Shown here piece by piece: positions 1-64,000 of a stretch of 64,000 bases of DNA (its first letter is position 1; every line of letters starts with the position of its first letter). Position numbers and translations under genes: made by a program. Source of the stretch: Oscillospiraceae bacterium (lineage in GTDB: Bacteria > Bacillota > Clostridia > Oscillospirales > Oscillospiraceae); the NCBI GenBank assembly GCA_017501355.1, contig JAFVXA010000039.1, forward strand, positions 1-64,000, read 5' to 3'. The notes beneath the pieces were generated by a model. It did not search any database. It had not been told where the DNA came from and worked only from the letters and a program-made list of their open reading frames with translations.

Positions 1-1020
1 AAGAATGGTGTTGTGCCACCATTTACCTGCCTTCGTGCGGGCGGCAAAGCTCATCAGCAGTCCCATGACAAAGATCACCAGCCAAAAGCCTGCTACAGCG
101 CAGAAACCGATGTACAGCATCAGATTCTCCAGATAATACACACTGAAGGTGACTTCGTAAGTAAAGAGGACGATCAGTATGCAGATGCCGACAATAGCAG
201 CTGTCAGCAAATCAAAGGGGATGCGGTTGAACCAGTTGAGATGGATGCCGTCTACGCCATCCACATGCCCTGCGGCGCAGAGCAGGAAGATGAACAGAGC
301 GAGGCAGAGGATGAGAAAGAGCGCCGTCAAAAGCGGGATCAGATCCTGCATTTCCAGCAAAAACTCCAGCCAATAGTTGAGGGCTTTGTATTCGTCGTTG
401 ACGGAGAACTCCTGCGGCAGAGCGAGTGTGACCATAACATCGCGGTAGGTGTGTTCCGCCCACTCGATGTCCACCTTGAGTGTTCTGCCGGTGGGGGAGC
501 CGGAATCAATCATTTCCTCGCCCGAGGTGCTGATGCAGATGTATCCCCTTGCTTCTTTCTCGGCGATGTAGTTATCCCGCTCTTCGTGAGAATTGAAATA
601 CACGGTTTCATACTGTGTGCCATTGCGTTCGGAGAAGGGATAGGTTTCCGTACAGCTGTATCGGATCGCGGGATCGGCATCATTGCTGAACAGGATCGTG
701 CCGTCCAGTTCCTGAATGGTGACGCGCAGATTGGTGTTTCGGATGTCATATCGCGTCTGAAAGAAGCTGAGATATTCGCCGTTGTCTCCCTGATGCTTCA
801 TTTCCAGCGCATCCTCGTAGAATATCACCACATCGTCCAGTTCGCTAAGGAGTATCGTTTCATTTACCTTGTGGCGCAGGGCTTCTCCATCGTCAAGATA
901 GCTGTTTTCCGTGGCCAGCAGAACCGTGCCGATGCCGCAAAATACAGCACCGACGGCAAAGACCGCCAGGAGCAGCAGGGCGGTGATCTTTGCCCAAAGT
1001 TTTGATTTCAGTTTTTTCAT
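1..1020 (-). CDS. Sensor histidine kinase, N-terminal part (cut by window edge)
   Basis: Translating the minus strand from the ATG at 1020 gives an open frame to the window edge (340 codons), so only the input half of the protein is visible. It begins with a charged start and a strong membrane helix (about residues 9-36), has an extracellular domain of roughly 180 residues rich in acidic and aromatic residues, then a series of at least three membrane helices (about residues 225-330). No DHp or ATPase motif lies inside the window. The assignment as a sensor kinase rests on its place directly after an OmpR-type regulator and on this topology, which is seen in Clostridia kinases of the same arrangement. 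Its start overlaps the stop of the upstream 33-residue ORF (ATGA), so it is probably translationally coupled. Confidence 0.72.
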   Translation of the reverse strand, partial: MKKLKSKLWAKITALLLLAVFAVGAVFCGIGTVLLATENSYLDDGEALRHKVNETILLSELDDVVIFYEDALEMKHQGDNGEYLSFFQTRYDIRNTNLRVTIQELDGTILFSNDADPAIRYSCTETYPFSERNGTQYETVYFNSHEERDNYIAEKEARGYICISTSGEEMIDSGSPTGRTLKVDIEWAEHTYRDVMVTLALPQEFSVNDEYKALNYWLEFLLEMQDLIPLLTALFLILCLALFIFLLCAAGHVDGVDGIHLNWFNRIPFDLLTAAIVGICILIVLFTYEVTFSVYYLENLMLYIGFCAVAGFWLVIFVMGLLMSFAARTKAGKWWHNTIL

Positions 1021-1118
1021 GCCCAATCATCCTCCTTCACTTTGCGGCATTTGCAGAAAGCGATTGCCGCCGCGATCAGGGTGAATATTGCAAGTCTTTT
1101 CCAGAGTTTCTGTTTCAT
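1017..1118 (-). CDS. 33-residue single-pass membrane peptide between regulator and kinase
   Basis: This short frame starts at the ATG at 1118, which overlaps the stop of the response regulator gene (CAATGA), and ends in a TGA that overlaps the kinase start (GCATGA). The peptide has a basic N-terminus, a hydrophobic stretch of about 12 residues, a CKC motif, and an acidic end (KEDDW). The spacing GGAGG-6 nt-ATG upstream (inside the regulator 3' end) and GAAGGAGG near its own 3' end show that ribosomes can enter at both junctions. It may be a real small regulator of the kinase or just a coupling device that carries the kinase RBS. I do not recognise it. Confidence 0.5.
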   Translation of the reverse strand: MKQKLWKRLAIFTLIAAAIAFCKCRKVKEDDWA

Positions 1119-1807
1119 TGCTTTGCCTCCATTTTGTAGCCCTTGCCCCAGACCACCTTCAGATAGCGGGGCTCGGCGGGATTGATCTCAATTTTTTCGC
1201 GGATGTGTCGGATGTGGACGGCGATGGCACCGGCGGCGTTCAGCGGCGCTTCCTCCCACACGCGGCGATAGATCTCATCGGGGGAGAAAACCGTGCCTGC
1301 GTTCTGCATGAGAAATCGCAGGATATCATACTCCTTCGGCGTGAGGTTTACGTTCTCGCCGTCTACGCTCACGGTTTTGGCGTTGTCGTCCAGTTCAATG
1401 CCGCCAATGCTGAGTGTGGAGGGCTGCACCGTACCGCTGCCGAGCTGCAGGTAGCGCCGCAGCTGCGAACGCACCCGTGCCTGCACCTCCAAGGGGTTGA
1501 AGGGCTTGGTGATATAGTCATCCGCGCCGATGTTGAGCCCCAGCACCTTGTCGCTGTCTTCGCTCTTTGCCGTCAGCAGGATAATGGGGACGTTGGAGAA
1601 CTCACGGATCTTTGCCATGGCAGAAAGTCCGTCCATTTCGGGCATCATAATATCGAGCAGGATCAGATGAATGTCCTCTTTGGACACGAGGGAAACTGCC
1701 TCGCGCCCGTTGGAAGCCTTAAAGATGCGGTGTCCTTCCGCAGTCAGATAAATTTCCAGCGCCGAGAGAATGTCTTTCTCATCGTCGCAGATCAGAATGT
1801 TGTACAT
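1115..1807 (-). CDS. OmpR/PhoB-family response regulator
   Basis: A 230-residue regulator. Residues 1-115 form a receiver domain with the acidic pair D8-D9, the phospho-acceptor D52 in LLDIMMP, and the conserved TKPF lysine near residue 102. Residues about 130-228 form a winged-helix DNA-binding domain (LTPKEYDILRFL, then VHIRHIREKIE and the terminal WGKGYK turn). Length and order match the OmpR family. It is the first gene of a minus-strand operon that continues with a small membrane peptide and a histidine kinase. A good RBS (AGGAGG) lies 7 nt before the ATG. The regulon is unknown. Confidence 0.93.
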   Translation of the reverse strand: MYNILICDDEKDILSALEIYLTAEGHRIFKASNGREAVSLVSKEDIHLILLDIMMPEMDGLSAMAKIREFSNVPIILLTAKSEDSDKVLGLNIGADDYITKPFNPLEVQARVRSQLRRYLQLGSGTVQPSTLSIGGIELDDNAKTVSVDGENVNLTPKEYDILRFLMQNAGTVFSPDEIYRRVWEEAPLNAAGAIAVHIRHIREKIEINPAEPRYLKVVWGKGYKMEAKQ

Positions 1808-1836
1808 AGCTTTGCCTCCTTGCTGTTGACAAGGTT

Positions 1837-1865
1837 ATCATACAGAATAATCACTTAAGAAACAA
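1837..1865 (-). promoter_or_regulatory. Sigma-A-type promoter of the response regulator operon
   Basis: Minus-strand TTGTTT, 17 nt spacer, TATGAT, ending about 30 nt upstream of the regulator start. A TTAAG/CTTAA repeat pattern nearby (1855-1892) could be an autoregulatory site. Confidence 0.55.
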
Positions 1866-1926
1866 TGCCGCAGCAGTTTAAGGTTTTCTTAATTTCATTT
1901 CACGATAAAACGGAGCAAAAAGCGGC

Positions 1927-1955
1927 TTTCACTTCTATGGAAAAGATGGTATAAT
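1927..1955 (+). promoter_or_regulatory. Promoter of the hypothetical/GTPase-NYN operon
   Basis: Plus-strand TTTCAC, 17 nt spacer, perfect TATAAT at 1950-1955, 35 nt upstream of the ATG at 1990. Confidence 0.6.
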
Positions 1956-1989
1956 AATTTACTCATGTAGAATCTCTATGGGAGGGACT

Positions 1990-2247
1990 ATGGAAAGAAA
2001 GTTTGATTATCTGACGCCCCGCTGGCTTGGGCGTGCCCATATTTATCACGGTGAACAGGATGCTATGCGCTATCGCTTTGCCATGGACGGCAAGGAGAAA
2101 AAGGTGGAGGCATCCGTCTATACCAAGGTCTGCTTTGAACAGGCGGATGACGTGGTGAGCGAAGTGTTTGCCTGGGACGAGGATGGTGTCGCGGCGCTGC
2201 GGGACTGGCTGCAGCAGCACTATGAGCGCATTTGTGAGGGCAAGTGA
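1990..2247 (+). CDS. Hypothetical 85-residue protein coupled to the GTPase-NYN gene
   Basis: I chose the ATG at 1990 over the one at 1978 because GGGAGGG sits at the right distance before it, and the upstream ATG has no RBS. The product is small, soluble and rich in aromatic and charged residues, with a C-terminal amphipathic helix (ALRDWLQQHYERI). I see no known motif. Its stop codon overlaps the start of the downstream translation-factor fusion gene (TGATGA), so the two are very likely co-translated, and the small protein may serve the same process. Function unknown. Confidence 0.7.
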   Translation: MERKFDYLTPRWLGRAHIYHGEQDAMRYRFAMDGKEKKVEASVYTKVCFEQADDVVSEVFAWDEDGVAALRDWLQQHYERICEGK

Positions 2248-4799
2248 TGAAACGGATTTGCATCGGTATACTGGCACACGTGGACGCGGGGAAAACCACG
2301 CTCAGCGAGGGACTTTTGTACCATACAGGAAAAATCAAAAAGCTGGGTCGTGTGGATCATCGGGATACCTATCTCGATACCCACGCCATCGAGCGGGAGC
2401 GGGGCATTACCATCTTTTCCAAGCAGGCGGTTCTGACCACGAACGATCTACAGTTGACGCTGCTGGATACGCCGGGACACGTGGACTTTTCTGCGGAGAC
2501 CGAGCGCACTCTGTCCGTTCTCGATTATGCCATTCTCGTCATCAGCGCATCCGACGGTGTGCAGGCACATACAGAGACCCTGTGGCGGCTGCTGCAGCGC
2601 TACGGTGTGCCGACCTTCGTGTTTGTGACGAAGATGGATCTGCCGGACGTGGATCGTGCTGCGCTGATGCAGGAACTGAAAAAGCGCCTTGGCACGGGCT
2701 GTGTGGATTTCGGCGGGGAAAACCGCGAGGAAGAGATCGCTGTGCTGGATGACGCGCTGCTGGAGCGCTATCTGGAAAACGGCAGCATCGAGACGCGGGA
2801 CATTGCCCATTTGGTGCGTCAGCGGATGCTTTATCCCTGTTACTTTGGCTCGGGTCTGCAGCTTGTGGGCGTGGAGGAGTTTTTGCAGGGCATCGAGGAG
2901 TATACTCTTGCGCCCGAAGCGTCCGAGGCGTTCGGCGCCAAGGTGTTCAAGATCTCCCGCGATCCGCAGGGGGCGAGACTGACCTATCTGAAGGTGACAG
3001 GCGGCTCACTGAAGGTGCGTGCGGCGCTGCAATATCGCCCTGCAGGAGAAGAGGAAGCGGTTGAGGAAAAAGTCAATCAGATCCGCCGCTATTCCGGCGC
3101 GAAGTTCGACGCGGTGGAGGAGATGTTCCCCGGTGATATCTGCGCGGTGACGGGTCTCACGGCGACCTATCCCGGACAGGCGCTGGGCGCAGAGCGGAGC
3201 GCAGATCTGCCCGCGCTGGAACCCGTTATGAGCTATCGCCTCCGTTTGCCTGAGGGCAGCGATATCCGCGTAGAGCTGCCGAAGCTCCAGCAGCTGCAGG
3301 AGGAAGACCCCCAGCTCCACATTGTGTGGGACGAGCGTCTGCGGGAAATTCAGCTGCGTCTCATGGGTGAGGTGCAGATCGAAGTATTGCAGCGCATGAT
3401 CGCTGATCGCTTTGATTTGGATGTGACCATCGACACGGGACGTGTGCGCTATTTGGAAACCATTAAGGACACGGTGGAAGGTGTAGGACACTATGAGCCC
3501 CTGCGTCACTATGCGGAGGTACACTTGCTGCTGGAGCCCCTGCCGCGGGGAAGCGGACTGGTGTTTGCCACGAGCTGCCGCGAGGATGTGCTGGATCTCA
3601 ACTGGCAGCGCCTGATCCTGACACATTTGGAGGAGAAACCCCATCTTGGTGTGCTGACGGGTTCCCCCATTACGGATATGAAGATCACGGTGGTGGCAGG
3701 TCGTGCCCACCTGAAACACACCGAGGGCGGTGATTTCCGTCAGTCCACCTACCGTGCGGTGCGCCACGGTCTGATGAAGGCGGAAAGTGTGCTGCTGGAG
3801 CCCTATTATCATTTCCGTCTGGAAGTTCCCATGGAGGAAATCGGGCGTGCCATCAGCGATATCCGTCTGCGCAGCGGCACCTTTGATGCGCCCGAGGAGG
3901 AGGGGGGCAATATGGTGCTGACAGGTCGCGCGCCTGTGGCAGCACTGCGGGATTATGCGCAGGATGTTGCCGCCTATACCCGCGGCAGAGGGCGCTTCCA
4001 CTGCACGGTGGAGGGCTATGACCTTTGCCATAACCCCGAAGAAGTCATAGCGGAGATCGCTTATGATCCCGAGCGGGATACGGAGAACACAGCGGATTCC
4101 GTGTTCTGCGCCCATGGCGCGGGCTTTGTTGTCAAGTGGAATGAGGTGGAGGAGCACATGCACCTCGAAAGCTGTCTGAAAACGGAAGCAGAGGAGACGG
4201 AGGTGGAGACTGCGCCCCGCGTGATGCACCGCAATCTCAGCATTGACGACAAGGAACTCGAAGCCATCATGCTGCGCGAGTTTGGTCCGATTTCGAGACG
4301 GCAGTACAGCGCTGCGCGGGAGTATACTGCCTCTTCCACGCATACGAATTATCGCAAAAAGACCAATTATCTCATCGTGGATGGCTACAATCTTATCTTC
4401 GCATGGGATGAGCTGGCGGAGCTGGGACGGGAGGATATTGGCGCGGCGCGCCACCGCTTGAAGGAGATCCTCAGCAATTACCGCGGCTATACGGGCTGCG
4501 AGCTGATTCTGGTGTTTGACGGCTATCTCGTCAAAGGCAATCAGGGCAGCACGGAGGAGCACCACGGCATTCATGTGGTCTACACCAAGGAAGGGGAGAC
4601 GGGCGATCTCTACATTGAGCGTCTGACCAATGAAATCGGTAAAAACGACGCAGTGCGGGTTGCCACCTCCGATGCCATGATCCAGATGGCAGCTCTGCGC
4701 GACGGTGTGCAGCGTATGTCCTCCCGCGAACTGATTGAGGAGATCAAGGAAGTGGAGAAGAAGATCGCTGCCGATATTGACACCATCAACAGGAAATGA
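2247..4799 (+). CDS. TetM/EF-G-like translational GTPase fused to a Rae1/YacP-like NYN nuclease domain
   Basis: An 850-residue protein. The N-terminal two thirds is a translational GTPase of the ribosomal-protection type: G1 AHVDAGKTT (10-18), RGIT switch I (51-54), DTPGH (73-77), TKMD (127-130), followed by domain II, EF-G-like domains III-V and the usual C-terminal loops. The last 150 residues are different: VDGYN (711-715, acidic D712), VFDGY (D758) and TSDAMIQ (D809) give the acidic triad of NYN/PIN-like nucleases, closest in pattern to YacP/Rae1, which in Bacillus cuts mRNA in the ribosomal A site. TetM itself is about 640 residues and ends before this domain. The GTPase part could deliver the nuclease to stalled ribosomes; that is inference. 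A start at GTG 2244 is possible but ATG 2247 gives the ATGA overlap with the small gene upstream. Confidence 0.88.
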   Translation: MKRICIGILAHVDAGKTTLSEGLLYHTGKIKKLGRVDHRDTYLDTHAIERERGITIFSKQAVLTTNDLQLTLLDTPGHVDFSAETERTLSVLDYAILVISASDGVQAHTETLWRLLQRYGVPTFVFVTKMDLPDVDRAALMQELKKRLGTGCVDFGGENREEEIAVLDDALLERYLENGSIETRDIAHLVRQRMLYPCYFGSGLQLVGVEEFLQGIEEYTLAPEASEAFGAKVFKISRDPQGARLTYLKVTGGSLKVRAALQYRPAGEEEAVEEKVNQIRRYSGAKFDAVEEMFPGDICAVTGLTATYPGQALGAERSADLPALEPVMSYRLRLPEGSDIRVELPKLQQLQEEDPQLHIVWDERLREIQLRLMGEVQIEVLQRMIADRFDLDVTIDTGRVRYLETIKDTVEGVGHYEPLRHYAEVHLLLEPLPRGSGLVFATSCREDVLDLNWQRLILTHLEEKPHLGVLTGSPITDMKITVVAGRAHLKHTEGGDFRQSTYRAVRHGLMKAESVLLEPYYHFRLEVPMEEIGRAISDIRLRSGTFDAPEEEGGNMVLTGRAPVAALRDYAQDVAAYTRGRGRFHCTVEGYDLCHNPEEVIAEIAYDPERDTENTADSVFCAHGAGFVVKWNEVEEHMHLESCLKTEAEETEVETAPRVMHRNLSIDDKELEAIMLREFGPISRRQYSAAREYTASSTHTNYRKKTNYLIVDGYNLIFAWDELAELGREDIGAARHRLKEILSNYRGYTGCELILVFDGYLVKGNQGSTEEHHGIHVVYTKEGETGDLYIERLTNEIGKNDAVRVATSDAMIQMAALRDGVQRMSSRELIEEIKEVEKKIAADIDTINRK

Positions 4800-4802
4800 G
4801 AA

Positions 4803-4830
4803 AATCCCCGCCGTGATCACGGCGGGGATT
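4803..4830. terminator. Rho-independent terminator
   Basis: Near-perfect palindrome, AATCCCCGCCGTG paired with its complement around a very short centre, right after the GTPase-NYN stop codon and before the convergent dehydrogenase; probably works in both directions. Confidence 0.7.
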
Positions 4831-4867
4831 GCTTTGTCTTATAAAGGGAACTACTTCGCAGACTGGA

Positions 4868-5983
4868 TTACAGCAGTTCGCGGTAAATCTTTGTCATGGT
4901 GTCCTGATCGAACTTCACATAGCTCTGATTCAGCAGTCTCTGCTGCAGCTCGATGACATCGGCGGCAAAGCTGACGGTCTCCTCCTCGGTCATACCGTAT
5001 TCATGGAGCTTCTTGCGGCTGATGATGTTGTCGAGGAGCTTTTCCAGCTCGTCGTATACCACATCAGTTTCGCAGCCGAGGATGTCAGCCATCAGCGCTT
5101 CCATGCGCACCAGCTTGCCCGTGGGGTTCTGGCGGTGATACTCGCGGAACACGGCAGTGAAGAACTGATAGTTTGCCTCGCCGTGGGTCACATGGTATTT
5201 GCCCGAGAGGGGGTAGCTCATGGCGTGGACAGCGCCAGTGCCTGCGTTGGCAAAGGCGACGCCAGCCATGTCGCTTGCCATGAGAAAGTCGCCGAGGAGT
5301 GCAAGGCGGGTTTCCTCGCCCTCGGAGAGAACACGGCGGAAACCGCTGATGATGAGTCTTGCGGCTTCTTCGCTGAAGAGTTCGGTGTAACGATTTGCTT
5401 TGGGGGAGACGTAGGACTCCACTGCGTGGATCAGCGCGTCAATGGCGCTGGTGGCAAAGACCTCGTAGGGCATTTCGGTCAGCAGCTCGGGAATCAGAAC
5501 AGCGGCATCGGGGAAGATGGCATCGTCGGCAAGACCCAGCTTGCTGCCGCGCTCGGTCAGCGCGGTGATGGACACACTGGAAACCTCGCTGCCTGCGCCG
5601 CAGGTGGTGGGCACGGCGATCAGCTCATGTGCCTTTACAATGGGTACCTTCCGCAGGAAGATATCCTCCGTGCGCTCGGCATCCTTCAGCACCAGCACCT
5701 TTGCCATGTCGATGACGGCACCGCCGCCGATGGCAATGATACGGCTGCAGCCGCTGCTGCGGAAATCCTGAATGAGGGCATCCATCATCAGGTCAGTGGG
5801 TTCCCCCGCACCGTATTTGCTCTTGAACTCCACGTGGGCGGTGAGACCGAGGGGGGCGAAATACTTTTCAAAGGTGCGGCGGCTTGCGAGAATAAAGTCG
5901 GACGGACCGATCTGGTATTCGGCGACGAAATCTGCGGCGTGGTCAAAGGACTTGATCGTTGTTTTCTGGCGGAACAGCTGCAT
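4868..5983 (-). CDS. 4-hydroxybutyrate dehydrogenase (iron-containing alcohol dehydrogenase family)
   Basis: A 371-residue type III alcohol dehydrogenase. It has the nucleotide-binding GGGAVIDMAK segment, PTTCGAGSE, the metal-site region SAIDALIHAVES, and the GTGAVHAMSYPLSG and HVTHGEAN histidine motifs. The pattern along its length closely follows Clostridium kluyveri 4-hydroxybutyrate dehydrogenase as I remember it (same length, same GAGEPTD-like N-terminal region and REYGM-type C-terminal region). The enzyme interconverts succinic semialdehyde and 4-hydroxybutyrate with NAD(H), feeding the succinate/4-aminobutyrate route to butyrate. The start at 5983 follows a perfect AAGGAGG; the longer open frame upstream lacks an RBS. 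It stands alone, without the CoA transferase or dehydratase of that route. Confidence 0.85.
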   Translation of the reverse strand: MQLFRQKTTIKSFDHAADFVAEYQIGPSDFILASRRTFEKYFAPLGLTAHVEFKSKYGAGEPTDLMMDALIQDFRSSGCSRIIAIGGGAVIDMAKVLVLKDAERTEDIFLRKVPIVKAHELIAVPTTCGAGSEVSSVSITALTERGSKLGLADDAIFPDAAVLIPELLTEMPYEVFATSAIDALIHAVESYVSPKANRYTELFSEEAARLIISGFRRVLSEGEETRLALLGDFLMASDMAGVAFANAGTGAVHAMSYPLSGKYHVTHGEANYQFFTAVFREYHRQNPTGKLVRMEALMADILGCETDVVYDELEKLLDNIISRKKLHEYGMTEEETVSFAADVIELQQRLLNQSYVKFDQDTMTKIYRELL

Positions 5984-6019
5984 GAGGAAACCTCCTTGTT
6001 TATTGTTATTTATGGTTTG

Positions 6020-6048
6020 AGTATACTCCCGTGTAAAGGGAATGGCAA
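6020..6048 (-). promoter_or_regulatory. Promoter of 4-hydroxybutyrate dehydrogenase
   Basis: Minus-strand TTGCCA, 17 nt spacer, TATACT, 37 nt before the ATG at 5983. Confidence 0.65.
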
Positions 6049-6164
6049 ACGGTTTTTCGCGGGAAAAAACAAAAACAAACGGTAAACATTTCATTGCGGC
6101 GGTTGAAGTTGCAGCGGGTTTGTGATACTCTTCTGTATGAATATTTTGCCAAAGGAGTCTGGAA

Positions 6165-7034
6165 ATGCTGTTTCCGTTGTTCTGTGCTGTCTCGGCTGTT
6201 GCCGCTGGCATCACTGCTGTAAATATGGGCTTGTTTGGCGGGGCTGCGGGTGTGCTGTGGTTCCTGCTGCTGGGCTTTGGGTACTTTGTGCTGCTGACGC
6301 TGCTGTGGCTGTTGCCGCTGGTGATTTTTTCCTTCACCGTGGATCAGTCGAAGCCTGCGGGAAAGCACCAGAAGCTGATCCGCAGCGCTCTTGCGGAGAC
6401 GCTGCTGCTGCTGTTCTCCATCTGCCGTGTGCGGATCCATGTTTCGGGCATCGACATGGTGCCGACAGACAGCCGCTATCTCTTCACCAGCAACCATATT
6501 TCCATTTTCGACCCCCTCGCATCGCTGATCGTGATGCGGAAGAAGGATATGACCTTCATTTCCAAGAAGGAGAATATGTCCCGCCCCGTCATCGGCAATC
6601 TGATGCACGCGGCAGGTATGCTGCCCATTGACCGTGAGAATGACCGCAGCGCTGTCCGCACCGTTGTGCAGGCGGCAAAGCTGATGAAGGACGACTATAC
6701 CTCGGTGGGTCTCTATCCCGAAGGCTATACCAACCGCCAGCCCAATACGGTGCTGCTGCCGTTTCGTGACGGTTCGCTGAAAACCGCCCAGAAGGCGGGA
6801 GTGCCTGTGGTGGTGGCGGTGATCCGCGGGTCGAATCGGGTGCATTTCCCTGAGGTGCTGCTGCGATGGAAGACGGAGATCCGACTGGACTTTCTGACGG
6901 TGATCCCCGCGGAGGAGGTCTGTAGCGTGTCCACCCATGAGCTGGGGGAAAAGATGTGGAAGATCATGTATCGGGAACTGACAGGGGAGGAGTGCGAGAG
7001 CATTCCTGCCACCGCGAAAGAAAACGAAATGTAA
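6165..7034 (+). CDS. 1-acyl-sn-glycerol-3-phosphate acyltransferase-like (PlsC family)
   Basis: 289 residues. Two or three hydrophobic helices occupy the first 60 residues, and another short one lies near residue 85. The acyltransferase box follows: SNHISIFD (the HX4D motif) near residue 108, a second block with KENMSRPVIGNLMHAAGMLPIDREN, and the EGYTNRQ block III near residue 185. This is the PlsC signature, so the protein should acylate lysophosphatidic acid or a related lyso-lipid at the membrane. RBS AAAGGAG lies 8 nt before the ATG. It is a single gene, divergent from the dehydrogenase. Confidence 0.85.
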   Translation: MLFPLFCAVSAVAAGITAVNMGLFGGAAGVLWFLLLGFGYFVLLTLLWLLPLVIFSFTVDQSKPAGKHQKLIRSALAETLLLLFSICRVRIHVSGIDMVPTDSRYLFTSNHISIFDPLASLIVMRKKDMTFISKKENMSRPVIGNLMHAAGMLPIDRENDRSAVRTVVQAAKLMKDDYTSVGLYPEGYTNRQPNTVLLPFRDGSLKTAQKAGVPVVVAVIRGSNRVHFPEVLLRWKTEIRLDFLTVIPAEEVCSVSTHELGEKMWKIMYRELTGEECESIPATAKENEM

Positions 7035-7066
7035 GAGGGCAGACACGCCTTCGACACGATTCACCC

Positions 7067-7095
7067 TTGTCATGGGGGGGATTTTGTGGTAATCT
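7067..7095 (+). promoter_or_regulatory. Promoter of the DivIVA-like gene
   Basis: TTGTCA, 17 nt spacer, TAATCT, about 25 nt upstream of the ATG. Confidence 0.55.
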
Positions 7096-7120
7096 GTTAA
7101 AAAACCTGTGAGGTGGGACA

Positions 7121-7729
7121 ATGAGCAATCATACGATGAAGGGCACGCTGTTTGGTGGTTTCAAGCGCAGCGACGTGACGGAATATATTGAGCGGCTGTC
7201 CAAGGAAAATATGGAAGCGCTGACCCTGCTTCGCGAGGAAGTAGAGAATCTGCGCAGCGAGCGGGATCAGCTCAGCACGGAGAAGGAGTCTCTTGTGGAG
7301 ACCAACGCCCTGCTGGAGGCGGCGAAGGAAGAAAAGGCAGCGCTGACGGAGGAAGTGGTGGCACTTCGTGCCGATAAGCTTGCCGCCGAAAAAGAGCTTG
7401 CCGCCATGCGGGAGGAACTGGAGCAGCTCCGTCCCGAGGTGCAGGAGTATCACGACATCAAGGCAAAGCTCAGCGATCTCCAGATCGAAGCCTGCCGCCG
7501 TGCCAACGAGCTGGAGGAGAATACCAAGGCTCGTATGCAGGCGCTGGAGGATGAGACTTATGAGCGTCTGCAAAAGCTCGCAAGCGGCTGCCGCAGCGCG
7601 TATGATGCGACCTTTGTGGAGCACTATCCTGCTGTGTTCGACGAGATCGACGAGCTGCTGAAGCGGGAAGAAGTGGTGGAGCCCCACGCAGAGGGCGCGG
7701 AAGAAGCCTCTGTGACCTATCTGTTTTAA
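7121..7729 (+). CDS. DivIVA/GpsB-like coiled-coil protein
   Basis: 202 residues. The N-terminal block FGGFKRSDVTEYIERL resembles the lipid-binding start of DivIVA-family proteins. It is followed by about 110 residues of almost unbroken heptad coiled coil rich in E, L, A and R, and an alanine- and glutamate-rich tail. Such proteins mark curved membrane or septa and recruit partners in division or sporulation. No neighbour fixes its exact role. RBS GAGGTGGG lies before the ATG, and a strong terminator follows. Confidence 0.7.
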   Translation: MSNHTMKGTLFGGFKRSDVTEYIERLSKENMEALTLLREEVENLRSERDQLSTEKESLVETNALLEAAKEEKAALTEEVVALRADKLAAEKELAAMREELEQLRPEVQEYHDIKAKLSDLQIEACRRANELEENTKARMQALEDETYERLQKLASGCRSAYDATFVEHYPAVFDEIDELLKREEVVEPHAEGAEEASVTYLF

Positions 7730-7733
7730 GCAA

Positions 7734-7767
7734 AAGGAACGAGCCGAAATGGTTCGTTCCTTTTTTG
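7734..7767 (+). terminator. Rho-independent terminator
   Basis: AAAGGAACGAGCC / GGTTCGTTCCTTT stem followed by TTTTT, directly after the DivIVA-like gene. Confidence 0.9.
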
Positions 7768-7873
7768 TCAAGTTAAGGTGTTGTGTGTTGCATTTGCTTT
7801 GATTATGGTGTACCATAAACAGGTAAAATGCGCATGGTGCGGAAACAAGTTCCAACTGAGGGAGGAATCCTGT

Positions 7874-9352
7874 ATGAAAGAGAGAAAGCGTCGTCAGCCG
7901 ATCTCCTCGGAGAATATTTATAAGCTGATGATTTTTCTGGCATATTTCGTCTCTGCTCTGTTTTTCGTAAAGGACATGGCGGGCGGCGATACGAAGGGTG
8001 CGATCATCATCGGCATTGTGCTGGGTGTCTTTACGCTGGCTCTGGTGGTGATGCGCCTGCTGCATATCAAGCCCGATACACAGCGACTGGTGGTGGCATC
8101 GTCGCTGGTCGTCATCGTGTTCATCGTCTCGCTGACGACGGGCAGCTATTACAGCGACGACTACAGTCTGTATCTCGCGGTGATCGCGCTGAACGGTCTC
8201 TATTTCAAGAAGCGTTACAGCTATGTCCAGCTGGTCATGGCAGATATTTTTCTTGTGGTGCAGTTTATCATCTATCCCCACAAGGCAGATCCGCTCGGTC
8301 AGTTCATCATGTGCATGGCAACCTTCAATCTTGCTGCCATTACGATCTGCCTGTTGGTTTCCCGTGGAAGCGCCTTTATCGAGCAGAACCGCCTTCGCGC
8401 CGCTGCGGCAGAGGAGACCCTCAAAACGATGGAGACCATCGGCGTGGAGCTGGAGAAGAGCTTTAACGCCTCTGCCGGTCGTATGAACACCCTGCAGGCG
8501 GCAAACAGCACCATGAAGGACAGCGCTGACATTCTCGAGCAAAATTCTGTCAGTATTTCCGGCGGTGCAGACTCGGTTTCCGCATCCTGCGACAATGTGC
8601 AGCATCAGATGCGGGAGACTGCGGACAATATCCATTCCCTCAACGGCGGTGTGCAGCGCTTTGAAGATGTGCTGAACGAAAACCGTACCAATATGATGGA
8701 GATGAGTGCGCAGATGGCCACTGTCCGGGAAACCATGGATGAGACGGACCGCGTGTTCTGTGTGCTGTCCGATCAGATGAGGAAAATTGCGGCGGTCACG
8801 GAAGAGATCAACCAGATCGCGTCCAACACTGCGCTCCTTGCAGTCAATGCATCCATTGAGGCGGCACGCGCGGGCGAGGCGGGACGTGGATTTGCGGTGG
8901 TTGCATCCAATGTGCGTGAACTTGCGGTCAGCAGTACTCGTTCCTCCAATGAAGTGGCTGAGGTGGTCTCTTCCATGCAGAAGCAGATCGATAACACCAC
9001 CCGCCAGCTGAGCGACAGCCTCAATGCCATCGCAGCATCTTCTGAGACGCTGCAGCAGCTGCAGGCGGGCTTTGGCGAAATGATGCAGCAGTTTGGCGAT
9101 CTTTACGGCAGCATTGAAGCGCAGAACACCAGTATTGATGAGGTCACACGCATTTTCGATGATCTGAAGAATCGTGTGTCGGATATGAGCCTGAACTCCG
9201 GTGAAAACCGCAATTCTGTGGGTTCGATCACGGAAACCATTCGTCTCTACCGCGACAATATCGCGGCAGTGATCGAGGATAACCGCCAGATTCGTGAATT
9301 GTCCGAGCAGATACTGGAGCTTGCGAAGAACCACGCAGACGATACGGAATAA
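7874..9352 (+). CDS. Methyl-accepting chemotaxis-type signalling protein
   Basis: 492 residues from the ATG at 7874, which has GGGAGGA 8 nt upstream; the longer open frame has no RBS. Residues about 15-170 hold five or six membrane helices with only short loops, so there is no large extracellular ligand domain. The rest is cytoplasmic coiled coil with the conserved chemoreceptor hairpin (EINQIASNTALLAVNASIEAARAGE, split here for description: the NASIEAARAGE core lies near residue 330) and VRELAVSS. No HAMP domain is evident. No other chemotaxis or flagellar gene is in the window, so it may sense from within the membrane for a remote Che system or a non-chemotactic pathway. Confidence 0.87.
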   Translation: MKERKRRQPISSENIYKLMIFLAYFVSALFFVKDMAGGDTKGAIIIGIVLGVFTLALVVMRLLHIKPDTQRLVVASSLVVIVFIVSLTTGSYYSDDYSLYLAVIALNGLYFKKRYSYVQLVMADIFLVVQFIIYPHKADPLGQFIMCMATFNLAAITICLLVSRGSAFIEQNRLRAAAAEETLKTMETIGVELEKSFNASAGRMNTLQAANSTMKDSADILEQNSVSISGGADSVSASCDNVQHQMRETADNIHSLNGGVQRFEDVLNENRTNMMEMSAQMATVRETMDETDRVFCVLSDQMRKIAAVTEEINQIASNTALLAVNASIEAARAGEAGRGFAVVASNVRELAVSSTRSSNEVAEVVSSMQKQIDNTTRQLSDSLNAIAASSETLQQLQAGFGEMMQQFGDLYGSIEAQNTSIDEVTRIFDDLKNRVSDMSLNSGENRNSVGSITETIRLYRDNIAAVIEDNRQIRELSEQILELAKNHADDTE

Positions 9353-9363
9353 GTGAAAACAGG

Positions 9364-9392
9364 AAAGGACGGGCGTTCAGCCCGTCCTTCTT
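9364..9392 (+). terminator. Rho-independent terminator
   Basis: AAGGACGGGC / GCCCGTCCTT stem with a GTTCA loop, then T-rich sequence, between the convergent chemoreceptor and Cys-rich genes. Confidence 0.85.
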
Positions 9393-9408
9393 CTTTGTGT
9401 GTGAGGGA

Positions 9409-9870
9409 TTACTCGATGGTGATGCCCTGCTCGCGGGCGATGATGCGTGCCGCGGTCTCGATGCAGAACTTTACGATCTCGGCACATTTTGCCTTGCGGT
9501 CTGCGCCGTTACGGTCGGGAAATTCCTCGATCAGCTTGCCGCAGCAGCAGGAGCCCCACTTTTCTACCACCGCATTGCCGAACTCGCAGGTGAGCTCGAA
9601 GCAGCGGTTGATGCAGGGGTCACCGGGGGTCTTGCGACCAAAGCAATAGCCGATGCACATGGTGCCGCCGGCAACAGCGCCGCAGAGACAGCCCACGCCG
9701 CCGAGACCCCAAGGGAAGCCGCTGCTCATGGCGATGGCGTCATCGCTCATATCCTCCCAGCCGAAGTGCTTGCGCAAGGTATAGATCACAGTTTCAGAAC
9801 AGGCGAAGCCGTTATGGAAAACATACATAGCGTCCTCAAACATAGCCTGCAAATTCACATGTTCAACCAT
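9409..9870 (-). CDS. C_GCAxxG_C_C family cysteine-rich protein
   Basis: 153 residues with the signature of the C_GCAxxG_C_C family: ACSE near residue 24, GGVGCLCGAVAGG near residue 60, CFGRKTPGD, CINRCFELTCEFG and GSCCCGKLI, then a helical tail. Members are widespread in anaerobes and are thought to bind metal or act in redox chemistry; no reaction is established. It has its own promoter and RBS (TAGGAGG) and is divergent from the sigma factor gene. Confidence 0.82.
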   Translation of the reverse strand: MVEHVNLQAMFEDAMYVFHNGFACSETVIYTLRKHFGWEDMSDDAIAMSSGFPWGLGGVGCLCGAVAGGTMCIGYCFGRKTPGDPCINRCFELTCEFGNAVVEKWGSCCCGKLIEEFPDRNGADRKAKCAEIVKFCIETAARIIAREQGITIE

Positions 9871-9902
9871 GGATGTATCCTCCTATTGTATTTGATATCA
9901 TC

Positions 9903-9931
9903 AGTATACTGCCAGAAGAAACAAAAAACAA
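9903..9931 (-). promoter_or_regulatory. Promoter of the C_GCAxxG_C_C gene
   Basis: Minus-strand TTGTTT, 17 nt spacer, TATACT, 33 nt before the start codon. Confidence 0.6.
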
Positions 9932-9964
9932 TAGCAAGGTTTCTCGAAAATTTATGAAAAAAGC

Positions 9965-9994
9965 TTGACAGAGTAACATTTTATTCATTATAAT
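9965..9994 (+). promoter_or_regulatory. Consensus promoter immediately before the SigH-type sigma gene
   Basis: Perfect TTGACA and perfect TATAAT with an 18 nt spacer. The -10 box ends only 10 nt before the ATG at 10005, leaving almost no 5' leader. Confidence 0.75.
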
Positions 9995-10004
9995 GTATGA
10001 TGTT

Positions 10005-10628
10005 ATGGAAGAGCATATTGAGCAACTGAATGAACGAAGTGATGAGAATCTCAGCATCCTTGCTGTCGGCGGTCGCGCTGAAGCGGAGGAGATTCTGGTG
10101 CATCGCTATACCCGCCTTGTCCGCGCACAGGCTCACTCCCTCTATCTCGTGGGAGGGGACAGCGAGGATCTGATTCAGGAGGGTATGATCGGTTTGCTCC
10201 GTGCGATTCGTTCCTATGACCCTGCAAAGGCGGTTTCTTTCCGCGCCTTTGCCGAAACCTGTGTCCGCAACCGTTTGTACTCCGTGCTTCGCTCTGCCAA
10301 CAGTGAAAAGCAGGCGGCACTGAACCAGTCGGTTTCCTTTGATACCCCTTTCTTTGATGGCAATTCCATTGCCCCTGATGTTCCGCGATATGCTTCCTCA
10401 AACCCTGAAGATCTCGTCATTGACGAGGAAAGAGTTTCTGCACTGTTCGCCGGAATACAAAAGCAGCTGTCCGCACTTGAAGGGATAGTTCTCGGGTATT
10501 ATTTGAAAGGCTATTCCTGTCGGGAGATTGCCGCTTTGATCGGGCGCTCCCCCAAATCCGTGGACAATGCAGTGCAGCGTCTCAGACGCAAGATCCACCT
10601 TTCCTCCGGCGAAATCAGCGGAAGCTGA
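10005..10628 (+). CDS. sigH: RNA polymerase sigma factor, SigH (Spo0H) type
   Basis: 207 residues. Region 2 reads DLIQEGMIGLLRAIRSYDP followed by VSFRAFAETCVRNRL, and region 4 ends with GYSCREIAALIGRSPKSVDNAVQRLRRK; both follow Bacillus SigH along their whole length. SigH directs early stationary-phase and sporulation genes. I chose ATG 10005 because the ATG at 9993 lies inside the -10 box, and alignment with SigH proteins begins near residue 6. No Shine-Dalgarno is visible before 10005, so translation may start on a nearly leaderless mRNA. SigH genes are often followed by rpmG/secE in Bacilli; that is not the case here. Confidence 0.85.
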   Translation: MEEHIEQLNERSDENLSILAVGGRAEAEEILVHRYTRLVRAQAHSLYLVGGDSEDLIQEGMIGLLRAIRSYDPAKAVSFRAFAETCVRNRLYSVLRSANSEKQAALNQSVSFDTPFFDGNSIAPDVPRYASSNPEDLVIDEERVSALFAGIQKQLSALEGIVLGYYLKGYSCREIAALIGRSPKSVDNAVQRLRRKIHLSSGEISGS

Positions 10629-10668
10629 TCGCAATATATCTTTTTCTATCTAAAGAGAGGGCAAAAAC

Positions 10669-10947
10669 ATGTACGAAGATAAGACTTTGGTGTGCAAAGA
10701 GTGCGGTAACGAGTTCGTTTTCACCGCTGGTGAGCAGGAGTTCTACGCTGAGCGTGGCTTCCAGAATGAGCCCCAGCGTTGCAAGGCTTGCCGCGATGCT
10801 CGCAAGAACGCTACCCGCGGTCCCCGCGAGTACTTCACTGCTACCTGCGCTTCCTGCGGCGGCGAAGCTAAGGTTCCTTTTGAACCCAAGAGCGATCGTC
10901 CTGTCTACTGCAGCGAGTGCTTCGCTAAGATGAAGGAGCAGGGCTAA
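10669..10947 (+). CDS. Double zinc-ribbon protein
   Basis: 92 residues with four CxxC pairs: CKEC and CKAC around residues 9-35, then CASC and CSEC around residues 61-83. This is the pattern of the small probable zinc-ribbon proteins common in Clostridia. Codon use is strongly biased (GCT, CGC, AAG, TTC), unlike its neighbours, which suggests very high expression. RBS AGAGAGG lies 8 nt before the ATG and a strong terminator follows. Function is unknown; RNA or ribosome binding is a guess. Confidence 0.8.
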   Translation: MYEDKTLVCKECGNEFVFTAGEQEFYAERGFQNEPQRCKACRDARKNATRGPREYFTATCASCGGEAKVPFEPKSDRPVYCSECFAKMKEQG

Positions 10948-10966
10948 TTTAACCTTTGCCTGTCCA

Positions 10967-10998
10967 AAAAACACCTGCCGTATGGCAGGTGTTTTTTT
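10967..10998 (+). terminator. Rho-independent terminator
   Basis: AAAAACACCTGCC / GGCAGGTGTTTTT stem with a GTAT loop and a seven-T run. Confidence 0.92.
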
Positions 10999-11020
10999 GC
11001 TGCTTTTCAGACGGAAATAC

Positions 11021-11049
11021 TTGAAAAGCGGGGGTGAATTGGATATACT
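11021..11049 (+). promoter_or_regulatory. Promoter of the DUF1858 gene
   Basis: TTGAAA, 17 nt spacer, TATACT, 35 nt upstream of the ATG at 11084. Confidence 0.7.
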
Positions 11050-11083
11050 AAATCTATATTTTCTACCCATGGAGGACTCTGAC

Positions 11084-11293
11084 ATGATTGAGATCAAGAG
11101 AGATACGATTATCGGTGAAATTCTGGATATCGCACCTCATACCGCTCCCATTTTCTATGGTATTGGTATGCACTGCCTCGGCTGCCCCTCTGCCCGCAGC
11201 GAGACGGTGGAGCAGGCTTGCATGGTTCACGGCGTTGACTGCGACAAGCTGCTGGAACTGGTGAACGAAGAGGCAAACAAGCCCCAGGCTTAA
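11084..11293 (+). CDS. Hybrid-cluster-protein-associated redox disulfide protein (DUF1858)
   Basis: 69 residues: IGEILDIAPHTAPIFYGIGMHCLGCPSA with the CLGC pair, then a helix and VHGVDCDKLL. This is the DUF1858 pattern, named for its association with hybrid cluster proteins in anaerobes; the CxxC is thought to be redox-active. The start at 11084 is fixed by GGAGG 7 nt upstream. It is a monocistron flanked by its own promoter and a long hairpin. Confidence 0.87.
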   Translation: MIEIKRDTIIGEILDIAPHTAPIFYGIGMHCLGCPSARSETVEQACMVHGVDCDKLLELVNEEANKPQA

Positions 11294-11305
11294 CTGAAAT
11301 GATTA

Positions 11306-11339
11306 AGAGGAAACGCATACCTTGGTATGCGTTTCCTCT
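11306..11339. terminator. Bidirectional hairpin between convergent genes
   Basis: Sixteen-bp perfect stem (AGAGGAAACGCATACC and its complement) with a two-base loop and no long T run on either side. Confidence 0.65.
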
Positions 11340-11349
11340 GCATTGTTGG

Positions 11350-11871
11350 CTATTTTGCGGAAAGCTGTTTGACCGCAAGTACTTCATACTGTGATCCCTT
11401 TGCGCAGGGCTGGGATGCCATCAGCGCAATCTCGCGGACAGGTTCTTCGATTTCGGAAAGGATCTGCTCGGCGGGAATGGGAGAGGAGTCGGGATTGGGG
11501 GAAAAGTGCCGCACAAGGGTGACGTGGGGGATGAAGTCCCGATCTTCCAAAGGAAAGCCTGCTGCTTTGAGGTGCCCGATCAGCTGTGCCTGCAGTGCGC
11601 GAAGCGCCGTGTTTTCCCGGACTCCCGCCCAGTGAAGCGTGCCGAACTGCCCAATCTTTGAAAATTGCAGGGAAAAGGCGGGGAAATCAAGCTGCTCCAG
11701 CGCTGCGACGGCAGCACCGACAGACTCTATCTCCCCCAAAAAGGCGAGAGTCAGATGCAGATTTTCCGCAGGGGAGAATTGTCCCTGTCCTTGGGCACAC
11801 AGCGTATTTGCCGCAGTAAGCAGATGCCTGCGGGTCTTATCGGAAAAATTGATCGCAAGAAACAATCGCAT
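11350..11871 (-). CDS. thpR: RNA 2',3'-cyclic phosphodiesterase (LigT/ThpR family)
   Basis: 173 residues of the 2H phosphoesterase fold with both signature tetrapeptides, HLTL near residue 39 and HVTL near residue 128. Length and order fit ThpR, which opens 2',3'-cyclic phosphates of RNA and was first described as an RNA ligase. The start at 11871 follows AAAGGAG. It is divergent from trmK. Confidence 0.9.
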   Translation of the reverse strand: MRLFLAINFSDKTRRHLLTAANTLCAQGQGQFSPAENLHLTLAFLGEIESVGAAVAALEQLDFPAFSLQFSKIGQFGTLHWAGVRENTALRALQAQLIGHLKAAGFPLEDRDFIPHVTLVRHFSPNPDSSPIPAEQILSEIEEPVREIALMASQPCAKGSQYEVLAVKQLSAK

Positions 11872-11934
11872 GGCAGGATCTCCTTTCGCGGTTCTGTTGT
11901 CAGCTTAGCACGTTATATGCCGGAGGAAAAGACT

Positions 11935-12657
11935 ATGGCAGAAAAAAATCTACATCTGCAGCCGAGACTTCGCTGCCTTGCTGATCTGGTGCCGCAGCAG
12001 GCTCGCCTTGCGGACATTGGCACGGATCACGGTTATATTCCGGTGTATTTGCTGCAGCGAGGGCGTATTGATCGCGCCATTGCCGCCGATATCGGCGCAG
12101 AGCCGTTGGAGCATGCCCGCCGCACAGCCGAAGAGTATGGGCTGACGGAGCAGATCGATTTTCGCCTCTGCGACGGTCTGGCTGGCATTGGTGCGGAAGA
12201 GACAGATTGCATCCTCATTGCCGGTATGGGCGGTGAGACCATCATCTCCATTCTGGAGAATGCGCCGTGGCTGCGCTATGGAGAGCATCGCCTGCTGCTG
12301 CAGCCCCAGAGCCGACAGGAACTGCTGCGTACCTGGCTGACAGAGCATGGCTTCCGCATTCTACGGGAACATCTGGCACTGGATAAGGGCACGATTTACA
12401 ACGTGATGCAGGTGCAGGCAGAGGTGTCTGCACCTCTCAGCGAGGTGGAACTCTACGGCGGCGTGAATGTGGAGGAGGATCCCCTGTATGGTGACTACCT
12501 CGACTGGCAGATCAACAAAATGGCACAAGCTGTAAAGGGATTGCGCCTGTCGAAAAATGACGATGCGCAGCAGCGTGCGGACGAGCTGGAACGTCTGATG
12601 GCACTGCTGAATGAGAAGAAGGGAGCGTGGCAGCGTGACAAAAGTTCGGGAAATTGA
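11935..12657 (+). CDS. trmK: tRNA (adenine22-N1)-methyltransferase
   Basis: 240 residues. The Rossmann methyltransferase motif ADIGTDHGYIPVYL lies near residue 25, followed by IAADIG, LCDGL and the family motif IAGMGGETI near residue 98, then LLQPQS. This order is that of TrmK, which makes m1A22 in bacterial tRNA. The start at 11935 has GGAGG 9 nt upstream; the longer frame has none. The next gene starts inside its 3' end, as in many Firmicutes where trmK and the NIF3-like gene form one operon. Confidence 0.93.
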   Translation: MAEKNLHLQPRLRCLADLVPQQARLADIGTDHGYIPVYLLQRGRIDRAIAADIGAEPLEHARRTAEEYGLTEQIDFRLCDGLAGIGAEETDCILIAGMGGETIISILENAPWLRYGEHRLLLQPQSRQELLRTWLTEHGFRILREHLALDKGTIYNVMQVQAEVSAPLSEVELYGGVNVEEDPLYGDYLDWQINKMAQAVKGLRLSKNDDAQQRADELERLMALLNEKKGAWQRDKSSGN

Positions 12658-13411
12658 AGGGCTTCTTTATACTTGGGCACCGAAGGAACTGGCAGCATCC
12701 TGGGACAATGTAGGACTGCTGGTGGGTGATCCCGAAACTACCGTGCAGACGGTGCTGGTGGCGCTGGATATTACACAGGGCGTGGTGGAGGAAGCGGCAG
12801 AAATTGGCGCGGAGCTGATTGTTGCCCATCATCCTGTGATGAACTGTGCATGGCATCCTGTGCAGACCCTGCGGGAGGATGATCCTCTCGGCAAGAAGCT
12901 GCGGACTCTCGTCCGCGAGAACATTTCTGCCATCTGTATGCACACCAATCTGGACGCTGCCGAAGGTGGTGTGAACGATGTCCTTGCGGAAAAACTGGGG
13001 CTCACAGATGTTTTGCCCCTTGGTGAGGACGGAATTGGTCGAATTGGTGCGCTGAAAGAGGAAAAAAGCCTTGCAGAATACACCTCTTTTGTGGTAAAAT
13101 CTTTAGGCTGTAACGGAGCGCGTGTCCGCAATGGCGGAAACAGTGTGCGCCTGGTGGCAGTGGGCGGAGGTGCCTGTGGCAGTTATATTGCTGCGGCGAA
13201 GGAAAAGGGCTGTGATACCTTTGTGACCTCTGACCTGAAATACAACGATTTCCTCGATACCGAGGGGCTCAATCTCATTGATGCGGGTCATTTCCCCACG
13301 GAAAACGTGATTTGCCCCGTGATCGCGGCGCGATTGCGTGAGGCGTATCCCCATTTGAACGTTGTTGTTTCTGCTTCCCACAAAGAAGCGTTGGAATATT
13401 ACATGAATTAA
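12635..13411 (+). CDS. NIF3-like protein (YqfO / GTP cyclohydrolase 1 type 2 family)
   Basis: 258 residues. Metal-site motifs are IVAHHPV near residue 67, CMHTNLDAA near residue 107 and the C-terminal DAGHFPTE. I chose GTG 12635, preceded by GGGAG, because family members begin shortly before EGLLYTWAP; the frame overlaps trmK by 23 nt. It lacks the extra middle domain of Bacillus YqfO, so it is a short form. The family binds two metals; the physiological reaction remains uncertain. Confidence 0.9.
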
Positions 13412-13434
13412 TAATTTCTAAGGAGATTTACACT

Positions 13435-14169
13435 ATGTCCGGACATTCCAAATGGCATAATATTCAGAAAACCAAGGGCGCAGCAGACGCAAAGCGCAGC
13501 GCTGCGTTCACCAAGATCGCCAAGGAGATCATTGTGGCAGTGAAGCAGGGCGGCAGCGGTGATCCCGCAAACAACTCCCGCCTTGCAACCGTCATTGCCA
13601 AGGCAAAGGCTGCCAATATGCCCAACGACAACATCAAGCGCACCATCGACAAGGCACTCGGTGCAGGAAACACTGACAACTACGAGTCCGTCACCTATGA
13701 GGGTTACGGTCCCTGCGGCGTTGCTGTCATTGTGGAAGCGCTGACTGATAACCGCAATCGTACCGCTCCTGAAGTTCGCCACTATTTCGATAAGTTCGGC
13801 GGCAACATGGGCGCACAGGGCTGCGTGAGCTGGTCCTTTGACCGCAAGGGTGTCATTGTCATCGACAACGAGGATGGCGATTATGACGAGGATACCGTTA
13901 TGATGGATGCTCTTGATGCCGGCGCAGAGGACTTCTCTCCCGATGAGACCATCTTTGAGATCACCACTGATCCCGACAGCTTCAACGACGTGGTGTCCGC
14001 CCTGGAAGGCAAGGGCTATACCTTTGTTTCCGCTGAGATCGGTCTTGTTCCTCAGAATTACATCAAGCTGAACACCGAGGATGATGTGAAGATGATGAAC
14101 AAGCTCCTCGATGCTCTCGAGGACAACGACGACGTGCAGAACGTCTACCACAACTGGGAGCAGGAATAA
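13435..14169 (+). CDS. YebC/PmpR family protein
   Basis: 244 residues starting [11 protein letters not shown] and continuing [25 protein letters not shown] and [14 protein letters not shown], the hallmark blocks of YebC. The family includes a DNA-binding regulator branch and a branch that helps ribosomes through proline stretches; the sequence alone does not say which applies here. RBS AAGGAG lies 9 nt before the ATG, and a strong terminator follows. Confidence 0.95.
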
Positions 14170-14185
14170 GCCTAAATGACAAGCA

Positions 14186-14224
14186 GAGAGATTGAGGTTG
14201 CAAATGACCTCAATCTCTTTTTTG
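14186..14224 (+). terminator. Rho-independent terminator
   Basis: AGAGATTGAGGT / ACCTCAATCTCT stem followed by a T run, after yebC. Confidence 0.92.
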
Positions 14225-14419
14225 CGTGATAACGAAAAAGTATGATACGCTATTGTCACCTTTTTTTCCGCACAGCCGTCTAACAGTCAGAACCCCGACA
14301 AACGGTGCAGAAAAAGGGAAGGAAAAAGATGTCACCTTTTTCCTTCAAGCAGCGTCTTATGATCGAACGGGTTCCAAGTTTCATGAAACAGATACATCGA
14401 AAGAGGAGGTGAGAACCCT
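14225..14419 (+). promoter_or_regulatory. Upstream region of the ECF sigma operon with repeats
   Basis: No gene seen. It holds a direct repeat TGTCACCTTTTT (about 14254 and 14330) and a perfect 12-bp palindrome GTTTCATGAAAC at 14378-14389, some 30 nt before the TTG start. Either could be an operator or part of an autoregulated ECF promoter; I could not fix -35/-10 boxes with confidence. Confidence 0.4.
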
Positions 14420-14911
14420 TTGACTGAAAAGGAATATTTCTGCGAACAAATTCGCGAATGCGAGGGTAGTATGTATGCCCTTGCTTACAGCATCTTGAAA
14501 AATGAGGCAGATGCCGCAGATGTGATGCAGGATGCTATCCTGAAGGCTTACAGCAATCTGGCACAGCTGAAGGACAGGGAGAAGTTCCGCCCGTGGATAC
14601 TCTCCATCGTGCACAACACCGCCATTGCTTACATACGGGGCAGGAAGGATACAGTTGACATCAGTGAAAGGGAGGATCTGGCATCTCCCGAACCTGCCAT
14701 TGACCCCGCTGCGCGGCTGACCGTCCGCGAAGCGGTGGAAAAACTGAAAATGCCCTATCGTACCGTGATCCTGCTGTTTTACTATGAGGAGTATTCCGCA
14801 AGACAGATTGCGGAGGTCATGTGCTCGTCCGAGATTGCAGTCAAACAGCAGTTGTCCCGGGGACGAAAAATGCTGTCAAAGCTACTCAATAAGGAGGATT
14901 TCGCTCTATGA
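14420..14911 (+). CDS. ECF-type RNA polymerase sigma factor (SigV-like)
   Basis: 163 residues with sigma region 2 (AYSILKNEADAADVMQDAILKAY, the core near residues 23-45, plus FRPWILSIVHN) and region 4 (MPYRTVILLFYYEEYSARQIAEVM and a K-Q-LSRGRK end). The start is a TTG at 14420, supported by AGGAGGTGAG 8 nt upstream. Its stop overlaps the start of the membrane anti-sigma gene (ATGA). Pairing with an RsiV-like partner suggests SigV-type control by a cell-envelope signal. Confidence 0.9.
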   Translation: MTEKEYFCEQIRECEGSMYALAYSILKNEADAADVMQDAILKAYSNLAQLKDREKFRPWILSIVHNTAIAYIRGRKDTVDISEREDLASPEPAIDPAARLTVREAVEKLKMPYRTVILLFYYEEYSARQIAEVMCSSEIAVKQQLSRGRKMLSKLLNKEDFAL

Positions 14912-15804
14912 ATCATACGTTTGATGCCGAAATGCGAAAGGCGCTTCGGGAAGACCCGATCCCCGTACCTGACCATGTTCATCGGCGCACGGAGGAACTA
15001 CTGGCATCCCTGCCTGAATGTACTGCGGAGAAGAAGCTCGTTCGTTTCCCCAGATCCCTGCAGCGCATGGTAAGCGTCGCTGCCTGCTTTCTGTTTGTCA
15101 TGCTGGTGGTGCTGCCCAATACCAGCGTTGCCTATGCCAGAGCGGTGGAGGATATCCCTGTGATCGGGAGACTGGTGCAGGTGTTCACCATCCGGAACTA
15201 TGACTATTTTGACGGCAGCCATGAGCTGGAGGCGGATATTCCCTCTGTGAACGATCCGTTCAACAGAGAACCCGGCGATCTGATCAACAAGAATGTGACC
15301 GAACTGACGGACGCAGTGATCGCAGACTTCTACGCAGAGGTGGAGCGTCATGGTGGCGAGGGCTTCGGTGCGCTGCACATCACCCATGAAACGCTCTGCA
15401 GCACGGAGCGGTGGTTTACTCTTCGTTTGACTGTCAGTGAGTCGTCTGCCAGCAGCAGCTCTGTCATTCACATCTATCACATTGACCGCATCAGCGGCAA
15501 GTATGTGACCTTTGGCGATCTCTTTGACAGCGATGACCGCGAGGTGTTGGAGCGGATGATTCTCGCCGATATGCGGGCACAGATGGCTGCAGATGACAAC
15601 GTAAGCTACTGGAGTGAGGAGGAAGAACCCGGTTTTGCTGCTCTCGACGCAGAGCAGAACTTCTACTTCGCAGAAAATGGCGATCTTGTGATCGTATATG
15701 ATGAGTTTGCAGTAGCTCCGGGCTACATGGGTAATCCGGAATTTACGATTGCCGCAGAGGACTGTGCGGCACTGGTTGCTCCCGCGTATGGGGATTTGTT
15801 CTAA
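14908..15804 (+). CDS. Membrane-anchored anti-sigma factor, RsiV-like
   Basis: 298 residues. An N-terminal cytoplasmic segment of about 50 residues is followed by one membrane helix (about 52-72) and a large extracytoplasmic domain. That domain has the RsiV layout: a helix-rich DUF4163-like part, then a DUF3298-like part with IDRISGKYVTFGDLF and YFAENGDLVIVYDEFAVAPGYMG. In Bacillus, RsiV binds lysozyme and is then cleaved to free SigV; whether this protein binds lysozyme is inference. It is co-translated with the sigma factor and followed by a terminator. Confidence 0.82.
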   Translation: MNHTFDAEMRKALREDPIPVPDHVHRRTEELLASLPECTAEKKLVRFPRSLQRMVSVAACFLFVMLVVLPNTSVAYARAVEDIPVIGRLVQVFTIRNYDYFDGSHELEADIPSVNDPFNREPGDLINKNVTELTDAVIADFYAEVERHGGEGFGALHITHETLCSTERWFTLRLTVSESSASSSSVIHIYHIDRISGKYVTFGDLFDSDDREVLERMILADMRAQMAADDNVSYWSEEEEPGFAALDAEQNFYFAENGDLVIVYDEFAVAPGYMGNPEFTIAAEDCAALVAPAYGDLF

Positions 15805-15819
15805 ACAGAATAACAAAAA

Positions 15820-15852
15820 GGGAAGAGCGGCGTGTTCACGCCGCTCTTCCCA
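15820..15852 (+). terminator. Hairpin terminator after the anti-sigma gene
   Basis: GGGAAGAGCGGCGTG / CACGCCGCTCTTCCC stem with a three-base loop; it also lies just past the 3' end of RNase P RNA on the other strand. Confidence 0.8.
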
Positions 15853-15855
15853 TAT

Positions 15856-16348
15856 CTGCGAGTAAGTCTGTAAGCCGGGTTCTGTATTTGACAGTCATCT
15901 ATCTAGGCATACCGTTGCCGATATGCTCAAGCCACCTCCCGGGGACGGCCGGGCAAGCCTGTTGTCCCCCCACGGTGTTGCTCCGAATAGAGTTTACAGC
16001 ATCGCACTGTCTCCAGCCGATGGGTGAGCTCTTACCTCGCCTTTCCACCCTTACCCTCGTCGACGCAAACTCCACATCCTTCGCCCCGCCGCAAAGCGGC
16101 AGGTCTCATACGTTCCGTTGCGTCTCCTCTTCCTGTCGGAACCGCTTCGCTGGGTTCCTCTGGGAGTAAAGAAACGTAGTTACGCAAAGAATATGAAGTT
16201 TGCGCCGACCAAGGCGGTATATCTCTGTTGCACTTTTCCTGAAGTCGCCTTCGGCGGGCGTTACCCGTTATCCTTGCCCTGTGGAGCCCGGACTTTCCTC
16301 ATGGCGCACCTTTCGGTGTCGCCCCGCGACTGTCTGGCTTACTCGCAC
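15856..16348 (-). ncRNA. rnpB: RNase P RNA
   Basis: The minus strand holds all core RNase P RNA blocks in order: GAGGAAAGTCCGGGCTCC near the 5' end, AACAGAGATATACCGCC, GGTAAGGGTGGAAAGG, GTAAGAGCTCACC, and ACAGAACCCGGCTTA near the 3' end. The ends pair as helix P1 (TGCGAGTAAG at 16347-16338 with CTTACTCGCA at 15866-15857). The RNA is about 490 nt, longer than the usual 350-400, because the P12 arm (between ATACCGCC and GGTAAGGG) is about 150 nt. It cleaves the 5' leader of tRNA precursors. Confidence 0.95.
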
Positions 16349-16353
16349 GGGAT

Positions 16354-16382
16354 ATTTTACAGGAAAGCCGGCGGCTTGTCAA
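16354..16382 (-). promoter_or_regulatory. Promoter of rnpB
   Basis: Minus-strand TTGACA, 17 nt spacer, TAAAAT; the predicted start falls exactly at the 5' side of helix P1. Confidence 0.85.
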
Positions 16383-16449
16383 TGTGAAAGGCAGCGGATT
16401 TTGGTGTCAACTGTTGCAGTATGGGTACCCGGATGGTGAAACGAAATCG

Positions 16450-16478
16450 TTGTATTTTACGGGACGCTGCGGTATAAT
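16450..16478 (+). promoter_or_regulatory. Promoter of murD
   Basis: TTGTAT, 17 nt spacer, TATAAT, 40 nt upstream of the GTG start. Confidence 0.75.
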
Positions 16479-16518
16479 ATTCCATGTATGAAAAGCTTTG
16501 ACCAAAAGGAGTGATCTT

Positions 16519-17901
16519 GTGAATCTGAAGGATTATCTTGGGAGTTTGCAGAGAAAAACTGTGGCAGTCATCGGCATTGGTGTCAGCAATACCCCGCTGA
16601 TCCGTCTGCTGCGCGAGGACGGCATCGCTGTGACCGCCTGCGATAAAAAGAGCCGTGAGGAGCTGGGCGAGCTTGCGGTGGAATTGGAGAACATGGGCGC
16701 AAAGCTGCGCCTCGGGGAGGGCTATCTCCGCGATCTGAGGGAGGATGTGATCTTCCGCACCCCCGGTATGCGTCCCGATGTGCCGGAGCTTTGCGCTGCG
16801 ATTGAGCGGGGCAGCGTGCTGACCTCTGAAATGGAAGTGTTTTTTGAGGTGTGCCCCTGTCCTATCCTTGCAGTGACGGGCAGCGATGGTAAGACCACCA
16901 CCACGACCCTTGTTTCTGAGCTTCTGAAGGCGGAGGGCAAGACTGTCCATGTGGGCGGTAATATCGGGCATCCGCTGTTGGCAGAAGCAGGGGAGATGAA
17001 AGCCGATGATTTTGCCGTGCTGGAGCTGAGCTCTTTCCAGTTGATGACTATGTGTAAGAGTGCGGACAAGGCAATCGTCACCAATCTTTCTCCCAACCAC
17101 CTGGATGTTCATAAGGACTATCGTGAATATGTGGAAGCGAAGGAGAATATTTTCCTCCACCAGAGTGCCGATGGTCTGCTGATCCTCAACGCCGACAATG
17201 CAGACGATGTTGCTCTTGCGCCCAAGGCAAAGGGCAAGGTGCTTTGGTTCAGCCGCCGCAAGACCGTAGAAAACGGTGCATATCTGAAAGACGGTGTGAT
17301 CTGCTTTGCCGAAAACGGTGCGAGCAGGGAAGTCCTCGCTGTCAGTGATATCCGTATTCCCGGCACCCATAACATTGAAAACTACATGGCAGCAATCGCT
17401 ATGGTACAGGGACTGGTGTCTGACGGGACCATCCGAGCAGTGGCAAAGAGCTTCAACGGCGTTGCCCACCGCATCGAACTGGTGCGGACGCTTCGCGGCG
17501 TGCGCTACTATAATGACTCTATTGCCTCCTCTCCCAGTCGTACCATCGCGGGTCTCCGTGCATTCCCCGAAAAAGTCATTCTCATTGCGGGTGGCAAGGA
17601 TAAGGGCATCCCTTATGATGAGATTGGTCCTGAAATCAGAACGCATGTAAAGGAATTGTTCCTTACGGGCATGACTGCCGAAAAGATCCGCCGCGCGGTG
17701 GTGGATTCTCCCGATTATGACGCAGAAATGCTGCCCATCCATGAATATGAGGACTTCAGGGAGACGATCCTTGCGGCATCTGCTGCGGCAAAGGACGGGG
17801 ATGTGGTGATTCTTTCTCCCGCCAGCACCTCCTTTGACAAGTTCCGCAATTTCGCCCATCGCGGTGATACCTTCCGCGCCATCGTGGAAGAATTGAAATA
17901 A
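16519..17901 (+). CDS. murD: UDP-N-acetylmuramoyl-L-alanine:D-glutamate ligase
   Basis: 460 residues. The N-terminal Rossmann domain (VAVIGIGVSNTPLIRLL) is followed by the Mur ligase P-loop AVTGSDGKTTTT near residue 117, LELSSFQL, NLSPNHLDVH and the C-terminal NDSIASSPSRTIAGL and GGKDKG blocks. It adds D-glutamate to UDP-MurNAc-L-Ala in the cytoplasm, in peptidoglycan synthesis. I chose GTG 16519 because AAAGGAG lies 8 nt upstream and alignment starts there. It is separated from the other mur genes. Confidence 0.96.
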   Translation: MNLKDYLGSLQRKTVAVIGIGVSNTPLIRLLREDGIAVTACDKKSREELGELAVELENMGAKLRLGEGYLRDLREDVIFRTPGMRPDVPELCAAIERGSVLTSEMEVFFEVCPCPILAVTGSDGKTTTTTLVSELLKAEGKTVHVGGNIGHPLLAEAGEMKADDFAVLELSSFQLMTMCKSADKAIVTNLSPNHLDVHKDYREYVEAKENIFLHQSADGLLILNADNADDVALAPKAKGKVLWFSRRKTVENGAYLKDGVICFAENGASREVLAVSDIRIPGTHNIENYMAAIAMVQGLVSDGTIRAVAKSFNGVAHRIELVRTLRGVRYYNDSIASSPSRTIAGLRAFPEKVILIAGGKDKGIPYDEIGPEIRTHVKELFLTGMTAEKIRRAVVDSPDYDAEMLPIHEYEDFRETILAASAAAKDGDVVILSPASTSFDKFRNFAHRGDTFRAIVEELK

Positions 17902-17941
17902 GGAAAAGCCATCCCTGCATACCCTGTACGGGTGATGTCAG

Positions 17942-20700
<2,759 letters not shown>

Positions 20701-20703
20701 CGA

Positions 20704-20737
20704 AAAATCGGCGTGACAGCTGTCACGCCGATTTCCT
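20704..20737. terminator. Bidirectional terminator
   Basis: Perfect palindrome AAATCGGCGTGACAG and its complement, between the convergent ligA and AI-2E family genes. Confidence 0.85.
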
Positions 20738-21868
20738 TTATTCTGTTTCGATGATTTCTTCGCAGCTTTCGGGGAGAGGGGATACGCGGTTCACATCCTC
20801 CCGCAGCAGCCGATAGGCTGCCGAGGCGAGAGGAACACCGATCAGCATACCGGGGACACCCATCACGCCGCCACCGATGGTGACGGCAGCCAGAACCCAG
20901 ATCGCAGGCAGCCCCATGGAAGAACCCACCACCTTAGGGTAGATCAGATTGTTTTCCAGCTGCTGCAGGATCACCACAAAAACGAGGAACACCAGAGCCT
21001 TCATGGGGGAGACCGTGAAGATCATAAACGCGCCCACAGCCGCGCCGATATAGCCGCCTGCCACAGGGATCAGCGCGGTGAAGGCGATGACTGCGCCCGT
21101 CATGGTGGCATAGGGGAGACGCAGCAGCGCCATACCGAGAGTACAGAGCGAACCGAGGATGACAGCCTCTGTACACTGACCCACAATATACTTGTGGAAG
21201 CAATCGTTCAGAACCGTAAGCAGGTAGCAGAGCTTTTCGTAGATGCCCGCCTTGATATAGCGTTTCATCAGACGGTGGAACTGTGTCCCCAGAGTTTCCT
21301 TGCCCAGCAGCAGATAGATGGAGAAAATCAACGCGAAGAGAGCGGTGACGATGCCGGAAAAGACGGTGGAGACCACGTTCACCATGCTGCCGATCCCTGC
21401 GGTCAGTGCACCTGCGATCTGCTCCAGCTTGGAGCGCCAGTTGACAGAGCTGAGCTGCGCGAGAAGCTCTTCCTGCAGAGCGCCCTTGGATTCCAGCCAC
21501 TTGAAGAAGGAGTCCAAGGCGCCGGGGACCTGCGCAACCAGCAGTTCAATGCAGTTGACGAGCTCCGGCAGCACCAGACGTACCAGAAATACCACGATCA
21601 GTACTACCGTCACAAACGCTGCCAGCATACAGACGGGGCGGCGGCTCTTGATGACGCTGCGATCCTTAGACGCAGGGAAGTAGTGCCGCTCATAAAAGCT
21701 CATCAGAATATTGATGATATACGCAATGACGCAGCCGATGAGCAGTGGCATTGCCGCGCCGACGACCTTACCCGCCAGTCCTGCCAGCGGCAGCCAGTAT
21801 ATGATGCAGAGATACAGCGCAAACAGGCTGACTCCTGCACGGAAACAGGTTTTCCAATCCAGCTTCAT
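20738..21868 (-). CDS. AI-2E family transporter (permease)
   Basis: 376 residues with about seven or eight membrane helices in the family pattern: two at the N-terminus (SLFALYLCIIYWLPLAG and AAMPLLIGCVIAYIINIL), one near residue 70, a long amphipathic cytosolic stretch, then a C-terminal bundle with LRLPYATMTGAVIAFTALIPVAGGYIGA and GVMGVPGMLIGVPLASAAYRLL. The family was named for AI-2 export but includes sodium/proton antiporters, so substrate is unknown. I start at 21868 (AAAGAGGAATCATTATG). Confidence 0.9.
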   Translation of the reverse strand: MKLDWKTCFRAGVSLFALYLCIIYWLPLAGLAGKVVGAAMPLLIGCVIAYIINILMSFYERHYFPASKDRSVIKSRRPVCMLAAFVTVVLIVVFLVRLVLPELVNCIELLVAQVPGALDSFFKWLESKGALQEELLAQLSSVNWRSKLEQIAGALTAGIGSMVNVVSTVFSGIVTALFALIFSIYLLLGKETLGTQFHRLMKRYIKAGIYEKLCYLLTVLNDCFHKYIVGQCTEAVILGSLCTLGMALLRLPYATMTGAVIAFTALIPVAGGYIGAAVGAFMIFTVSPMKALVFLVFVVILQQLENNLIYPKVVGSSMGLPAIWVLAAVTIGGGVMGVPGMLIGVPLASAAYRLLREDVNRVSPLPESCEEIIETE

Positions 21869-21890
21869 AATGATTCCTCTTTCGTGTGAT

Positions 21891-21922
21891 GCTTTCATCG
21901 GCTACTTGCAGCCGATGAAAGC
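21891..21922. promoter_or_regulatory. Perfect operator-like dyad over the start site of the AI-2E family gene
   Basis: Thirteen-bp arms (GCTTTCATCGGCT and its complement) around a 6-nt centre, starting at the base next to the -10 box, so it covers the predicted transcription start. No T run follows, which argues against a terminator. Confidence 0.55.
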
Positions 21923-21951
21923 ATTATAATGTAATCTGCGCCATTTTTCCA
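21923..21951 (-). promoter_or_regulatory. Promoter of the AI-2E family gene
   Basis: Minus-strand TGGAAA, 17 nt spacer, perfect TATAAT. Confidence 0.55.
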
Positions 21952-21957
21952 GTACGA

Positions 21958-21988
21958 AAAAAGTCCCATCCGACGGATGGGACTTTTT
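21958..21988 (-). terminator. Terminator of metNIQ
   Basis: GTCCCATCC / GGATGGGAC stem with a T run on the minus strand, 20 nt past the metQ stop. Confidence 0.88.
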
Positions 21989-22008
21989 GTCTAATTGGGA
22001 AGCTGATC

Positions 22009-22857
22009 TTAGAAGATAGCAACGACTGCGCCGTTGTAGCTGCTTTCGATGTAAGCCTTGACTGCATCGGTCTTGAGTGCGTTCACCAGAGCGGTGACCT
22101 TCTCGCTGTTCTCTTCGCCGGTGCGGCAAGCGATGATGTTGGCATAGGTCTGTGCTGCATCGCCGGAAGCGTCTTCGATTGCGAGAGCGTCAGCAACCTT
22201 CAGACCAGCCTGCAGAGCGTAGTTGCCGTTGATGACAGCTACGGTGCCCTCGTCGCTGTTAGCGAGCTGAGCGGGAACCATGTCAGCCTGCACTGCCTGA
22301 ATGTCATAACCGCCGTTGTCGACGATGTCGAGGGTGGTGACGCCAACTGCTGCGGAAGCATCAGCGGGGAGAGTGATCAGACCTTCCTGTGCGAGGAGCA
22401 GCAGTGCGCGGGTCTCGTTACTGTCGTCAGCGGGGATCAGAATGGTTGCGCCTGCGGCGATGTCAGCGACGGAGGAAACACCATTGCCATACATACCAAA
22501 GGGTTCATAGTGGATCAGACCTGCCACGGAGAGCTCAGTGCCGTTGGAAGCGTTGAAGCTCTCGAGGTAGGGGGTGTGCTGGAAGTAGTTGGCATCAAGT
22601 TCACCGTCGTTCAGAGCGGTGTTGGGCAGGACATAGTCATCATAAACCACGATCTTCAGGTCGTAGCCGTCAGCTGCGAGGGATTCCTTGACCTGCTCGA
22701 GAATCTCAGCGTGGGGAGTGGAGCTTGCACCAACGGTGATGGTGGTCAGTGCTGCAGCGTCATCGCCGCCGTCAGTAGCAGCGTCTTCGCCGCCGCCGCA
22801 AGCGACCAGAGACAGAACGAGGATCAGAGCGAGAATGAGAGAAGTAAGCTTTTTCAT
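22009..22857 (-). CDS. metQ: Methionine-binding lipoprotein of the MetNIQ ABC importer
   Basis: 282 residues. A lipoprotein signal peptide ends in LVAC (cleavage before the cysteine near residue 21), followed by a flexible acidic G/D linker and the NlpA fold: ITVGASSTPHAEIL, DYVLPNTALNDGELDANYFQHTPYL, and EPFGMY. These residues are typical of MetQ proteins. It captures methionine outside the membrane for MetNI. The start at 22857 has GGAG 7 nt upstream. It is the last gene of the operon and follows a mini-ORF and hairpin after metI. Confidence 0.93.
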   Translation of the reverse strand: MKKLTSLILALILVLSLVACGGGEDAATDGGDDAAALTTITVGASSTPHAEILEQVKESLAADGYDLKIVVYDDYVLPNTALNDGELDANYFQHTPYLESFNASNGTELSVAGLIHYEPFGMYGNGVSSVADIAAGATILIPADDSNETRALLLLAQEGLITLPADASAAVGVTTLDIVDNGGYDIQAVQADMVPAQLANSDEGTVAVINGNYALQAGLKVADALAIEDASGDAAQTYANIIACRTGEENSEKVTALVNALKTDAVKAYIESSYNGAVVAIF

Positions 22858-22922
22858 AATGTTTCTCCTTTTAAAAATATTTGTTGCTTTCATCAATCTT
22901 CTTTGGTTTCCAAGTTGTTTTT

Positions 22923-22955
22923 ATTTGCAAAGCCGAATGTCACATTCGTGCAAAT
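22923..22955 (-). other. Intercistronic hairpin between metI and metQ
   Basis: ATTTGCA and CGAATGT arms pair with CATTCG and TGCAAAT in a long two-part stem. It holds the stop codon of the 16-residue mini-ORF. It could stabilise an RNA end or set the ratio of binding protein to membrane parts. Confidence 0.5.
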
Positions 22956-22990
22956 TGCCAGTTAGCGTGGGTGAGCTTGAGAAGATTCAT
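22940..22990 (-). CDS. 16-residue mini-ORF between metI and metQ
   Basis: ATG at 22990 with a textbook AAAGGAG 8 nt upstream, then 16 codons ending with ATG-TGA inside a hairpin. The peptide (MNLLKLTHANWQFARM) matches nothing I know. The strong RBS for so short a frame suggests that translation itself, not the peptide, matters. It could be chance. Confidence 0.35.
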   Translation of the reverse strand: MNLLKLTHANWQFARM

Positions 22991-23013
22991 ATCAAAACTC
23001 CTTTCGGAATTTT

Positions 23014-23691
23014 TCACTTGTTGATGCGCTTGTCGCTCTTGCGGACAATGCGCATACCGACCACCTGAATGACCTGCACGATGATCACCATCAGGAACAC
23101 ACAGAGCCAGGTGATGTCGGGCTTGCTGCGCTGGTGACCGTAGATGATGGCAATCTGACCGAGACCGGTGCCGCCGATGGTGCTTGCCATAGCGGAGTAG
23201 CCGAGAATGGTTACCATGGAGATCACAGCGCCGTTGAGGAGAGCGGGCTTTGCCTCGGGGATCAGTACCTTGCAGATCAGCTGGAAGGTGTTGGCACCCA
23301 TGGACTGTGCGGCTTCGATGACGCCGGCGTTGACTTCCTTGAGAGAGGACTCCACCATGCGGCCGATGTAAGGTGTTGCTGCAATGATCAGCATCACGAT
23401 GACTGCCTTGTTTCCGAGTGCGGTACCCACAATAAAGCGGGCTACGGGAAGCATCGACACCATGAGGATGATGAAGGGAATGCTTCGGAAGAAGTTTACC
23501 ACAAAGCCGAGCACGCGGTTCAGCCAGGGAACGGGAGCGATGCCACCCTGTTCGGTGATGTGGAGAACAACACCCAGAGGAAGACCAAATACGTAAGAGA
23601 CGGCGGTAGAGATCAGAGTCATGTAAATGGTTTCCCAGATGCCCAGCTGAATGAGACCTGCGTCCCAGAGCTTAAAAAACATATCAGACAT
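23014..23691 (-). CDS. metI: Methionine ABC importer permease
   Basis: 225 residues with five membrane helices and the ABC permease EAA loop (EAAQSMGANTFQLICKVLIPEA near residue 140, core EAAQSMGAN). The segment FRSIPFIILM and the C-terminal GGTGLGQIAI are those of MetI. It forms the channel with MetN. The start overlaps the GAGGCG region at the end of metN, four bases apart, so it is coupled. Confidence 0.94.
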   Translation of the reverse strand: MSDMFFKLWDAGLIQLGIWETIYMTLISTAVSYVFGLPLGVVLHITEQGGIAPVPWLNRVLGFVVNFFRSIPFIILMVSMLPVARFIVGTALGNKAVIVMLIIAATPYIGRMVESSLKEVNAGVIEAAQSMGANTFQLICKVLIPEAKPALLNGAVISMVTILGYSAMASTIGGTGLGQIAIIYGHQRSKPDITWLCVFLMVIIVQVIQVVGMRIVRKSDKRINK

Positions 23692-23694
23692 ATC

Positions 23695-24684
23695 TTACGC
23701 CTCCCCTCTGAAAGAAATTTCATTATTCTGCAGCCACAGCATGACCTTGTCAGCCTGACGCTCGTCGTTGGGCAGCTCCAGAATCATGTGACCGTAGATG
23801 CAGTCTTCCATTTCGCGGGTGTCGGCAAAGAGAATGCTGACGGGGGTCTGGCAATCCAGAACCATCTGTGCGATCACGGGTTTGTCGAAACGGTCGCCAT
23901 TGAAGGTGATGCGGACGCGTCTGCCGCCCTTGGTGTTGAGTGCGGCGCGGTCACGGGGGAGAATCAGATTTTTTGCGATCTCGGAGGTGGGGTTGGTAAA
24001 GACCTCGCTGACCTTACCCTCCTCGGCAATGTGGCTCTTGTCAATGACTGCCACGCGGTCACAGATCTGATCAATGACTCGCATCTCGTGGGTGATAACG
24101 ATGATCGTCACGCCCATGGTGGAGTTGATCTCCTTCAGCAGATCGAGGATCGCGCGGGTGGTGTTGGGGTCGAGGGCGCTGGTGGCTTCGTCGCAGAGCA
24201 GATACTTGGGGTTGGTGGCAAGGGCTCTTGCGATCGCCACACGCTGCTTCTGACCACCGGAGAGCTGAGAGGGATAGGAACCTGCGCGATCAGCGAGACC
24301 AACGATTTCCAGCAGCTCCATAGCTCTTGCTTCTGCCTTTGTCTTGTCTGCACCGGCGATCTCAAGAGGGAAGCAGACGTTCTTGAGGATGGTTCTCTGT
24401 TCCAGCAGGTTAAAGCCCTGGAAGATCATGCCGATGGACTGACGAACTTTCAGCAGTTCCTTCTTGGAAAGTTTAGTGAGATCCTTGCCATCCAGCAGCA
24501 CTTCGCCGGAGGTGGGACGCTCCAAAAGGTTCATGCAGCGGACAAGTGTACTCTTGCCTGCACCGGAAAGACCGATAATACCGAAAATTTCGCCGTCCTG
24601 GATGGTCAGATTGATATCATCCAGAGCTACGATCTCCTTATCGGCTGTCCGATAAGTCTTGTTGAGGTTCTTGATCTCAATCAT
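23695..24684 (-). CDS. metN: Methionine ABC importer ATPase
   Basis: 329 residues. Walker A GLSGAGKSTL (near 38-47), Q-loop GMIFQGFNLL, signature LSGGQKQRVAIARAL, Walker B YLLCDEATSALD and H-loop VITHEM are all intact. The C-terminal 90 residues form a NIL domain (RITFNGDRFDKPVIAQ), the methionine-sensing regulatory domain found in MetN. It powers methionine uptake. It is preceded by a doubled RBS segment and by a Met-codon leader with terminator. Confidence 0.96.
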   Translation of the reverse strand: MIEIKNLNKTYRTADKEIVALDDINLTIQDGEIFGIIGLSGAGKSTLVRCMNLLERPTSGEVLLDGKDLTKLSKKELLKVRQSIGMIFQGFNLLEQRTILKNVCFPLEIAGADKTKAEARAMELLEIVGLADRAGSYPSQLSGGQKQRVAIARALATNPKYLLCDEATSALDPNTTRAILDLLKEINSTMGVTIIVITHEMRVIDQICDRVAVIDKSHIAEEGKVSEVFTNPTSEIAKNLILPRDRAALNTKGGRRVRITFNGDRFDKPVIAQMVLDCQTPVSILFADTREMEDCIYGHMILELPNDERQADKVMLWLQNNEISFRGEA

Positions 24685-24685
24685 G

Positions 24686-24718
24686 CCGTTATAGCTCCTT
24701 ACCGTTATAGCTCCTTAC
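24686..24718 (-). repeat. Tandem duplication of the metN ribosome binding site
   Basis: The 16-nt unit TAAGGAGCTATAACGG occurs twice back to back just before the metN ATG, giving two Shine-Dalgarno sequences, at about 8 and 24 nt. Confidence 0.8.
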
Positions 24719-24723
24719 CAAGA

Positions 24724-24761
24724 ATAACAAAAAAATCAGGAAACTCACCGTTTCCTGATCC
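24724..24761 (-). terminator. Attenuator terminator upstream of metN
   Basis: Minus-strand ATCAGGAAAC, loop GGTGA, GTTTCCTGAT, then seven T. It lies after the Met-rich leader ORF and before metN. The 5' arm (24754-24761, GGATCAGG) can also pair with TCTGATTT (24793-24786), which spans the leader stop codon, offering an anti-terminator. Confidence 0.88.
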
Positions 24762-24788
24762 AGTCGTTCCTAATTCTCTCTTGGAAAA

Positions 24789-24905
24789 TCAGATGGATTT
24801 GAAGGAAGGCGAGTCAACTTTTGGCGCACACATCATCATGCCCATGGTACCCATGCGCATCATCATACCCATCATCATGTTGTCGATTCTCACGATGTGA
24901 CGCAT
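24789..24905 (-). CDS. 38-residue methionine-rich leader peptide of metNIQ
   Basis: The frame starts at ATG 24905 with AAAGGAG 10 nt upstream and ends at TGA 24791-24789. Eleven of residues 10-25 are methionine, in runs MMM-G-MMM-R-M-GT-M-G-MMM, followed by CAPKVDS and a short tail. Together with the consensus promoter just upstream and the terminator just downstream, this is the classical layout of ribosome-mediated attenuation, where scarce Met-tRNA stalls the ribosome in the leader and lets transcription reach the transport genes. The peptide needs no function of its own. I see no S-box or T-box in the same leader. Confidence 0.85.
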   Translation of the reverse strand: MRHIVRIDNMMMGMMMRMGTMGMMMCAPKVDSPSFKSI

Positions 24906-24936
24906 ATGACCCGTCTCCTTTCCTGTATTTGAGCGC

Positions 24937-24965
24937 ATTATACGCCCGCAGTAATACTTTGTCAA
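24937..24965 (-). promoter_or_regulatory. Promoter of the met leader and metNIQ
   Basis: Minus-strand perfect TTGACA, 17 nt spacer, perfect TATAAT; the predicted start lies about 25 nt before the leader ATG. Confidence 0.92.
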
Positions 24966-25231
24966 GGGAAAGTTTTATCACGATAAAGAAAAAAAGTGCT
25001 GCGAATAGTATTTCATATACGACATTTCCGTTGTTATAGTCGCCAATTCGCCGTTTTTGGGCGATTTCTCTGTTGTTTTCCATAGAGGTTTACGTAAAAT
25101 GGAGTTCTGATTTGATGAAATTCACAAAAATCAACAAATCAAAAAGACTTTGGAAACGCGGAAAAGGAATTTACGAAAAATGGTGACTGTGGTACACTGT
25201 TTATAATTATACGGGAGGAGGGAAGTGAAGG

Positions 25232-25903
25232 ATGAAATTGATACATTCGTATCCCGCCGTGGCGGGAGAGCGCGGTGTCAGCTTCGGTGGTGACCAGCGG
25301 GCAAGCGCAGACCCTGTCATGCGGCGCTGCGGCTGCGGTGTGGTGGCTGTGACGGATCTTTTGTTGTATCTTCATCACTGGCACGGTAACTGTACGCTGC
25401 CGCCGTTTCGGAGCGTCCCCCGGGGTCAGCCTCTGGAGCAGGGACAGTATGATCGTATCCTTTTGCGGATGCGGCAGAAGTATATCCCCCTTGTCCATCC
25501 CTTTGGGACGAACGGGTTTGCCCTTGCCGCGGGGCTGAATCGCTTTTTTCAGCGCTGTGGTGTACCATACAGGGCGCGCTGGGGGGTGCCGAGCGCCCTG
25601 TTCTGGGAGACCATGGAACAGATGCTGGCGCAAGACCTGCCCGTGATTCTGTCCGTTGGTATGAATTTCCCGCGGGTATGGGAGCAGGAGAAACTGAATT
25701 TTTACCGCGTAAACGGGGAAAACCCTGCGGTTTCCAACCGTGTCCGTGCTCATTTTGTGGTGGTGACAGGTATGGAGCGGGATTGGCTGCAGATCTCTAC
25801 GTGGGGGCAGATACGATATATCCGCCGCACGGAATATGAGGATTTCAGACGACAGCACAGCGGAACGCTGCTGAGTAATCTGCTGTATCTAAGAAGGATT
25901 TGA
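25232..25903 (+). CDS. Putative C39-like (papain-fold) cysteine peptidase
   Basis: 223 residues without a signal peptide or membrane helix. A cysteine-rich segment RRCGCGVVAVTDLLLYL near residue 32 looks like the catalytic-cysteine helix of C39-type peptidases (CGxxxxxxLL), and RAHFVVVTGMERDWLQISTWG near residue 170 fits the histidine and following strand. I infer a papain-like fold; no substrate is visible. Start ATG 25232 follows GGAGGGAAG. The 326 bases upstream hold the met promoter on the other strand and a possible plus-strand promoter (TTTACG, 17 nt, TACACT near 25170-25198) and nothing else I can name. Confidence 0.5.
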   Translation: MKLIHSYPAVAGERGVSFGGDQRASADPVMRRCGCGVVAVTDLLLYLHHWHGNCTLPPFRSVPRGQPLEQGQYDRILLRMRQKYIPLVHPFGTNGFALAAGLNRFFQRCGVPYRARWGVPSALFWETMEQMLAQDLPVILSVGMNFPRVWEQEKLNFYRVNGENPAVSNRVRAHFVVVTGMERDWLQISTWGQIRYIRRTEYEDFRRQHSGTLLSNLLYLRRI

Positions 25904-25915
25904 GGAGGAAAGACG

Positions 25916-26704
25916 ATGCAGGGAAAGATCGGTTTTGTCGGTATGGGCAGTATGGCGCAGGCGATTTTGAAGGGCTGGAAAAGCACAGCTCTTTTTGCGG
26001 AGGATCAGTTCGCCGCCTATGCGCCCAATCAGGAAAAACTTCGGAAAAACGCGAAGGAAATCGGCTTTGAACCGTACAGTGATTTGCCTTCACTGATGAG
26101 GGATTGCAACACTTTGATTGTTGCGTGCAAGCCGGATCAGGTGGAGCGTGCCCTCGGCGGCGTGAAAGAACAGCTTGCGGGCAAAACGCTGATCTCCATT
26201 GCGGCACTGTGGACGTTTGAGCGCTATGCGGAGCTGCTTGGCGATGGCGTTCGTGTCCAGTTTGTCATGCCCAATACCCCTGCCATGGCGAAGGCGGGTA
26301 TGTTCCTGTTTGAAGATAACAATTCCCTCTTGCCCGAGGAGCTGGACGCAGTAAAGCAGTGGTTTTCATCTATCGGTGAGGTAGAGGTGATTCCTACGAA
26401 GCTGATGGGTATCGCCAGCTGCATTGCAGGCAGTGCGCCTGCGTTTGTAGACATGATGATGGAAGGACTTTCCGATGCGGCGGTGAGCTGCGGTATGCCC
26501 CGCGATATGTCCTATCGCCTCATTGCGCAGATGGTTGTCGGTAGCGGCAGACTTCTGCAGGAGAGCGGGGAGCATCCGGGCGCACTGAAGGATGCGGTCT
26601 GTTCTCCCGGCGGCTCTACCATTCTCGGCGTGGAAGCGCTGGACAAGGCAGGCTTCCGTGCTGCCTGTCAGGAGGCAGTTCACGCCACCATGAAGAGGAC
26701 TTGA
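25916..26704 (+). CDS. proC: Pyrroline-5-carboxylate reductase
   Basis: 262 residues. The N-terminal dinucleotide-binding motif IGFVGMGSMAQAIL, CKPDQV, the MPNTPAMAKAGM block and the C-terminal GSAPAFVDMMMEGLSDAAVSCGM and SPGGSTILGVEAL signature are complete. It reduces pyrroline-5-carboxylate to proline with NAD(P)H. It lies 12 nt after the peptidase-like gene, with GAGGAGG before the ATG, and three bases before the next gene, so the three may share a transcript. Confidence 0.95.
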   Translation: MQGKIGFVGMGSMAQAILKGWKSTALFAEDQFAAYAPNQEKLRKNAKEIGFEPYSDLPSLMRDCNTLIVACKPDQVERALGGVKEQLAGKTLISIAALWTFERYAELLGDGVRVQFVMPNTPAMAKAGMFLFEDNNSLLPEELDAVKQWFSSIGEVEVIPTKLMGIASCIAGSAPAFVDMMMEGLSDAAVSCGMPRDMSYRLIAQMVVGSGRLLQESGEHPGALKDAVCSPGGSTILGVEALDKAGFRAACQEAVHATMKRT

Positions 26705-26707
26705 TCC

Positions 26708-27589
26708 ATGCAAAGGGAGAATCAGACGAAATTTATCCTGCTGGAGCTGCTCGCGGTTTGCTTTTGCGCCTCCAGCGGCGTGTTTGTGCGCTACAGTGCC
26801 CTTGGTCCTGTGAATACGGCGTTCTATCGGATGCTGTTTGCCCTGCCGATGCTGTTTTTGCTGGCGCGAAAAGACCTGAAGGGAATTGACCGCAGCGATA
26901 TTCTGCGGCTGCTTCTTGCGGGTGTGTTCTTCTCGGGGGACATCATCCTCTTTAATCTCAGCATCACAAAGACCGCCATTGCCAACACGAATCTGTTTAC
27001 CAATCTAACGATTTTTACGGTGGTTCCTGTTTCTGCATTGGTGTTCAAAGAGAAAATGCCGAAGCATCTGATTACCGGCGCAGGGATCACACTGGCGGGT
27101 GTGGTGCTGCTGGTGCTGGGTAAGGCTGAACCCAGCAGCTCCGGTTATGTGGGGGATCTGCTCGCTTGTGGAGCATCGGTGTTCTACGGCTTGTACCTTC
27201 TTGTCAGCTATCGCCTGCGGGAGCGGTTCTCCGGTCATGTGATTACCTTCTTTTGCATCATCAGCTGCCTTGTGATTATGCCGCTGTATATTGTCCCCGT
27301 GGAGGGTTTCCAGATCCCCCGCGGCTTTGCAGAGCTTTGGCCCTTGCTGGGGCTTGCGGTGTGCCTGCAAGTCTTTGGACATAATCTGATGGCATACTGT
27401 CAGGGTAAGGTCAGTGTGAATCTTTCGTCCATCATCTGTCTGACCCAGCCGGCTGTGGCGGCGATCTATTCGCTGCTGCTTTTCGGTGAGAGGCTGACGC
27501 TGATGGAAATTGCAGGTATCTGCATTGTGGTGGTGGGCGTGTATCTCGTCAAGCACCAGTATAGTGAACAGAACGCGGAAACGACATGA
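26708..27589 (+). CDS. EamA/DMT superfamily transporter
   Basis: 293 residues with ten predicted membrane helices in two repeats of five (EamA repeats), the second starting near VGDLLACGASVFYGLYLL. The GAGITLAGVVLLVLGKAE and AGICIVVVGVYLV ends close each repeat. Members export amino acids or other metabolites; its position directly after proC might hint at proline or another amino acid, which is only a guess. A weak GAGG precedes the ATG. Confidence 0.88.
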   Translation: MQRENQTKFILLELLAVCFCASSGVFVRYSALGPVNTAFYRMLFALPMLFLLARKDLKGIDRSDILRLLLAGVFFSGDIILFNLSITKTAIANTNLFTNLTIFTVVPVSALVFKEKMPKHLITGAGITLAGVVLLVLGKAEPSSSGYVGDLLACGASVFYGLYLLVSYRLRERFSGHVITFFCIISCLVIMPLYIVPVEGFQIPRGFAELWPLLGLAVCLQVFGHNLMAYCQGKVSVNLSSIICLTQPAVAAIYSLLLFGERLTLMEIAGICIVVVGVYLVKHQYSEQNAETT

Positions 27590-27611
27590 ATTATTCTGTT
27601 TATAGCAGCAA

Positions 27612-27642
27612 AGAGGAGAGCCGAGCGAGGCTCTCCTCTTTT
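27612..27642. terminator. Terminator between convergent units
   Basis: AGAGGAGAGCC / GGCTCTCCTCT stem with a four-T run on the plus strand. Confidence 0.85.
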
Positions 27643-27673
27643 ATTCAGCGATTGAACGCTTACTGTATCAAAA

Positions 27674-29188
27674 TCAAATTTGATAAGCATCCATGAAGGT
27701 CACGAGATAGCTCATGGCTTCGAGTCTTGTGGTGGTCTTCCAAATCTCAAGAGAGGTGGTATTGGCACCAATGATACCCATTGCCACTGCCCACTGCATG
27801 GGCTCTACCGCATAGGCGGAGAGCTGGGCTGCATCAGCGTAGGAAGTAAGGCTGGCACGCCTGGACACATCCAGACCCTGACCTTCCGCATAGCGGTAAA
27901 GCATGGCAATGAGCTGCTGATGGCTGATGCCCTGCTGGGCAAGGAACCTGCCGTCGTTGCCGAGCACGATCTTGTTTTCGCACGCCCAACGGGCAGCACT
28001 GCCATACCATGCGTCCGCAGCAACATCCGAAAAGGTGGTGCTGCCCTCGATGACTGCTTCGCCATCCTTGCCTGCGTGCAGGCGGGAAAGCATTACGGAA
28101 AAGGTGGCGCGGGTGATAGGATTATGGGGACGGAAGGTGTGGTCGCTGTAACCGTTGGTAATACCGCGCTCCGTGCCTGCAATGACCATTTTGGCAAGGG
28201 CGGGATCCGCAGGGATATCGAAGAAATTCAACGGTGCGGCATCTGCATAGAGGAGCGTGCGGGCAAACTGATCGGCTGCGATCAGCGTATCATTTGCGCG
28301 GAGCAGACCGCGTGGCTGGATCGGGGGCGCAGTGGTGCTGCTGGCTGCGACAAAGGTGGTTACTCGACCGTCTGCGATCTTGCGGATGCAGCTGTTGCCG
28401 GTGTCAGAGACAAAGATGCTGCCATCGCTGTTGACCACGAGATCCTGAGGGTGGTCAAATTTTGCTTTGCTGACAGGACCGTTGGCGAAGCCGCCAATGT
28501 ATTCGCCGTCTTCCAAAATAGCGGTGTCACCGGCGATAACTTCCAGCTTGGTGTTGTTTATGCGGCAGATGCGGTTGCGCCCGGTTTCTGCGATGTAGAG
28601 CATACCGTCAGCCCAGCAAAGACCGGTGGGTTCCACGAGACCGGAGAGAACCGTGGTGACCTTGCCGTTTTTGTCCATCATGCGGATGCTGCCGTTTCCG
28701 GTGTCGGCAATGTAAAGATTGCCCATGTCATCGGCGGCAAGTCCAGTAGGGCGATTGAAGGTGGCGCCGGTACCGTTGCCGTTGGACTTGCCGGCGCTGC
28801 CATTTTTGCCGGCTGCGGTGAGGACACTGTCCTTGCCGATGAAACGAATGACATGAGCGGCAGTATCACTTACCGCATAGCCGTCGAGGAAGGGAGCAAT
28901 GTCCCAAGGCTCCATGAAGTAAGCCTTGTCCAAAGCGCCGTCGATGCATCTTCCGATGGGTTCACCGCTGATATCAGCCACGTTGATCGCGCCGGCATAG
29001 CGGGTGACCTTGCCGAGGTTCAAATGCCAAATGACTTTATTATAGGTATCCGTTACCAGCAAGCCATTTTCATGCCTGGTGATGCCGGAGAGGCTGCCAT
29101 TCTCAAAATCAGCGGGGGACAAAGCCGAAGCGGAAACAGAGAAGAGCATGACCAGCACAAGCATCAGTGCCGAGAGTTTCATTTTCAT
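27674..29188 (-). CDS. Secreted NHL-repeat protein with S-layer homology domains
   Basis: 504 residues. A signal peptide (ending near SASALS) is followed by about 300 residues of NHL-type beta-propeller repeats (FNRPTGLAADDMGNLYIADTGN, core GLAADDMGNLYIADTG, and three further similar blades), then three SLH domains: GITNGYSDHTFRPHNPITRA, WACENKIVLGND, and AVAMGIIGAN. SLH domains hold proteins on the cell wall, so the propeller should be displayed outside. It is the last gene of a five-gene operon, 23 nt after the cyclase. Ligand unknown. Confidence 0.9.
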   Translation of the reverse strand: MKMKLSALMLVLVMLFSVSASALSPADFENGSLSGITRHENGLLVTDTYNKVIWHLNLGKVTRYAGAINVADISGEPIGRCIDGALDKAYFMEPWDIAPFLDGYAVSDTAAHVIRFIGKDSVLTAAGKNGSAGKSNGNGTGATFNRPTGLAADDMGNLYIADTGNGSIRMMDKNGKVTTVLSGLVEPTGLCWADGMLYIAETGRNRICRINNTKLEVIAGDTAILEDGEYIGGFANGPVSKAKFDHPQDLVVNSDGSIFVSDTGNSCIRKIADGRVTTFVAASSTTAPPIQPRGLLRANDTLIAADQFARTLLYADAAPLNFFDIPADPALAKMVIAGTERGITNGYSDHTFRPHNPITRATFSVMLSRLHAGKDGEAVIEGSTTFSDVAADAWYGSAARWACENKIVLGNDGRFLAQQGISHQQLIAMLYRYAEGQGLDVSRRASLTSYADAAQLSAYAVEPMQWAVAMGIIGANTTSLEIWKTTTRLEAMSYLVTFMDAYQI

Positions 29189-29211
29189 AATATTTACCCT
29201 CTTTTCAAAGC

Positions 29212-31035
29212 TTATTGATGTTCGGTGCGGCGGGCGTTCCGCTGCAGGGAATCCAGTGTCAGGGTTTCAAAGCCCTCTGCCTTACCCTTGAGCTTGATGG
29301 TGTCGCCGAGGGAAGTGGTTTCGGCACGGTCGCCGAGAGCGTCTGCCACAGCGCGGGAGATGAGCACCTTGCCGCCAGGGGCGTTGGCTTCCAGTCTCGC
29401 AGAGGTGTTCACCGTGTCTCCGATGGCAGTATAGTCCATGCGCTGGGGGGCACCGATATTACCAACGACTGCGGGACCAACATGAACGCCCACGCCGAAG
29501 GAAACCGTGCGTCCATATTTCTTTTCCAATTCCTCGCCAAGGGCTTTGGAACCCTCTACCATGTCCATAGCGGCACAGCAGGCGAGGTAAACGGCGTCTT
29601 CCTGGGGCAGCGGCGCATTCCAAAATGCCATGGTACAGTCACCGACGAATTTATCCAGTGTGCCCTGATGGCGCATGATACATTCGGTGGTAAGGGTCAG
29701 ATAGCGGTTGAGGATCTCCACAATGGTGGGGGGATCCAGTGCCTCGCTCATGGTGGTGAAGCCACGGATATCCACGAACAGCACCGCGATCTCGAACATC
29801 TTGCCGCCAAGATCGCTGGCTGCGTCGCGTTCCAGCAAGTCTTTCAAAATGGCGGGGTCAACGTAGCGACCGAAGGTAGCGGTGACCTTTCGCTTTTCCT
29901 GTGCGGCGCGGATGTAATTTGCCGCGACGGAGGCGACAAACAGCAGCGTCACCGCAAGGGGGATCCACAATGCGTGAAGCACAAAGCCCATGCGATAGGC
30001 GAGCAGACAAATGCCGATCCAAGCACCCGAAACCAGCAGCCAGAAAAGAACGGAGAAGCCGACTTTGCGGTTTCGAAGCCACAGCATTGCCGCGAAGCTG
30101 ACCGCAAACAGCAGTGCAAGCTGCAATGTGTTGGAAACTTCCTTCGGCAGGAAGCCTGCGCGGTATGCCTCGATCTGATTTGCCTGAATCTCGATGCCGT
30201 ACATGGGAGCGGCGTGGTCGATGGAGGTGCGGTATTCATCCTGCAAACCTGCGGCGTAAGGACCGATCAGCACGATCTTTCCCGCGAAATACTCGGGGTC
30301 GATCGTGCCTTCCAGCAGATCAAGGATGGAGACCTCGTCATAATAGTTGAAGGGGGCTGCGGTGTAGGGGAGATAGAAGAAGCCGTCGCTGTCTGTTTCG
30401 GGCAGGGAGGTGACTTCCAAACCGTGATACGCCGCATAGCATTCGTAGATGGTCCTTGCAAAGGAAAATACCTTTTCACCATCAGGCGTATCAACATAGA
30501 GCAGTGCGTGACGGATGATGCCGTCTTTGTCTGCCATAGCGTTGATGTGCCCTGTTTCGGTAACAGCGGCGAGAGCATCGTAGGGGGCATCCCATGCGAG
30601 TACCGCGCGGGTATCCATGTAGAAGTCCTCGCCTTCGCCCGCAAGGTCGCTGCCGAAGGTGGCAGCGCCTGCCGTGATCACGTTGCCGTATTCGCCCGCG
30701 ATCTCCGCAAGATAGGCATCCGCGTCGGGATCGGCGCTTTCCCCTGCGTAAAGAACGTCGATGCCGATGACGGCGGGGGCGCTTGCTTCATCCGCGTTGA
30801 GGTATGCAATGGCATCAGCCATGTAGCTGCGGGGCCAGGGCATGGGACCGAGGGCATCCAGCGCCCGCTGGTCGATACCGATGACGACGATCTCACCGTC
30901 GGTTGCGGCAGGGGAGTGGTAGAGCTCATCGGAAACCGCGCCGTCGGGGCTGCTGAGCAGCCCCGTTGCGGCGATGCAGGTGATGCATGCGGCGACGATC
31001 AGATAGAGAACGACGCTGCGAAGTTTGTTTTTCAT
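29212..31035 (-). CDS. CHASE2-domain class III adenylate/guanylate cyclase
   Basis: 607 residues. An N-terminal helix is followed by an extracellular CHASE2 sensor (IVVIGIDQRALDALGPMPWPR, core IGIDQRALDALG, near residue 50), three closely spaced membrane helices (about 310-385) and a C-terminal cyclase domain: VLFVDIRGFTTMSEAL supplies the first metal aspartate, KFVGDCTMAFWNAP the second, and MDYTAIGDTVNTSARLEA the catalytic asparagine/arginine end. It should make cAMP (or cGMP) in response to an outside signal. It follows the FecR-domain gene by 19 nt. Confidence 0.92.
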   Translation of the reverse strand: MKNKLRSVVLYLIVAACITCIAATGLLSSPDGAVSDELYHSPAATDGEIVVIGIDQRALDALGPMPWPRSYMADAIAYLNADEASAPAVIGIDVLYAGESADPDADAYLAEIAGEYGNVITAGAATFGSDLAGEGEDFYMDTRAVLAWDAPYDALAAVTETGHINAMADKDGIIRHALLYVDTPDGEKVFSFARTIYECYAAYHGLEVTSLPETDSDGFFYLPYTAAPFNYYDEVSILDLLEGTIDPEYFAGKIVLIGPYAAGLQDEYRTSIDHAAPMYGIEIQANQIEAYRAGFLPKEVSNTLQLALLFAVSFAAMLWLRNRKVGFSVLFWLLVSGAWIGICLLAYRMGFVLHALWIPLAVTLLFVASVAANYIRAAQEKRKVTATFGRYVDPAILKDLLERDAASDLGGKMFEIAVLFVDIRGFTTMSEALDPPTIVEILNRYLTLTTECIMRHQGTLDKFVGDCTMAFWNAPLPQEDAVYLACCAAMDMVEGSKALGEELEKKYGRTVSFGVGVHVGPAVVGNIGAPQRMDYTAIGDTVNTSARLEANAPGGKVLISRAVADALGDRAETTSLGDTIKLKGKAEGFETLTLDSLQRNARRTEHQ

Positions 31036-31054
31036 ACGATCACCTCAGTTGGTG

Positions 31055-34000
31055 TCAGGTTGCGCTGCCATCGCTACCTTCAGTGGTGGTACTGTCGCCC
31101 CCCTCGGAAGTACTGCCATCGTCACCTTCAGAGGGAGGGATAATGAGGCCTTCGCCACTGATTTTGCCGTTGTTTTCAATTTTGCCGTCGTTTTCAATTT
31201 TGCCGTTGTTAATCAGCGTGCAGCCATTAACGATGGTCATCGTATTGCCGCTGTTGATGGTAATGGTGCCGTTGTTGTAGGCGTTAGGAGTGTCGGTGAC
31301 TTCTGTGCCACCAAAGATCAGTTGACCGCCGCTGGAGTTTTCACCAACAGTGATTGTGCAACCATCATTGTTGCCGAACGTACTGGTTTTTGTATTGTTG
31401 AGCGTGCCATTATTGATCGTGATCGTACCGCGATCGACAGAGTCGCCGACCCAGTTGTTGAGCAGTTCGCCGTGGTTGGTGAGTGTTCCGTTTACGGTCA
31501 ACGTTCCAAGGTTGTTCAGCGTGCAGCCAAATCCAATGATAAATTCGCAGTTACTATTGACGGTAATCGTACCTTCGTTTGTCAACGAATAGGAATACTC
31601 TTCGAGCAAAATTTCACGGTTCGAAATAAACTCACCCTTGGTAATTTCGATGATGCCGCCTTTAAAGTTGTAGATGCAACCATCGCTGCGGATGCAGATT
31701 GTGTAATCATCAATAGTTCCTGCAGCAGCGGAAGTGAACAAGCCGCTGTTCAGGAAAAGGTGCATGTTGGTGAAAGAACCACTGCTTGTAAAGGTACCAC
31801 TGTTTTCGAAAGTGCCGTAATTTTGGATTTCGCCGATGCTTGCACTGCCATCTTCAAGTTTTTTAATATTGTTGTTGATCGTACCTTCACTTTTCAGCGT
31901 TCCGTAGTTGTTCAGCGTACCAAGATTAGTCAATGAGCAGTCGGAAGTGATGATCAATTCACCATCGACGGTGATCGTGCTATAGTTGTTAATTTCAGCC
32001 GTATTGGTAAGGCTCACCACGCTGTGTTCATCAATAGAGATACCACCGCTGCCATAGTCAGTGATGTTGTTATTCACAGGACCTGCGATAGTCGTGATGC
32101 TGCTGCTTATGACCTCGTCTGTATAAGTTCCGTTGATCTCGACATTCTCGGTAACCGTTACAGCATGGAAAGTACCTGTATTCTCCCAAGTTCCGTTATT
32201 TACAAGTGAGCCATAGTTTTCAATAGAAGCTTCATTGTTCACAAGCTTTCCGCTGTTGACCAGTTCGCCGTAGATGATCAGCTGACCACAATTACCAGTG
32301 CCATAGCCGATCAAATCAAGGTTCTTAATATTGTTCAGAGTAGCACCGCTTGCGATGGTGATCGCACTGTCGTTGATCTCATTGTTGCCGTAAACGCTGA
32401 TGGTTCCAAAGTTCATGGAGGGAGAGGCATTTTCATCAACTGCAGCGGCGTTGAAGTTCAGCTTACCGCCATAACTGGGATAGCTGATATTGTCTACGAC
32501 CTCACCTTCAAATCCGACGCGAACAGTTCCGGTCTCTCCGTTGGTAAATTGGCTGCCTTCTTCGTTGGTCAATTCAGCATTGCAGAGAAGTAGAGTGCCT
32601 TTGTTGAAAAGCGTCCCGCAGTTGGTAATCTCGGGCAGCTTGCCCTCTGTTGTTTCATCCTCTGTATATGCGTTACCGATGGTTTGCAGTGTGCCATCAT
32701 TGTTCAGAGCACCGCCCTGATAAATGTAAATCGTTCCATCAGATTCGGTAAGCAAAGAGGCACCTTCTGCAATGTTCAGAGTGCCGTAAATATTGAGGTT
32801 GGCCTTACCCGGATTTTCAGGGAAAACAGTGTCGGCACTGTCAATTACTGCAGTCATGACCAAGGTGCCTGAAACAAGATTGAGTTCCTTGTTTGCGGGG
32901 ACATCCAGATAGAGATATTCCGTAAAGTATCCGGTGGTTTCCTCGGTGTTGGTAAAAACAACACTGACGCTATCTGCAGTTTCAAATGCTGCCGTGAGCT
33001 CCGCTTGTGTAGGATCGGTCAAAGGCTCAGGTTCGGAATCAGAGCCGGAACCGTCAGAACCGGAGTCAGAGCCGCCAGAGCCGGAGCCGGAATCATCAGA
33101 ACCGGAGTCAGAGCCGCCAGAGCCGGAGCCGGAATCATCAGAACCGGAGTCAGAGCCGCCAGAGCCAGTACCGATTTCGGGGGTAGGAACATATTCCGGT
33201 TCGCTGGAGTTATTGTCAAAGAGTGTGTCGTTGCTGTTCTGATTCTGCTGCGCATCAGATGTAGACTGCTGTTCCTGCTGCTTGAGCTGCTGCTCCTGCT
33301 TGTCAGCATTATTTTCATCCTGCTTCAGCTTTTCATCTGCGCCGTCCGTCACAGCATTGGGGTCAATGGGGGAACCTGCGTCCTCCATGCGCTTCTGCAA
33401 CTCGGGGTTTTCTGCCACTTCCGTTGCAACGAAGCCGGGGACTTCTGCGGTGGTGAAGTTTTCCACCTTTACCTCAGCCGGGACTTCGGTTTCGCCGGTG
33501 GTGCCAGAGCCGTCGGGAGTGCCGGGACTGTCGGGGGCATCGGGAGCGGCGGCGACCTGAGAGGTCATCTGCTGACCGGAGGTGATGTTGGTGGGCGTGC
33601 TTCTGCCGGTGGAATAGACATCCAGAGAGCCTTCCAGCAGATAGACAGCGGAAGAACGCTGATCAGACTCGAACCAGCCCGCCGTACCGCGAACACCCGT
33701 GACCATGGTGGAAGTACGGATGGTCAGGGATTCCTGACTGGTCAGCGGTGCGCTGACATTGAACATGACCTTGCCGGAGACCACCTTGACCTCCAGCTTT
33801 TTGCCTGCCTTATGGATGGAGACCTTACTGGAGGCATCCAGCTTCAGCGCCTTGCTGTTGTCGAGGCTGATGTAGGCATAGCTTGCCTTGCCTGTGCTGA
33901 CCGTGTAGCCGCTGAGGAGCTTCATGTTTTGGGTTGCTTTTTTGCTGGTGCCGCTGGCGTTGGTCACAGTGACAGAGCCTTGTGTCTTTTCAAGACGCAG

Positions 34001-34102
34001 GGTTGCCGCCTTGGCGCTCTGCGCAGCGGAGGCTGTGATGGTCGAGCTGAAAAGCAGCGCGAAGCACAGCACGAAAATACTGATTGCTCTCAATTTTTTC
34101 AT
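31055..34102 (-). CDS. Large secreted FecR-domain protein with beta-helix-like repeats
   Basis: 1015 residues. A signal peptide precedes a FecR domain (about residues 40-180: LEKTQGSVTVTN, LLSGYTVSTGKAS, STMVTGVRGTAGWFE). A low-complexity linker follows, with a Q-rich part and a tandem S/G/D repeat, then about 600 residues of degenerate repeats built on NNGTL, NYGTL and SGTFT units, typical of a parallel beta-helix adhesin. No LPxTG or SLH anchor is seen; the C-terminus is E/G/S/T-rich. I use ATG 34102, which overlaps the HD-GYP gene stop (ATGA) and has GGAGG upstream. FecR plus CHASE2 cyclase neighbours suggest a surface sensing module. Confidence 0.85.
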   Translation of the reverse strand: MKKLRAISIFVLCFALLFSSTITASAAQSAKAATLRLEKTQGSVTVTNASGTSKKATQNMKLLSGYTVSTGKASYAYISLDNSKALKLDASSKVSIHKAGKKLEVKVVSGKVMFNVSAPLTSQESLTIRTSTMVTGVRGTAGWFESDQRSSAVYLLEGSLDVYSTGRSTPTNITSGQQMTSQVAAAPDAPDSPGTPDGSGTTGETEVPAEVKVENFTTAEVPGFVATEVAENPELQKRMEDAGSPIDPNAVTDGADEKLKQDENNADKQEQQLKQQEQQSTSDAQQNQNSNDTLFDNNSSEPEYVPTPEIGTGSGGSDSGSDDSGSGSGGSDSGSDDSGSGSGGSDSGSDGSGSDSEPEPLTDPTQAELTAAFETADSVSVVFTNTEETTGYFTEYLYLDVPANKELNLVSGTLVMTAVIDSADTVFPENPGKANLNIYGTLNIAEGASLLTESDGTIYIYQGGALNNDGTLQTIGNAYTEDETTEGKLPEITNCGTLFNKGTLLLCNAELTNEEGSQFTNGETGTVRVGFEGEVVDNISYPSYGGKLNFNAAAVDENASPSMNFGTISVYGNNEINDSAITIASGATLNNIKNLDLIGYGTGNCGQLIIYGELVNSGKLVNNEASIENYGSLVNNGTWENTGTFHAVTVTENVEINGTYTDEVISSSITTIAGPVNNNITDYGSGGISIDEHSVVSLTNTAEINNYSTITVDGELIITSDCSLTNLGTLNNYGTLKSEGTINNNIKKLEDGSASIGEIQNYGTFENSGTFTSSGSFTNMHLFLNSGLFTSAAAGTIDDYTICIRSDGCIYNFKGGIIEITKGEFISNREILLEEYSYSLTNEGTITVNSNCEFIIGFGCTLNNLGTLTVNGTLTNHGELLNNWVGDSVDRGTITINNGTLNNTKTSTFGNNDGCTITVGENSSGGQLIFGGTEVTDTPNAYNNGTITINSGNTMTIVNGCTLINNGKIENDGKIENNGKISGEGLIIPPSEGDDGSTSEGGDSTTTEGSDGSAT
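33057..33170. repeat. 42-bp tandem repeat in the FecR-protein linker
   Basis: About 2.7 near-identical copies of a 42-bp unit coding for a 14-residue S/G/D-rich module. In-frame and likely to vary in copy number. Confidence 0.9.
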
Positions 34103-35550
34103 TTTGCTTCCTCCCATGCTTTACTTTCGATGAAGAGATTGACGATCTTCTCGTCGAGATTGCCTTCCTGCACCATGTTTTGCAGAATGGAGAGTGCTTT
34201 TTCGGTGGGCATGCCGGGCTTATAGGGTCTGTCAAAAGCGGTAAGCGCGTCGAAAATATCCAGAACCGTCAGCAGGCGAACCTCTGGCGGGATGGACTCT
34301 GCGGTAAGGTGTTGGGGATAGCCGCGACCGTTGAGCAATTCGTGGTGCGCGGATGCCCATTTGGGAACCTGCCAGTACTGCTTGGGGAAGGAGACCTGTT
34401 CCAAAATACGGGCGGTGACCTCCACGTGGCTTTCCATGATGGTGCGTTCCTCTGCGGAAAGTGTGCCTTTTCGGATAGAGAGAAGCTTTCGTTCCTCTTC
34501 GGTGATCCACGGCTTCATTTCGCCGTTTTGGTCGATAAAGCTCCGCTTGGCGATCTCCTCCACCCGGGCGAGATGATCATCCGGCAGGAAGCCTGCGGTG
34601 TTGATCTCACGGATGAAGCGGAGAGTATCTTCCTGCTCGGCAATGCGGCGATCATACTCTGCTTGGTCGATCTCACCCTGCAAAAGGGAAATCTTCGTCA
34701 GCAGCGCCATGGTGGAGAAGCGATGCTCCACCTCTCCAAGGTGATCTGCAAGGCGCGTTGGCTTGTCCATTACCTCCAGCGGCACCACCAGCTTGCCTAC
34801 GTCGTGCAGCCAGACACTCAGCAGAAAGGAACGGCGGGTATCCGGATCAAACTGCCAGTTATTGCCGCTTGTCTCCAGCCAGTCGAGGAAACGGGTGCCG
34901 TATTTGACCATGTTGCGGGTGTGATTGGCGTTGTATGGGGTGCGGGCATCGATAGCGGTGGAAAGAGCGCCTACAAGGGAATCCAACAGCTGTGTGATCT
35001 GTTCGGAATAGAACATATTGGTGAGGCTGATGGCCGCCTGAGAGGCAAGCGCAAGGATCACAGCCTCCACTTCCACCGAGAAGTCGGTGGGGTCGCCGTT
35101 TTCCGTCAGTGCGTTGATGAGCTGCAGCACACCGATAAGCTCACCGCGGTCGTTGGCGAGGGGAACCACCAGCATAGAGCGGGTGTGATAGCCGGTCATG
35201 GCGTCATATTTCCTTGCACCGGTGAAATCAAACTCTTCGTTGCTGTGAACATCCGGCACGTTGATGAGCCGTCGTTCCAGTACAGCGCGGGCGCAGACAT
35301 GAGAGTGGCGCAGGGGAACGGGCGGCAGGGTAATGGGGGCGGCGTGACCACCTTGACGAATGGAGAACGACTTCGTTACCATGCGGCAGAAGTGGAGCTG
35401 GTTATCCTCCAACAGATACAGCGTGCCGCCGTCAGAGTTGGCGAGATCAATGGCGGTGTCCAAAATGCGGGAGAGCAGTTCTTCACGATCTCTCTCAGAG
35501 GACAGCGCAACACAAATATCAAGCAGTTTTTGGAAGTGCGTGGAGATCAT
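34099..35550 (-). CDS. GAF-HD-GYP signalling phosphodiesterase
   Basis: 483 residues. Residues about 5-180 are a GAF domain; the rest is an HD-GYP domain with HTRNMV, the HDVGKL metal pair and HHELLNGRGYP carrying the GYP signature. HD-GYP enzymes hydrolyse cyclic di-GMP and some related cyclic dinucleotides. A long insert of about 100 residues sits between HDVGKL and the second half. It overlaps both neighbours by four bases, so it is translated as part of the operon. Its GAF could bind a cyclic nucleotide made by the CHASE2 cyclase; that is inference. Confidence 0.9.
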   Translation of the reverse strand: MISTHFQKLLDICVALSSERDREELLSRILDTAIDLANSDGGTLYLLEDNQLHFCRMVTKSFSIRQGGHAAPITLPPVPLRHSHVCARAVLERRLINVPDVHSNEEFDFTGARKYDAMTGYHTRSMLVVPLANDRGELIGVLQLINALTENGDPTDFSVEVEAVILALASQAAISLTNMFYSEQITQLLDSLVGALSTAIDARTPYNANHTRNMVKYGTRFLDWLETSGNNWQFDPDTRRSFLLSVWLHDVGKLVVPLEVMDKPTRLADHLGEVEHRFSTMALLTKISLLQGEIDQAEYDRRIAEQEDTLRFIREINTAGFLPDDHLARVEEIAKRSFIDQNGEMKPWITEEERKLLSIRKGTLSAEERTIMESHVEVTARILEQVSFPKQYWQVPKWASAHHELLNGRGYPQHLTAESIPPEVRLLTVLDIFDALTAFDRPYKPGMPTEKALSILQNMVQEGNLDEKIVNLFIESKAWEEAK

Positions 35551-36353
35551 AGCAAAATTACCTCCTCATCATAGCCGAAGCGACAGTTGGGACAACGGGC
35601 AGATACTACGTTTGCCGCTGCATCCAGTTCATCATCAGTGCGATCCGGGGCGTGGTGAATGATGCGAACCTGCTTTGCACCGCAGTCCTGCCCCAATTTG
35701 GCAGCGGCAAACCATGTGTTGTGTCCGAAACTGCTGCGACTTGCCCACTCTTCCTCGCTATATTGCCCGTCGCAAAGAAGCAAATCACAGTCTTTGGCAA
35801 ATTCTCTCAATATCGGCAACAGATCTTCAGTGAAAGTACAATCAGTAGCAAGGACAACGGACTTTCCTGCACCGCTGACACGATAAACAGTAACGCCGCC
35901 GGGATGTACACCGGGCATCGTATCCACATGGACAGCGCCGATATCCAGTGAAGCAGGTAACTCATGGAAACGGATCGCTGCGGGAAGCGCCTCCGGTCCC
36001 ACAGGCCAAAGAGGCGGCTGCATCAGCGCGCGCACCTGCTGTTCGCCGCTTCGACCGTCCCGGGTTGCGGCGTAGAGATCAAGTATCATATCTTTTTCTG
36101 TCAAAAGGGGACACATGGGTAAACCCAACAGATGATCCACATGGGCGTGGGTGAGAAGGAGAGTCAGACGGCGGGAGGGAACGGATTTCGGTTTCAGGAA
36201 AGCCATACCACTGCCACCATCCAACAGCAGAGTTTCCCCTGCCAACTGAACGAGGATGCAGCTTGTTCTGCCGCCATACCGAAGGTATTCTTTTCCGCTG
36301 CATGGCATGGATCCGCGAGTTCCCAGCAGCGTGACGGTGCTTTTGTGTTCCAT
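35547..36353 (-). CDS. MBL-fold metal-dependent hydrolase, possible cyclic nucleotide phosphodiesterase
   Basis: 268 residues. The metallo-beta-lactamase core is clear: LLGTRGSMP at the start, LLTHAHVDHLLG near residue 75, VLATDCTF, and IIHHAPDRTD near the end. The overall pattern is that of the MBL branch that includes class II cyclic nucleotide phosphodiesterases. Being first in an operon with a cyclase and an HD-GYP protein, a role in degrading the second messenger is likely but not shown. The start at 36353 follows ACGGAGG. The C-terminal CPNCRFGYDEE might bind an extra metal. Confidence 0.82.
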   Translation of the reverse strand: MEHKSTVTLLGTRGSMPCSGKEYLRYGGRTSCILVQLAGETLLLDGGSGMAFLKPKSVPSRRLTLLLTHAHVDHLLGLPMCPLLTEKDMILDLYAATRDGRSGEQQVRALMQPPLWPVGPEALPAAIRFHELPASLDIGAVHVDTMPGVHPGGVTVYRVSGAGKSVVLATDCTFTEDLLPILREFAKDCDLLLCDGQYSEEEWASRSSFGHNTWFAAAKLGQDCGAKQVRIIHHAPDRTDDELDAAANVVSARCPNCRFGYDEEVILL

Positions 36354-36382
36354 AAGCAATACCTCCGTATAGAAAGTGCTAT

Positions 36383-36411
36383 TATATAATATAGTATCAC
36401 AATGTGGTAAA
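36383..36411 (-). promoter_or_regulatory. Possible promoter of the five-gene signalling operon
   Basis: Minus-strand TTTACC, 17 nt spacer, TATATA in a very AT-rich stretch; alternative -10 boxes overlap. The rest of 36354-36534 shows no gene. Confidence 0.4.
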
Positions 36412-36534
36412 CGCTTCAAGATTTATGTGGAAAATGACAACAATTCAGAGTAAAGCGTTTCAATGAGAAACTTGAGAATTATGCACACTTGATGGTGTTT
36501 GAATGTTTGTTTGGTCGGTAGCGTCGGGCAACCG

Positions 36535-36563
36535 TTGAAAAGGCGCTCCGTCCATGGTAAAAT
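36535..36563 (+). promoter_or_regulatory. Promoter of coaX
   Basis: TTGAAA, 17 nt spacer, TAAAAT, 58 nt upstream of the ATG. Confidence 0.7.
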
Positions 36564-36621
36564 TGACTGCGGAAGGGGAAGATGATGCCCTTTCAAATTG
36601 CTTGTGCGGGAGGATACGGTC

Positions 36622-37386
36622 ATGGTTCTGACGATTGATGTAGGAAATTCAGAGATCGCGCTTGGTGGCTTTAAGGAGCATGAAGTTGCGTTCGTAGCGC
36701 GGCTGACAACAAACACACGCCAGACAGATGACGAGTATTCCATGAAAATCGACGGTGTGCTGCGTCTGCACGGAATCGAGAAAACGCAAATCAGAGGTGT
36801 CATTATCTCCTCGGTGGTACCCCAGCTGAACCGCGTGCTGAAAAACGCAGTGCGCCATCTCTTTGCCGTGGAGCCGCTGCTGGTGGGACCCGGTGTCAAG
36901 ACGGGACTTGCTATCCGCTGCGACAATCCCGCCTCCGTGGGGGCGGATCTGATCTGCGCCTGTGTTGCCGCCCTGAGTGAGTATGGCGCGCCCTGTCTCA
37001 TTGTTGACATCGGTACCGCCACCAAGATGATGGTGGTGGACGAGCAGGGGGCGTTCATCGGTGTGTCCATCATGCCGGGTGTGCTGATGGGGCTGAATGC
37101 CCTTGCTACGGGGACGGCGCAGCTGCCGAACATTGACCTTGGCACACCACATGGCGTGATTGGGAAAAACACCATCGACTGTATGCGCTCGGGCGTGATT
37201 TTCGGACACGCCGGCATGATCGACGGCATGATCGACCGCATCAATGCCGAAATGGGCAGGGAGCTTCCCACCTATGTGACGGGTGGTCTTGCCCCCATCG
37301 TGCTGCCCCACTGCAGGCACTGCATGACGGCAGATGAGCTGCTGGTGCTGAAGGGCTTGTACCAGATTTATCAGAAGAACAAGTAA
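36622..37386 (+). CDS. coaX: Type III pantothenate kinase
   Basis: 254 residues. The actin-like ATPase motifs TIDVGNSEIALGGF, SSVVPQLNRVL, VGPGVKTGLAIRCDNPASVGADLICAC (core NPASVGADLI) and IVDIGTATKM are those of CoaX. It phosphorylates pantothenate, the first step to coenzyme A. I start at ATG 36622, preceded by GGGAGGA. The next gene encodes a likely pantothenate transporter subunit, so uptake and trapping are paired. Confidence 0.95.
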   Translation: MVLTIDVGNSEIALGGFKEHEVAFVARLTTNTRQTDDEYSMKIDGVLRLHGIEKTQIRGVIISSVVPQLNRVLKNAVRHLFAVEPLLVGPGVKTGLAIRCDNPASVGADLICACVAALSEYGAPCLIVDIGTATKMMVVDEQGAFIGVSIMPGVLMGLNALATGTAQLPNIDLGTPHGVIGKNTIDCMRSGVIFGHAGMIDGMIDRINAEMGRELPTYVTGGLAPIVLPHCRHCMTADELLVLKGLYQIYQKNK

Positions 37387-37474
37387 ATAGAATGGTTGTA
37401 TATTGCTCCTGCGGGAGTGAATATAAATTTTGATGCGTTGTACCGCTATGCGGACGACAGCAAGGAGGAAATTT

Positions 37475-38065
37475 ATGAACACAACAAACAACCGACGGAT
37501 GAAAACCGGGACCTTGGTCTTGGGGGCGATTCTGACGGCACTGGTGGTGATTCTCCAGTGCATGGGGCAGTTTATCCGCTTTGGAATGTTTTCCATCTCG
37601 CTGGTGCTGATTCCGATTGTCATCGGGGCGGCGACCTGCGGACCCAAAATCAGTACATGGCTTGGATTTGTGTTCGGCGTTGTGGTACTCATGACAGACG
37701 CGGCGGCGTTTCTCGCCATCAGTATTCCGGGGACAGTGGTGACGGTGCTGGCAAAGGGCATTGCCTGTGGTCTCACGGCAGGGCTTGTCTACAAAGCACT
37801 GGAAAAGAAGGGCAGTGCCATTGCGGCGACGGCTGCCGCCATTATTTGCCCTGTGGTGAACACAGGTGTGTTCCTTGGGGGCTGCGTGCTCTTTTTCTTC
37901 GATACCATCCGCCAGTGGGGCGAGGGACTTGGCTTCAGCAATGTCTTTACCTATATGATGCTGGGGCTTGTGGGAGGCAACTTTTTGTTTGAGCTTGCTA
38001 TCAATGTCATTCTCAGCCCTGCCATCAGCACGATCCTGCGGGCTGTCAGAAGAAAGGCTTTTTGA
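37475..38065 (+). CDS. ECF transporter substrate-binding (S) subunit, probably for pantothenate
   Basis: 196 residues with six hydrophobic helices and the ECF S-component pattern, starting LVLGAILTALVVILQCMGQFIRFG. The second helix region SISLVLIPIVIGAATCGPK and the neighbour coaX point to the PanT type. It would work with energizing EcfAAT units coded elsewhere. RBS AGGAGG lies 8 nt before the ATG. The 88 bases before it show a small GC hairpin near 37400 but no riboswitch I can recognise. Confidence 0.8.
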   Translation: MNTTNNRRMKTGTLVLGAILTALVVILQCMGQFIRFGMFSISLVLIPIVIGAATCGPKISTWLGFVFGVVVLMTDAAAFLAISIPGTVVTVLAKGIACGLTAGLVYKALEKKGSAIAATAAAIICPVVNTGVFLGGCVLFFFDTIRQWGEGLGFSNVFTYMMLGLVGGNFLFELAINVILSPAISTILRAVRRKAF

Positions 38066-38128
38066 TCAGAGAGCCGATAACAAAAGCGCTGAGGTAAGCT
38101 TTTGCTCGTTTGGGGAAATCACAGCTTG

Positions 38129-38157
38129 TTGCATCCTGTAACGACATGCGCTATAAT
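38129..38157 (+). promoter_or_regulatory. Promoter of the retron
   Basis: TTGCAT, 17 nt spacer, perfect TATAAT; the predicted start falls at 38163-38165, directly at the a1 end of the ncRNA. Confidence 0.8.
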
Positions 38158-38163
38158 CGCGGT

Positions 38164-38361
38164 GGGAACAATAGCTTTTGTCAGATCATTGGCACCGGCA
38201 GCGAGTCGCTGTCGGCAGGCACATGGTATCGTATTCGCTTTGCTCAGTGGAACTGCTTGCAGTATTTCAGCACACTCCGTGTGCGCCACCGCGGCACATT
38301 TCATGTGCCCGCACCCCAAAATACTGCTGCGCATTTCGCCATACATCATTGTATTGTTCCG
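38164..38361 (+). ncRNA. Retron msr-msd noncoding RNA
   Basis: The ends pair perfectly as a1/a2: GGAACAATA (38165-38173) with TATTGTTCC (38352-38360). Right after a1 comes TAGC, whose G (38174) is the likely 2'-5' branching guanosine. The msr part has a nine-bp hairpin (38195-38203 with 38207-38215). The msd part is closed by GCAGTATTT (38259-38267) with AAATACTGC (38319-38327) and carries two inner hairpins (GCACAC/GTGTGC at 38270-38284 and GGCACAT/ATGTGCC at 38293-38309), so the single-stranded DNA would be branched. It ends 25 nt before the reverse transcriptase start. Exact msd limits need experiment. Confidence 0.82.
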
Positions 38362-38385
38362 ATCTGAGAAAGGGAGGGGAGTTTC

Positions 38386-39297
38386 GTGATCGTATATAGG
38401 GAACTTTCCTCCCTTGAACAGGATCTTGGCTTCAGCGCCAGGACGCTCTATGCTGTCAGCAACAATTTGACGAAGCATTATCACGAGACGAAGCTCCCCA
38501 AGAAGAGCGGCGGTTTTCGCAAACTGTCCGTCCCGGATCAGGTGCTGAAAGCTATGCAAAAGCGGATCACGGAAGTGCTTCTGATCTATATGCCTGTGTC
38601 ACGCTATGCAATGGCATATCGGTTTGGGAGTTCCACGATCCAAAATGCCAGATATCATGTGGGCAAGCAGATCGTATTGAAGCTGGATATTCTTCATTTC
38701 TTTGACAGTATTCGCTATTCTGATGTAAAGGATAAAGCCTTTCCGACAGCGATCTACGAAGAGCCGCTTCGCATTCTGCTGACTATGCTGTGCTATCACA
38801 AGGATGCTCTTCCGCAGGGCGCACCCAGCTCGCCTGCCATCACCAATATCATCCTGTATGAGTTTGATGAACAGATCGGTCAGTGGTGCCGGGAGCGCAA
38901 CATTACTTATACGCGCTACTGCGACGATATGACGTTTTCCGGTGATTTCGATCCCGCAGAAGTGATTTGTCTTGTCAGACAGGAATTGAAGAAGCTTGGT
39001 TTCCTGCTGAATGAACAGAAAACCCGGATTCAGCGACCCGGTCAGCAGCAGACTGTGACCGGTATTGTCGTCAACGAAAAGCTGAGCATCCCGTCAGACT
39101 ACCGCCGTAAACTGCGGCAGGAACTGTATTACTGCAGGAAGTTTGGTATGCAGGAGCATCTCCAAAGAACTGGGTCGGAGATCTCAGCGGACACATACAG
39201 ACGGCAGCTGATGGGAAAAATCAATTATGTGCTGCAGCTTACTCCCGATGATCGCGATCTGCTGCAAGCAAAAGAATGGCTGTCGAATGAGGGGTAA
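38386..39297 (+). CDS. Retron-type reverse transcriptase
   Basis: 303 residues. The retron hallmark NAxxH is present as NARYH (87-91), the palm holds D101 in LKLDILHFFDSI, then QGAPSSP, the catalytic YCDD (178-181), and VTG (224-226) in the thumb-side region. Together with the matched ncRNA directly upstream this is a complete retron core. It should copy the msd RNA into branched single-stranded DNA. The start is GTG with GGGAGGGGAG upstream. No effector gene follows in the same transcript: a strong hairpin comes 40 nt after the stop. Confidence 0.93.
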   Translation: MIVYRELSSLEQDLGFSARTLYAVSNNLTKHYHETKLPKKSGGFRKLSVPDQVLKAMQKRITEVLLIYMPVSRYAMAYRFGSSTIQNARYHVGKQIVLKLDILHFFDSIRYSDVKDKAFPTAIYEEPLRILLTMLCYHKDALPQGAPSSPAITNIILYEFDEQIGQWCRERNITYTRYCDDMTFSGDFDPAEVICLVRQELKKLGFLLNEQKTRIQRPGQQQTVTGIVVNEKLSIPSDYRRKLRQELYYCRKFGMQEHLQRTGSEISADTYRRQLMGKINYVLQLTPDDRDLLQAKEWLSNEG

Positions 39298-39337
39298 AAA
39301 GTGCGTCCCTTGCGAAGAGCCTGTTTCAAATAAAATG

Positions 39338-39382
39338 AAAGGAGCTGCTGCAGAATGAAAAGTTCTGCAACAGCTCCTTGTT
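39338..39382. terminator. Hairpin after the retron reverse transcriptase
   Basis: AAGGAGCTGCTGCAGAA pairs with TTCTGCAACAGCTCCTT with one G-T pair; T-rich sequence follows. Confidence 0.75.
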
Positions 39383-39394
39383 CATTGTTTGATA

Positions 39395-39490
39395 TCAATT
39401 CTTTTTCTTTGGCAGAGGAAGCTCCTGATACATGGTATCAAACAGCTTAGATAGAAATTCTTTGCTGTCAACCTGATCGACTAACAGCAT
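39395..39490 (-). pseudogene. Possible C-terminal gene remnant
   Basis: A 31-codon minus-strand frame with a protein-like composition (VDSKEFLSKLF, then a PLPKKKN end) but no clear RBS and a stop shortly upstream. It may be the tail of a lost gene, possibly linked to the retron. It could also be chance. Confidence 0.25.
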
Positions 39491-39543
39491 TTCTGGCAAT
39501 CACCATTATCTACATGAAAATGAAGTTTCAAAATCGGCGTTAG

Positions 39544-39771
39544 TTAGTCGATCCTTCCGCCGCAATGCTGGCAGAAAGCCCCTTCATTTCGCCCCAATCG
39601 CTTTTGGCAGTGGGGACATTTGTTATAGAGGAAGTCGGGAATCAGGCAGGAAAGCATAATAATCGCACCGATGATGGTACTTACAAGTCCAAACAAATAT
39701 CCGGACAACATGACGACGAAGCCAATCACCATCAGTGTGTCTCGCAGTGTTCGCGCTTTTTTGTGATCCAT
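39544..39771 (-). CDS. Small membrane protein with C-terminal zinc ribbon
   Basis: 75 residues: two adjacent membrane helices (about 12-28 and 30-47, TLMVIGFVVMLSGYLFG and IIGAIIMLSCLI) followed by a CPHC...CQHC zinc ribbon. RBS GGAGGTACTAT precedes the ATG at 39771. Function unknown. It converges on the retron transcript. Some retrons use a small two-helix membrane effector, but here the orientation and the terminators between them argue against one operon. Confidence 0.72.
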   Translation of the reverse strand: MDHKKARTLRDTLMVIGFVVMLSGYLFGLVSTIIGAIIMLSCLIPDFLYNKCPHCQKRLGRNEGAFCQHCGGRID

Positions 39772-39883
39772 ATAGTACCTCCATCATACTCGACGCTAAC
39801 TTCTTCTTTTTATTCTCAAAAGATCGCTAAATTCTATATTCAGTTTATCACATACCGTGCTTGGCTTCAATCTGCAAAGATCG

Positions 39884-39912
39884 TTGATGTTGTTGCCGGT
39901 GTGTGGTAAACT
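39884..39912 (+). promoter_or_regulatory. Promoter of the GNAT gene
   Basis: TTGATG, 17 nt spacer, TAAACT, 38 nt before the ATG. Confidence 0.6.
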
Positions 39913-39950
39913 GAACGCAATGACGGAGAATGGTTTTAAGGAGTGGATTT

Positions 39951-40493
39951 ATGAAACTGGAAACCGAGAGATTGCTGCTGCGGCGCTGGGAAGAAACAGA
40001 TGCCGAGGCTTTGTTTGAATACGCCAAAGACCCTGACATTGGTCCGATCGCAGGCTGGCCGCCTCATAAAAGTGTTGCTGAAAGCCTGGATGTGATCAGA
40101 AATGTGTTCAATGGCTCCGAGTGTTATGCGATCTGCGAAAAAGGCAGCAACAGGGCAATCGGTGCGATTGAGCTGAAATTGAATGGGCATACCGATATGA
40201 CCGATCGGGACGATGAGTGCGAGCTTGGCTACTGGCTTGGAAAACCGTTTTGGGGGAGAGGGTATATGCCCGAAGCGGTCAGGGAGCTGCTGCACCATGG
40301 GTTTGAAACGCTTGGAATGACCACTATTTGGTGCGGATATTACGACGGCAATGAGAAGTCGAAGCGAGTACAGGAAAAAACAGGCTTTGTGTATCACCAC
40401 ACTTGTGAGGAAGTGGACGTGCCGCTGATGAACGAAATCAGGGTGGGTCACACGAATTTTATGACAAAGGAAAGATGGGAAACCCTCATTTGA
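39951..40493 (+). CDS. GNAT-family N-acetyltransferase (RimJ/RimL-like)
   Basis: 180 residues with the GNAT fold in RimJ/RimL style: METERLLLRRW-type start (ETERLLLRRWEETDAEAL), ECELGYWLGKPFWGRGYMPEAV (core GYWLGKPFWGRGYMPEA) carrying the acetyl-CoA loop, and KSKRVQEKTGFVY. It probably acetylates an amino group on a small molecule or protein end. ATG 39951 has TAAGGAG 9 nt upstream. The next small gene starts 16 nt after its stop. Confidence 0.9.
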   Translation: MKLETERLLLRRWEETDAEALFEYAKDPDIGPIAGWPPHKSVAESLDVIRNVFNGSECYAICEKGSNRAIGAIELKLNGHTDMTDRDDECELGYWLGKPFWGRGYMPEAVRELLHHGFETLGMTTIWCGYYDGNEKSKRVQEKTGFVYHHTCEEVDVPLMNEIRVGHTNFMTKERWETLI

Positions 40494-40509
40494 CAGCAAG
40501 GAGATACTT

Positions 40510-40713
40510 ATGTATTTTTCTACTCGTGATGAAGAAGTTGTCTTTCTCAAAAAGCTGTGGCGCAAAGAGCCGGTGAGCTGCCCCAAGTGCAATGGTGCGG
40601 TGTTGGAGTACCTGCATAAAAAGGCGAAGAAGAGCGATTGCGACTGGAAGTGTCCCGCTTGCGGCGAAGTGTACCGAACCATCGGTATGCTGAAAGATCT
40701 CCCTGACCGATGA
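40510..40713 (+). CDS. Small zinc-ribbon protein
   Basis: 67 residues with CPKC near residue 24 and CPAC near residue 49, the two halves of a zinc ribbon joined by a lysine-rich helix. RBS AAGGAG lies 7 nt before the ATG. Probably cotranscribed with the GNAT gene. Function unknown. Confidence 0.7.
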   Translation: MYFSTRDEEVVFLKKLWRKEPVSCPKCNGAVLEYLHKKAKKSDCDWKCPACGEVYRTIGMLKDLPDR

Positions 40714-40779
40714 AATATGCAATCGAATGAAGCTGAACATCTGAGGAGTGAAACAACTTTACAAGCGTTTGGCTCAACT

Positions 40780-40816
40780 CTGCACGTGCTGAAAAAGTAT
40801 GTGCAGGGTTTTTATT
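40780..40816 (+). terminator. Probable terminator
   Basis: CTGCAC / GTGCAG six-bp stem followed by GGTTTTTATTTT. Confidence 0.6.
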
Positions 40817-40843
40817 TTCTTAATAAAACAAATTTTTAATAAG

Positions 40844-40865
40844 ATCTGTGATAAATATCACAGAT
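40844..40865. promoter_or_regulatory. CRP/FNR-type operator at the SDR-thioredoxin promoter
   Basis: A perfect 22-bp inverted repeat with the core TGTGATAAATATCACA, an exact match to the CRP/FNR consensus TGTGA-N6-TCACA. Its centre (40854.5) lies about 41.5 bp before the start predicted from the TATAAT at 40884-40889, the class II activator position. The -35 region is poor, as expected for an activated promoter. Confidence 0.75.
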
Positions 40866-40919
40866 TATCGGATGCATTTTGGGTATAATAAAATCACAAA
40901 GAACAAGGAGGTGCTCTGC

Positions 40920-41666
40920 ATGAGACTGAAAGACAAAGTTGCAATCATTACCGGTGGAAGCCGTGGTATCGGTTTTGCTACCGCTGACAAGTTTTTGAAG
41001 GAAGGCGCAAGCGTAATTCTGACGGCAAGCACCCAGGCATCGGCTGATAAGGCGGTGGCACAGCTGAAGGAAAAATATCCGGAGGCAACGGTTGCCGGTA
41101 TCAGCCCCAACTTGGCAAATTTGGAATCTGTACGGGAAGCGTTTCGGGAAGCAACCGGCAAATACGGCTGCGTGGACATTCTTGTGAATAATGCGGGTGT
41201 ATCGGAAAGTACGCCCTTTATGGATTACACCGAGGAGACCTTTGATAAGGTCATGGATCTGAACGTAAAGGGGGTATTCAACGCAATCCGCGCAGCAGCG
41301 GAATGCATGGTGGCAAGGGGCAGCGGCGTGATCCTCTCGACCTCTTCCATGGTCAGCATTTCCGGTCAGCCCAGCGGCTTTGCCTATCCTGCATCCAAGT
41401 TTGCAGTAAACGGTTTGACGGTGTCGCTTGCAAGAGAGCTTGGTCCCAAGGGGATTCGTGTCAATGCAGTTGCACCCGGCATCACCGAGACCGACATGAT
41501 GAAGGCGGTTCCGAAAGAAGTCATCGATCCTATGATCGCGAGAATCCCTTTGCGCCGACTGGGGCAGCCCGAGGACATTGCAAATGCCTTTGTGTTTCTG
41601 GCATCTGACGAAGCAAGCTATATCACGGGTGTGGTGCTGAGTGTAGACGGCATGGCAAGAACCTAA
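40920..41666 (+). CDS. Short-chain dehydrogenase/reductase
   Basis: 248 residues. The TGGSRGIGFA cofactor motif (near 12-21), NNAG, the catalytic serine in STSSMVS, and YPASK (the Y-x-x-x-K pair near 154-158) are intact. From memory the sequence runs well along the BaiA-type 3-alpha-hydroxysteroid dehydrogenases of gut Clostridia and the 3-oxoacyl-ACP reductase group; sequence alone does not settle the substrate. ATG 40920 follows AAGGAGG. It is first in an operon with thioredoxin and thioredoxin reductase. Confidence 0.88.
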   Translation: MRLKDKVAIITGGSRGIGFATADKFLKEGASVILTASTQASADKAVAQLKEKYPEATVAGISPNLANLESVREAFREATGKYGCVDILVNNAGVSESTPFMDYTEETFDKVMDLNVKGVFNAIRAAAECMVARGSGVILSTSSMVSISGQPSGFAYPASKFAVNGLTVSLARELGPKGIRVNAVAPGITETDMMKAVPKEVIDPMIARIPLRRLGQPEDIANAFVFLASDEASYITGVVLSVDGMART

Positions 41667-41699
41667 AAAACCGCGAAATCAAAGAAAGGAGCTGATAAT

Positions 41700-42023
41700 A
41701 TGGCAGCTATCCATATCAATCAAGAACAATTTCATCAGCTGGTGAATGAAAATAAGCCCCTCCTCGTGGATTATTGGGCACCCTGGTGCGGCTATTGCCG
41801 CAGAATCGGTCCCGCTTACGAGAAGATCGCGGAGGAGTACGGAGAATCCCTCGTTGTTGCCAAGGTGAACATTGACGAGGAGCCGCAGCTGGCAGAGGAA
41901 GAAAAGATCGAAGTGATCCCGGCATTGGTTTTGTACCGCAATGGACAGGCTGTGGATTCTGTGGTTGCGCCTGAGTCCAAGGCGATGATCGACCGCTTTA
42001 TTCAAAGCGCACTGGAGAAGTAA
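41700..42023 (+). CDS. trxA: Thioredoxin
   Basis: 107 residues with the thioredoxin fold: VDYWAPWCGYCRRIGP holds the active site WCGYC (the usual form is WCGPC), then VNIDEEP and the cis-proline IPALVLYRNG. The tyrosine in the active site will alter redox potential relative to housekeeping thioredoxin. It lies 33 nt after the SDR gene and 15 nt before thioredoxin reductase, so the reductase is its likely partner. Confidence 0.93.
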   Translation: MAAIHINQEQFHQLVNENKPLLVDYWAPWCGYCRRIGPAYEKIAEEYGESLVVAKVNIDEEPQLAEEEKIEVIPALVLYRNGQAVDSVVAPESKAMIDRFIQSALEK

Positions 42024-42038
42024 CAGGAGGTGACGAGG

Positions 42039-42971
42039 GTGAATCAGAATCATGTTTACGATATGATCATTGTCGGTGGCGGACCGGGCGGTTATACCGC
42101 AGCACTGTATGCCGCAAGAGCCGGACTGGATACCGTCATTCTTGAAAAACTGTCCGCAGGCGGGCAGATGGCGCTGACCAACAAAATTGATAATTATCCC
42201 GGTTTCGAGGATGGGATCGACGGATTTACCCTCGCGGAAAATATGCAGAAGCAGGCAGAACGCTTCGGCGCAAAGACAGAATACGCCGAAGTGACCCGCA
42301 TGGATCTGAATGCTTCGCCCAAGGTGGTAGAGACCAGCGAGGGGCAGTTTCTTGGAAGGACGCTTGTCCTTGCAACGGGTGCGAACCCCAGAGAATTGGG
42401 CGTTGCGAAAGAAGCGGAGCTGGTGGGGCGCGGTGTCGCTTACTGTGCGGCTTGCGACGGAATGTTCTATCGAGGTAAGACCGTTGTTGTGGTGGGCGGC
42501 GGCAATTCTGCAGCGGCAGATGCACTGCTTCTCAGCCGTATCGCGAAGAAAGTCATTATGGTGCATCGTAGAGATACCCTGCGGGCAACCAAGATCTATC
42601 ACGAGCCACTGATGAAGGCAGAAAATGTGGAGCTTCGCTGGAACAGCACGGTGGAAGAGTTGATTCATGGTGAGAGACTGACGGGTGTGCGTCTGCGCAA
42701 CTCTGTCACAGGAGAAGAAAGCGTTGTCGAGTGCGACGGTGTCTTTGTGAGTGTAGGACGTAAACCTGCAACGGAGCTTGTACAGGGGCAGCTGGAGCTT
42801 GACCGCAGTGGTTATGTGATCGCAGGAGAAAGCACGGCGACCAATATTGGCGGCGTTTATGCAGTGGGCGATGTCAGAACGAAAGTGCTTCGTCAAGTGG
42901 TTACTGCCGTAGCAGACGGTGCCATGGCGGTTCATGCGGCAGAGGAGTATTTGGCAGAAAGCGGGCAGTGA
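42039..42971 (+). CDS. trxB: Thioredoxin reductase
   Basis: 310 residues. FAD-binding IIVGGGPGGYTAALYAARAG, the NADPH motif VVVVGGGNSAAADALLLS (GGGNSA), and the redox site YCAACDG, which reads CAAC where CATC is usual. The C-terminal VYAVGDVR closes the FAD site. I choose GTG 42039, 8 nt after AGGAGG; the frame also opens at GTG 42030, which overlaps that RBS. It reduces the adjacent thioredoxin with NADPH. Confidence 0.93.
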   Translation: MNQNHVYDMIIVGGGPGGYTAALYAARAGLDTVILEKLSAGGQMALTNKIDNYPGFEDGIDGFTLAENMQKQAERFGAKTEYAEVTRMDLNASPKVVETSEGQFLGRTLVLATGANPRELGVAKEAELVGRGVAYCAACDGMFYRGKTVVVVGGGNSAAADALLLSRIAKKVIMVHRRDTLRATKIYHEPLMKAENVELRWNSTVEELIHGERLTGVRLRNSVTGEESVVECDGVFVSVGRKPATELVQGQLELDRSGYVIAGESTATNIGGVYAVGDVRTKVLRQVVTAVADGAMAVHAAEEYLAESGQ

Positions 42972-42986
42972 GATTCGGATGATGAC

Positions 42987-43020
42987 AACAGCCCTCAGAG
43001 GATCACCTCTGAGGGCTGTT
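42987..43020. terminator. Terminator after trxB
   Basis: AACAGCCCTCAGAGG and its complement around a four-base loop. Confidence 0.8.
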
Positions 43021-43042
43021 CAGTCTGTCGGAAGACTGTCTC

Positions 43043-43194
43043 TCATTTTTTGCGCGCAAATTTTGTGAAATCCATTACATATCGCTGAGATACCGTTTGT
43101 CGATCAAAGGACGGATTCAAGAAATATACATTCTTCTCGTTCATTTTCTCCTTTGCAAGCTGCAATCCCTCGCCGAAGTGATCAATTGAAGTAA
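43043..43194 (-). pseudogene. cotJC 3'-end remnant, copy 1
   Basis: The minus strand codes FGEGLQLAKEKMNEK then NVYFLNPSFDR, the C-terminus of a CotJC-type manganese-catalase spore-coat protein. It runs on without the normal stop for 18 more residues. The conserved part is 43101-43194 and differs from copy 3 at about 10 of 78 positions. There is no start or RBS of its own; the open frame reaches into the ATP-grasp gene. Confidence 0.75.
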
Positions 43195-43241
43195 TTCCTG
43201 TATCCGTTGGAAGGGATGCGTTGTTTTTTAGAGTGATCAGT

Positions 43242-44429
43242 TTAGAGCTCTGCATCGTAATAGAATGCATCCATCTCTTCTTTTGTGGGGAAGGTTGCTA
43301 CATACATCTGATTGCCCATGCCGCCTGACAATGCGTCGGGAATACGCCCAACCATCTTCATCTGACTGCGGTATTTCTCGATGAATGCGTCGTGATCCAG
43401 CTTGAAGTCTTTGCCGTCACGGCGACCCATAAAAGCGCAGTAGCTACGTTCGCCCAAAGCGACCTGTGTGCTGTCATAAGCAATCATATCCGCCCAAATC
43501 TTATAGACATTTGTGCTGCTGCTATAGTTTATCATGTCGGGCGTGAAGCCTCCGCAGGGACGCATGTTGACCTCCAGCGCAACGATCTCGCCCTTCTTTC
43601 CGAGTCCCTTATGATCCTCATTTAGGCGGAAAAACTCAAAATGGATAAAGCGGCTCTTGACACCAAAGCTCTTGACCGTGGCGCGACCGGCTGCACGGGT
43701 ATCCTCCGGCAGTTCCTTGTGTATGAAATAGAGCGAATTATCGTTGTTGTTGACCACTTCCATCAGATTGGAGAGGGTCACATTGCCGGTTTCAAAAATA
43801 GGCTCACCCTTGGAGTTAATGATAGCATCGTAGGAGTTGACCTGTGCGTTGATGAATTCCTCCATGATGTAGGGGACACTTTTGGGATAGTCATTGATAA
43901 AGTGGATGAGATCATCGTCACAGCTCAGCTTGTAGGTGGCCACGGCACCTACGCCGTTGTCGGGCTTTACTACCACCGGGTATCCGACCTTCTTCAGGAA
44001 TGCGCGGCAACCTTCCAAATCATCCACGATATGGTAACGAGCCACGGGGATGCCGGCTTTGGTGTAAAATTCCTTCATTTTGGACTTATACTTGATGCGC
44101 TCCATCTCATCGTGCTGGAAACCGCTGGTGATATGGAAGTCCGTGCGCAACTGGGCATCATTCATCAGCCAATATTCGTTGTTGGATTCCAGCCAGTCGA
44201 TGCGTCCATACTTGAAGATGAAGAATGCCACTGCACGGTATACCTCATCGTAGTTTTCCAGACTGGAGACCTTGTAGTATTCTGTCAGGCTGTCTTTCAG
44301 CTGGGGAAGCAGCTCGTCATAGGGCTGATCACCAATGCCCAAAACGTTAAGCCCGTTGTTTTTTAGCTCATGACAGAACTGCCAGTAGTTGACCGGGAAA
44401 TTCGGGGAAATAAAAATGAAGTTCTTCAT
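43242..44429 (-). CDS. ATP-grasp family ligase of unknown substrate
   Basis: 395 residues. An N-terminal preATP-grasp region (FIFISPNFPVNYWQFC, LGIGDQPYDEL) is followed by the ATP-grasp core: KVGYPVVVKPDNGVGAVAT (core VVVKPDNGVGA) near residue 135, YIMEEFINAQ near residue 168, and the metal-binding ALEVNMRPCGG near residue 275. ATP-grasp enzymes join a carboxylate to an amine or thiol. It is third in an operon with two esterases. ATG 44429 fits the family start best, though its RBS is poor; ATG 44456 is an alternative. Confidence 0.85.
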   Translation of the reverse strand: MKNFIFISPNFPVNYWQFCHELKNNGLNVLGIGDQPYDELLPQLKDSLTEYYKVSSLENYDEVYRAVAFFIFKYGRIDWLESNNEYWLMNDAQLRTDFHITSGFQHDEMERIKYKSKMKEFYTKAGIPVARYHIVDDLEGCRAFLKKVGYPVVVKPDNGVGAVATYKLSCDDDLIHFINDYPKSVPYIMEEFINAQVNSYDAIINSKGEPIFETGNVTLSNLMEVVNNNDNSLYFIHKELPEDTRAAGRATVKSFGVKSRFIHFEFFRLNEDHKGLGKKGEIVALEVNMRPCGGFTPDMINYSSSTNVYKIWADMIAYDSTQVALGERSYCAFMGRRDGKDFKLDHDAFIEKYRSQMKMVGRIPDALSGGMGNQMYVATFPTKEEMDAFYYDAEL

Positions 44430-44495
44430 ACGTTTCGCCAGCTTTCCATCTTTCAATTTCTTTCTGTTTGCAGGAGCAGTCTGCTCGGACGGTGC

Positions 44496-45248
44496 TTAGT
44501 CCAGCAGGTAGGGGAGGAAGTAGGGAACCATCTTATGCCACCAGGGCCAGTCATGGTTCACATCATAGCCCCAGAAGTCCACCCACAGATGGATGCCCTT
44601 CTCCTGACAGATTTCATCAATGCGGTGCGTAGTGAAAGGCTCTTCCCATGCACCCTGTCCGACGCACACAACACCCTTGTTGCGGTTATAGTGTGCAATG
44701 TAGGGATGATCTGTGGGCATATTGGCCAAATAGTGGACGGGGGAGTTGTTGTAGACCACTTCGTCCATATAGTCACCCCAGCCATACTCGGCAGTATAGA
44801 TGCCGCTGATCGCCAGCACTCGGTCGAACAGATCGGGGCGGCGGAAGTAAAGGTTGGCAGCGTGGGTAGCACCCAAGCTGCAGCCAAAGGTCATGATACC
44901 GGGATACCCATCCCAGTTGTTGCGGCTGTTGACCATGCTTCGAATGAACGGAACCATTTCATCGGTGATATAGTGAACCCAGTCCTCATATCGACGAGCG
45001 CGCCAAAAAGGATCACCGGACTTGTCGGACCAAGTCTCTTTGTCGATGGTGTCAATACAAAAGACCATCACCTTTCCGGACTCCAGCCAAGGTCCCCAAG
45101 TCTCGTGCATTTGGAATCCCTCAAAGTCCCAGAACCGACCGTCCTGACAGGGGATAAAGAGGACCGGCTTGCCTGCATGACCATAAACCTTGCACTCCAT
45201 ATCACGCCCCAGAGCATGACTGAAGTGTTTAAAATACTGCACTTCCAT
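44496..45248 (-). CDS. Esterase-type alpha/beta hydrolase
   Basis: 250 residues with an esterase-D-like fold: oxyanion-side FIPCQDGRFWDFEGF, nucleophile GCSLG near residue 126, and the C-terminal histidine in DVNHDWPWWH. No signal peptide. The start at 45248 follows GGAGG. It sits 18 nt after another esterase and 66 nt before the ATP-grasp gene; the three are probably one pathway. Substrate unknown. Confidence 0.82.
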   Translation of the reverse strand: MEVQYFKHFSHALGRDMECKVYGHAGKPVLFIPCQDGRFWDFEGFQMHETWGPWLESGKVMVFCIDTIDKETWSDKSGDPFWRARRYEDWVHYITDEMVPFIRSMVNSRNNWDGYPGIMTFGCSLGATHAANLYFRRPDLFDRVLAISGIYTAEYGWGDYMDEVVYNNSPVHYLANMPTDHPYIAHYNRNKGVVCVGQGAWEEPFTTHRIDEICQEKGIHLWVDFWGYDVNHDWPWWHKMVPYFLPYLLD

Positions 45249-45266
45249 AGGGGATACCTCCAAATC

Positions 45267-46034
45267 TTATTCTACTCCATATAAGAGTGTATTCATGAAA
45301 AAGGGGATTTGCTGCTCCCAGCTGGCTTCGCAGTGGCTGCCTCCTGGAACGATACGGCAGTCCAGCAGTACCCCGCGTTCCAGCAGCAGGGATGCTACTT
45401 TGGAAAACTGCTGCTTCATCGTGTTGTGAGAGTGGAGCTCCAGAGAGCCGTAGTCCATGTAGACCACCGTGTCCGGTTCCACGGGGGATTGACGCAGCAT
45501 GCGATCCAGTTGACGCGGGGAGAACCACAGGGACGGAGAGAGGGCGGCTGCCCGGGAAAAGATGTGGTTATAGTTCATAACAGCATAAAGACTCATGAGC
45601 CCTCCCATAGAGCTTCCTGCGATGAAGGTGTATTCTCGCTGGGGGAGTGTGGGAAAATGAGCATCGACATAGGGTTTGAACTGATTGATCAACCACTCCA
45701 TGGTGATATGTCCCCGACCGCGGATATGGCCGAGCTCGGGATTGTCAAAGGTAAAGGGAGAGTATTCGGAAAGTCTTCCGTTATTGGGGCAATGATTGCA
45801 TTCCACTGCAGCGATGATCATGGGAAGTTGGTTTTTTTCCATAAACTCCTTCATGCCCCAGCTTTTGCCGTAAGTGGCATCTTCATCATAAAAAACATTG
45901 TGCCCGTCAAACATATATAGCACTGGGTAGCGGGTATCTGGAGATTTCTTGTATTCATCCGGCACATAGATGTATGCATGGCGGTATGTCTCGCCGGTCA
46001 GGGGAGGTATGGTGATCTTCCATTTTTTTATCAT
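45267..46034 (-). CDS. Esterase-type alpha/beta hydrolase (IroE/enterochelin-esterase-like)
   Basis: 255 residues. VLYMFDGHNVF near residue 40 is the motif seen in the enterochelin esterase and antigen-85 related group, GSSMGGLMSLYA near residue 142 has the nucleophile serine, and GGSHCEASWEQQ holds the catalytic histidine. It lacks a signal peptide. Similar proteins hydrolyse siderophore or carbohydrate esters. RBS AAAGGAC precedes the ATG. First gene of the esterase/esterase/ATP-grasp operon. Confidence 0.85.
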   Translation of the reverse strand: MIKKWKITIPPLTGETYRHAYIYVPDEYKKSPDTRYPVLYMFDGHNVFYDEDATYGKSWGMKEFMEKNQLPMIIAAVECNHCPNNGRLSEYSPFTFDNPELGHIRGRGHITMEWLINQFKPYVDAHFPTLPQREYTFIAGSSMGGLMSLYAVMNYNHIFSRAAALSPSLWFSPRQLDRMLRQSPVEPDTVVYMDYGSLELHSHNTMKQQFSKVASLLLERGVLLDCRIVPGGSHCEASWEQQIPFFMNTLLYGVE

Positions 46035-46117
46035 TTGGAAAGTCCTTTTCTACTAAAAATTAATAATAGTTTATCACGGCAAAGTGAAAAAGTCAAATTC
46101 AGTAAAAAGCAATAAAT

Positions 46118-46153
46118 GAAAAAATGGAGTCACAGTTGTGACTCCATTTTTTC
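46118..46153. terminator. Bidirectional terminator
   Basis: GAAAAAATGGAGTCACA and its perfect complement with a two-base loop, T runs on both strands, overlapping the end of cotJC remnant copy 2. Confidence 0.85.
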
Positions 46154-46249
46154 ATCGATCAAACGACGGATTGAGGAAATAGATATTCTTCTCGTTCATC
46201 TTGTCCTTTGCAAGCTGCAATCCTTCGCCGAAGTTATCAATTTAAGTAA
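46152..46249 (-). pseudogene. cotJC 3'-end remnant, copy 2
   Basis: Codes IDNFGEGLQLAKDK then NIYFLNPSFDR with the normal stop, but a stop codon lies just upstream of the homologous part, so it is only the last 30 codons of cotJC. It differs from copy 3 at about 6 of 78 positions. It also shares about 16 further bases (ATCAATT-AAGTAA) with copy 1 beyond the coding homology. Confidence 0.75.
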
Positions 46250-46638
46250 ATGGTTGTATCCCTTACGGCGCCGAAGGTGCAGATGTTTTCTCTCTTCCTT
46301 CGAGTACGGTTTGGAAAATGGGTTTTGCCAAGTATCAACTGCCATCGAAAATGGTAAATTATGCCGGTTATTCTTTGGTTGAGTGGACATGAGTTTTTTT
46401 GTGATGTATAATTTATTCAATTAAGTATGATCGCACAGGAGTCCAATGCTGGCAATCCAGTTTATGACTTTACAAGGGCAGATTTGACTGTGGCAGTAAT
46501 GGAGAAGAATTTTAGGAAGCTGATTGAAATCTCAGGAAAATAGAGAAATTGGGTTTGGTGTGTGCCGTGTGAATTAGATTGCATAGAGACATTCAGTGTA
46601 TCGACAGATAGAGAATCTACTTTGGATGGTGGAGAAAA
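46250..46638. other. AT-rich gene-poor stretch
   Basis: No full gene. It holds a 38-codon plus-strand frame at 46427-46543 (ending RKLIEISGK) that resembles a C-terminal gene fragment but has no convincing RBS. Base composition is clearly lower in GC than the core chromosome, starting here and lasting to about 49150. Confidence 0.4.
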
Positions 46639-48564
46639 ATGAGCTTAGATAATAGATTAAATGTTAGGTTTTTGGCAGATGTACCGCTTTTGCGATATAT
46701 TGTTCCTTTTTCTTATGGTCATAACAATGTGAAATATGAAGAGGCTGTCGCCAGAATCATGAATACGGGAGAGTGGCGAGTAGCAAATCGCTCGGATATC
46801 GTGCCTTCCCATGAAGAAGATTTGTATAACCATGTTTATTGTAGCTTTATAGATTCTGCTTTAGATCCGGATGGAGGCGGTGTTCCGGGGAATAACATTG
46901 GCGCTGGGTTTATTCCGCTGAACTTTAAAAGAAAGGGAATGTACTATCATTACCACGAGAAAGAAAGCGCCAAACAGACAACTTGCGCAGAAAAGGATAC
47001 GAAAGCAGATCATAAAGCTGTACTTGTAAAGGGAAAGTATGATCCGACACGACGGATTTTAAATTTTACAATTGTGAATGAGGGGATTTTTCTCTTTAGA
47101 ACCGGAGTTGGTTTTTACTGGTATGAGGTTAAGCTCCCGGAAATGGATGTGGATCACCTTGTGTTGTTCCAGAATAGATTTAAAGAATTGAATGCAATTC
47201 GCTTGACAAAATCGGTCAGTGATAAATTTTGGTTCTGCGACAAAAAAGACCCTGGTGGAGATAAATTTACGCTTGGAACTCAAATTTCATTGAAACTTAA
47301 TGATATCTTTAAAGATGTCAACTTTTATCCGCCAAGAATAAATGAGGTTGTTAGGAACAAAATGGCGGAGGAAAACCGAAAACGATGGAGAGATTATGAA
47401 AAAGCTGCCGTAAAAGAATGGGAAAACAAAGAATTTGCGCAGCAGAAAGAAGGGAGCCTGCAGAATTCGGAAGAGTATAGAGCAAAATTGGATGCATATC
47501 ACAAAGAGAACCAAAAATGGGAGAACATGACGATATCTCACGCTCAGAAAATCGGCTTTTTGGAAGGATATCCCATGGTTGTTCCTGACAGAGCTATTCT
47601 ATATAGTTATGTGGTTTTCTACGCAGATAAGGATGCAGAAAGTGAAGCTGAAAAGCAGAAACTCATTGGTGATATGTGCAAGTATGCATATTATATCTCC
47701 AGAGGATATAAAGAGTCATATAAAGTGACTAAAAATGCAGAAGCAGAAAGAGCACAAATGTTTTTTAGACATGAAAATGATGTTTGGGATGCTTCTCTTG
47801 AGGGGATTGGCTGTTTTGTTTCCATCTACGAAAGAGTTTATAATAAGGATGGAAGTTTGAAATCGAATACATTTTATGATAAGAACAGAGTAAAAGAGAT
47901 GAAAGGCGATTACTTTATTCTGTACTTACTCCTTCTGTATCAGCACTATACACTAATACTCTTTTTTCAGATAGTTTCAAATAAGTTTTCTTTCAAGGTT
48001 GAGAATTATTTGGAATATAGTCAAAGGCTGTATGACGAGATATATGCATTCAAAGTTAGTCTCGATATCTTTCTTTCGGGCAGTGTGTTCGAAGCAGTTA
48101 GCCATACAACAGACATTTGTAATCTATACTCCTATGTTGAAAACAAAATGCGGATCCGAGACGATTACGAAAATCTCAAACGTAGTGTCAGTAATTTAGA
48201 AAGCCTTCAGAATTGTTTGTTGGAGAAGAAAAAGGAGTCTGATGAAGCATTTGCTGCAGCAGAGAAGGATGATTTTGACAAAGCGCTAGGAATTGGTGGT
48301 GTGCTTATTGGTGGGTTAACAGTTGTTTCGTGTGTTAATGATGCGGTGGATTTGAGTGTGAAAGCAAAGGATTACTTTGCGCTCACAAATGAAATGCATG
48401 CAATCCTTATGTGGGCATTGCTGGCGTTGATTTTGATCATAGTAATCATGGCAATGTATTGTATCATTTGGTATTTCAGAAGCAAAAAGAAGAGAAGGGC
48501 CGAGCGAAAAAATAAAAAGGAGCGATTCGAGGCAGGCGATGCACCTAACCCCGAGGCTCCTTGA
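46639..48564 (+). CDS. Large CorA-like membrane protein of the AT-rich island
   Basis: 641 residues, codon use AT-rich and unlike the core genes. The N-terminal 380 residues look soluble with mixed alpha/beta content and a charged helical part (residues about 245-300). A hydrophobic stretch YFILYLLLLYQHYTLILFF lies near residue 430, then a long helical section, a coiled coil (about 515-545), a glycine-rich hydrophobic segment (GIGGVLIGGLTVVS), and a clear membrane helix at about 590-615 followed by a very basic cytoplasmic tail. The long-helix-then-C-terminal-membrane layout recalls CorA-like proteins, but no GMN motif is present. It is followed 46 nt later by a HEPN-motif gene. Function unknown; an abortive-infection effector is a fair hypothesis. 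Confidence 0.7.
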   Translation: MSLDNRLNVRFLADVPLLRYIVPFSYGHNNVKYEEAVARIMNTGEWRVANRSDIVPSHEEDLYNHVYCSFIDSALDPDGGGVPGNNIGAGFIPLNFKRKGMYYHYHEKESAKQTTCAEKDTKADHKAVLVKGKYDPTRRILNFTIVNEGIFLFRTGVGFYWYEVKLPEMDVDHLVLFQNRFKELNAIRLTKSVSDKFWFCDKKDPGGDKFTLGTQISLKLNDIFKDVNFYPPRINEVVRNKMAEENRKRWRDYEKAAVKEWENKEFAQQKEGSLQNSEEYRAKLDAYHKENQKWENMTISHAQKIGFLEGYPMVVPDRAILYSYVVFYADKDAESEAEKQKLIGDMCKYAYYISRGYKESYKVTKNAEAERAQMFFRHENDVWDASLEGIGCFVSIYERVYNKDGSLKSNTFYDKNRVKEMKGDYFILYLLLLYQHYTLILFFQIVSNKFSFKVENYLEYSQRLYDEIYAFKVSLDIFLSGSVFEAVSHTTDICNLYSYVENKMRIRDDYENLKRSVSNLESLQNCLLEKKKESDEAFAAAEKDDFDKALGIGGVLIGGLTVVSCVNDAVDLSVKAKDYFALTNEMHAILMWALLALILIIVIMAMYCIIWYFRSKKKRRAERKNKKERFEAGDAPNPEAP

Positions 48565-48610
48565 TATGAGTATAGCATAGTGTTTTACGAAATGCAAGGG
48601 ATGGTAGTTT

Positions 48611-49102
48611 ATGGCTGGAACAGTTTTTTATAATACAAATAAAGTGGATCTGGCAATTAAAAACAGAGACGAACTTATGCTGCATGTCGAAGAATCTATA
48701 GCAAAAGGCTTTTATATCGAAGCTGTTGTAATTTTGCATTCTTTGATGGAGAACTATACCTATAAGCTCTTGCATATCTTAAGCATTCCATATAAGGCAA
48801 GTGATCGGTTGTTTCAATGCTTGGAATACCTTAAAATCCATGTAGATAAGAATGATATTTGCGTTAATTTGGAATGCCTGGAAAATGAAAGCGTTTCAGA
48901 GTATTTTTTTGCGAACCTTTTTTCAAATGGGCTGGCAGATCATATTGGTGCATGGCGAAAGAAGCGGAATTTGATGATCCACGATGTGGCAATAGAGGAA
49001 TTGTCAAAGGAACGATTTCTTGCACTCGCAATAGAGGGTAACCAGCTTTTTGAGGAATATGAGACTGTATTGAGGAGATTTATTTACAGTAAAAGAGCAT
49101 AG
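48611..49102 (+). CDS. HEPN-motif protein, putative RNase
   Basis: 163 residues, all helical by composition. The motif RNLMIH (R119 to H124) inside RKKRNLMIHDVA is the R-x4-H signature of HEPN ribonucleases, at the expected place in the last helices. Residues 35-60 form the usual earlier helix pair. HEPN proteins are toxins or effectors in many defence and toxin-antitoxin systems. It lies 46 nt after the large membrane protein and shares its AT-rich codon use, so the two probably act together. Confidence 0.72.
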   Translation: MAGTVFYNTNKVDLAIKNRDELMLHVEESIAKGFYIEAVVILHSLMENYTYKLLHILSIPYKASDRLFQCLEYLKIHVDKNDICVNLECLENESVSEYFFANLFSNGLADHIGAWRKKRNLMIHDVAIEELSKERFLALAIEGNQLFEEYETVLRRFIYSKRA

Positions 49103-49116
49103 GAAAAAGAATGAAA

Positions 49117-49147
49117 AGAGTGCAAACGACGGGTTTGCACTCTTTTT
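49117..49147 (+). terminator. Terminator of the AT-rich island
   Basis: AGAGTGCAAAC / GTTTGCACTCT stem followed by five T. Confidence 0.88.
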
Positions 49148-49186
49148 CCGTGAAATAGTACGGACCTTGGTCGTGGCTTTGCTTTC

Positions 49187-49610
49187 TCAACGATCGAAGG
49201 ACGGATTGAGGAAATAGTTATTCTTCTCGTTCATCTTGTCCTTTGCAAGCTGCAGCCCCTCGCCGAAGCGCTGGAAGTGGACGATCTCGCGCTCGCGAAG
49301 GAAGCGGATGACATCATTGACATCGGGATCATCACTGAGACGCAGAATGTTGTCGTAGGTGACACGGGCTTTTTGCTCTGCAGCAAGATCTTCGGTCAGA
49401 TCGCAGATGACATCGCCCTTAACCGCCATGGATGCGGCGTTATAGGGCCAGCCGGATGCAGCGGTGGGGTAGACCCCAGCGGTGTGATCCACAAAATAGG
49501 CATCAAAGCCTGCGGTTTTGATCTGATCGTCGCTGAGATTTCGGGTGAGCTGATGCACCAGCGTGCCGACCATCTCCAAATGCCCGAGCTCTTCTGTACC
49601 TACAAACGGG
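49187..49610 (-). pseudogene. cotJC: cotJC, 5'-truncated (copy 3, longest)
   Basis: About 140 codons from GTEELGHLEMVGTLVHQL to the natural end NPSFDR and stop. This is the C-terminal two thirds of CotJC, a manganese-catalase-like spore-coat protein; the helix with E and H metal ligands (EELGHLE) is kept, but the N-terminal helices with the other ligands are gone. The break at about 49605-49612 joins sequence of an integrative element, so an insertion removed the 5' part. The open frame runs on past the break into unrelated sequence. Confidence 0.85.
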
Positions 49611-49826
49611 TCTAAATGGAACCGAGAACGAAAAATGCCCGAATTGCAAGGAATTCCGGCTCTGTATCGAGCCGAAATCACGAATGTGCCAATTCCCGGC
49701 TACCTGTTTTCTATGGACATGGAGCAGGAGGGGACACGGCGAAAGGTGAAGCCTGTTTGGCAGATCGATGTCTGTGTCGCCCTGCCCGATGACCGAACCT
49801 TCCCGAAGGGAGGTGCGGCAGAGTGA
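49611..49826 (+). pseudogene. 3' fragment of an integrative-element gene before parB
   Basis: The plus frame from the cotJC junction to the TGA at 49826 codes about 70 residues (NVPIPGYLFSMDMEQEG, KVKPVWQIDVCVALPDD) and overlaps the parB start by four bases (GTGA), as a real upstream gene would. Its 5' part is lost at the junction. I do not recognise the family. Confidence 0.6.
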
Positions 49827-50680
49827 AAGAGCAGGTACAGCAGATCAAGCTCGGCGAATTGCATCCCTTTCGTAACCACCCTTTCCACGTGAAGGACGAT
49901 GAATCCTTGCAAGCTCTCTGCGACAGCATCCAGGAATACGGCGTCCTGTCGCCGCTTCTTGCAAGACCAACAGGGGAGGGCTACGAGATCATTTCGGGAC
50001 ATCGGAGACGGGCTGCCGCCTTGAAACTGGGACTGAAGCAACTGCCGGTATTGGTGCGAGATATGAGCGACGATGAAGCCATTATCCTCATGGTGGACAG
50101 CAATATCCAGCGAGAGAACCTGCTGCCCAGTGAAAAGGCGTTTGCGTATAGGATGAAACTGGAGGCGATGAAGCACCAAGGTGAACGTGTAGATTTAACT
50201 TGTGCCCAAGTTGGGAACAAGTTGACGGGCAAGAAGAGTGTTCAAATTATCGCTGATAATTCATCAGACAGTAAGACACAAATTCAGAGATACATCCGTT
50301 TGACCTACCTCGCCAAGCCTATCCTCGATTTGGTGGACGAGGGACGCATCTCATTCTCTCCCGGCGTAGAACTGTCCTATCTGAGCAAGCTGGAGCAGGC
50401 AGAGCTGTGGGACATCATGCAGTCGGAGGACTGTACGCCGTCCCTCTCCCAAGCGGTTCGGCTGAAAAAGCTTTCGATGAAAGGTGAACTAAATCCGGAA
50501 CGCATCTATGAGATCATGAGCGAAGAAAAAGCCAATCAGAAAGAGCGTGTCCGCATTGAGGTCAGCCAAATACGGAAGTACTTCCCGAAGGACTACACTG
50601 CCCATCAGATGGAGGAGAAGATCCTGCAAATGCTGGAAGCCAACTACAAGAAGCGCCAGCGCAGCCAAGATGCCCGATAA
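49823..50680 (+). CDS. ParB/RepB-like partition protein of a mobile element
   Basis: 285 residues. The ParB N-terminal nuclease-like domain has LGELHPFRNHPF, QEYGVLSPLLARP, and ISGHRRRAAALKLGL (core GHRRRAA), then NIQRENLLPSEKAFAYRMKLEAM and a KorB-like helix-turn-helix with SDSKTQIQRYIRLTYL. This is the type of ParB found on plasmids and integrative conjugative elements of Clostridia, not the chromosomal Spo0J. The start is GTG 49823 with GGGAGG upstream. No parA or relaxase remains nearby, so the element is decayed. Confidence 0.9.
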   Translation: MKEQVQQIKLGELHPFRNHPFHVKDDESLQALCDSIQEYGVLSPLLARPTGEGYEIISGHRRRAAALKLGLKQLPVLVRDMSDDEAIILMVDSNIQRENLLPSEKAFAYRMKLEAMKHQGERVDLTCAQVGNKLTGKKSVQIIADNSSDSKTQIQRYIRLTYLAKPILDLVDEGRISFSPGVELSYLSKLEQAELWDIMQSEDCTPSLSQAVRLKKLSMKGELNPERIYEIMSEEKANQKERVRIEVSQIRKYFPKDYTAHQMEEKILQMLEANYKKRQRSQDAR

Positions 50681-50747
50681 TTTCTGCCTCGCATATTCGC
50701 AAAATGCGACAACTTTCGCTATCCTGTGTGTAAAGGAGGTAGGCTTT

Positions 50748-50949
50748 ATGGAGATTAATATCACAACAAAACTTGCCTATACCCAAGTGGGTGACTATCT
50801 CATTTCCAGGGATGATGGAGCAAAGGGGAGTCACAGAGGAACTGAAAGCCGCCGATCCGATGCGGTGGGTGCAGGAAATGAACGCCATCCGAGAGACCAT
50901 CGAGGAGATCATCCGAAGAGCGCTGGTCTACGGGGAGGATGCGGTATGA
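50748..50949 (+). pseudogene. tnpV: tnpV remnant (transposon-encoded protein TnpV)
   Basis: It starts with a strong AAGGAGG and codes MEINITTKLAYTQVGDYL, a TnpV-like start. About 25 codons in, the reading frame shifts, and the frame from 50815 codes RGVTEELKAADPMRWVQE and AIRETIEEIIRRALVYG, the TnpV C-terminus. The middle of about 60 codons is missing, so an internal deletion has joined the two ends out of frame. Confidence 0.75.
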
Positions 50950-51119
50950 GTCTGCTCGATGAATTTTGGTACGGCAATATCGAGCCTGCGGAGTACGATA
51001 CAGCTGTCTGCAAGGAATCCAAGGATGCGCTGCAGCTGATTGTTCGCAATGAGGATAAGCTCCTTGCCACCATGACGGACGAGCAGAAGGGCTTGTTCGC
51101 CCGATACAAGGATGCAGGT
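50946..51119 (+). pseudogene. DUF6809-like small gene, 3'-truncated
   Basis: It starts at ATG 50946, overlapping the tnpV stop, and codes MSLLDEFWYGNIEPAEYD and a helix up to FARYKDA. The natural C-terminus (about 30 residues) is replaced by sequence antisense to the merR gene. A second, diverged copy of the C-terminal half lies at 53520-53730. Confidence 0.7.
51029..51115 (+). repeat. Left 87-nt direct repeat (DUF6809-like segment)
   Basis: Matches 53541-53627 in the same orientation with 13 mismatches over 87 nt. The two copies enclose the MerR/oxidoreductase cargo. Confidence 0.85.
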
Positions 51120-51128
51120 GCGGTGAAA

Positions 51129-51575
51129 TCATTCTCTGCGCAATCTTCTCCGAACTTCCCGATACTGCTGCGGAAGTTCTTCCAAAGTCATATTTCGAGG
51201 TACAGCAGTGGTGCCCGCATCTCTGGCGGTTTCGTAATACCACTGCTTGAAGTCCAGTGTTTCCAAGGTCTGCTGCAGCTCCTCCATCTGCTTACGAACA
51301 GCCTCTCGCTGACGAACGATGAGTTCCAACCTCTCATCAATGGTTTCATCGCCCTGCATTGCCATACGGATAAACTCCCGAATATCTTTCAGAGGCATTC
51401 CGGTTTTTTTGAGACATTCGATGACCTGCAGCCATTCGTAATCCGCATCCTGAAACACACGGATGCCGTTGCTGGAGCGCTCCACGAAAGGCAGCAAGCC
51501 TTCCTGATCATAGTATCGAAGCGTGGACGGCGCAACACCAAGCAGCTTCGCCATCTCCCCAACCGTATAGACCAT
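51129..51575 (-). CDS. MerR-family transcriptional regulator
   Basis: 148 residues. The MerR helix-turn-helix VGEMAKLLGVAPSTLRYYDQEGLLP starts at residue 4 (core LLGVAPSTLRYYDQEG), followed by the wing and a dimerisation coiled coil (LIVRQREAVRKQMEEL). There is no cysteine-rich metal loop, so it resembles the branch that controls aldo/keto reductase genes. ATG 51575 follows AGGGGG; the longer frame upstream runs through the operator. It is divergent from the aldo/keto reductase, which it probably activates. Confidence 0.9.
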   Translation of the reverse strand: MVYTVGEMAKLLGVAPSTLRYYDQEGLLPFVERSSNGIRVFQDADYEWLQVIECLKKTGMPLKDIREFIRMAMQGDETIDERLELIVRQREAVRKQMEELQQTLETLDFKQWYYETARDAGTTAVPRNMTLEELPQQYREVRRRLRRE

Positions 51576-51596
51576 AAAAATCCCCCTTGACTTCAA

Positions 51597-51633
51597 GTTA
51601 ACTTTAAGCTTTACAATTTGCTTAAAGCTTAAC
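51597..51633. promoter_or_regulatory. Candidate MerR operator
   Basis: Inverted repeat GTTAACTTTAAGC (51597-51609) and GCTTAAAGCTTAAC (51620-51633) in the intergenic region between merR and the aldo/keto reductase, the usual place for a MerR-bound promoter spacer. Confidence 0.7.
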
Positions 51634-51696
51634 AAAAGTCAATTGCGATGTCAAACAGAACAGGCTTTTGGATCATACGGAAAGGACGGAAGATTT

Positions 51697-52584
51697 ATGA
51701 ACTACATTACCCTGAACAACGGCGTGAAGATGCCCCAACTGGGCTATGGTGTCTATCAGGTCACCAAGGATGAGTGTGAGCGCTGCGTGGCGGATGCCTT
51801 GACGATGGGCTACCGGCTCATCGACACCGCGCAGTCCTATTTCAACGAGGAGGAAGTTGGCGCTGCCATCGCCAAAAGCGGTATTCCCCGTGAGGAGATC
51901 TTCCTGACCACCAAGGTCTGGATCGAGCATTACGGCTATGATGCCTGCCGCGCTTCTGTGCTGGAATCCATGCGCAAGCTGCAGGTGGACTATCTGGATC
52001 TCTGCCTGCTGCATCAGCCCTTTGGCGACGCATACGGCGCATACCGCGCGCTGGAAGACCTCTATGACGAGGGCAAGATTCGCGCCATCGGTATTTCCAA
52101 CTTCTACACCGACCGCATGATCGATATTGCCTCTTTCTCCCGTATCAAGCCTCAGATCAATCAGGTGGAGATCCATCCCCACAACCAGCAGATCGAGGGC
52201 AAGACCTGGCACGACAAGTACGGCATCCAGATGGAAGCATGGGCTCCCTTCGGCGAAGGTCGCGGCGATATGTTCGATTTGCCCGAGCTGAAAGCGATCG
52301 GTGCAAAGTACGGCAAGACCGTGGCACAGGTCATCCTCCGCTGGCATCTGCAGCGTGGCATCGTTATCATCCCCAAGTCCACCCATATCGAGCGCATGGA
52401 GGAAAACTTCAAGGTCTTCGATTTTGAACTGACCGAGGAGGATATGACCGCCATCGCTGCTCTGGACAAAAAGCAGAGTTCCTTCTTCTCCCACACCGAC
52501 CCCAACATGGTGGAGTGGTTCGTGAAGATGGTGGAGCAGCGCAAGAAGCAGCATGACAGCAGCAAGGAAAAGAAGAACTGGTAA
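51697..52584 (+). CDS. Aldo/keto reductase
   Basis: 295 residues. The AKR tetrad is visible: D in LIDTAQSY with the tyrosine Y, K in FLTTKVW and H in CLLHQPFG. VIIPKSTHIERMEEN near the C-terminus binds NADP(H). It is of the 2,5-diketogluconate-reductase-like group and would reduce small aldehydes or ketones. The ATG at 51697 has AAGGACGGAAG upstream. Followed after 9 nt by a flavoprotein gene. Confidence 0.93.
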   Translation: MNYITLNNGVKMPQLGYGVYQVTKDECERCVADALTMGYRLIDTAQSYFNEEEVGAAIAKSGIPREEIFLTTKVWIEHYGYDACRASVLESMRKLQVDYLDLCLLHQPFGDAYGAYRALEDLYDEGKIRAIGISNFYTDRMIDIASFSRIKPQINQVEIHPHNQQIEGKTWHDKYGIQMEAWAPFGEGRGDMFDLPELKAIGAKYGKTVAQVILRWHLQRGIVIIPKSTHIERMEENFKVFDFELTEEDMTAIAALDKKQSSFFSHTDPNMVEWFVKMVEQRKKQHDSSKEKKNW

Positions 52585-52593
52585 AGGAGAACA

Positions 52594-53133
52594 ATGATGA
52601 GCAAAAAAGTTTTGATCCTGTCCGGCAGCCCTCGCAAGAACGGCAACTCCGACCTTCTCTGCGATGAATTCATGAAGGGTGCCATCGAAGCCGGTCATCA
52701 GGTGGAGAAAATCCGCGTGGCAGACAAGAATATCGGCTACTGCCGTGCCTGCTACGGCTGTAAGGGTACCGGTGTTTGTGTCATCAAGGATGACATGACG
52801 GAAGTGCTGCAGAAGATGATTGACGCAGATGTGCTGGTGCTGGCAAGTCCTGTGTACTTCTACTCCATTGACGCCCAACTGAAAACAGTCATTGACCGCA
52901 GTGTTGCCCGCTGGCTGGAAGTCAAGGACAAGGAGCTTTACTACATCATGACAGCTGCCGATGGGGAAAAGGCATCCATGGAAACCACTCTGGCTTGTTT
53001 CCGCGGTTATGCCGACTGCGTGGAGGGAGCGAAAGAGATGGGCGTCATTTACGGCACCGGCGTCTATGGAGCGGGTGAAGTCAAGGATACCAAAGCCATG
53101 CAGGAAGCTTATGAAATGGGTAACGGTATATAA
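52594..53133 (+). CDS. Flavodoxin-family NAD(P)H-dependent FMN reductase (iron-sulfur flavoprotein type)
   Basis: 179 residues. The FMN-binding start VLILSGSPRKNGNSDLL is followed by CRACYGCKGTGVCVIKDDM, a cysteine cluster like that of iron-sulfur flavoproteins, and LASPVYFYSIDAQLKTVIDR for the second FMN loop. It transfers electrons from NAD(P)H or ferredoxin. Start ATG 52594 or 52597, both after AAAGGAG. The C-terminus is a little shorter than some relatives. Confidence 0.9.
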   Translation: MMSKKVLILSGSPRKNGNSDLLCDEFMKGAIEAGHQVEKIRVADKNIGYCRACYGCKGTGVCVIKDDMTEVLQKMIDADVLVLASPVYFYSIDAQLKTVIDRSVARWLEVKDKELYYIMTAADGEKASMETTLACFRGYADCVEGAKEMGVIYGTGVYGAGEVKDTKAMQEAYEMGNGI

Positions 53134-53180
53134 ACTCAAGCAATGGAGAGAGACGCAGATAATCATGGGAGGTGCTTGAG

Positions 53181-53512
53181 ATGATCTGTTATTTTTCTGC
53201 AACCGGCAACAGTCCAGCGGTGATTTTGTGAAGGATAAGCTGGGAAAGATGATGGAACTGGTCTATCCCGGCTTCTACAAAAGACTCAGCAAAACCAGCC
53301 ATCTCCATGTGGAGGACAGCTGTGTTGGCTGTGGTCTGTGCGCACAAAACTGTCCGGTTGGAGCCATTGAACTGAAAAATGGAAAACCAACATGGATTCA
53401 GAAAAACTGCGTTATGTGCCTGAGCTGTCTGCACCGATGCCAGAAGTTCGCCATTCAGTATGAAGACAAGACCCGCAACCACGGTCAGTATCTTCATCCG
53501 GATGAAATATAA
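53181..53512 (+). pseudogene. EFR1-family ferrodoxin gene with internal deletion
   Basis: After GGGAGG, the ATG at 53181 codes MICYFSATGNS, the typical start of the EFR1 flavodoxin domain, then hits TGA at 53231. A second frame from GTG 53228 codes 94 residues ending the same family: two ferredoxin motifs CVGCGLCAQNCP and CVMCLSCLHRC. About 150 codons between them are missing. The 94-residue ferredoxin could still be made from the overlapping GTG, but it has no RBS of its own beyond coupling. Confidence 0.75.
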
Positions 53513-53519
53513 AAGCAGC

Positions 53520-53730
53520 GTCCCTGAAAGAACAGATGGTGCTGCAGAGGATCGTCCGCAATGAGGACAAGCTCCTCGCCACCACGACGGACGAGCAGAA
53601 GGAACTGTTCGCTCGATACACGGACGCACTTCGTGAGCATCAAGCCATAGCGGAGCGCCTGCTGTTCCAAAGCAGCTTCAAGCTCGGCGCAAGAATGATG
53701 TTAGAAGTGATGGAAGGAAAAATAGAATAG
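53520..53730 (+). pseudogene. DUF6809-like small gene, 5'-truncated
   Basis: The frame codes the C-terminal part (IVRNEDKLLATTTDEQ, then LLFQSSFKLGARMMLEVMEGK) with its natural stop, but lacks the MSLLDEFWYG-type start. It overlaps in content with the truncated copy at 50946-51119, so the two are separate diverged gene copies and not halves of one gene. Confidence 0.7.
53541..53627 (+). repeat. Right 87-nt direct repeat (DUF6809-like segment)
   Basis: Partner of 51029-51115; marks the right edge of the redox cargo. Confidence 0.85.
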
Positions 53731-53742
53731 CGCATCACCATA

Positions 53743-53776
53743 GCCCGTCGATCAGTGATGATCGGCGGGCATTTTC
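53743..53776 (+). terminator. Terminator at the right end of the accessory region
   Basis: GCCCGTCGATCA / TGATCGGCGGGC stem followed by ATTTTCTTTT. Confidence 0.85.
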
Positions 53777-53896
53777 TTTTGTGATTTGACCTAAATTTTA
53801 CATTCCCTGTATTTTTGATTTCACATAGCGAACCTAAGATGATAACTGTTCCGAGATAATCCAAACAAAAACAGTTGTCTGAAAGGAGACACTACC

Positions 53897-54703
53897 ATGA
53901 AAAAGATGATAACTATGTTGATGGTTGCTGTAATGGCAATCTCTGTGCTGACAGGCTGCGGCGGTGCGGAACCCAGCGGCACTGTTGCCACCGATGGTTC
54001 CACCTCTATGGAGAAGGTGATCGGCGCACTGGGCGAGGCATTCCAGAACGACACCGGCATCAGCTTTACTTACAATCCCACCGGCTCCGGTAGCGGTATC
54101 AAGGCTGTTCAGGAAGGACGCTGCGACATTGGCCTGTCCTCCCGTGAGCTGAAGGCCGAGGAAAAGGAAGCCGGTCTGAGCGGCACTGTCCTTGCTTATG
54201 ACGGCATCGCGGTTATCGTTCATCCCGAAAACACTGTTTCTGATCTGAGCGTGGAAACTATCGCCAAGATCTACACCGGCGAGATCACCAACTGGTCGGA
54301 GGTCGGTGGTAACGATGCCGAAATCGTTCTCATCGGCCGTGAAGCAGGTTCCGGTACTCGTGACGGCTTTGAGTCCATCACCGATACCGAGGACGCCTGC
54401 CAGTACCGTCAGGAGCTGACTTCCACCGGTGACGTTATCACTACTGTTGCACAGAACCCCGGTGCAATCGGCTACGCTTCTGTTGCATCCACCAAGGACA
54501 CCGTAAAGGCTGTGACCGTTGACGGTGTTGCTCCTACCGAAGCTACCATCAAGGACGGCAGCTATGTGGTTCAGCGTCCCTTCGTGCTGGTGACCAAGAC
54601 CGGTGTTGAGCTGAGCGATGCAGCCCAGAAGTTCTTCGACTACATCACTTCTGCTGATGCAAACGAGATCATTTCCGCAGCCGGTGTGGTTTCCGCTAAC
54701 TAA
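53897..54703 (+). CDS. pstS: Phosphate-binding lipoprotein of the Pst importer
   Basis: 268 residues. A lipoprotein signal ends in LTGC (cysteine near residue 19). The phosphate-binding loops are VATDGSTSME, GSGSGIKAV and GREAGSGTRDGFE, all typical of PstS. It binds phosphate outside the membrane for PstCAB. The ATG has AAAGGAG 9 nt upstream. The AT-rich leader holds TTTACA and TTTCACA elements about 22 bp apart (53803-53832) that may be a Pho box. It heads the pst operon. Confidence 0.95.
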   Translation: MKKMITMLMVAVMAISVLTGCGGAEPSGTVATDGSTSMEKVIGALGEAFQNDTGISFTYNPTGSGSGIKAVQEGRCDIGLSSRELKAEEKEAGLSGTVLAYDGIAVIVHPENTVSDLSVETIAKIYTGEITNWSEVGGNDAEIVLIGREAGSGTRDGFESITDTEDACQYRQELTSTGDVITTVAQNPGAIGYASVASTKDTVKAVTVDGVAPTEATIKDGSYVVQRPFVLVTKTGVELSDAAQKFFDYITSADANEIISAAGVVSAN

Positions 54704-54717
54704 GAAAAAACGCAGAT

Positions 54718-54743
54718 GCGACGGTTATTCAGATGACCGTCGC
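54718..54743 (+). other. Stem-loop between pstS and pstC
   Basis: GCGACGGT pairs with ACCGTCGC around a 10-nt loop, no T run. Likely a partial terminator or RNA stabiliser giving more PstS than channel subunits. Confidence 0.55.
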
Positions 54744-54766
54744 TACTCTGCTGTGAGGTTCTGATT

Positions 54767-55633
54767 ATGAAGAAAAATCAATTGATGGAAAAGGCGATCC
54801 ATGGCCTATTTCTGGTGCTGGGATTGATCACCGTAGGCTGTGTCCTTCTGATCACCGTCTATCTGGTGATCTCCGGTATTCCTGCCATCCGTGAGATCGG
54901 TCTCATCGACTTCCTGTTCGGCAAGGAATGGGCATCCACAGCATCCGAACCGAAATACGGAATTCTGCCCTTTATTCTGACCAGCATTTACGGAACGACC
55001 GGTGCCATCCTGATCGGCGTTCCCGTTGGCTTTATGACCGCAGTGTATCTGTCTAAGCTGGCATCCCCCAAGGTGAAGTCCGTGATGCAGTCTGCGGTCA
55101 GCTTGCTTGCCGGTATTTCTTCCGTGGTTTACGGTCTCGTGGGTATGCTGGTACTTGTTCTGGGTATCAGAAAGTTTTTTGATGTGCCCGATGGCGCAAG
55201 TTTGCTTGCGGCAATCATCGTTCTGGCAATTATGATTCTGCCCTCCATTATCAAAATGTCCGTCACCGCGCTTGATGCCGTTCCCAAGGAATATGAGGAC
55301 GCTTCTCTTGCCCTTGGCGCAACCCCCATCGAAACTTATTTCAAGGTCTCCGTCCCTGCCGCAAAAAGCGGTATCGCGGCAGCTGTTGTGTTGGGAGTAG
55401 GCCGTGCCATCGGTGAAGCCATGGCGGTGATGATGGTGGCAGGCAATGTGCCGAACATGCCCGATTCCCTGTTCCAGAGCGTTCGCTTTCTGACCACTGC
55501 CGTGTCCAGTGAAATGGCATATTCCAGCGGCTTGCAGCAGCAGGCACTGTTCTCTATCGCGCTGGTGCTGTTCCTGTTCATCATGCTCATCAATGCCACG
55601 CTGAACTTCTTCCTCAAGCGGGAAAAGGAGTAA
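54767..55633 (+). CDS. pstC: Phosphate ABC importer permease PstC
   Basis: 288 residues with six membrane helices and an extracytoplasmic loop carrying FLFGKEWAST. The EAA loop is EYEDASLALGATPIETYF and the GRAIGEAMAVMMVAGN block is typical of PstC. It pairs with PstA to form the channel. It starts 63 nt after pstS and is followed after three bases by pstA. Confidence 0.94.
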   Translation: MKKNQLMEKAIHGLFLVLGLITVGCVLLITVYLVISGIPAIREIGLIDFLFGKEWASTASEPKYGILPFILTSIYGTTGAILIGVPVGFMTAVYLSKLASPKVKSVMQSAVSLLAGISSVVYGLVGMLVLVLGIRKFFDVPDGASLLAAIIVLAIMILPSIIKMSVTALDAVPKEYEDASLALGATPIETYFKVSVPAAKSGIAAAVVLGVGRAIGEAMAVMMVAGNVPNMPDSLFQSVRFLTTAVSSEMAYSSGLQQQALFSIALVLFLFIMLINATLNFFLKREKE

Positions 55634-55636
55634 TGT

Positions 55637-56494
55637 ATGCTGAATCAAGCCTTGTCGAACAAAAGAAAAAGCTTTGAACTGCTGATGAAAGGGTTGATGC
55701 TGTTGTCGGTTGCCCTGACTGCCGCACTGACTCTGTTCCTGTTGGTGTATGTTCTGTTGCAGGGCATTCCCAACATCACATGGGAGCTGCTCAGCACCAA
55801 GCCCAGCTATCTCACCGAGAGCATCGGTATCCTGCCGGATATTCTCAATACAGTTTACATCGTGCTGGCAACCTTGCTGATTGTCCTGCCTTTGGGTGTA
55901 GGTGCGGCAATCTATCTGACCGAATATGCCACCAACAGAAAGGTGGTCGGTATGATCGAGTACGCCGCAGAAACCCTTTCGGGTATTCCGTCCATCATCT
56001 ATGGTCTCGTGGGTATGCTGCTGTTTTCCAACCACATGGGCACCTGTCTGATGGCAGGTAGTCTAACGCTGGTCATCATGAATCTGCCCACCATCATGCG
56101 TACGACCCAGGAAAGCTTAAAAACCGTTCCCCAGTCCTACCGTGAGGGAGCCTTTGGTCTGGGTGCCGGGAAATGGCGAGTTGTCCGCACGGTTGTCCTG
56201 CCTGGTTGTGTGGACGGTGTCATCACCGGATGTATTCTGTCCGTAGGCCGTATTCTCGGCGAGTCTGCAGCACTGCTCTTTACCGCAGGCTTTGCCCATG
56301 CAGTAAATGGCATGATGGATGGTCTTGCAGCACCGGGGGCAACGCTGACTGTTGCCCTCTACGTCTACGCAAAAGAACAGGGCGAGTTCGGTGTAGCCTT
56401 TGCCATTGCCGCCATTCTGATGGTGCTGACAGTGCTGATCAACTTTGCGGCGGCATTGGTACAGAAGTACTTCGCAAAAAGGAGAAGTTTATGA
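55637..56494 (+). CDS. pstA: Phosphate ABC importer permease PstA
   Basis: 285 residues with six membrane helices, the periplasmic loop [22 protein letters not shown] (core [11 protein letters not shown]), the EAA loop [15 protein letters not shown] and the [15 protein letters not shown] motif. It forms the membrane channel with PstC. Its stop overlaps the pstB start by four bases. Confidence 0.94.
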
Positions 56495-57243
56495 GTATGA
56501 TCACTGTAAAAGATATGTGCCTGTGGTACGGCGACCATCAGGCACTGCATCATATCAATATTGAGATCCCCGAAAAGAGTATCACCGCGTTCATCGGCCC
56601 TTCCGGCTGCGGCAAGTCGACCTTTCTCAAAACCCTGAACCGCATGAACGATCTGATCCCCGGTGTGAAGATCACCGGCGACATTCGCTATGAGGGCACG
56701 GATATTTTCTCCAGGGAAGTAGATGTGAATAACCTCCGCAAGAAGATCGGCATGGTATTCCAGAAGCCCAATCCTTTTCCCATGAGCATCTACGATAACA
56801 TTGCCTATGGTCCTCGTACCCACGGCATCACAAACAAGGTGCAGTTGGACGAAATCGTAGAAAGCGCCCTGCGTGGTGCAGCCATCTGGGATGAGGTAAA
56901 GGACAGACTGAAGAAGAATGCCCTCGGTATGTCCGGTGGTCAGCAGCAGCGTCTGTGTATCGCAAGAGCACTGGCTGTTCAGCCCAAGATCCTGCTGATG
57001 GACGAGCCTACCTCTGCCCTTGACCCCATTTCCACCTCCCGCATTGAGGAGCTGGTGATGGAGCTGAAAGAAAAGTACACCATCGTCATGGTGACGCACA
57101 ATATGCAGCAGGCAGTTCGTGTGTCTGACTATACTGCTTTCTTCCTGCTTGGTGAGCTGGTAGAGTTCGGCAAGACCGATGACAGCTTCTCTCAGCCGCA
57201 GGATAAGCGTACCGAAGATTACATTACCGGCAGATTTGGTTAA
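56491..57243 (+). CDS. pstB: Phosphate ABC importer ATPase
   Basis: 250 residues from ATG 56491. Walker [13 protein letters not shown], the PstB-specific [18 protein letters not shown], signature [15 protein letters not shown], Walker [13 protein letters not shown] and H-loop VTHNMQQA are complete. It powers phosphate import. AAAGGAG precedes the start. Confidence 0.97.
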
Positions 57244-57253
57244 GGAGGAGAAC

Positions 57254-57898
57254 ATGAGAAACCGCTTTGATGAGCAGCTCTTTGAGCTGAACAGAGAGAT
57301 TATTGAAATGGGCGCCATGTGCGAGGAAGCCATTGCATCCGCGGCAAAGGCGCTGACCAACGGCGATGTGGCGCTGGCAGACAAAGTGAAGGCAAACAGC
57401 GGTGTCATCGATCAGATGGAACGGGAAATTGAAAGCCGCTGTATGAAGCTCTTGCTTCATCAGCAGCCCGTTGCCCGGGATCTTCGTCTTATCTCCGCTG
57501 CGCTGAAGATGATCACCGACATGGAACGCATTGGCGATCAGGCGGAGGATATTGCGGAGATCGTTGCCTTTTTGAACGGTCATACCATGGAAGGAATGGA
57601 ACTGATCGAGGAAATGGCGCGTGAGACCATCGCCATGGTGACTGGGAGTGTAGACGCGTTTGTGAAGAAGGATGTGGAACTGGCGCAAGAGATCATTGAT
57701 CGGGATGATATTGTGGATGACTATTTTTCCAAAGTGAAATGTGGTATCATTGCCATGATCGCGGAACACGCCGCTGACGGTGAATTTGCTCTTGACCTGC
57801 TGATGATTGCGAAGTATTTTGAACGCATCGGAGATCATGCGACAAACATTGCCGAGTGGGTGATCTATTCCGTGACAGGTGTACACAAGGAGGCGTGA
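57254..57898 (+). CDS. phoU: Phosphate signalling protein PhoU
   Basis: 214 residues forming the two PhoU helical repeats, each with the metal-binding pattern: DLRLISAALKMITDMERIGDQAEDI in the first (core DMERIGDQAEDI) and YFERIGDHATNIAEWV in the second. It restrains the PhoR kinase when phosphate is plentiful and tunes PstB. ATG 57254 follows AAGGAGG. Only two bases separate its stop from the regulator gene. Confidence 0.96.
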   Translation: MRNRFDEQLFELNREIIEMGAMCEEAIASAAKALTNGDVALADKVKANSGVIDQMEREIESRCMKLLLHQQPVARDLRLISAALKMITDMERIGDQAEDIAEIVAFLNGHTMEGMELIEEMARETIAMVTGSVDAFVKKDVELAQEIIDRDDIVDDYFSKVKCGIIAMIAEHAADGEFALDLLMIAKYFERIGDHATNIAEWVIYSVTGVHKEA

Positions 57899-57900
57899 AT

Positions 57901-58581
57901 ATGATCTGGTGTGTAGAGGATGACGCAGGCATCCGTGAGATTGAGCTGTATGCGCTGCAGTCAGCCGGATTTGAAACCAGAGGATTTGAAGATGGGCTTT
58001 CCTTTTGGGAAGCACTGCAAAAAGAAACGCCGGAGCTGGTCGTTTTGGATGTGATGCTCCCCGGTATGGACGGCATTGCGCTTCTCGGTAAAATGAGAGA
58101 GTCTGTTGTGCACAACGGCATTCCTGTGATCCTGGCAACCGCCAAGGGGCAGGAATATGACCGCATCCACGGTTTGGAGCTGGGAGCTGACGACTATATT
58201 GTGAAGCCCTTCAGCATCATGGAAATGGTATCCAGAGTCAAGGCGGTTCTGCGCCGCAGCCAGCCCCGGCAGGTTTCCGGGGTGCTGAAGGAGGGGGGAT
58301 TGACCGTCAATTTGGATGAGCACACCGTTGTGGTTGAGGGCGACAGAGTTCAGCTTACTTACAAGGAATTTGAGTTGCTTCGAATGTTCCTTACCCATCC
58401 CGGTATGGTCTATACCCGGGAGCAGCTGTTCTCACAGGTGTGGAATCAGGATTACATGGGGGATTCCCGCACACTGGACTCCCATATCCGCACACTGCGG
58501 CAGAAGCTGAACGGTTACGGCAAAATGATCGAAACGGTTCGCAACGTCGGCTATCGCTGGGAGGGCAGGCATGACAAGTAA
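57901..58581 (+). CDS. PhoB/PhoP-type response regulator
   Basis: 226 residues. Receiver domain with EDD (6-8), phospho-acceptor D in LDVMLPGMDG near residue 51 and VKPFS near residue 101; winged-helix domain with LTYKEFELLRMFL and LDSHIRTLRQKL. Placed between phoU and a PAS-type kinase, it is almost surely the regulator of the phosphate regulon. ATG 57901 follows AAGGAGG 7 nt upstream. Its end overlaps the kinase start by 11 bases. Confidence 0.93.
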   Translation: MIWCVEDDAGIREIELYALQSAGFETRGFEDGLSFWEALQKETPELVVLDVMLPGMDGIALLGKMRESVVHNGIPVILATAKGQEYDRIHGLELGADDYIVKPFSIMEMVSRVKAVLRRSQPRQVSGVLKEGGLTVNLDEHTVVVEGDRVQLTYKEFELLRMFLTHPGMVYTREQLFSQVWNQDYMGDSRTLDSHIRTLRQKLNGYGKMIETVRNVGYRWEGRHDK

Positions 58582-60229
58582 AATTTTCAAATCGATCCTC
58601 TCCGCTGCCCTTGCGGTCCTGTTGGCAAGCTTTGTGATCATCACCGGCGTTCTGTATCAGTATTTTGGCGAGGTGCAGGAGGAGCAGCTAAAGGACGAAC
58701 TGAGCCTTGCTGCCGGAGCGACCGAAGCACTCGGTGAAGCATATCTGAAAAAGCTGGATCCCGACCGATACAGACTCACATGGGTCAGCGCGGACGGTGC
58801 AGTGATCTTTGATACTCATGCAGATGCTGCGATGATGGAAAATCATGCCAATCGTGAGGAGATCAAGGAAGCCCTTGTTTCGGGTAGCGGCAGCAGCACC
58901 CGTCAGTCCTCCACACTGACCGAGCAGACCATTTATGAGGCAACACGGCTGGATGACGGCAGTGTACTTCGTATCTCCGTCAGTCGGGCAACGGCTTTTG
59001 TGCTGGTGCTGGGGATGCTGCAGCCCATCGCCATCGTGCTGGTCATTGCGGTTGCCCTTTCCGCATGGCTGGCGCACCGAATGGCAAAGCGGGTGGTAGA
59101 GCCGCTGAACAAGCTGGATTTGGAAAGGCCTACGGAAAACGAGGCTTACGAGGAGCTTTCCCCCTTGCTGCATCGAATCCATGCGCAGCAGATCGAGATC
59201 AAAAGTCAGATGCGGACATTGCAGCAAAAGCAGGATGAGTTTGACCAGATCACCGGCAATATGAAGGAAGCACTGGTGCTTTTGGATCACATGGGCAGAA
59301 TCCTCAGTATCAACCCCGCCGCAAGAGCACTGTTTGAGACAGAGGCTTCCTGCCTTGGGGAAGATTTTCTGACCATTGACCGCAAGCAGGATATGCGAGA
59401 AGCTTTGGATGAGACAAAGACACGGGGACACGCGGATTTCCGAGCCGAAATGAACGGCAGAGAGTATCAGTTTGACCTGAGCCGAATTGACTCGGAGGAG
59501 AAGGTGCACGGCACCGTGATCCTTGCCTTCGATATCACAGAACAGGTCAATGCCGAAAAGCATCGGCAGGAATTTACCGCCAATGTGTCCCACGAACTGA
59601 AAACACCGCTGCAGACCATCATCGGCTCCGCTGAACTGCTGGAAAACGGTATTGTGAAAGAAGAGGACGTTCCGAGTTTTGTTGGACATATCCGTCAGGA
59701 GGCAATGCGCCTCGTCACACTGATCGAGGACATCATCCGTCTGTCCCAGCTGGATGAAGGATCAGAAATGCCGCAGGAAGATGTGTCGCTGCGTGAACTG
59801 GCAGAGGAAGTTTGCGAAACCCTTTCGGATGCTGCAAAGCGGAAAGCTGTTACGCTGGAAGTGCGCGGTGAGGACGGTGTGATCAACGGTGTCCGCAGAT
59901 TGCTGTATGAGGTCGTTTACAACCTCTGCGACAATGCCATTCAGTACAACAGGCCCGGCGGCAAAGTCACGGTGACTGTTGCGCAGCGACCCGGCGAAGT
60001 TCTTCTGCGGGTGCAGGATACCGGCATCGGCATTTCTCCCGAACATCAGGAGAAGGTGTTTGAACGCTTCTACCGTGTGGATAAGAGCCACTCCAAACAG
60101 TCCGGCGGCACCGGACTTGGATTGTCCATTGTGAAGCATGCCGTGCAGTATCACCACGGCAAAATCTCCGTGGAAAGCGAACTGAACAAGGGAACGGCGA
60201 TTTCTATTCGCTTTGATACAAGCGCATAA
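58571..60229 (+). CDS. phoR: PhoR-type sensor histidine kinase
   Basis: 552 residues. Two membrane helices (about 9-30 and 138-162) enclose an extracytoplasmic domain; then HAMP-like linker, PAS domain (about 225-330), the phospho-acceptor block NVSHELKTPLQTI (His near residue 341), N-box NLCDNAIQYN, G1 DTGIGI, and GGTGLGLSIVKHAV. This order is that of PhoR. It phosphorylates the regulator under phosphate starvation; PhoU and PstB signal to it. Confidence 0.94.
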   Translation: MTSKIFKSILSAALAVLLASFVIITGVLYQYFGEVQEEQLKDELSLAAGATEALGEAYLKKLDPDRYRLTWVSADGAVIFDTHADAAMMENHANREEIKEALVSGSGSSTRQSSTLTEQTIYEATRLDDGSVLRISVSRATAFVLVLGMLQPIAIVLVIAVALSAWLAHRMAKRVVEPLNKLDLERPTENEAYEELSPLLHRIHAQQIEIKSQMRTLQQKQDEFDQITGNMKEALVLLDHMGRILSINPAARALFETEASCLGEDFLTIDRKQDMREALDETKTRGHADFRAEMNGREYQFDLSRIDSEEKVHGTVILAFDITEQVNAEKHRQEFTANVSHELKTPLQTIIGSAELLENGIVKEEDVPSFVGHIRQEAMRLVTLIEDIIRLSQLDEGSEMPQEDVSLRELAEEVCETLSDAAKRKAVTLEVRGEDGVINGVRRLLYEVVYNLCDNAIQYNRPGGKVTVTVAQRPGEVLLRVQDTGIGISPEHQEKVFERFYRVDKSHSKQSGGTGLGLSIVKHAVQYHHGKISVESELNKGTAISIRFDTSA

Positions 60230-60308
60230 ACTCAATCATAAAACCGCTGCAGCTGCAAGCTGGGAGCAAGAATGATGCAGGAGATCATGGGTGAGTAAAC
60301 CATATAGC

Positions 60309-60343
60309 AAGAGCCGGACTTCGCTACGAAGTCCGGCTCTTAC
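60309..60343 (+). terminator. Terminator of the pst-pho operon
   Basis: AAGAGCCGGACTTCG and its complement around a three-base loop. Confidence 0.85.
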
Positions 60344-60373
60344 TTGTGCCGTTTTCAGTTCTCGACAATAAAG

Positions 60374-60390
60374 TTCACAGACTTTTCACA
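60374..60390 (+). promoter_or_regulatory. Pho-box-like direct repeat upstream of the second two-component system
   Basis: TTCACA-N5-TTCACA with exactly 11 bp periodicity, 20 bp before TATACT at 60411-60416. This fits the direct-repeat sites of PhoB/PhoP-type regulators. Confidence 0.6.
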
Positions 60391-60455
60391 GAATCCACCT
60401 GAGAATCCATTATACTTTTCAGGAAAGAAAAACCAAACGGAAAGGATGGGGGAGT

Positions 60456-61127
60456 ATGACGCAGATTTTGATCGTTGAGGATGACTACGAAATTTGCCAG
60501 CTGTATTCCAGAGTTCTGACCAAAAACGGCTATCAGGTCAAAGAGGTTTCCAATGGTCGGGAAGCGCTGGATGCCATTGAGCAGAATTACTTCGATCTTA
60601 TTATCTCTGACATTATGATGCCCGTGATGAACGGATACGAATTTGTCAAAGAGCTGCGGGAAAGTGGCTACCATACACCGGTGATGATGATTACCGCCAA
60701 GGATGCCTTTGACGACAAACGGATGGGCTTTCTCTCCGGCACAGATGATTACATGGTCAAGCCTGTGGATGTGGATGAAATGGTGCTGCGTGTCGGTGCG
60801 CTGCTGCGCCGCAGCCGCATCGTCAACGACCGAAGCCTGAGCATTGGAAACACCAAAATGGAAATGGATTCTTTTTCGGTGAGCGTCAATGGAGAGACTC
60901 AAACACTTCCACAGAAGGAGTTCATGCTGCTGTACAAGCTCGCCTCTTATCCGGGAAAGATCTTTACAAGAAATCAGCTGATGGATGAGATTTGGGGCTA
61001 CGATTCGCCCAGCGACACCCACACTGTGGATGTCCATGTCGGTCGTCTGCGGGATCGATTTCGTGACAATACTGACTTCAAAATCGTTACCATACGCGGC
61101 GTAGGGTTTAAGGTGATTCGCCAATGA
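60456..61127 (+). CDS. OmpR-family response regulator
   Basis: 223 residues. Receiver with EDD (8-10), phospho-acceptor D in ISDIMMPVMNG near residue 52, and VKPVD; winged helix with LPQKEFMLLYKLASYPGKIF and VDVHVGRLRDRF. A GGGGGAG precedes the ATG. Overlaps the kinase gene by four bases. Regulon unknown; its promoter repeat hints at Pho control or autoregulation. Confidence 0.92.
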   Translation: MTQILIVEDDYEICQLYSRVLTKNGYQVKEVSNGREALDAIEQNYFDLIISDIMMPVMNGYEFVKELRESGYHTPVMMITAKDAFDDKRMGFLSGTDDYMVKPVDVDEMVLRVGALLRRSRIVNDRSLSIGNTKMEMDSFSVSVNGETQTLPQKEFMLLYKLASYPGKIFTRNQLMDEIWGYDSPSDTHTVDVHVGRLRDRFRDNTDFKIVTIRGVGFKVIRQ

Positions 61128-62182
61128 AAACGAGAGAGCTCTTTGAAGAAATCCGGCAGAAGGAGATCCGTTTCAGTCTCAAAAACCGTCTGACACTGCT
61201 GGTGACACTGGAGATCATCGTTTGTGTGCTGTTGGCTTTGGCAGTTGATACGCTGCTCAAGAGATGGCTTCCGGACTTTTGGAACATTCCGCTTTTGCTC
61301 GATCTGGTGTTCTTCAGCAGCTTGATCGGTGTGTTTGTGACGCAGTTCTTATCGCGCATGTTCTTTGATCCCATCAAAAAGCTCAGAGAAGCGATCGGGA
61401 AGGTGGCAGACGGAGATTACTCCGTGGAGATCAACACGAAATCAAACTCCAAGGAGATTCAGGAGATTTATTCCGGCTTTAACTTGATGACCCATGAACT
61501 TCGCTCCACTGAGATATTGCAGCTGGATTTCGTATCCAGTGCATCCCATGAATTCAAAACACCCATCAGTGCGATAGAGGGCTATGCCGCATTGCTCCGC
61601 TCGGGCGGCGACTTGACCGAAGAGCAGCGGGAGTGCGTTGAGAAAATCATCTTCAACACAAAACGCCTGTCCTCTTTGACAAGCAGTATCCTGCTCCTGT
61701 CCAAACTGGAAAATCAGGAAATCCCGACCAATCAATCCAAGTTTCTTGTGGACGAGCAGATTCGCCAATCTGTTGTGGCACTGGAGACCCAATGGGAGCG
61801 AAAGAACATCGAGCTGGATGTCGATCTGTGCGAAGCGGAGTATTATGGAAATGAAGTGCTGATGCGTCACGTATGGGATAATCTGATCGGTAATGCCATC
61901 AAATTTACCCCGGAAGGAAGTACTGTTACGATCCGACTGGCGAAGAAGCTGACGAAAATCATCTTTACTGTGGAGGATCAAGGTCCCGGCATTCCCGAGG
62001 AAGCTCTGCGTCATGTGTTTGATAAATTCTATCAGGCGGATTCCGTACACAAAAAAGAGGGAAGTGGCTTGGGGCTTGCGCTGGTCGAAAAGGTTCTCGC
62101 CTTGGAAAAGGGAAGTGTGAAAGCGGAAAACATGGAAAACGGCGGCTGCCGCTTTACCGTTACCCTGCGGACAATCAAGTAA
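61124..62182 (+). CDS. Sensor histidine kinase
   Basis: 352 residues. Two membrane helices close together (about 24-46 and 55-75) with almost no outside loop, a HAMP domain (FDPIKKLREAIGKVADGDY), the phospho-acceptor block SSASHEFKTPISAIEGY (His near residue 145), N-box HVWDNLIGNAIKF, G1 DQGPGIP and GSGLGLALVEKVL. The lack of an extracytoplasmic domain suggests sensing within the membrane or through a partner. Confidence 0.93.
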   Translation: MKTRELFEEIRQKEIRFSLKNRLTLLVTLEIIVCVLLALAVDTLLKRWLPDFWNIPLLLDLVFFSSLIGVFVTQFLSRMFFDPIKKLREAIGKVADGDYSVEINTKSNSKEIQEIYSGFNLMTHELRSTEILQLDFVSSASHEFKTPISAIEGYAALLRSGGDLTEEQRECVEKIIFNTKRLSSLTSSILLLSKLENQEIPTNQSKFLVDEQIRQSVVALETQWERKNIELDVDLCEAEYYGNEVLMRHVWDNLIGNAIKFTPEGSTVTIRLAKKLTKIIFTVEDQGPGIPEEALRHVFDKFYQADSVHKKEGSGLGLALVEKVLALEKGSVKAENMENGGCRFTVTLRTIK

Positions 62183-62188
62183 TTTTTA

Positions 62189-62219
62189 GGGAGGCATCGC
62201 TCGGATGCCTCCTTTTTTC
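62189..62219 (+). terminator. Terminator of the second two-component operon
   Basis: GGAGGCATC / GATGCCTCC stem followed by six T. Confidence 0.92.
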
Positions 62220-62304
62220 AACGAAATTTGAAAGTTGGTTGTAAGTCAGTTGAAAATCGAGGGGTATACTATCGGCATAAAATGGTACAAAAGGAGGCAT
62301 TTGT

Positions 62305-63165
62305 ATGCCAAAAGTAAAAATCACCTGTGACTCAACTTGCGATCTGAGTTCGGAATTGTACGAACGTTACCATATTTCTGCGATTCCTTTGTCTGTTGCC
62401 ATGGGCGAGCGATTTTGCCGGGACGGTGTGGATGTGGAGCCACAGGATCTGTTTGACTATGTAGAGAAAACGGGGGAGATTCCCACCACCTCTGCCATCT
62501 CTGTCGGTGAATATGCGGAGTTCTTCCGCTCCTTTGTAAACGATGGTTATGAGGTCGTGCACATCAATTTGTCCTCTGAGCTTTCCTCCAGCAATCAGAA
62601 TGCCCGCATTGCAGCGGAAGAAACCGGGAATGTCTATGTTGTGGATTCCCTAAGTCTTTCCACGGGCTCCGGTCAGCTCGTTATTTTGGCTGCGGAGCTG
62701 GCATCCGCGGGATATGACGGTGCGTACATTGCCAAGGCGCTGGATGGCATGAAAGGCTATTTGGATGTAAGCTTTGTATTGCAGACGCTGGATTATCTGC
62801 ATAAAGGAGGCAGATGCAGTGGCGTTGCGCGATTTGGCGCCAATATGCTGAAGCTTCGGCCGGAGATCGTCATGAAGGACGGTACACTGCACGTCGGCAA
62901 AATGTACCGCGGTTCCATGGAGAAAACGATATTGGATTATGTTCGCGGTCGGCTGGAGAATGCGGCGAATATCCAATATGACCGCATCTTTGTCACACAC
63001 TCCGGCGTTCCGCAGGAAATCGTGCAGAAGGTGATCTCTCTTGTGAAGGAGCTCTGTCCCTTTGAAGATGTCATTGAAACGGTGGCAGGCAGCACGATCT
63101 CCTGTCACTGTGGTCCCAACTGTCTTGGCGTCCTGTTTTTCAGAAAGGGTGGCAGTCGGGCATGA
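62305..63165 (+). CDS. DegV-family fatty-acid-binding protein (FakB type)
   Basis: 286 residues. KITCDSTCDLS at the start, TTSAISVGEY and the SSxLSSSxQ-like NLSSELSSSNQNARIA (core SSELSSSNQ) form the lipid headgroup site; RxHTGGR-like HKGGRCSGVARF follows. FakB proteins present fatty acids to the FakA kinase for phosphorylation and phospholipid synthesis. AAAGGAGG precedes the ATG. It is followed by lipid-related genes, which supports a lipid role. Confidence 0.92.
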   Translation: MPKVKITCDSTCDLSSELYERYHISAIPLSVAMGERFCRDGVDVEPQDLFDYVEKTGEIPTTSAISVGEYAEFFRSFVNDGYEVVHINLSSELSSSNQNARIAAEETGNVYVVDSLSLSTGSGQLVILAAELASAGYDGAYIAKALDGMKGYLDVSFVLQTLDYLHKGGRCSGVARFGANMLKLRPEIVMKDGTLHVGKMYRGSMEKTILDYVRGRLENAANIQYDRIFVTHSGVPQEIVQKVISLVKELCPFEDVIETVAGSTISCHCGPNCLGVLFFRKGGSRA

Positions 63166-63214
63166 CCCTATCCCGTAAACGAGAACGTTTCTTTAGGTGG
63201 GAGGTTACACGGAA

Positions 63215-63697
63215 GTGTTAAAATGTGTGCTCTATCTTGCGGCGACAGGGGTGCTTTCTTTCGTGCTGGGGCGGCTGCTCCCGCCAGATAAGATGAATTG
63301 GCAGTGCTTTCCCTTTCAGCCCTTGCATGGGGAGCAAAACGGATTGATCTACAAAAAGATCGGTATCCACCGCTGGCAGGACAAGGTGCCGGATATGAGC
63401 AGGATCTTTGTAAATCTGATGCCGCAGAAGAAGATGAAGTCCGTGGATCAAAACAGCCTGTTGAGAATGATTCAGGAGACCTGCATTGCCGAACTGATCC
63501 ATACCGTTTTGTGCTTGACCGGGTTATACTGCGTGAAACTGTGGCGCGGAGTTGGCGGAATCATATTCGCCATGCTGAATGTTGTATTGTTCAACCTGCC
63601 ATTCATTCTGATCCAGCGGTACAACCGTCCTCGATTGGTACGGCTCTATCAAAGACAAATCGAAAAGGAGATGCAAGCAGCATCATGTCAACCCTGA
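63215..63697 (+). CDS. CrtO-like acyltransferase-family membrane protein
   Basis: 160 residues with two or three membrane helices and the motif GIHRWQDKVPDMSR near residue 46, the block shared with glycosyl-4,4'-diaponeurosporenoate acyltransferase (CrtO of staphylococci). No other carotenoid gene is here, so the acceptor is probably a different glycolipid. I choose GTG 63215, ten bases after GGGAGG. It overlaps the next gene by 13 bases. Confidence 0.75.
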   Translation: MLKCVLYLAATGVLSFVLGRLLPPDKMNWQCFPFQPLHGEQNGLIYKKIGIHRWQDKVPDMSRIFVNLMPQKKMKSVDQNSLLRMIQETCIAELIHTVLCLTGLYCVKLWRGVGGIIFAMLNVVLFNLPFILIQRYNRPRLVRLYQRQIEKEMQAASCQP

Positions 63698-64000
63698 TTC
63701 TGACCTGTGATACCGGCGAAGGTCATAACTCCTGTGCCAAAGCCATCAAAGAGGTATATGATGCAAACGGCATCCCTTGCGAGATCATCAATCCTGTGGA
63801 GTTCGTGTCCGCACGCTTTGCAAGGCTCGTCCACCGAATCCATACCGCCATGTATCAGAAGTTTCCCACACTGTTCAAAGTTGGCTATCGTTTTACACAA
63901 GATCACAGTCGTCTGACAACGGCGAAAGGTTCATTTCCATATTGGATACTTTCGCGCGGAGTGGATCAGCTGAACGAGTACATCATTCTGCATCAAATCG
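63685..64000 (+). CDS. MGDG-synthase-like glycosyltransferase, N-terminal part (cut by window edge)
   Basis: The first 105 codons are present. LILTCDTGEGHNSCAKAIKEV is the start of the MGDG-synthase-type domain (the GEGH motif), followed by the helix IHTAMYQKFPTLFKVGYRF. Relatives include processive diacylglycerol glucosyltransferases that make membrane glycolipids. It is coupled to the CrtO-like gene, which may acylate the same glycolipid. Confidence 0.8.
   Translation, partial: MSTLILTCDTGEGHNSCAKAIKEVYDANGIPCEIINPVEFVSARFARLVHRIHTAMYQKFPTLFKVGYRFTQDHSRLTTAKGSFPYWILSRGVDQLNEYIILHQI

Follow-up and report, generated by a model that had tools for sequence, protein, structure and literature searches.

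Methionine uptake in Firmicutes is normally described as being under S-box, T-box or protein control, and in the wider Firmicutes the S-box (SAM-I riboswitch) controls methionine uptake genes. Amino-acid leader peptides that replace T-boxes in this phylum are, in the literature found, those for histidine, and these have been reported to exchange with T-boxes (PMC2965389; PMC9413887). Before metNIQ itself, the metL leader of S. lividans TK24 was proposed in 2021 to be an attenuator (PMC8079986). Here we describe a Met-rich leader upstream of the metNIQ operon of a gut bacterium of the Oscillospiraceae (assembly GCA_017501355.1, contig JAFVXA010000039.1, positions 1 to 64,000; this whole stretch of 64,000 nt is referred to as the window). 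In our view it is, with a probability of roughly 0.83, a transcription attenuator of the ribosome-mediated type, which senses charged elongator Met-tRNA and regulates metNIQ.

On the minus strand, a promoter is followed by the Shine-Dalgarno (SD) region of the leader, the leader ORF, an intrinsic terminator and then metN-metI-metQ (Table 1). An initial annotation of this DNA had recognised the promoter, a 38-codon ORF with 11 Met codons and a terminator with a seven-T run before metNIQ, all of which were confirmed. The Met residues occupy positions 10-12, 14-16, 18, 21 and 23-25 of the leader, whose RNA folds 3.7 sd better than its own shuffles. For metN, metI and metQ the best NCBIfam match is in each case a methionine-transporter family, always below the curated cut-off; the annotated start of metQ is a TTG, with an ATG 39 nt inside. 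Directly 5′ of the metN start (24719-24685, minus strand) the metN ribosome-binding region is tandemly duplicated, GGTAAGGAGCTATAAC being found twice.

Table 1. Features of the leader region and of the metNIQ operon in the window.
Feature	Coordinates	Strand	Remarks
Sigma-70-type promoter of the leader transcript, TTGACA-17-TATAAT	24937..24965	-	12/12 consensus match
Promoter elements	TTGACA 24965-24960; 17-nt spacer; TATAAT 24942-24937	-	
Leader Shine-Dalgarno region	24906..24923	-	AGGAG = 24919-24915
SD strand CGGGUCA	24913-24907	-	can pair with late leader codons 24816-24810; candidate anti-antiterminator strand
Leader ORF, 38 codons, MRHIVRIDNMMMGMMMRMGTMGMMMCAPKVDSPSFKSI	24789..24905	-	stop TGA 24791-24789; similar Met-rich ORF at the equivalent place in relatives
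Met-codon run, presumed stall region	24831..24878	-	11 Met in residues 10-25
Segment X, late leader codons	24794..24816	-	alternative partner: SD region or terminator 5′ arm plus loop
Hairpin across the leader stop codon, 24793-24784:24778-24769	24769..24793	-	predicted inside the antiterminated fold
Intrinsic terminator, 12 pairs, 5-nt loop GGUGA	24729..24761	-	stem 24761-24750 / 24744-24733; seven-T run 24735-24729
Terminator loop and upper stem	24756-24742	-	pair with X in the predicted antiterminated fold
metN, methionine ABC transporter ATPase with C-terminal NIL domain	23695..24684	-	TIGR02314 371 bits (curated cut-off 499.7); PF00005, PF09383
metI, permease	23014..23691	-	NF008049 MetI 209 bits (cut-off 212); PF00528
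metQ, NlpA/MetQ-type lipoprotein	22009..22896	-	PF03180; TIGR00363 142 bits (cut-off 228.85)

Among the features by which a leader attenuator is recognised, an ORF at the head of the operon that is translatable as judged by its sequence, a run of cognate codons and an intrinsic terminator before the first gene are present, and the window leader gives no covariance-model match of the kind that defines T-box and SAM-I riboswitches. In fact, no Rfam riboswitch reaches the gathering threshold in the window, where the sole Rfam match is RNase P (15855-16345). As the initial annotation had supposed, neither an S-box nor a T-box (RF00230) is found there with Rfam covariance models; SAM-I is absent from the whole genome in the same kind of search, and nine T-box matches lie elsewhere in the genome. 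Of the six ATGATGNNNATGATG sites in the genome, leader included, the others have a translated context that is not leader-like.

Relatives came from a scan of MetN-bearing genomes, one for each species, and from additional searches within the order and the family of the window; the genomes, nearly all MAGs, gave 124 distinct metN upstream regions. These were scanned for SD-preceded ORFs of 10-60 codons, counting Met per 16 codons, with equally long stretches of the same loci as controls. At least 6 Met in 16 codons were found in 35/124 upstream regions versus 1/2162 control stretches, and at least 4 in 48/124 versus 17/2162, an enrichment by which chance occurrence of the Met leader is ruled out. 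Altogether, 58/124 regions were classed as leaders (a short, SD-preceded, Met-rich ORF), mostly by an automatic rule of at least 3 Met in 16 codons; in seven of them (L015, L034, L043, L050, L102, L105, L114) the ORF was set by hand, and the run of two of these, L102 and L114, holds only two Met. A terminator follows all 58 leaders, which are phylogenetically non-independent, and lies 14-65 nt after the leader stop codon; the search found 56 of these terminators, and those of L046 and L051, which have longer loops, were completed by hand. Just 5′ of the leader, a promoter matching at least 10/12 consensus positions is present in 95% of the 56 leaders tested, versus 2% of shuffles. Conservation of Met run and terminator in relatives, on which the initial annotation had staked its reading, is thereby borne out, and its remark that a translated Met leader is unusual in Firmicutes needs qualifying, such leaders being common before metN in one group of Clostridia. 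One further leader, L167, was found at greater distance within the phylum.

Variation among the leaders takes several forms. L050, L052, L068 and L072 make up a divergent subgroup with 2-4 Met codons, three of the four ending RAE/RAK-rich; in two of them, L050 and L072, strong pairing is possible between late leader sequence and the 5′ arm of the terminator. L105-L120, mostly of one genus, share a conserved MCMMCGFARFSA-like leader with a longer spacer to the terminator. In L031 a second promoter-like sequence (TTGACA...TATTATA) lies after the leader terminator, about 200-100 nt before metN, and would bypass the attenuator.

In 25/124 metN upstream regions a T-box is present instead of the leader, and the two never occur together (Fisher P=8e-9, without correction for relatedness). 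The T-boxes upstream of metN that were aligned to Rfam show GAA-N-AUG in the specifier loop, its position being judged from the alignment. At least 6 changes between leader and T-box are required on the MetN tree; L011, which has a T-box, falls within the clade of the window, and L081, which has a leader, is nested in a clade of T-boxes. T-boxes also lie upstream of metN farther out in the phylum, and at the more distant loci L174, L175, L177, L179, L180 and L182 S-box-like sequence was seen there by eye. Three RNA sensors, for SAM, tRNA and the translating ribosome, appear to exchange at one locus. In the clade of L017, L019, L021-L027, L029 and their relatives the gene order is another one: metN comes immediately after the end of an apparent metQ-like gene, and neither leader nor T-box is directly upstream of it. 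At L085:5227-5380, a Glycine-GGAnGA riboswitch match near metN scores 84.6 bits, short of the Rfam cut-off of 110.

That Met T-boxes substitute for the leader at an equivalent site points to tRNA charging as the signal rather than to peptide-specific arrest, in which the nascent Met-rich peptide, perhaps with a ligand, would stall the ribosome as TnaC or ErmCL do. Such an arrest finds some support in the window's group, where peptide ends are partly conserved (RAQ/CAQ/CAP after the Met run); however, base pairing is possible between the RAQ/CAP codons and the first leader codons, so that RNA structure accounts for the conservation of the former. Moreover, Met is 11-fold over the composition of the MetN protein in the 58 leaders and Met codons are the only feature common to all of them, whereas flanking residues, run length and order vary. 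We therefore regard peptide-specific arrest as very improbable.

Comparison of the leaders at the RNA level was made first of all with RNAalifold on a MAFFT alignment of 20 window-like leaders, in which the terminator helix covaries, 11 of the 13 predicted pairs having at least one two-sided change. The Met-run hairpin was recovered from the same alignment, and the SD:X helix was not found in it. Segment X has two mutually exclusive partners, the leader SD region and the terminator 5′ arm plus loop. With the SD it pairs as 24913-24907:24816-24810, continued by pairing of the first leader codons with the last Met codons (24903-24892:24836-24824), and with the terminator as 24815-24808:24749-24742, 24807-24803:24756-24752 and 24798-24794:24762-24758. 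Because the register of SD:X differs by one position from relative to relative, fixed-column pair counting gave way to a permutation test that needs no alignment, in which the duplex energy of own partners was compared with that of permuted ones in 25 window-like leaders. Own partners were better for X with SD (-16.2 vs -13.6 kcal/mol, sd 0.5, P=5e-5) as well as for X with terminator arm plus loop (-20.5 vs -17.2, sd 0.58, P=5e-5; -20.1 vs -16.9 after dereplication), and two null controls from the same genomes, RBS with 5′ arm (P=0.83) and X with the rest of the 3′ arm (P=0.93), gave no own-versus-permuted signal. Compensating SD:X pairs include GCGAACCG:CGGUUCGC (L009), CGGGUCA:UGACUCG (window), ACAAGGC:GCCUUGU (L140) and CAGCCUG:CAGGCUU (L099). 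In a simple duplex test of 5′ arm versus spacer, the overall result (KS P=2.5e-4) was stronger than that of the window alone (P=0.20), and X does not covary with the 5′ arm alone within the window's group (P=0.56 and 0.81 in two tests). Loop pairing was therefore examined, and in this group the X-terminator signal sits in the loop; a CGAG/GUGAG motif, frequent in terminator loops, mirrors the SD side.

These alternative covarying pairings of the terminator, together with an ORF that always lies directly before metN and terminator, argue against there being no attenuation at all, in which case the ORF would encode a small metal-binding peptide rich in Met and Cys, and the terminator behind it would be an ordinary, partial one. 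Although the richness in Met and Cys resembles that of copper-binding peptides, the peptide outside the Met run is unconserved and the four leader peptides scanned have no Pfam or NCBIfam match; we hold this to be the least probable of the explanations. The long SD-X helix, as a strong conserved structure, would also suit an unrecognised SAM or uncharged-tRNA riboswitch overlapping the leader, the ORF being incidental. Yet Met codons are kept across relatives while the neighbouring sequence changes, no Rfam match was found in the leader regions of relatives either, and with SAM-I lacking from the genome, such a riboswitch has in our judgment only a slight chance.

The window leader was folded at equilibrium with ribosome footprints blocked. 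The probability of the terminator was 0.91 with no ribosome, 0.92 with a ribosome at the stop codon and 0.00 with ribosomes at both the start codon and Met16; the last value stayed at or below 0.10 for footprints of 10 to 25 nt. Among dinucleotide shuffles of the spacer, 2/300 reached the 0.00 value and 0/300 showed the full difference from the ribosome-free state. The initial annotation had proposed that a single ribosome stalled in the run frees an antiterminator, which proved insufficient in equilibrium folding: with one ribosome in mid-run the terminator remained at 0.91-0.93 (0.91 at Met16), because SD strand 24913-24907 captures 24816-24810. One ribosome at codons 21-26 opened it partially (0.35-0.82). 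The antiterminator then proposed, an 8-bp pairing of 24754-24761 with 24786-24793, does exist with its three G-U pairs but is not the best pairing. As the sole alternative structure it was rejected, being outcompeted by the X pairing and by the hairpin that 24793-24784 forms with 24778-24769; in the predicted read-through fold, 24793-24784 closes this hairpin and the X pairings hold the terminator open. At equilibrium, the completed terminator wins over the antiterminator in most relatives whatever the ribosome state, and the switch there would therefore be kinetic. As long as the 3′ arm has not been made, engagement of the 5′ arm with upstream sequence stands at 0.69 versus 0.56 in shuffles (Wilcoxon P=3e-6, 58 leaders), and at 0.22 with a ribosome at the stop codon (58 leaders).

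The promoter, the translatable Met-rich leader, the covarying terminator and the two exclusive covarying partners of X are established by sequence and comparison, and an attenuator built from them could work as follows. With no ribosome, the SD would capture X, the terminator would form and transcription would end before metN. With ample methionine, ribosomes would pass the Met codons without halting, reach the stop and cover X, and the terminator would form as well. Both steps are drawn from the pairings and from general leader-attenuator logic; in the classical trp, his, thr and phe leaders, too, the terminator is the default without translation and with full translation. When methionine is scarce, a ribosome would halt within the Met run, before reaching X, with a second ribosome behind it occupying the SD; the freed X would then pair with the upper stem and loop of the terminator, and RNA polymerase would read into metNIQ. 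We infer the queued second ribosome because one halted ribosome is insufficient in equilibrium folding, and it, or a kinetic effect, is an assumption of the attenuator model. Our suggestion that the leader's own ribosome-binding site serves as the switch strand, and that read-through needs a ribosome halted at Met (possibly also at Cys) plus a second, queued one, is a tentative one to which we give somewhat less than even odds. If this is true, the leader would detect ribosome queues, would be widespread among the uncultured Clostridia of the gut and could be exchanged for Met T-boxes at metN.

The possible part of cysteine comes from the composition of the leaders. Cys makes up 9.4% of leader residues and 13% of those inside the run, versus 1.6% in MetN (58 leaders); 54/58 leaders have at least one Cys and 46/58 at least two, and TGT is used besides TGC, with its highest use in the third of loci that is lower in G+C. 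Perhaps the leader reads sulfur amino acids generally, through Met and Cys codons, slow decoding of either raising uptake, and it is in line with this that in the metL peptide reported from S. lividans, too, Cys alternates with Met (PMC8079986). Nonetheless, the run of the window leader has one Cys versus 11 Met, metNIQ is by family a methionine importer, and the Cys codons may be structural, since UGC lies inside an AUG-UGC-AUG palindrome that is a conserved hairpin in the aligned group. General sensing of sulfur amino acids thus seems unlikely to us, and the Cys richness may reflect either such joint sensing or the constraint of the hairpin. Cys codons are interleaved with Met codons (MCM motifs) in the 58 leaders, e.g. 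in L043, L038 and L036.

Under the preferred reading, a Met-tRNA-reporting attenuator, metNIQ import would probably be turned on only under a shortage of methionine at the ribosome, and methionine limitation in leader-bearing gut Clostridia could be read from transcript ends. A translated Met leader in a large, mostly uncultured group of gut Clostridia would add a further class of methionine-uptake control. It would also make metN a natural series in which SAM, tRNA and translating-ribosome sensors replace one another before one gene, and the layout with the SD as switch gives a concrete queued-ribosome prediction.

As a mechanism, ribosome-mediated attenuation is already known in kind. We found no description of a Met leader in Firmicutes in open-access papers, and a Met-specific leader family of this phylum with the SD as switch strand appears to be undescribed in that literature. 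S-box (SAM-I) riboswitches differ from it in binding SAM and having no translated ORF. The Met T-box (RF00230) before metN shares with the leader the locus, the presumed signal of Met-tRNA charging and an antitermination output, but is a large RNA that senses tRNA directly. The His leaders of Firmicutes (hisS/hisZ, his operons) likewise replace T-boxes (PMC2965389, 2010; PMC9413887, 2022), yet for histidine, before other genes and in other lineages. With the enterobacterial trp, his, thr and phe attenuators, the metN leader has in common regulatory codons and alternative 1:2, 2:3 and 3:4 pairings (PMC9413887, general); it differs in sensing Met, in having as strand 1 its own Shine-Dalgarno region rather than codons near the stall, and in a strand 2 that lies inside the ORF and pairs with the terminator loop and both flanks. 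Closest in place is S. lividans metL, also a short, Met-containing leader ORF before the same operon. The peptides are short and dissimilar, and it is the linkage to metN alone that they share: metL is actinobacterial, sits on a leaderless transcript, has 2 internal Met in 29 residues and showed its authors no typical Rho-independent terminator (PMC8079986), whereas the Clostridia leaders are SD-led, carry up to 11 Met in 16 codons, are always followed by a terminator with covarying alternative pairings, and occur in dozens of genomes.
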